The notes beneath the pieces are model-generated. The model searched no databases. It was not told where the DNA came from and worked only from the letters and a program-made list of their open reading frames with translations. This document shows positions 1 through 20,913 of a DNA stretch of 20,913 nt, one piece after another (within the stretch, counting starts at the first letter, position 1; each line of letters starts with the position of its first letter). Where the stretch lies: positions 1 to 20,913 of IMG/VR virus record IMGVR_UViG_3300018020_000031. One strand, written 5' to 3'. Position numbers and translations under genes: made by a program. This stretch comes from a virus.

Positions 1-50
1 CATTATATTATATATTTCCGCTGTATTAAATTTATTCTAGTGTTCCACCA

Positions 51-61
51 ATTATAAATAC
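51..61 (-). promoter_or_regulatory. Leftward late-promoter-like motif
   Basis: Read on the minus strand this is GTATTTATAAT, matching the motif found before most transcription units in this window. It would drive a leftward gene whose body lies outside the window. A minus-strand ATG occurs at 3-1, but it cannot be confirmed as a start. The rest of 1-154 shows no gene that I can support. Confidence 0.45.
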
Positions 62-154
62 GTTAAAAAATCAAAAATGTTTTAAATAATAAATAATATT
101 TTTTGTAACTAATAATATTGATTTTCGTATATTGTTATAATTAACACATATAAT

Positions 155-562
155 ATGATTAATCGAACATTTATTACCAATAAATATTTTAGAAATTATA
201 TTGGTGGTACAAAAAAGAAAGAATTAGAAAATTTTTCAATAGTACAAGATATTAAAGGAAATTATACTAATTGTGATTGGCTTGAATATCGAAGAATGAT
301 AATTACATATTTTGATGATCAATTAAATGTTTTATTTTCATGGAAAAATTTAACACATAAATTAAGTTTTTTATTTTTATTTATAAGTATTTTATTTTTT
401 AGTTTTAAATTAATATTTCCAATATTAATTATATTATCCATATTACTTCAAATAATTCATATTATTTTTAAAATTAAAGAAATTCGTAAACTAAAAGTTT
501 ATGATATGTCTTTAACAATCATATCAAATAAAATTAATACTGAATTAAAATTTCCTTATTAA
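155..562 (+). CDS. Unknown small membrane protein with two membrane segments
   Basis: I do not recognise the family. The 135-aa product has a polar N-terminal half (about residues 1-65) rich in aromatic and charged residues. It is followed by a long hydrophobic stretch at about residues 68-108 that reads as two closely spaced transmembrane helices (a hairpin), then a basic segment (KIKEIRKLK) and a short polar tail. The basic residues after the hairpin suggest a cytoplasmic C terminus by the positive-inside rule. No Shine-Dalgarno sequence precedes the ATG, and the promoter-like motif seen before other units is absent here. It is probably expressed from an upstream or different class of promoter. 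Coding status is supported by the open frame and typical A/T-rich codon use, not by homology. Confidence 0.6.
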   Translation: MINRTFITNKYFRNYIGGTKKKELENFSIVQDIKGNYTNCDWLEYRRMIITYFDDQLNVLFSWKNLTHKLSFLFLFISILFFSFKLIFPILIILSILLQIIHIIFKIKEIRKLKVYDMSLTIISNKINTELKFPY

Positions 563-584
563 TACTCTCCTTTCAATATCATCA

Positions 585-598
585 GTATTTATAAAAAA
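585..598 (+). promoter_or_regulatory. Late-promoter-like motif before the 156-aa gene
   Basis: GTATTTATAAAAAA lies 23 bases before the ATG at 608. It is preceded by CA, as in the copy at 9580. It matches the window-wide motif in sequence and in distance to the start codon. Confidence 0.55.
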
Positions 599-607
599 AT
601 ATAAAAT

Positions 608-1078
608 ATGGAATTCGATGATAAGGAACTAAAATTGATTTATGTTTTAAAGATTGGATATAATGTTAAAGATGAAGGGTGTTATCAATTCGTTTTTTCG
701 ACAGATGAAACTAATATTAATGTTGAAGATTGGTGTTGGGATTTATCACCTGCATGTGATCATGCACAACCACCTACAGAAGATTATATAGATGCAGTCT
801 TTAATTTAATAACATCATCATTTGATTTATTTTGCCTACATGAAGCTGTTGACAGAGAATATATGCATGGTGTTCATACAATACATGCACTTGCTTTTGA
901 AACTGAAAGAATGATTGATGATGGTAGTAATTATGATAAAATGTTTGAAGAAGATGAAAATCCTTTATTAGTTTTTCACTATGGAATGACATTAGCAAAG
1001 ATCAAAGATTTATTATATGCAAGAAAAATAATTTTAAAAGACAATGATTTTATTGAAACTTCATCAGTAAAATTTTAA
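608..1078 (+). CDS. Conserved-looking soluble phage protein of unknown function
   Basis: A 156-aa acidic, soluble protein with no signal peptide or membrane segment. Notable parts are the WCWD-SPACDHAQPP region (about residues 42-57), a LHEAVDREYMHG-HTIHAL stretch rich in His, Asp and Glu (about 78-97), and a C-terminal helix-rich part. The clustered Cys/His/Asp/Glu residues could bind metal, but I know of no assigned family or activity. It has the feel of a conserved hypothetical in large T4-like phages, which is an impression rather than a search result. It has its own promoter-like motif 23 bases upstream and is followed by a 134-base gap before the terminase gene, so it is probably a separate unit. 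Confidence 0.7.
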   Translation: MEFDDKELKLIYVLKIGYNVKDEGCYQFVFSTDETNINVEDWCWDLSPACDHAQPPTEDYIDAVFNLITSSFDLFCLHEAVDREYMHGVHTIHALAFETERMIDDGSNYDKMFEEDENPLLVFHYGMTLAKIKDLLYARKIILKDNDFIETSSVKF

Positions 1079-1212
1079 TTACTCAACTTACCATATTCGG
1101 AAGTCTGAGTTTCTAAACTCGATATATCTAGACATATACCGGGTTTTGCATTTTATATAATCAATATTTTTTAATGTATTAAGCAACTATTTATTATAAA
1201 TATAATAATAGT
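1079..1212 (+). promoter_or_regulatory. Intergenic leader of the terminase unit with promoter-like motif and small hairpin
   Basis: The motif CTATTTATTATAAA is at 1187-1200, 26 bases before the terminase ATG at 1213. Overlapping it at 1195-1202 is an exact TATAAATA, the T4 late promoter core, in the forward direction. Further upstream, GAGTTT/AAACTC at 1107-1120 can form a small hairpin with a two-base loop. It has no T-run, so it is not a convincing terminator. No tRNA or small ORF is evident here. Confidence 0.5.
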
Positions 1213-2415
1213 ATGAGTCTTGATATAAATATTGATACAAAATTAGAAATCGATGATTCACAATTTCCTGAACATATTCCATTAATACCTTTAAATCTTG
1301 AAAAAGAAAAACAAAAGGAAGCTATTAGAAAATTAGCTAATGAAATAAGAAAAAAAACTGGAAAAATTGAGCCAATTATTGTTACTAAAGATGGTATTGC
1401 AAAAAAAGCCAGTGAATTATCAAGTATTGAGAAAGAAGAAGAATTTTTACATTGTGCAACCGATACAATATATTTTATCGAAACATATTTAACTATTTTC
1501 GATCAAACCCAAGGAACTTCTGGTCTTATAGTTCCTTTTAAATTATTCGAATATCAAAAAGATTTAATTAAATCTTATTTAGATCATAGATTTGTAATTG
1601 CAAATAAATATAGACAAGCTGGAATCAGTACAACAACATGTGCATATATTGCATGGTATGTAATGTTTAATCAAAATAGAACTGTTGCTATAGTAGCTGA
1701 TAAACTTGAAACAGCTAGAGATGAATTAATGAATGATGTTATTAATTTTATTGAAGGTTGTCCAAATTTTCTTAGACCAAAAACAGGTAAAGAAACTAAA
1801 GAAAAACTTAAAGATACTCAAAAATTAAAAAGATATGATAATGATAGTGCTTTAGGTGCATTCAGTTCTAAAGGATTGAGAGGTACAACACCAACATTAT
1901 TATTCTGGGATGAAACAGCATGGACTGAAAAAGCAGGTAAATTCTGGACTGCAGCAAAACCTACATTACAAACTGGAGGTAGAGCAATTATGGTAAGTAC
2001 ACCATCTGGATTAGATGAAGTATTTTATTTAACATTTACTGAAGCAAGAAAAAATAAAAACAATTTTGTTGCTGTTGAGCTTTGGTGGTTTAATGATCCT
2101 AGATACAATAAAAATTTAGTTTGGCTTAAAAATAAAGGACATGATACTGAAATAAGATTAGTAGATGCTAATTGGAGTAATGAAGAAAGAATAAAATTAA
2201 TGGACGATGGATGGGAAGCATCAAGTCCTTGGTTTGAAGAACAAATTAGAGAAGCAAATGGCAATTTGAAAATTATTGCTCAAGAATTATTATGTGTTTT
2301 TGGTGAAGCCATTATTACTGTTAAAAATAAAAAAACTGGAATAATTGAAGATATTAAAATATCTGATTTTTACAATAGATTAAAAGAAGAAAGTATTTCT
2401 TGTATGTATTTATAA
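1213..2415 (+). CDS. Terminase large subunit, N-terminal half: ATPase domain fused to an N-terminal split-intein fragment
   Basis: Packaging motor ATPase, gp17-like, which pumps DNA into the prohead through the portal. The first 360 residues are N-extein and residues 361-400 are the N-half of a split intein. ATPase motifs: adenine-binding Q motif around FKLFEYQ (109-115), deviant Walker A KYRQAGISTT (132-141) lacking the usual GK[ST] lysine but with K132 upstream, Walker B LLFWDE (229-234, catalytic E234) and the coupling motif MVSTPSG (260-266). The extein ends AQELL and the intein begins C361-VFGE. The expected continuation CSFLGSGDN is found only in the gene at 3582, so full terminase requires protein trans-splicing. 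A promoter-like motif lies 26 bases upstream. There is no sign of a frameshift error: the stop at 2413 is followed by a complete endonuclease gene. Confidence 0.93.
   Translation: MSLDINIDTKLEIDDSQFPEHIPLIPLNLEKEKQKEAIRKLANEIRKKTGKIEPIIVTKDGIAKKASELSSIEKEEEFLHCATDTIYFIETYLTIFDQTQGTSGLIVPFKLFEYQKDLIKSYLDHRFVIANKYRQAGISTTTCAYIAWYVMFNQNRTVAIVADKLETARDELMNDVINFIEGCPNFLRPKTGKETKEKLKDTQKLKRYDNDSALGAFSSKGLRGTTPTLLFWDETAWTEKAGKFWTAAKPTLQTGGRAIMVSTPSGLDEVFYLTFTEARKNKNNFVAVELWWFNDPRYNKNLVWLKNKGHDTEIRLVDANWSNEERIKLMDDGWEASSPWFEEQIREANGNLKIIAQELLCVFGEAIITVKNKKTGIIEDIKISDFYNRLKEESISCMYL
2293..2412 (+). other. Split intein, N-terminal fragment (TerL intein, about 40 aa)
   Basis: Begins with the nucleophile Cys361 (TGT at 2293-2295) and runs to the stop, 40 residues. 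The sequence CVFGE followed by an IEDIKISDFYNRL segment fits intein block A. About 30 residues look like conserved intein, followed by a divergent ten-residue tail. From memory, the naturally split AceL-TerL intein from metagenomes starts CVYGD and ends its short N-half with a similar IEDLYKRL segment. It sits at the same terminase site. Block B and blocks F/G are missing here and are carried by the C-half at 3582-3905. Confidence 0.9.
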
Positions 2416-2427
2416 TAAACATGTAAT

Positions 2428-3588
2428 ATGAATAAAGATAAATTATTAATTAAAGTAAAAGATATTAATATAAATGATTTTTGTATGATAGGTAGTGTTT
2501 CACATTTTAATAAAATATATCCAAACTTATTGAAATATATAAATGAATATACCATTGATATGCAACTATACTCACCAAATAAGCATTTAAATGCTAAATT
2601 ATTATTTTTACAAAAATACAATGGTAATATTAATAAAATAATAGTTAATAATAAATTAATGATATTTGATACTAAAGTCATGGACTTTAAAGAGGCAAAT
2701 ATTAATTCAGCAAAAAAACAATGGAAAAAATGTAATGATGAATTATCTAAAATTACTGATTTTTATACAAAACAAGAAACTATAAATCTTCTAAAAAATA
2801 ATTATCAAAAATATTATGGTAAATCAGGAAATAGAAAATTATTAAAAGATGATAAAAAACTATATCAAAGTTTATATTATTATACATCAAATTTAGATAA
2901 ATTAAATAAAAATTTAAATAAATTAACATCAAGATTATACATATTAATTAATAATATTGATATTTATTGTCATATACATAAATGTTTAAAATTTTGGAAA
3001 TTTAAAGACGGACAATTTAATATTTGTTGTGGTAAATGTGAACCTAAATATCCATCAATTGAATGGTTTAAAAAAACATATAAGGATAATTGGGAAAAAT
3101 ATTATAATGAAAGAAAATTAACTGTAAGCAACAATAAAACAAATAGTTTAGCATGGTTTAAAATAAAATATGGTGATGATTTAGGTATGACTAATTATAA
3201 TAATTATGTAATAAATAAAATGAATATATTATCTGAATTAAAAGCTAATAAATATTCCAAAATATCTCAAGAATTATTTTGGAATATTTATAATAAATTA
3301 AAACAGAAAGATAATTGTTACTTTTTTGAGCTAAATCAAGAATACGTATTAAGAATTCCTGAAAAATATAATCATAATAATGTGGTAATGATGTTAGATT
3401 TTAAACAAAATAAAAAAATAATAGAATATAATGGTAATTATTGGCATAACAAAGATAAAGATGATATTAGATATTCAATATTACGAGATATGGGTTATGA
3501 AATATTTATAGTTACTTCCGATGAATATAATAGAAATATTAAAAATAATTTAATTATTGATAAATGTATTAATTTTTTAGAATGTTAA
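2428..3588 (+). CDS. Free-standing Vsr-like (EDxHD) homing endonuclease between split-intein halves
   Basis: A 386-aa predicted site-specific endonuclease that would spread this broken-gene arrangement by cutting intein-free terminase alleles. The C-terminal domain carries D324 (MLDF), E333 (IIEYNG) and H340 (YWHNKDKDD-R348), the EDxHD/Vsr-like nuclease signature typified by I-Bth0305I. Upstream is a probable zinc-binding module: C181-HIHKC186 with CCGKC (200-204). After it come two copies of a short WFK-x-x-Y motif (PSIEWFKKTY, SLAWFKIKY) that look like DNA-binding repeats. It starts 12 bases after the N-terminal terminase gene and overlaps the C-terminal gene in ATGTTAA (3582-3588), suggesting coupled translation. 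The layout matches the 'fractured gene' arrangement described for metagenomic phage split inteins (Dassa and colleagues). The nuclease motifs look intact. Confidence 0.87.
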   Translation: MNKDKLLIKVKDININDFCMIGSVSHFNKIYPNLLKYINEYTIDMQLYSPNKHLNAKLLFLQKYNGNINKIIVNNKLMIFDTKVMDFKEANINSAKKQWKKCNDELSKITDFYTKQETINLLKNNYQKYYGKSGNRKLLKDDKKLYQSLYYYTSNLDKLNKNLNKLTSRLYILINNIDIYCHIHKCLKFWKFKDGQFNICCGKCEPKYPSIEWFKKTYKDNWEKYYNERKLTVSNNKTNSLAWFKIKYGDDLGMTNYNNYVINKMNILSELKANKYSKISQELFWNIYNKLKQKDNCYFFELNQEYVLRIPEKYNHNNVVMMLDFKQNKKIIEYNGNYWHNKDKDDIRYSILRDMGYEIFIVTSDEYNRNIKNNLIIDKCINFLEC

Positions 3589-3905
3589 TTAATTTTGATT
3601 ACGAAATATTGAATAGTTCAGGTAATTTCGTGGATTTTTTGGGAATTGAAAAATCGAATAAAGATATTGCATATAAAGTGACATTAGAAAATGATATGTC
3701 AATTGTTGTTAGCAAAGATCATATATTTTTAGCTAACGGAAATGATATGTATGCTAAATCATTAATTCCTAATGTAGCTTATATAACAACAACAGAAGGT
3801 GATGTTTTTGTAAGAAGTGTTGAAAAAATTGAAGGTTGCGATTTTTATGATATTGTGGATTCTCAAGATTGCGAATATTTTGCTAATGGATTTTTAAATC
3901 ATAAC
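3582..3905 (+). other. Split intein, C-terminal fragment (TerL intein, 108 aa)
   Basis: It carries block B as SKDH (S44 to H47; serine replaces the usual threonine of TxxH), block F as FYDIVDSQ followed by CEYFANG, and block G as FLNHN, ending H107-N108. The +1 residue is Cys109 (TGT at 3906). These are canonical C-terminal splicing residues, unlike the other three inteins here, which lack the penultimate His. Since block B is in this fragment, the split lies between blocks A and B. That is an atypical position compared with DnaE-type split inteins. Confidence 0.9.
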
Positions 3906-4874
3906 TGTTCATTTTTGGGATCAGGTGATAATTTTATTGCTGAAGAATTTTTATTAAGAATACAAAATAATGAAATTCAAACACCAATTCGTCAAGAATA
4001 TACAGATAAAAACATGTGGATTTTTGAAGACCCAATTGCTGATGAAAATTATATTATGGCAATAGATGCTTCTCCGGGACATGGTGAAGATAATTCAACT
4101 ATTAATATATTAAAAACAGTTGAAACAATTGAAATTAAAACAATAACAAAAAATGAAAAAACAAAAACTGTTAAAATAAAAAGACATAAAGTAGAACAAG
4201 TGGCTGAATACTATGGTAAAATAGCACCACAAATGCTTGCTGAAATAGCATATCAATATGGAAAAATATATAACAATGCCTATTGTGTTGTTGATATAAC
4301 AGGTGGTTATGGTATTCAAAGTGTTGAAAAATTACTTGAATTTGGATATGAAAATGTTCATTATGCTGAAGTAACTCATAAACCTTCAAGAGATAGATTA
4401 CAAGGATATATTAAAAAAGGATTGAAAACAATGCATGATGGTAATGTTGTAAATGTCGATTTAATTCCCGGATTTTTTATTGGTAATAATAGAGCATCTG
4501 TATTACTTGAATTACAAAGAGCAATACATTTAAAAGATGTAATTATTAGATCAGTTAGATTATTAAGTGAATTAAAAACTTTCGTAACAATTCCGGGTAA
4601 TCGTGTTGCAGATCATAAACGAAGTTTTCATGATGATAGTATCATGGGATTATCAATTGGATTATATGTTTTAAATTTTGATATGGCTAAATTTAAACAA
4701 AGTAAAAGTGTTACTGAAAAAATGTTAAATGCTATTATGACAAATAACGATGTAAAAGATATTAATGCAAGAAGAGAATATAATAATAAACCAAACATAT
4801 CTGTAAATAGTACATCTATGTTAAATCCATATGGAGTAAATGCTTGGTTATTTCAAGGTATTAAGAAAAAATAA
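3582..4874 (+). CDS. Terminase large subunit, C-terminal half: C-terminal split-intein fragment fused to the nuclease domain
   Basis: Residues 1-108 are the intein C-half; residues 109-430 are the C-extein, the RNase H-fold headful nuclease that cuts the concatemer. The extein starts C109-SFLGSGDNF, the expected continuation of AQELL in the upstream gene. Likely metal ligands are D162 (AIDAS), D238 (VVDITGG) and D351/D352 (HDDSIMG), matching the three acidic positions in gp17 nucleases; the middle one is D where T4 has E. Splicing to the first 360 residues gives 682 aa, somewhat longer than T4 gp17 at 610. The start ATG overlaps the stop of the endonuclease gene, and no promoter-like motif precedes it, so it is read from the upstream unit. 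The acidic triad is intact. Confidence 0.93.
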   Translation: MLINFDYEILNSSGNFVDFLGIEKSNKDIAYKVTLENDMSIVVSKDHIFLANGNDMYAKSLIPNVAYITTTEGDVFVRSVEKIEGCDFYDIVDSQDCEYFANGFLNHNCSFLGSGDNFIAEEFLLRIQNNEIQTPIRQEYTDKNMWIFEDPIADENYIMAIDASPGHGEDNSTINILKTVETIEIKTITKNEKTKTVKIKRHKVEQVAEYYGKIAPQMLAEIAYQYGKIYNNAYCVVDITGGYGIQSVEKLLEFGYENVHYAEVTHKPSRDRLQGYIKKGLKTMHDGNVVNVDLIPGFFIGNNRASVLLELQRAIHLKDVIIRSVRLLSELKTFVTIPGNRVADHKRSFHDDSIMGLSIGLYVLNFDMAKFKQSKSVTEKMLNAIMTNNDVKDINARREYNNKPNISVNSTSMLNPYGVNAWLFQGIKKK

Positions 4875-4877
4875 AAT

Positions 4878-4890
4878 GTATTTATATAAA
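4878..4890 (+). promoter_or_regulatory. Upstream copy of the late-promoter-like motif before the portal gene
   Basis: GTATTTATATAAA lies four bases after the terminase stop and 69 bases before the portal ATG. It is separated from the second copy at 4916 by a palindrome. It could be a second start site or a degenerate duplicate. Confidence 0.4.
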
Positions 4891-4892
4891 AA

Positions 4893-4912
4893 TATGTTTT
4901 ATTTAAAACATA
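4893..4912 (+). terminator. 20-base palindrome between terminase and portal genes (possible terminator or operator)
   Basis: TATGTTTTA and TAAAACATA form perfect nine-base arms around a central TT. The stem is almost all A/U and no T-run follows, so termination would be weak. It lies exactly between two promoter-like motifs, so a protein-binding site is an alternative. Confidence 0.35.
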
Positions 4913-4915
4913 AAT

Positions 4916-4929
4916 GTATTTATAATAAA
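4916..4929 (+). promoter_or_regulatory. Late-promoter-like motif before the portal gene
   Basis: GTATTTATAATAAA is identical over 14 bases to the copy at 9580. It is 31 bases before the portal ATG at 4947. Confidence 0.55.
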
Positions 4930-4946
4930 TTATAAAAAATTATAAA

Positions 4947-7900
4947 ATGGATAAGGAAAAAAATAAATTAACTATATATCAAGAACTTAATCAATTCTTA
5001 AACCTTGATGGTTTTGGTTTTCAAGAACAATCACCGATGTCATCAACTAGTGGATCAGGACTTATATTACCACAAGAAAAAAAGATTATTATTAAAGGTA
5101 ATAGTCCTGAAGAAATACATCGTAAAGGTCTTGAATTACAACAAAAAAAAGAACTTCAAAATAAATTCTTTAGAACAACAGATAGAGGATTCCAAAAAGC
5201 ATTACAATATGAAGCAGCTAGACTTCCTGCATACATTGATTATGAAGGAATGGAATTCTACCCTATTATTTCTAGTGCATTAGATTTGTTTATGGAAGAA
5301 GCCACAGGTATTGGAATAAATGGTAAAATGTTAAATATTTATTCAAATAAAGATAGAATAAAATATTTATTGGATGAATTTTTTTATGATATAGTAAATG
5401 TTAATGTTATACTACCCTTTTGGACTAGAAATCTGCCTGTTAAATATGATAGTATGATACCATTATTAAATGGTGAAACAATTACAATTGAGGAAATATC
5501 AAAAAGATTAAAAGAAAATCCAACTGAAGAAATTTGGACATATTCAATTCAAGATAAAACAAACAAAATTGTCCCAAGTAAAATTATTTGGTGTGATTTA
5601 ACTAGAAAAAATAGTGAAATATTAAAAATTAATTTAGATGATAATAATTTCATTGAAACAGCACCTGATCATGAATTCTTATTAAGAAATGGAACATATA
5701 AAAGAGCTGATGAATTAAAAACAGGCGATAGTTTAATGCCATATTACACATTAACAAGTAAAGAAGATAATAGTAAAATTGTTGGTTATGAAAAAGTTTA
5801 TAATCCATCATCAAATCATTATTGCTATACACATAGAATTGTTTCAAATGAATGTTTAAAAAATTTAGAAGAAGATATTAATGAAAAATATGTAACACAT
5901 CATATTGATTTTAATAAAAAAAACAATCATCCTAAAAATTTAATTAGGATGACAAATACAAATCATTCATTGTATCATTCTAAACTTGCTTCAAGAATTT
6001 TAAAAAGAGCTGATGTTGTTGAAAAAAGAATGAAAGGTATTGATAAATATTTAAGATCAGAAAAAAGAAGAGATAGAATGTCAAAGGAAATGAAAGGTAA
6101 ATATCCAATTTATTTCAATGAATATAATATTAGTTCTTTACATGATGAACACAATATTATACGTAAAAATAGAATGACTGAATTATGGTCAAATGAAGAA
6201 TATAAAAATAAAACAAAAAATTTAATGCAATTATCAATTAATGATGAATGTTTAAATATTATCCAAAATACCATAATTTCTAATAAAAATTATTTAGGTG
6301 CTGGTAAATTAGCATTTTTATTAAAAAACAATAATAATTTTTTAATAAATTTTAACATATCTAATAATCATTTTAATAAGGATTTAAAAAAATCATTAAA
6401 TTCAACAACACTTCGTAAACTCATTTTTAGAAAAACAAATATGATGTATTGTGATTTCTTTTTACAAATAAATCCAAATATAATAACCGAAACAATATTT
6501 AAAAGAGCTAATAATATATCATTATCAAATCAAACAAAAAAAGAAAATATTATAATTAATCATAAAGTTTTATCTATTGAAAAAATTTCAGAAACATATG
6601 ATGTATATTGTATGGAAGTTGTTGGTAAAAATAATGAACAAGATAGACATAATTTTCCTATTTGTGGTAAAAATGAAAATGGTGAATATCAAAGAAATGG
6701 AGTGTTTGTTTCAAATTGTAAATATGGTGATAATTTCGTTTTATTATATGGTGAAAGAAAAAAAGGTATTTCACATGTAAAACAATTAGTTAATTATGAA
6801 ATGGAACGTTTTGAAAGAATTCAAAATGGTAAACCTTTGGTTAAGTTCAAAGAAAGAATGACTGGTGATGAATATAATGTTTTTGAAATAGCTCATTTTA
6901 GATTATTAGGTGATGATAAATATTTACCATATGGAAGTTCTGTATTAAACAAAATTCGTAGAGTTTTCAGACAATTGGTAATGGCTGAAGATGCTATGTT
7001 AACATATCGTATTATTCGTGCTGGTGAAAAAAAGGTATTTAAAATTGACGTTGGAAATATTGATGAAGATGATATTGAGGAATATGTATATAAGGTTGCT
7101 ACTAAGTTTAAAAAAACAGGACAAGTAGCACCTAATGATGGTCAAATAGATTATCGTTTTAATATAATGGGAAATGACGAAGATTATTTTTTACCTGTTA
7201 GAAATGCAAATACATTAACTGGAATTGACACATTACCGGGTGCATGTTTAGCTTTAGATACTAAAATTGAATTACTTGATGGAAGAAGTTTAGAATTAAA
7301 TAAAATTATAAATGAATTTAACACTGGAAAAGAATTATGGTCATATTCGATCAATCCTAAATCAGGATTAATTGTTCCGGGAAAAGTAACATGGGCAGGT
7401 ATTACAAGAAAAAACACTGATGTTCTTAAAATAACATTAGATAATGGTGAAACAATTACTTGTACACCTGATCATAAATTTCCAACAAAATTTAATGGTG
7501 AGAAACAAGCAAAAGATTTATTAGTGGGTGAATCTATGTGGGCATTTAATAAACAATTTAAACAAATTAAAAATCAAGGAAATGAATATGAAATGATTTA
7601 TGATCATTCAATTAATGATTGGGTTTATACACATAGAATGGTATGTGATTATATTAATGAAGTCCCTGATAATTATGTTAGACATCATAAAGATTTTAAT
7701 AGATTTAATAATATGCCTTTAAATATTGAGCCAATCTCAATTAAAGAACATTTACTAAAACACGCTGATCAATCAATGATCGGTGGACTTGCATATAAAG
7801 CAAAATATGAAAATAATTTATCATTTAAAAATGATGTTGATAATAATTTAGCTAAAGGTAGAAATATTTATCATAGTAAATTAATAAACGATAATAATTT

Positions 7901-9569
7901 TAGAAATATTGTTATAAAAAAACAATCTGAATCAGCACATGAATATTTTAATAATCTATCTTTAGAAGAAAAAAATGTTAGAGCTGAAATAAGTATAAAT
8001 AATTCTATTAAATCTAGAGATAAGTCTATTAAAACATTTAATAATAATCCTAATAAAGAAGAAATAATAAGACAAAGAGGATTGTTACATAGTAAAACGA
8101 TGTCATTACCGGAAAATGTTTTAAAACAATCAGAAAAAGCTAAAAATCAATGGAGAAATAGTAATCTAAGCGAAATATTAAAAGAAAAACAAAGTATTAA
8201 ATATTCACATAAATTACTTGATTTATTAATTGAATATTTAAATGAATATGATAGAATTGATATGATTCTTGATAACATTATAAATATTGAAAATTCTGAA
8301 TGGTTAAATGAATTTAATACATTAAATCAAAATAATAAACAATTAAAAAAATTAACTAAAATTACTCGTAATAATATTGATAAATTATTAAAATATTTTG
8401 GTTATTCAAATTGGAATGATTTTAAAAAGAAAGTACCTTGTTATAATCATAAAATTGTTTCTATTGAATATTTAACAGAAAAACAAGATACTGGAACAAT
8501 TACAATTGATGGTAATGAAGAATTACATAATTATCATAATTTTGCATTAACATGTGGCATATTTACCAAGAATTCGAACCTTGATCAAATTCAAGATATT
8601 GAGTATCTGAGAGATAATTTATTTACCGGATTGGGAATACCTAAACCATTTTTAAGTTTTCAAGATGCTGCAGGTGGTGGAAAAAATATGGCACAATATG
8701 ATATTAGGTTTTCAAAAAAAGTAAATCGAATACAACAAGCATTGATTCAAGAACTCAATAAAATGGCAATGATTCATTTATATTTATTGGGTTATACTGG
8801 TGATGATGTTAAAGATTTTACATTAACATTAACAAATCCAAGTACACAACAAGAATTATTAAAAGCTGAGTTACTTAGAGAAAAAGCACAAACATATACT
8901 GAATTAACAAGAGCTGAAGGTGGTATTGCAGCAATGTCACATACTGAAGCACAACGTTTAATCTTTAATAAGAGTGATAGAGAAATTGTTGAAAGTTTGA
9001 AACAACAAAAAATGGAAATGGTTATAAAACAAGAACTTCAAGATTCTCCTGTTATTATTAAGAAATCTGGTTTATTTGCAGATATAGATAAAAGATATGG
9101 TGAACCAGTTGAAGGAATGCCAATAGGTGGCATGACAGGAAATACAGGTCAACCAGCAAGTGCTGGAACACCACCTGAAGCAGGAGGTCAACCAATGGGT
9201 GCTGGAGCACCACCAGCAGGAGGAAATCCACCTGCAATACAAGGTTTACCAAATCAAACGCCAGCTGAATTACCGCCAGTTGAAGGTGAAAGTGTTGTTA
9301 GAAGAAAAAATGTATTAACTGAAGAAGAATATAATAATAAAGTAGAAGCTTTAGTATATGGTAATAATAATAAACCTAATAATAAAAATAAATCATTAAT
9401 TAAAGAAAATGATATAATTAATAACGAATTGAATTATACAGCACAAACAATGATTAATGAAATAGATGTTTTATTAAATGGGACTGAAAGTATTAATACT
9501 AATGGAAATAAAAAAATAACTGACTTTGAAGACATTAATTTCGATGATATAAATGATTTGAAATTATAA
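4947..9569 (+). CDS. Portal protein precursor (gp20-like) containing two HNH inteins
   Basis: The portal forms the dodecameric ring at the head vertex, nucleates head assembly and docks the terminase. The 1540-aa precursor has exteins 1-163, 591-766 and 1210-1540, with inteins at 164-590 and 767-1209. Splicing gives 670 aa against 524 in T4, largely from a long C-terminal extension. Extein signatures: IISSALDLFMEEATG in extein 1; CKYGDNF and YRIIRAGEKKVFKIDVGN in extein 2, closely like the T4 YRI-RAPERRVFYIDVGN region; and, across the second splice point, TLPGA + SNLDQIQDIEYL, as in T4-type TLPG-xNL-EI-D-xYF. The C-terminal part after about residue 1385 is a Gly/Pro/Ala-rich linker (roughly nt 9100-9290) followed by an Asn/Lys-rich acidic tail. 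The promoter-like motif is 31 bases upstream. Joining the exteins as given restores an uninterrupted portal sequence. Confidence 0.94.
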   Translation: MDKEKNKLTIYQELNQFLNLDGFGFQEQSPMSSTSGSGLILPQEKKIIIKGNSPEEIHRKGLELQQKKELQNKFFRTTDRGFQKALQYEAARLPAYIDYEGMEFYPIISSALDLFMEEATGIGINGKMLNIYSNKDRIKYLLDEFFYDIVNVNVILPFWTRNLPVKYDSMIPLLNGETITIEEISKRLKENPTEEIWTYSIQDKTNKIVPSKIIWCDLTRKNSEILKINLDDNNFIETAPDHEFLLRNGTYKRADELKTGDSLMPYYTLTSKEDNSKIVGYEKVYNPSSNHYCYTHRIVSNECLKNLEEDINEKYVTHHIDFNKKNNHPKNLIRMTNTNHSLYHSKLASRILKRADVVEKRMKGIDKYLRSEKRRDRMSKEMKGKYPIYFNEYNISSLHDEHNIIRKNRMTELWSNEEYKNKTKNLMQLSINDECLNIIQNTIISNKNYLGAGKLAFLLKNNNNFLINFNISNNHFNKDLKKSLNSTTLRKLIFRKTNMMYCDFFLQINPNIITETIFKRANNISLSNQTKKENIIINHKVLSIEKISETYDVYCMEVVGKNNEQDRHNFPICGKNENGEYQRNGVFVSNCKYGDNFVLLYGERKKGISHVKQLVNYEMERFERIQNGKPLVKFKERMTGDEYNVFEIAHFRLLGDDKYLPYGSSVLNKIRRVFRQLVMAEDAMLTYRIIRAGEKKVFKIDVGNIDEDDIEEYVYKVATKFKKTGQVAPNDGQIDYRFNIMGNDEDYFLPVRNANTLTGIDTLPGACLALDTKIELLDGRSLELNKIINEFNTGKELWSYSINPKSGLIVPGKVTWAGITRKNTDVLKITLDNGETITCTPDHKFPTKFNGEKQAKDLLVGESMWAFNKQFKQIKNQGNEYEMIYDHSINDWVYTHRMVCDYINEVPDNYVRHHKDFNRFNNMPLNIEPISIKEHLLKHADQSMIGGLAYKAKYENNLSFKNDVDNNLAKGRNIYHSKLINDNNFRNIVIKKQSESAHEYFNNLSLEEKNVRAEISINNSIKSRDKSIKTFNNNPNKEEIIRQRGLLHSKTMSLPENVLKQSEKAKNQWRNSNLSEILKEKQSIKYSHKLLDLLIEYLNEYDRIDMILDNIINIENSEWLNEFNTLNQNNKQLKKLTKITRNNIDKLLKYFGYSNWNDFKKKVPCYNHKIVSIEYLTEKQDTGTITIDGNEELHNYHNFALTCGIFTKNSNLDQIQDIEYLRDNLFTGLGIPKPFLSFQDAAGGGKNMAQYDIRFSKKVNRIQQALIQELNKMAMIHLYLLGYTGDDVKDFTLTLTNPSTQQELLKAELLREKAQTYTELTRAEGGIAAMSHTEAQRLIFNKSDREIVESLKQQKMEMVIKQELQDSPVIIKKSGLFADIDKRYGEPVEGMPIGGMTGNTGQPASAGTPPEAGGQPMGAGAPPAGGNPPAIQGLPNQTPAELPPVEGESVVRRKNVLTEEEYNNKVEALVYGNNNKPNNKNKSLIKENDIINNELNYTAQTMINEIDVLLNGTESINTNGNKKITDFEDINFDDINDLKL
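5436..6716 (+). other. Portal intein 1 (427 aa): HNH-type, begins with proline
   Basis: Residues 164-590 of the precursor, between L163 and C591. The first residue is Pro164 (CCT at 5436), fixed by aligning PVKYDSMI-LLNG with CLALDTKI-LLDG of portal intein 2. The other splicing blocks are present: block B TAPDH, block F VYCMEV with a cysteine at the usual Asp position, then RHNF, and a C terminus VFVSN with Ser before Asn590, followed by +1 Cys. The nuclease is HNH: HHIDFN (318-323) then NNHPKNL and a downstream H, preceded by a YTHRIV module shared with intein 2. Lack of a residue-1 nucleophile rules out the standard first step. Splicing could start from the block F Cys, as in class 3 inteins, but the Trp and Thr of the class 3 WCT triad and its Ser/Thr +1 are not seen. 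Confidence 0.88.
7245..8573 (+). other. Portal intein 2 (443 aa): HNH-type, begins with cysteine
   Basis: Residues 767-1209 of the precursor, between A766 and S1210. It starts C767-LALDTKIELLDG (block A), with block B TCTPDH, block F region TGTITIDG then YHNFALTCG, and a C terminus IFTKN with Lys in place of the penultimate His. The +1 residue is Ser1210. The HNH nuclease has RHHKDFN (912-918) then NNMPLNI and KEHLLKH, all intact. It is paralogous to intein 1 over most of its length: both share VP-K--W---TRKN, a YTHR[IM]V module, the HNH core and a helical tail ending NHK[VI][LV]SIE. The endonuclease tail from about 1085 to 1165 is helical and lysine-rich, probably DNA-binding. Confidence 0.93.
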
Positions 9570-9579
9570 TAAAATTGCA

Positions 9580-9593
9580 GTATTTATAATAAA
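9580..9593 (+). promoter_or_regulatory. Late-promoter-like motif before the 264-aa gene
   Basis: GTATTTATAATAAA lies 28 bases before the ATG at 9608. It is identical to the portal copy at 4916. Confidence 0.55.
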
Positions 9594-9607
9594 TTTATTA
9601 AATTAAT

Positions 9608-10402
9608 ATGAAAGAGATCAATCTAGGTATAGCAAATTTTATAGTTTTAAATAAACTAAAAAATTCTTATTTTACTAATAATTTAATTGAAGAATCTAAG
9701 AAATTAACATCTGATTTTTTAGATGTCGTTCAAAATTCTCCAATATTGCAATTAGAATTTAAAGTGTATAATAATATTGAGAATAAACATATTGATAATG
9801 ATTTAATTGCTACTCGTTATATTGATAGTAATATTAAACTATTTGAGGTATATACTAATTCAGAAATAGCTAAAGAACATAATAAATTAAATGTTTTCTT
9901 CACTGAAGATATTGATTTAAATTCAGATAAAATTAAACTATATGAATCGATAGCTGCTTTAATTGAAGAATCATTAAATGATAATACTAATGTTAATACG
10001 GATAGAATTGATGAATCATATACATTAATATTAAATCACATTAAATCTCCAAAAAAACAATTAATTGAAAATACTGAATATGATCAGGTAGATGCTAGAA
10101 TTATTGAAATTGCAATTGATAAATTCAATGAAAAATATGAAACAATTAATGAAGATGATAGAATTTTAATTAAAAAACTTATTAAATCTAATGACACTGA
10201 AAAATTAGAATTACTTGAAGAATATAAAAATTATAGTTTGAAATATTTAACAGCTGTAAATACTGATAATGGACAAGAAAAAATAGCTAAAACTATTCAA
10301 AAAATTAATGAAATGACTTATAAACCAAATACAATTGAGTTTTCAACAAATATCGATGATGATATAATAGGTTTACATGAATTAAAAAAAGGATTTATAT
10401 AA
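9608..10402 (+). CDS. Unknown acidic helical protein downstream of portal
   Basis: I do not recognise this 264-aa protein. It is soluble and mostly helical, rich in Glu, Asp, Lys, Ile and Asn, with no membrane segment or cysteine cluster. The N-terminal 120 residues look like a compact helical domain. The region at about 145-230 contains long charged helices (KLELLEEYKNYSLKYL) that could pair. It has its own promoter-like motif, and its stop codon lies within the arms of the bidirectional terminator at 10402. In T4 the genes next to the portal encode small prohead core proteins (gp67, gp68). A head-assembly role is therefore possible by position, but there is no sequence evidence for it. Confidence 0.72.
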   Translation: MKEINLGIANFIVLNKLKNSYFTNNLIEESKKLTSDFLDVVQNSPILQLEFKVYNNIENKHIDNDLIATRYIDSNIKLFEVYTNSEIAKEHNKLNVFFTEDIDLNSDKIKLYESIAALIEESLNDNTNVNTDRIDESYTLILNHIKSPKKQLIENTEYDQVDARIIEIAIDKFNEKYETINEDDRILIKKLIKSNDTEKLELLEEYKNYSLKYLTAVNTDNGQEKIAKTIQKINEMTYKPNTIEFSTNIDDDIIGLHELKKGFI

Positions 10403-10425
10403 AAAAGGCAGTTAACTGCCTTTTT
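10402..10425. terminator. Bidirectional terminator between convergent units
   Basis: A perfect 24-base palindrome has a GGCAGTT/AACTGCC core flanked by five A on the left and five T on the right. It is a rho-independent terminator in both directions. Its left end is the last base of the rightward gene's stop codon, and its right end covers two bases of the leftward transglycosylase gene's stop (10424-10426). The GC-rich core stands out in this AT-rich sequence. Confidence 0.92.
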
Positions 10426-11452
10426 ACTTTACTGGTGGTTCTAACAAATTACCAATAATATCATTAGCATTAGGTGTGTCTATATTCACAGGACCTGTTG
10501 GAGGTGGTGGCGGTATTATAAAAGCAGCATCATTAGATTCAGAAACATTTGAATTAAACGAATCAAACGGTACATTTAATTTTAAATTTCTTGGATCATT
10601 ATCACCCATTTTATTATCATATCCAAAATAATAGTTTAATGGTTTATATTTTCTACCTAATTGTTGAACATTATTACCTTTATCACCTAAAATACCAAAT
10701 ATTCTTAAAACATAATTAAGACCTTCCTGTATATATGTGGGAGATTTCTTTTTATCATTTGTACAATTTTGTATTACTTTAGAATATGTACTTGCAACAT
10801 ATTTTCCACCTCTACTATAACAAAATAATGATGAACTTGTTAATGAACCACAATTATTTGCAAAATATTTCATATATCGGCATTGTGCTTTGATCATTAT
10901 ATTAGGATTGTTAATAACATTTTGATGCAAAATAGGTCTATTCTGATATGCTGTTGGATTTTTTGCTTTATTAACATATACACTATATGAATTTTGACTT
11001 GTTGGATTAGTTAATCCATTTGTTATTATATTAATTTCATCTTGTGTCATTTTTTCAGTATTATATGTATTTTTAACAATAATATCATATATTGTTAACA
11101 TTGTAAATTGATTAATACCCGATGCTGTACTTTGATTTTTTACATCACCTAATGCATAATTCCATATTTTATATCCAGATTCTACATATGCTTGTGCTGC
11201 TATTACATTAGCATCCATTTGATATTCACTAGCATATTGATTAAACCAAAAAATTAATGCAGTTGCTAAATCAGCACCAGTAGCAATTTGTTTACCATTA
11301 AATATTATATTACATATCCATACTTTAGATAAAGGTGGATCGGTATATGGTAATGCATATGTATTAGTACCTGTTAATAAACTACTACCACCTTGTGTAC
11401 AAACATGTGTTATAAAATCTTCACCTGATTTTGTTATTTTATAATATGCCAT
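10424..11452 (-). CDS. Lytic transglycosylase (SLT/lysozyme-like), probably tail-associated
   Basis: A 342-aa peptidoglycan hydrolase of the soluble lytic transglycosylase fold, expected to cleave the glycan strand during DNA injection. Evidence: MDANVIAAQAYVESGY places catalytic Glu at residue 91, followed by STASGINQF (109-116, the S-x-G-x-x-Q element). A later RYMKYF and YSRGG segment occupies the place of the family's terminal helices. There is no signal peptide, which fits a virion protein. The C terminus has a five-proline run (PPPPP, about residues 310-320) and a short acidic end. It is the last gene of the three-gene minus-strand operon, starting one base after the stop of the hub-like gene, so it is translationally coupled. 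It may be the functional equivalent of the gp5 lysozyme of T4, though with a different fold. Confidence 0.8.
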   Translation of the reverse strand: MAYYKITKSGEDFITHVCTQGGSSLLTGTNTYALPYTDPPLSKVWICNIIFNGKQIATGADLATALIFWFNQYASEYQMDANVIAAQAYVESGYKIWNYALGDVKNQSTASGINQFTMLTIYDIIVKNTYNTEKMTQDEINIITNGLTNPTSQNSYSVYVNKAKNPTAYQNRPILHQNVINNPNIMIKAQCRYMKYFANNCGSLTSSSLFCYSRGGKYVASTYSKVIQNCTNDKKKSPTYIQEGLNYVLRIFGILGDKGNNVQQLGRKYKPLNYYFGYDNKMGDNDPRNLKLNVPFDSFNSNVSESNDAAFIIPPPPPTGPVNIDTPNANDIIGNLLEPPVK

Positions 11453-11453
11453 A

Positions 11454-14375
11454 TTATTGAATTTTAAAATTATACATTGAGTTAAATTGAGCTTGTGCAG
11501 GATTACCTGCAGTACCTGTACCTAATGTTATAGCATTAGTTGAAGAAACAGTATTACTAGTATCATCAGTATTACCACCATCGAAACCAATAATTGCTGA
11601 AGATTCTAATACACGAGGAATTGGATATTTTAATATTTTAGTACCAGAAAAACTAGTTGTCATTTTATTTGGTTCTATATTATGCTCAACACTTAATGTA
11701 ATATATGCTCCATTATATAATGGAATATTTTCAATTTGAAAATATTGTGTCGGTTGAATCATTACATTTCCAAATCCAGTTACAGTTGCTTTATATGATC
11801 TATTTTCATATAAATTATATAAATTTTGTCCTTTTGGTGTTGGAGCTTGTAATTTATTGTCACCAGCTAATCTAGATAATATTTGAATTGATTCATTTGT
11901 TTCTGGATATTCTTTACTATCAATCTTTATATTATTAAACATTGATTGATTTTGTGTACCAAATTTTACTCTAAATGCTCTTACTTGTCGATATGGAAAA
12001 TTAGGATTACCAACTACCTGACCATCATCAGTTGGAACTGGATAACAACCATTTGATATTACAGTTCCATTAGTACTTGTAGTAGCTGAAAAAGTATTAA
12101 AATCAGAAACACCGGGATTATCAATATCAATAATTCCATCATCTTTAAACTGATTTGAAAATTGTTCCATACCTGTTGGATAACTCGAAGAACCACCAAT
12201 ATACATACATACAAAAACTGGACTATTATTAACTGAACCACTTGTATCTATATTAAATGATTTCGTCCATTCATCATCACTAAAATTCATAAAATTTTGT
12301 AAAGGAAAGAATTCGAAACCATTGATTGATAATAATTGTGTTAATACTGTAAATATTGATGCATTTGGATCATCTAATACATCTGTTAATAATTTCGGAT
12401 TTATAATCGTATCACCAATTGGATTCATGGCTCTATCAACAAAAACAAAAGAATCAATTAAACGACCACTTGGTTTATTAAATGGATATCCTTTAATACC
12501 ATTTGTTGGTGAAACAAGCCATTTGTCATTAATATTTTTAAATGAATAATATAATTGAGTAATTATATCTTCATCACCTGTCAATTTTTTATTTTCTTGA
12601 TCATCTTTAATTGCTTTATTATTTATTTGAGTAATTTGATGATACATTTCTTGAAATAATCCTTTAAAATAGTTATCATTAATACTTTTATCATAAATAT
12701 TGTTATTATTAATATCAAGTATAGATGTATATCCTACATTATCATGTATATTATAATTACTATTACTATCAGGTGTTTTTTTAAATGTTATTTGACTAAA
12801 ATTAATAATATTAGTTCTTGTTATTAATTGATTTAAAATACCACCTATTTCATTAAATGCTTTAACATATACATCACGTTTAACAACATTAGCACTATTA
12901 GCTTCATTATAAACATTTTGTAATTGTCCTAATATTCTTCTAAATACAGTACCTTCACCATTTTTCCCATAAAATGAATTATATAAATTTTTAAATAATG
13001 CTTTATCTTTTGCAGATAATAAATTATTAATATCAATAATATCAGCGAATATAAAAACACCTGAACTTCTTAATGTTTTACCAGCACCATTTATGAAAAA
13101 ATTATAAATTTTAGTATAATCAGCACTATTTGGTGTAATACCAACTAATGCACCTATATATAACGGTAAAAAATTAGGTACTTCAATAGCTGCAGGTGCA
13201 GCTGGTGTTGTAAAAATTAAATTATTTAAACCACTTGGATACATATTGAAAGGACTTAATGTAAATCCAAAATTAGATAAAATCATCAATGCACTTAATT
13301 GATAATCAAAATTAACATTTGTATTATCAATTACTACACTATGTATATCATTATCACAATTTGTTAATTGATCTGACCAAATATTTGCAATATTTCCAAA
13401 TGATTCAAATGCTGATGACATATATGTCGATGATGCATTTTCAATTATAAATTCTTGATTACCATTATTATTTGTTACAGTATTTTTAATAAAATCTATT
13501 TTATTTGTTGGGTTAAATTTTTTAATTGTTTTAAAAGGACTTGTGGCTAATACACCAAATACTTTTTCTAATGTTGTATCATCTCCAAAACCAATCTTAG
13601 TAATTGCATTACTAATTATTGCAAGATTTCCAATAAATCTGGTTTCAAATGTATTATTATCATTACCATTATCTTTAATATGTAACACATTTTCTTGTGT
13701 AAAATCAAAATGACCTAATGTTACTGTACCTTTAAAAAATTCTTTAAAACCATTTGTTGCAACACTTTTTTGAAATTCAGCAACTAAATTATTAGTATCT
13801 TGAGTATTACTTGTATCAACACCGTTATTAATTTGAGATGTTAATACGGCTGTATTCAATTCGACACCTTTAAAATTAGGATTATTTCTATTTACGTATA
13901 TATCATCACCATTATTTGATAATTTAAATGATGTTATGCTATTTTTAGGAAATGAATAATAATTAAATAAATTTTTTTGTAGAAATTCGGTATAAAAAAG
14001 ATCAGCATTACTTTTATATCTTCCAGCTAATGTAGATAATTGACTTAATGTACTTTTATTCGTTATTGAGCTAACTAAATTTATTGCTTCTGATTTTTGA
14101 TATAATAAATCAATTGCTCTTTGTTGATCACTATTACCATAAAATATATCAGATAATGAATATTGTGATAATATATAATATCTCTGTATTAATATTTTAA
14201 ATATTTGTATAATTTTAGGATCATTAGATGATACAATAGGATGTGATGTTGACCCGCCATCTGGTGGATCAATACCTATATATGGTGATGTTGTAGTTGT
14301 TGATCCAAGTAATGAATCAATAGGTGATACAGGAATCCATTTATATGAACCATCAGCATTTTGGGCTGATTTCAT
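11454..14375 (-). CDS. Large baseplate or tail structural protein, probable hub component
   Basis: A 973-aa Asn/Ser/Thr-rich protein with no membrane segments or enzymatic motifs that I can see. Its first 600 residues are unfamiliar. Near the C terminus (about 861-912), YKATVTGFGNVMIQPTQYF followed by IPLYNGAYITLSVEHNI and MTTSFSGTKI resembles the end of gpD/gp27-like baseplate hub proteins, where a 'G-x-x-x-L-x-G-x-Y-x-V-x-x-x-x-H' element precedes a T-x-F strand. The last 60 residues are a low-complexity Gly/Thr/Ser tail. The downstream neighbour is a cell-wall hydrolase, and hub proteins commonly sit next to a tail lysozyme. I infer a hub or spike-proximal role. The assignment rests on one pattern plus context, and a generic tail protein remains possible. 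Confidence 0.6.
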   Translation of the reverse strand: MKSAQNADGSYKWIPVSPIDSLLGSTTTTSPYIGIDPPDGGSTSHPIVSSNDPKIIQIFKILIQRYYILSQYSLSDIFYGNSDQQRAIDLLYQKSEAINLVSSITNKSTLSQLSTLAGRYKSNADLFYTEFLQKNLFNYYSFPKNSITSFKLSNNGDDIYVNRNNPNFKGVELNTAVLTSQINNGVDTSNTQDTNNLVAEFQKSVATNGFKEFFKGTVTLGHFDFTQENVLHIKDNGNDNNTFETRFIGNLAIISNAITKIGFGDDTTLEKVFGVLATSPFKTIKKFNPTNKIDFIKNTVTNNNGNQEFIIENASSTYMSSAFESFGNIANIWSDQLTNCDNDIHSVVIDNTNVNFDYQLSALMILSNFGFTLSPFNMYPSGLNNLIFTTPAAPAAIEVPNFLPLYIGALVGITPNSADYTKIYNFFINGAGKTLRSSGVFIFADIIDINNLLSAKDKALFKNLYNSFYGKNGEGTVFRRILGQLQNVYNEANSANVVKRDVYVKAFNEIGGILNQLITRTNIINFSQITFKKTPDSNSNYNIHDNVGYTSILDINNNNIYDKSINDNYFKGLFQEMYHQITQINNKAIKDDQENKKLTGDEDIITQLYYSFKNINDKWLVSPTNGIKGYPFNKPSGRLIDSFVFVDRAMNPIGDTIINPKLLTDVLDDPNASIFTVLTQLLSINGFEFFPLQNFMNFSDDEWTKSFNIDTSGSVNNSPVFVCMYIGGSSSYPTGMEQFSNQFKDDGIIDIDNPGVSDFNTFSATTSTNGTVISNGCYPVPTDDGQVVGNPNFPYRQVRAFRVKFGTQNQSMFNNIKIDSKEYPETNESIQILSRLAGDNKLQAPTPKGQNLYNLYENRSYKATVTGFGNVMIQPTQYFQIENIPLYNGAYITLSVEHNIEPNKMTTSFSGTKILKYPIPRVLESSAIIGFDGGNTDDTSNTVSSTNAITLGTGTAGNPAQAQFNSMYNFKIQ

Positions 14376-14389
14376 TTTATATAATTCTG

Positions 14390-16084
14390 TTATTGTTGTT
14401 CTTTTTTAAATGTTTCAATAAAATTATTAATTAAAACTATTTCAGGAAATGGTTGAGTTAAACCATTACTTAAATCAATTGGTGCTATTCTAATTTCAGT
14501 ATTTTGATTACAAACTGTTTTTTGTTTAACAACTAATGGAAATGCATATATTGTTTCATTATCATTAGTACTAATATCCTTAAAATCAGGTGTAGCTATT
14601 TTACTTTTATTATCAACTGAATTATGATGTGTTTCAGCATCAACAGATGTTTTTCTCAATATATCGAAAAATGTATCAACATCATGTAAAATTATTCTAA
14701 AAATATTGTATATGGTCGGTTTCATACCTAGATTATCGATAACCATATTGTTTATTTTTTCTCGTAAATTTGTCATTGTACTCAATTTTGCATCTTGAGC
14801 ATTTGATTTTACTTTATATAATTTACTATAATAATTGGTAACATCAATACCAACATAATAATTTAAAATGTCAGTATTAATTACATTTAAATTTGTTGTA
14901 TTAATACTTTGATTACTGGTTAATGTTTCAGGTGCAGGTATATCAGTATTACTAATACCATTAGTACCTGTTCCAACTAAATTTTGTGCTTGAGTAATTA
15001 ACCCAGCTCTATAATTAGTAAATACATCTGTAATATAAGGAATTCCATCAGTAATGTAACTAGAACTAACACCAACTAAAGATATTATGTATAATTTTTG
15101 TGTAGTAGTATTTAATGTACTATCATTAGCTAAATTTTTTATATAATCATCATAATCACTTAATGTTTTAAGAATAGTTAATTCATCTCCATTATCTTCA
15201 CCAGTTCTAAATGATTTATTAACAACAACTAAATATGGTACACAATATCTTATTAAATTTTGATCTTGTTTAAAGTTTCCTAATAATGAAATTGCTGAAT
15301 TTAATTGATTTATTTGATTTAAAATAGTATCATATGCTTGACTATCTGCAGTAGTGTTTAATTTACTTGATGTCTGAGAATATAATGAATTTAATTTTGT
15401 TATTAAATCAAATGTATTGTTTGGTTCTAATCCTACATTACTAGTTATAGAACTTGGGTCTTGTATTAATGCAAAATTCACTGCATATCTAAATAAAATA
15501 TCTGTTAATGGTGCAAAAGTATTTGCAACAAATTGAGCACTTATTACAAAATTACCATTTTCTGCCTTAAATTCTGATGTATATTTAACAAGATGTAATT
15601 GATATGATAATGCTTTTCCGTAATATCCTTTTAATGTTAAATTAAATATTGGTGGTGGAAAATCAAATAAAATTCTATATGGAGAATTTGGTTGATTAAA
15701 AAATGCCAATCCTCTAACATCAATAAAATCTATATTTACTTGTGGTATAAATGATGAATTAATAATTACTTTAATATTACTAATACCAAAACCTTCATAC
15801 TGTATATTATCACCACTACTTCCATCATACCAATCTGTTGTAAATTTTAAATAGTTAGGAGAATTAATATTTTGATTATTTCCCATAAAATTAACAGTTA
15901 TACTATTGTCAGTACTAGTATTATGTACAGTACCATTTGAAGTAGTTGTTAATACTGTTCTTGCTCTTCTACTTGCAGTAAGTTCTGCAAATATATATAA
16001 ATCTTGATATTGTGGAATACCATTTACTACAGATGTATTTATGTTTACACTATTGGGATCAATTAAATTTACATTACCTGCCAT
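14390..16084 (-). CDS. Phage virion structural protein, probably baseplate or tail
   Basis: A 564-aa protein, first in the minus-strand operon. The N terminus (1-90) is Asn/Thr-rich. At about 98-205 a beta-rich segment (FGISNIKVIINSSFIPQVN, SPYRILFDFPPP, LTLKGYYGKALSYQLHLVKY, FVISAQFVA) has the feel of a baseplate assembly domain. The remainder is helical and Asn-rich, and the C terminus is basic. I know no firm family name. The structural-protein call rests on this segment, the amino-acid composition, and operon partners (a hub-like protein and a transglycosylase). The ATG at 16084 has a promoter-like motif 23 bases upstream on the minus strand, supporting this start and showing that it opens the unit. 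The next gene follows after 14 bases. Confidence 0.6.
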   Translation of the reverse strand: MAGNVNLIDPNSVNINTSVVNGIPQYQDLYIFAELTASRRARTVLTTTSNGTVHNTSTDNSITVNFMGNNQNINSPNYLKFTTDWYDGSSGDNIQYEGFGISNIKVIINSSFIPQVNIDFIDVRGLAFFNQPNSPYRILFDFPPPIFNLTLKGYYGKALSYQLHLVKYTSEFKAENGNFVISAQFVANTFAPLTDILFRYAVNFALIQDPSSITSNVGLEPNNTFDLITKLNSLYSQTSSKLNTTADSQAYDTILNQINQLNSAISLLGNFKQDQNLIRYCVPYLVVVNKSFRTGEDNGDELTILKTLSDYDDYIKNLANDSTLNTTTQKLYIISLVGVSSSYITDGIPYITDVFTNYRAGLITQAQNLVGTGTNGISNTDIPAPETLTSNQSINTTNLNVINTDILNYYVGIDVTNYYSKLYKVKSNAQDAKLSTMTNLREKINNMVIDNLGMKPTIYNIFRIILHDVDTFFDILRKTSVDAETHHNSVDNKSKIATPDFKDISTNDNETIYAFPLVVKQKTVCNQNTEIRIAPIDLSNGLTQPFPEIVLINNFIETFKKEQQ

Positions 16085-16091
16085 TCTAATA

Positions 16092-16107
16092 TTTTATATA
16101 TAAATAC
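16092..16107 (-). promoter_or_regulatory. Late-promoter-like motif for the minus-strand tail operon
   Basis: Read on the minus strand it is GTATTTATATATAAAA, starting 23 bases before the ATG at 16084. Its strand matches the only leftward operon in the window, which supports the motif as a directional signal. The rest of 16108-16173 shows no gene. Confidence 0.55.
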
Positions 16108-16173
16108 ATTTGATCAAATTTTATAATTAAATCAATATTTCTAAATATAATAAATATTAATGGAATTTCAAAA

Positions 16174-16187
16174 CTATTTATCTTAAA
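16174..16187 (+). promoter_or_regulatory. Late-promoter-like motif before the 136-aa gene
   Basis: CTATTTATCTTAAA lies 24 bases before the ATG at 16198. The following AAAGAG at 16185-16190 is the closest thing to a Shine-Dalgarno sequence among these genes. Confidence 0.52.
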
Positions 16188-16197
16188 GAGAAAAACA

Positions 16198-16608
16198 ATG
16201 ATTCAATATAGATTATTAGCTGTTTATTTAATATGGGGAAACCCTTTTTTTTATTTATTCATCGCTTCAATGATTCTTTTTTTTATTATAATTTTTCATG
16301 TAATGAAATTATTAAAAAATAAAGTCAATGAGATTAAATTAATGCAGCAACAACATGTAGCTAAAATTGATGTAATTAGAAAAGAACAATCTGATACTTT
16401 AGATAAAATTAGAATTGAAATATTAAAAAAAGAAGATGAAAGAGTCCGTCAATGGATTGAAAGTGAAAAAGAAACATTGCATGTATTAAATGGTGTTTCA
16501 ACATTATTTGATTTAAGTAAAAAGGTTAATAGTGATGAATCTAAAAAAATATTAAATAAATTAGATGAAATTCGTTACAAAATTGAAAAAATAATACCAA
16601 AAGAATAA
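16198..16608 (+). CDS. Small membrane-anchored coiled-coil protein of unknown function
   Basis: A 136-aa protein with one strong N-terminal transmembrane segment (about residues 14-38, FYLFIASMILFFIIIFHVM). A long charged helical region follows (about 40-95, rich in Glu, Lys, Arg and Gln with heptad-like hydrophobics), then a second short helical part at 105-134. The topology resembles inner-membrane spanins or other phage membrane-anchored coiled coils. There is no lipobox partner nearby and no recognised lysis gene, so I do not assign a lysis role. It opens the rightward unit leading to the prohead protease. An initiating membrane protein for prohead assembly on the membrane (as gp40 does in T4) is an alternative, purely by context. 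Confidence 0.65.
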   Translation: MIQYRLLAVYLIWGNPFFYLFIASMILFFIIIFHVMKLLKNKVNEIKLMQQQHVAKIDVIRKEQSDTLDKIRIEILKKEDERVRQWIESEKETLHVLNGVSTLFDLSKKVNSDESKKILNKLDEIRYKIEKIIPKE

Positions 16609-16617
16609 AATTTTCAC

Positions 16618-16752
16618 ATGAATAAATTAGAAAAACTTAAAGAAGTTAATGCTATTCTAAATAATGTAATAATCAATTTAGAAACATATATTTTTATTGA
16701 AAACATTGATATCGAAGAATCTGATTTAAATACATCAATAGAAATAAATTAA
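16618..16752 (+). CDS. Short ORF, 44 aa, unknown
   Basis: Starts ATG at 16618, nine bases after the preceding stop, and reads MNKLEKLKEVNAILNNVI and onward to a stop at 16750-16752. The product is a single predicted amphipathic helix followed by an acidic tail (IDIEESD). It has no promoter-like motif of its own, so it would be co-transcribed with the 136-aa gene. Support is limited to the open frame, the tight spacing and the way it fills an otherwise empty gap. In T4 short core-protein genes also lie beside the protease gene, but no similarity can be claimed. Confidence 0.42.
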   Translation: MNKLEKLKEVNAILNNVIINLETYIFIENIDIEESDLNTSIEIN

Positions 16753-16761
16753 ACATTAAAA

Positions 16762-16775
16762 CTATTTATATTAAA
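16762..16775 (+). promoter_or_regulatory. Late-promoter-like motif before the prohead protease gene
   Basis: CTATTTATATTAAA lies 25 bases before the ATG at 16787. Thirteen of its 14 bases match the copy at 18776. Confidence 0.55.
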
Positions 16776-16786
16776 GATATCATTAT

Positions 16787-18685
16787 ATGAGCAATATATT
16801 ACAAAAAGGTGAAACAGGTTTTGGGATTTTAATTGAGAGTGATTCAGGTTATATTAGCAGAGACTTAAATCCACAATTTCTTACTGAAGGTTTTATTGTT
16901 AAACCAAATGAACCAGTTCTTATTAATTGTATACTTCAGAAATGGGGAGTCAAGAATAAAAATGGTCGTATCTATCCTAAAGATGTATTATTACCACAAG
17001 TTATAGAATATCAAAAATTAGTTGATACTAATTGTGCAATCAGTGAAGCAGATCATCCAGATTGCGTAAAAGCATCTGAATCAATGATTTGTACTAAAAA
17101 TGGCTGGAAATGGTTTAAAGATATTTCTGATGATGAAGAAATATTGACATTAAATAAAGAAACCAATCAAATTGAAATTCAGAAAATAGAGAAAAAAATA
17201 TATATGCCATATGAAGGTAAAATGTATAATTTTTTAGGAGCTAATTTAGAATTAACAGTAACTGAAAATCATCGATTTTTACTTGAGGATAAAAATGGTA
17301 ATAGAGAATATTTTTATGCTAAGGACATTTATAATAATGTAAATAATATTTTATCATCATCTAAATATAAATTATTAAAAACTGGCGATTGGATTGGAAT
17401 AAATTCTGAATTTTTTACGTTAAAAGGTATTAATAATTTTCAAACAAGAACAAAACATGAATTAATTGAAAAATATAAACAATCTATAAATATAAAATCA
17501 GAAGATTGGTTTGCATTTATTGGAATTTATTTAGCTGAAGGGCATTGTTGTGGAAGTAAATCGAATCAATATAAATTAAATGGATTTAATGTCGTTATTA
17601 CACAAAAAAATATCGAAAAAAAGAAATTAATTGTAAACTTATTAAATAAATTACCTTTTAAATATTGGATATCTGAACATGACGATGGAAAATGTCAATA
17701 TCATATTACTGATGCTAGATTATATGAATATCTATATTATTTAGGTGATTCATATAATAAATATATTCCAATTGAATTAAAACAATATTCTACTAAATTA
17801 TTAAAAATAATGTTTGATTGGTTTATGTTAGGTGACGGAAGAAATGTTAAATCAAAACATATAACATGGTCTAATAAACAATCAGTTTTTTCGATTTCAA
17901 AACAACTAATTGAAGATTTGCATGAAATCTTAATTAAAATAGGTGGTTGTGGTAATATTACCACATATCAACCAAAAAATAGAAATATTATTGATAAAAA
18001 AATAATAAAAAAAGAATTAATTACATCATCTGGTGATATTGAATATATGAATGAAACAATATCAACAAATAGATTAATTAAATCAGAAAATAGTCATATT
18101 CAATATAATTTAAATATATCTAAAACTAAAAATATTTATTTAGATAAAAGATTTATTAAAATAAAAGAAATTGATTTTAATGATGAAATTGCCTGTGTTA
18201 GAGTTAAAAACGGAAATTTTTTAATTAAAGTAAACGGTAAATCACATTGGACAGGTAATTCTAGTGTTGTATCATTACAAAACTTATCACATATGATAAC
18301 AAAAATGTGGTGGGGAACTGGTGATCAGGAAAATGTTCTATATGGTGAATTAAAAATATTAGTAACTAGAGGATATGCTAACATAGGTATTTGTTCAGTA
18401 ATTGGTGATAAAATTGCATTCTATCTTGAAAATAAAATAAAATTAGGAATATCATCCAGAGGTGTTGGAACATTAAAAGAAATTAATGGTGAAAATTATG
18501 TACAAAATGATTTTGAATTAATCGGTTTTGACTTAGTTTCATCTCCAAGTACACCCGGAGCATATTTATTCCCAATAAAAAATGGTGAAAAAGGATTTGC
18601 TGAAAATTATATAAATAAAAATGGCATCTATCTTAAAGAAGAGAATAACAAGTTATTAAGTGCAATTGATTATTTTTTATTGTAA
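16787..18685 (+). CDS. Prohead maturation protease precursor (gp21-like) with a LAGLIDADG intein
   Basis: A serine protease that processes scaffold and head proteins inside the prohead. The precursor is 632 aa with exteins 1-92 and 492-632, giving 233 aa after splicing (T4 gp21 is 212). Extein 1 has the family's WGVKNKNGRIYPKDVL region and ends SEADHPD with the likely catalytic His90. Extein 2 starts SSVVSLQNLSHMITKMWW and contains GISSRGVGTL, with the catalytic serine at 556 or 557, then a FELIGFDLVSSPSTPGAYL segment typical of the family. The intein at 93-491 is inserted two residues after the catalytic His, so unspliced precursor would be inactive. The gene lies directly upstream of scaffold and major capsid genes, the T4 21-22-23 order. 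A promoter-like motif is 25 bases upstream. Confidence 0.93.
   Translation: MSNILQKGETGFGILIESDSGYISRDLNPQFLTEGFIVKPNEPVLINCILQKWGVKNKNGRIYPKDVLLPQVIEYQKLVDTNCAISEADHPDCVKASESMICTKNGWKWFKDISDDEEILTLNKETNQIEIQKIEKKIYMPYEGKMYNFLGANLELTVTENHRFLLEDKNGNREYFYAKDIYNNVNNILSSSKYKLLKTGDWIGINSEFFTLKGINNFQTRTKHELIEKYKQSINIKSEDWFAFIGIYLAEGHCCGSKSNQYKLNGFNVVITQKNIEKKKLIVNLLNKLPFKYWISEHDDGKCQYHITDARLYEYLYYLGDSYNKYIPIELKQYSTKLLKIMFDWFMLGDGRNVKSKHITWSNKQSVFSISKQLIEDLHEILIKIGGCGNITTYQPKNRNIIDKKIIKKELITSSGDIEYMNETISTNRLIKSENSHIQYNLNISKTKNIYLDKRFIKIKEIDFNDEIACVRVKNGNFLIKVNGKSHWTGNSSVVSLQNLSHMITKMWWGTGDQENVLYGELKILVTRGYANIGICSVIGDKIAFYLENKIKLGISSRGVGTLKEINGENYVQNDFELIGFDLVSSPSTPGAYLFPIKNGEKGFAENYINKNGIYLKEENNKLLSAIDYFLL
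17063..18259 (+). other. Prohead protease intein (399 aa), LAGLIDADG type
   Basis: Residues 93-491 of the precursor, between D92 and S492. It begins C93-VKASESMICTKNGW (block A), with block B as TVTENHRF, block F as ACVRVKNGNF and the C terminus KSHWTGN. Gly490 stands where His is usual, with +1 Ser; WTGN endings are familiar in phage inteins. Two LAGLIDADG motifs, FIGIYLAEGH (acidic E251) and FDWFMLGDG (acidic D350), are about 100 residues apart, as in single-chain LAGLIDADG enzymes. Both acidic residues are present, so the endonuclease may be active. It is unrelated to the HNH inteins in the portal beyond the splicing blocks. Confidence 0.93.
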
Positions 18686-18775
18686 ATAATGGCTCGTAAT
18701 ATACATATTTTAAATGTGAAAAACAAGAAATTTTTATTGTTTTAATAAAAAATATTACTTTTCCTCAAATATGAT

Positions 18776-18789
18776 GTATTTATATTAAA
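18776..18789 (+). promoter_or_regulatory. Late-promoter-like motif before the scaffold gene
   Basis: GTATTTATATTAAA lies 45 bases before the ATG at 18821, farther than in the other copies. The 135-base gap 18686-18820 otherwise holds only an 18-codon open frame at 18689-18745, which I do not call. Confidence 0.5.
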
Positions 18790-18820
18790 ATTATGATATT
18801 AGTTATTATAAATAAATAAT

Positions 18821-20395
18821 ATGAAAGACGATAAAAAATCGATTATAAAAGAAGCTTTGACAGATTATAATGAAATCATGAAAGCAGCTGATTCAAATGC
18901 TAAAAAAATATTAGCAGAAGAATTTCCTGAAAAATTCAATAATTTGTTAAAAGAAGAATTAAATAAAAATAAAACAGCCAAAGAATCCTATAAAAAATTG
19001 GATGATATTAAAGAATCTAGTGAATTAGATGAGACTGAATTAAATAAAGAATCTGTTATAGATATGGAAAATCAAAAAAACGAGACTAAAAAAGTTGTAA
19101 AAGAAACTGCTGGCGAAGGAAAACCTTTTGGCGAAAAAGCAAAAAAAGTAGCAATCGTTGACGAAAATGCTGGTCAAGGAAAACCTTTCGATACAAAAGC
19201 AAAAAAAGTGGCAAATGTTGATGAAAATGCTGGCTCTGGAAAACCTTTCGGAGAAAAAGCAAAAAGACCACTCCAAACAGAAGAATATGACATAACAGAA
19301 TTAGATGCAAGCAATGTTGGTTCTGCTCTAGAAAATGCAGGTGACGATGATGAAATATTAACTATGGAAGCTATCGAAGAAGAAATTTCAAATATGAAAG
19401 GACTCGAAGAAAACATGGGAGAACATAATGAACAATATGTTGAAGAAGACATAAAAGGCATTAATTCAAATTCACCTTCATACATGGAAAAAGGAAACAA
19501 AGGCGATGCTTTTAATGAACTTATCAGTAAACTTAATGAAGTTATAAAAGGTTTTGGTGTTAATGAAATGCATCAAGGTAAATATGATCTAAATAAAATG
19601 CATCAAGGTGCATATGATGAAAAATTGATAGACGAAAAAGGTATCGATGAAATGCATCAAGGTAAATATGATCTAAATAAAATGCATCAAGGTGCATATG
19701 ATGAAAAATTGATAGACGAAGAACCAATTACTGATGACGACATTGAAGAAGTATTAGGTAAAGGAAATGAACATGAAGTTGATGAAGCACATGGAATGGC
19801 TTATAGTTCACGTAGACAAGTTGCTGGTAGAAATTTACCGGGCAATAAAGATTACTTAAGTACAGGAGAACAAGATCAATCTCCAGAATATTCACTTAGA
19901 GAATCTAAAAAAGTTAATGGTTTAATTAAAGAGAATAAAAATTTAACAAAAAAATTAAACGAAACTAAAAACTACAAGAAATCAGTAAGCACATTATTGG
20001 AAAGCTATAAATCAGCGTTAGAAAAATATCGTGTTCAATTGAAAGAAATGGCAGTATTTAATACAAATTTAGCTCATGTTAATAATTTATTAGTAAACGA
20101 AGAATTAGCATTGACACAAGCAGATAAAATTAACATTATTAACGAATTTAAACAAGTTAATACAATAACTGATTCACAGAAAAAGTATAAAAATTTCTTA
20201 ACAGAAATGAAAGAAAATAGAAAAACAATTTCTGAAAGCATTGAAGAAAAAATAAGTACCTCAGTTCAATCTTCTTCAAAGCAAAAATTAGATGAAGTAG
20301 TAGAAAAAACAGCATATTCAGACAATGAACACGTTAAAAAAATGAGAAAATTGATCGAATATGTAGAAAATAGAGGTAAAAAAATAAAATTATAA
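18821..20395 (+). CDS. Prohead core scaffolding protein (gp22-like) with internal tandem repeats
   Basis: The scaffold fills the prohead core, guides capsid assembly and is degraded by the prohead protease. The 524-aa product is larger than T4 gp22 (269 aa). Residues 1-94 are charged and helical, and 95-154 hold three 20-residue repeats. The next part is strongly acidic, 249-304 hold two 28-residue repeats, and about 360-515 is a long coiled-coil region. Within it, VFNTNLAHVNNLLVNEEL followed by IINEFKQVNTITDSQKKYK resembles the C-terminal part of T4-type scaffolds. I-x-E and L-x-E sites (for example LIDE within each 28-residue repeat, GLEE) match the T4 protease cleavage preference and would let gp21-like protease shred it. 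The position between the protease and major capsid genes supports the call. Confidence 0.88.
   Translation: MKDDKKSIIKEALTDYNEIMKAADSNAKKILAEEFPEKFNNLLKEELNKNKTAKESYKKLDDIKESSELDETELNKESVIDMENQKNETKKVVKETAGEGKPFGEKAKKVAIVDENAGQGKPFDTKAKKVANVDENAGSGKPFGEKAKRPLQTEEYDITELDASNVGSALENAGDDDEILTMEAIEEEISNMKGLEENMGEHNEQYVEEDIKGINSNSPSYMEKGNKGDAFNELISKLNEVIKGFGVNEMHQGKYDLNKMHQGAYDEKLIDEKGIDEMHQGKYDLNKMHQGAYDEKLIDEEPITDDDIEEVLGKGNEHEVDEAHGMAYSSRRQVAGRNLPGNKDYLSTGEQDQSPEYSLRESKKVNGLIKENKNLTKKLNETKNYKKSVSTLLESYKSALEKYRVQLKEMAVFNTNLAHVNNLLVNEELALTQADKINIINEFKQVNTITDSQKKYKNFLTEMKENRKTISESIEEKISTSVQSSSKQKLDEVVEKTAYSDNEHVKKMRKLIEYVENRGKKIKL
19103..19282 (+). repeat. Three tandem 60-base (20-aa) repeats in the scaffold gene
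   Basis: Units at 19103-19162, 19163-19222 and 19223-19282 encode E-x-AG-x-GKPF-x-x-KAK[KR] followed by a variable VDE-like linker. The third unit diverges after AKR. Synonymous and coding differences between units suggest an old or selected duplication. Confidence 0.92.
19565..19732 (+). repeat. Two tandem 84-base (28-aa) repeats in the scaffold gene
   Basis: Units at 19565-19648 and 19649-19732 are identical over their first 72 bases and differ only in the last four codons. Each contains two MHQG-x-YD half-repeats, giving four copies in all. The near-perfect DNA identity points to a recent duplication. Confidence 0.95.
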
Positions 20396-20418
20396 TAAAA
20401 TAAAAAAAAAATAAAAAA
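20396..20418 (+). promoter_or_regulatory. Almost pure poly-A leader of the major capsid gene
   Basis: The 23 bases between the scaffold stop and the capsid ATG are A except for three T. There is no Shine-Dalgarno sequence and no promoter-like motif. An A-rich, unstructured leader would favour ribosome access in SD-independent hosts. Capsid mRNA is probably a readthrough of the scaffold unit. Confidence 0.5.
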
Positions 20419-20913
20419 ATGGGATTTTTAATGGAATCTGCAGAAGTTGGAAACATTGGTTTAAAACAACTTCGTGAACAGAGAGAAATAACAACCAACC
20501 GTTGGGAAAAAATAGGACTTTTAGAAGGTCTTGAAGGCAACGTAAAAGAAAACTGTGCTCAATTATTTGAAAATCAGTTATCACACATGATGAACGAATC
20601 AACTGAATCTGCATCTTCAGGTCAATTTGAAACAGTAGCGTTTCCAGTAATTCGTAGAGTATTTGCTAAATTATTAGCTAATGATATAGTATCAGTACAG
20701 GCATTAAACTTGCCAATTGGTAAATTATATTATATCAATCCTAAAACTAACACAAGAGTACAACAAAGTGCAACTGAATTTTCAAACACAACTCCTGATG
20801 GTGCATATCAGAACGCTGCAACAACTGCTGCTACTGCTAGAACACAATTTGAAAGTAGATCATTATATGATGCATTCTATGCAACACAATATGATCAAGA
20901 AGGAACAAGTTTA
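20419..20913 (+). CDS. Major capsid protein (gp23-like), N-terminal part, cut by the window end
   Basis: 165 codons are visible and the frame stays open to the last base. The protein begins MGFLMESAEVGNIGLKQL; an in-frame ATG at codon 5 is an alternative start. The segment FPVIRRVFAKLLANDIVSVQ (about residues 75-94) followed by NLPIGKLYYINP is the hallmark of T4-type major capsid proteins (compare T4 MVRRAIPNLIAFDICGVQPMNSPTG). The protein builds the hexamers of the head shell with an HK97-type fold. The N-terminal stretch before this is short, and I do not see a clear I-x-E prohead cleavage site of the kind T4 gp23 uses. The order protease, scaffold, capsid matches T4 21-22-23. Confidence 0.93.
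   Translation, partial: MGFLMESAEVGNIGLKQLREQREITTNRWEKIGLLEGLEGNVKENCAQLFENQLSHMMNESTESASSGQFETVAFPVIRRVFAKLLANDIVSVQALNLPIGKLYYINPKTNTRVQQSATEFSNTTPDGAYQNAATTAATARTQFESRSLYDAFYATQYDQEGTSL

What the first reader, a model, noticed from the sequence alone, without database searches (positions are those of the whole stretch)
1213..4874. Fractured terminase gene: trans-splicing intein split near its N terminus with an EDxHD endonuclease gene in the break
The ATPase half ends in a 40-residue intein start (C361) and the nuclease half begins with a 108-residue intein end (H107-N108, +1 Cys109). A complete endonuclease gene fills the 12-base to -7-base interval between them. Active packaging motor would need two polypeptides to meet and splice. 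From memory, short-N-half TerL inteins (AceL-TerL) and 'fractured genes' with this nuclease family are known mainly from metagenomes, so a genomic example with all parts together and intact motifs is valuable. The short N-half also makes it a candidate for fast trans-splicing.
Basis: partly seen in the sequence, partly recalled or inferred. Interest (0 to 1): 0.9.

Follow-up and report, generated by a model that had tools for sequence, protein, structure and literature searches.

The report
Terminase gene split by mobile intein
In this virus fragment the gene for the DNA-packaging motor is broken into two genes whose protein halves carry the two pieces of a self-splicing protein tag (a split intein), with a homing endonuclease gene in the break; relatives show that the element moves between phages, but the arrangement is a new member of a known kind, already present in cultured phages.

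Summary
TerL ATPase half + 40-aa IntN: 1213-2415. EDxHD endonuclease (386 aa): 2428-3588. 108-aa IntC + TerL nuclease half: 3582-4874. Comparison with 39 intein-free TerL genes gives the exact insertion point, and an intact relative is 682 aa, the predicted spliced length. Cys1, block B His, His107-Asn108 and Cys+1 are intact and conserved. Profiles match the Cat-TerL and gp41-1 inteins; a contiguous relative is predicted to fold as an intein. The endonuclease matches I-Bth0305I by profile and fold.

About 20 further fractured relatives were found, plus empty alleles, contiguous mini-inteins, alleles with IntN fused to the endonuclease, and two with a decayed endonuclease. In one pair the whole 1,611-bp element differs by one base between TerL genes about 80% identical, with abrupt edges 15-17 bp from the site: strong evidence of recent homing.

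New member of a known kind; splicing is inferred, not shown.

The parts
1213..2292 (+). TerL N-extein (ATPase half, 360 aa)
   Evidence: Pfam Terminase_6N E=5e-9; PHROG terminase E=9e-35; T4 gp17 structures E=1.6e-22; ends exactly where intein-free alleles continue
2293..2412 (+). IntN, 40 aa beginning with Cys1; about the first 30 aa are intein, the last about 10 a tail
   Evidence: alignment of 17 loci with Cys1, and the residues I and Y of block N2, invariant; followed by stop codons TAA TAA at 2413-2418
2428..3588 (+). free-standing EDxHD (Vsr-like) homing endonuclease, 386 aa
   Evidence: E305, D324, E333, H340 invariant and D345 nearly invariant in 14 homologues; profile hit to I-Bth0305I 3r3p E=9.5e-4; AF2 model best PDB match 3r3p, prob 1.00, E=0.063
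3340..3462 (+). endonuclease catalytic residues E305 ... D345 (codons 3340-3342 ... 3460-3462)
   Evidence: positions computed from the alignment
3582..3588 (+). ATGTTAA overlap of the endonuclease stop with the IntC start; candidate translational coupling
   Evidence: start-stop overlap of 4, 7 or 10 nt in all 22 loci checked, including two with decayed endonuclease; no Shine-Dalgarno-like sequence
3582..3905 (+). IntC, 108 aa, with block B His47 and C-terminal His107-Asn108
   Evidence: 18-locus alignment; Cat-TerL IntC 6dsl E=2.7e-13 and gp41-1 intein E=1.4e-15 by profile
3906..4874 (+). TerL C-extein (nuclease half, 322 aa), beginning with Cys+1
   Evidence: intein-free homologues 73-80% identical beginning at this Cys; weak match to the T4-like gp17 nuclease domain

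Best explanation
A mobile fractured-gene element sits in the large terminase gene at the boundary between ATPase and nuclease domains. Three polypeptides are made: ATPase-IntN, a homing endonuclease, and IntC-nuclease. IntN and IntC meet, complete the HINT fold and splice in trans (Cys1 acyl shift, attack by Cys+1, Asn108 cyclisation), leaving a seamless 682-aa TerL. The endonuclease cuts intein-free terL alleles at the insertion site during co-infection, and repair copies the whole IntN-endonuclease-IntC block. Shown here: the anatomy, conservation of the splicing and nuclease motifs, purifying selection, exact empty-site alleles, patchy distribution and transfer of the element as a unit among relatives. 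Inferred: splicing, DNA cleavage, and coupling of IntC translation to termination of the endonuclease gene.
For: Exact coordinates. 39 empty, 3 contiguous-intein and 21 split alleles among 63 distinct TerL sequences. Splice residues invariant. Intein profile matches. AF2 model of the contiguous relative L017, pLDDT 92, pTM 0.84, with its low-confidence loop (about residues 31-40) at the place of the break, and matches to gp41-1 and VidaL inteins. Endonuclease family. Cousin endonucleases, about 40% identical over the C-terminal 146 aa, sit inside fractured DnaB-type helicase split inteins. L020/L085: 1 mismatch in 1,611 bp inside the element, exteins about 80%, edges at -15 and +17 bp. Single TerL in 13 longer genomes.
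Against: No experimental proof of splicing or cleavage. The window's own genome is incomplete. L085 could be a chimeric assembly, although L020 comes from another metagenome and further pairs (L007/L019, L020/L021) show the same trend more weakly. The endonuclease structure match is confined to the catalytic domain and its Foldseek E-value is only 0.063.
Confidence: 0.9

Rival explanations
1. Genes in pieces without splicing: the two TerL halves work as a non-covalent two-subunit motor, as reported for the split Aeh1 ribonucleotide reductase, and the intein remnants are inert.
For: The break lies between two domains that fold separately in gp17 (and general knowledge of gp17). A split gene that works without splicing has a precedent (Friedrich et al., cited in PMC10448857).
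Against: Cys1, block B His, His-Asn and Cys+1 are invariant in all split loci aligned although IntN is only about 46-62% identical to the window's; inert remnants should decay. Contiguous intein alleles exist at the same site.
Confidence: 0.05
2. RNA-level joining: the break is a group I or group II intron carrying the endonuclease.
For: EDxHD endonucleases are also known from group I introns (PMC3943268). ICP1 terL is RNA-spliced (PMC10448857).
Against: No Rfam intron match even at E up to 5. The endonuclease ORF fills the interval (12 nt before it, -7 nt after it), leaving no room for a ribozyme core. Intein halves flank the break exactly, and the L013 remnant is only 143 bp.
Confidence: 0.02
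3. Recoding: stop readthrough plus a -1 frameshift at the end of the endonuclease gene makes one long precursor that splices in cis.
For: In the window the heptamer TTTTTTA lies in frame just before the overlap, IntC is in the -1 frame, and in about half of the relatives IntN is fused in frame to the endonuclease.
Against: The heptamer TTTTTTA is present in only 7 of 22 loci while the IntC ATG is present in 22 of 22. In the window two consecutive TAA stops separate IntN from the endonuclease.
Confidence: 0.04
4. Dead or artefactual locus: a broken pseudogene or an assembly error.
For: Metagenomic assembly; the window is a fragment.
Against: The same architecture recurs in about 20 other contigs and in cultured phages. 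All reading frames are under purifying selection.
Confidence: 0.01

Closest known systems
Fractured genes (Dassa et al. 2009, Nucleic Acids Res 37:2560)
   Same: Essential enzyme gene broken by a split intein with a homing endonuclease gene, often Vsr-like EDxHD, in the break. Cousin endonucleases were found here in fractured helicase loci.
   Different: Here the gene is the packaging motor TerL and the break is near the intein N terminus. The 2009 paper was not held; its content is from memory and from papers that cite it.
Atypically split TerL inteins AceL-TerL, GOS-TerL and consensus Cat-TerL
   Same: TerL host, short IntN (25, 37 and 30 aa there, 40 here), IntC of about 104-108 aa, Cys+1 (PMC11766414). 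Profile match to Cat IntC E=2.7e-13.
   Different: Only distantly similar in sequence (single-sequence match to Cat IntC E=0.13). Cys1 here against Ser1 in GOS-TerL.
Aeromonas phage PX29 genes 17A/17B and other isolates (Providencia PSTRCR_127, Serratia 92A1, Vibrio Va1, EniLVp02, VP-1, 1.244.A)
   Same: TerL fractured by a split intein at the same junction, with a short IntN.
   Different: Endonuclease is GIY-YIG in PX29 (annotation) and, by resemblance, in PSTRCR_127, 92A1, VP-1 and 1.244.A; EDxHD-related in Va1; absent in EniLVp02. It is fused to the C half in PX29 and Va1, fused to the N half in VP-1 and 1.244.A, free in PSTRCR_127 and 92A1.
Homing endonuclease I-Bth0305I (EDxHD family, PDB 3r3p)
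   Same: Catalytic domain matches by profile and fold.
   Different: I-Bth0305I is annotated as a mobile-intron protein; only its catalytic domain is in the PDB match, and nothing was found for the N-terminal part of the window's enzyme.

Membership tests
Fractured gene with split intein | Host gene broken into two ORFs ending and beginning with complementary intein parts | tested here: met
Fractured gene with split intein | Free-standing homing endonuclease ORF in the break | tested here: met
Fractured gene with split intein | Trans-splicing restores the host protein | not testable with these tools
   Motifs intact and predicted product length equals an intein-free allele (682 aa); no wet test possible
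Atypically split TerL intein (AceL/GOS/Cat type) | Short IntN (about 25-40 aa) and IntC of about 100 aa in TerL | tested here: met
Atypically split TerL intein (AceL/GOS/Cat type) | Same insertion point in TerL as AceL-TerL | tested here: inconclusive
   The native exteins of AceL-TerL were not available in the tools; from memory its C-extein starts CEF, which would fit CSF here
Class 1 intein | Cys/Ser at 1, block B His, penultimate His, terminal Asn, Cys/Ser/Thr at +1 | tested here: met
   Cys1, His47, His107, Asn108 and Cys+1 invariant
EDxHD (Vsr-like) homing endonuclease | Conserved E...D...x...H...D catalytic residues and I-Bth0305I-like catalytic fold | tested here: met
   assignment of these residues to the family motif is from the alignment and general knowledge of Vsr-like enzymes
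EDxHD (Vsr-like) homing endonuclease | Site-specific cleavage of intein-free alleles | not testable with these tools
   Indirect only: transfer of the element as a unit in relatives
Group I / group II intron | Ribozyme core in the interval | tested here: not met
   interval filled by the ORF

The most novel reading that the evidence does not exclude
The TerL loci preserve a whole life cycle of a fractured gene: empty site, contiguous mini-intein, endonuclease lodged in a disordered loop of the intein (fused to the N half, fused to the C half, or free), endonuclease transfer independent of the intein, and endonuclease death that leaves a permanently split essential gene. Production of the nuclease half of the packaging motor may be translationally coupled to the endonuclease gene, so that packaging depends on expression of the parasite.
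Probability: 0.35. Interest if true: 0.7.

Novelty: new member of a known kind. Interest (0 to 1): 0.5.

Why it matters
Fractured genes were proposed as a missing link in the origin of split inteins. This TerL family supplies the intermediates side by side, with intein-free sisters, a case of near-identical element transfer, and cultured phages in which trans-splicing of a packaging motor can be tested directly. It also offers many new short-IntN split inteins for protein labelling, and shows that such TerL genes are easily misannotated (a truncated terminase plus hypothetical proteins).

Tried and rejected
Group I/II intron in the break: no Rfam match. Programmed -1 frameshift: slippery site not conserved. 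Second intact TerL: none found in 13 longer relatives. Idea that the contiguous intein of L017 is a re-fused split intein: the intein tree does not resolve it. Single-sequence PDB search with the endonuclease gave only chance hits; the profile was needed. DNA-level match of the element to phage records: none. Papers: Dassa 2009, Bachmann & Mootz 2015 and Stevens 2018 are not held; a text search for terminase large subunit + intein + trans-splicing found nothing. The alignment with separate IntN rows was badly aligned and was replaced by A5.

Full report
Observation. ATPase half 1213-2415 ends with AQELL|CVFGEAIITVKNKKTGIIEDIKISDFYNRLKEESISCMYL. The endonuclease ORF is 2428-3588. The nuclease half 3582-4874 starts with a 108-aa IntC ending ..FLNHN|CSFLGSGDNF. 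ATPase half and endonuclease share a frame but are separated by TAA TAA; IntC is in the -1 frame and its ATG overlaps the endonuclease stop (ATGTTAA).

Identity of the parts. The N-extein matches T4 gp17 ATPase structures and Terminase_6N; the C-extein matches the gp17-type nuclease only weakly. Aligning an intein-free relative to gp17 puts the insertion at QEHT|AAF of gp17, about the ATPase-nuclease boundary. IntC matches the gp41-1 intein (E=1.4e-15) and the consensus Cat-TerL IntC 6dsl (E=2.7e-13) by profile. A contiguous relative (L017 intein) is predicted with high confidence as an intein fold (pLDDT 92, pTM 0.84); its low-confidence stretch is about residues 31-40, where the fractured relatives break, and it matches gp41-1 and VidaL inteins. 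The endonuclease has E305, D324, E333, H340 and D345 invariant or nearly so, and hits I-Bth0305I by profile and as best fold match.

Relatives. Three viral-contig scans gave, among 63 distinct TerL sequences, 39 intein-free, 3 contiguous mini-intein, 10 three-piece split, 10 split with IntN fused in frame to the endonuclease (one of them, L175, with a decayed endonuclease) and 1 split with only an endonuclease remnant, L013. The L013 remnant is an ORF of about 46 codons that keeps the first and last parts of the endonuclease and the overlap with the IntC start. L175 has a truncated endonuclease. The overlap of the IntC ATG with the upstream stop (4, 7 or 10 nt) holds in all 22 loci examined, with no Shine-Dalgarno-like sequence, which suggests reinitiation coupling (inference). 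More distant TerL families (30-40% identity) have the same arrangement at the same junction. Cousin endonucleases lie inside fractured DnaB-type helicase split inteins.

Mobility. On the extein tree the intein is patchy, with at least 6 forced changes and 13 by parsimony for the empty/occupied label. L009 and L022 have sister exteins but unlike inteins, one split and one contiguous. L020 and L085, from different metagenomes, differ by 1 base in the 1,611-bp element while their exteins are about 80% identical; the identity tract ends within 15 bp upstream and 17 bp downstream of the insertion. In L097/L010 the endonuclease gene is 91% identical but IntN 73% and IntC 79%, like the exteins, which suggests that the endonuclease moved between existing split inteins. 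The window itself has no such near pair, so recent homing is shown for its kin, not for it.

Function. The window compared with L084 shows purifying selection in IntN (dN/dS 0.30), endonuclease (0.31), IntC (0.22) and exteins (0.19-0.23). No second TerL was found in 10 related contigs of 44-349 kb and 3 isolates; TerL is essential in tailed phages (established knowledge), so the halves must reunite or act together. Conservation of all splice residues favours splicing over non-covalent assembly.

What is known. EDxHD homing endonucleases and atypically split TerL inteins are both described (PMC11766414; PMC3943268); fractured genes were described by Dassa 2009 (not held, from memory and citing papers). 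The window is itself a metagenomic fragment of a T4-like phage (gp17, gp20, gp21 and gp23 homologues), perhaps of Bacteroidota (an intein-free homologue lies in a Bacteroidota MAG).

Verdict. Real, well-formed, very probably functional; a new member of a known kind. Its value is the allelic series around it and the testability in cultured relatives.

Noticed in passing
window 4947-9569, portal aa about 164-589: Contiguous intein with Pro as first residue (WTRNL|PVKYDSMIPLL ... VSN|CKYGDNF) and a block F Cys (VYCMEV), features that, from memory, recall class 3 inteins; L010, L028 and L060 share the Pro start and many relatives have the empty site.
   Followed up: partly
window 4947-9569, portal aa about 766-1209: Second contiguous intein in the same portal gene (GA|CLALDTKIEL ... 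FTKN|SNLD); weak HNH matches in this protein.
   Followed up: no
window 16787-18685, aa about 93-490: Prohead protease (gp21-like) with a contiguous intein and a weak LAGLIDADG match; this fragment thus holds four inteins in head and packaging genes.
   Followed up: no
L011, L017, L028, L175: Second, contiguous TerL intein (LAGLIDADG-like by eye) between IMVS and TPSG, extein residue about 262, so some TerL genes carry two inteins.
   Followed up: partly
L187 (Serratia phage 92A1), L158 (Providencia PSTRCR_127), L189 (Vibrio EniLVp02): Parts of the fractured TerL are annotated as hypothetical proteins in these isolate records.
   Followed up: yes
L122-L153: DnaB-type helicase genes fractured by split inteins with related EDxHD endonucleases; a neighbouring NrdB-like gene in L126/L128 also seems to hold an intein.
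   Followed up: partly
L154 1-2781: EDxHD-type endonuclease ORF just upstream of a TerL part that begins with intein-like sequence at another TerL site (..SHN|TTTCGY, near Walker A).
   Followed up: no
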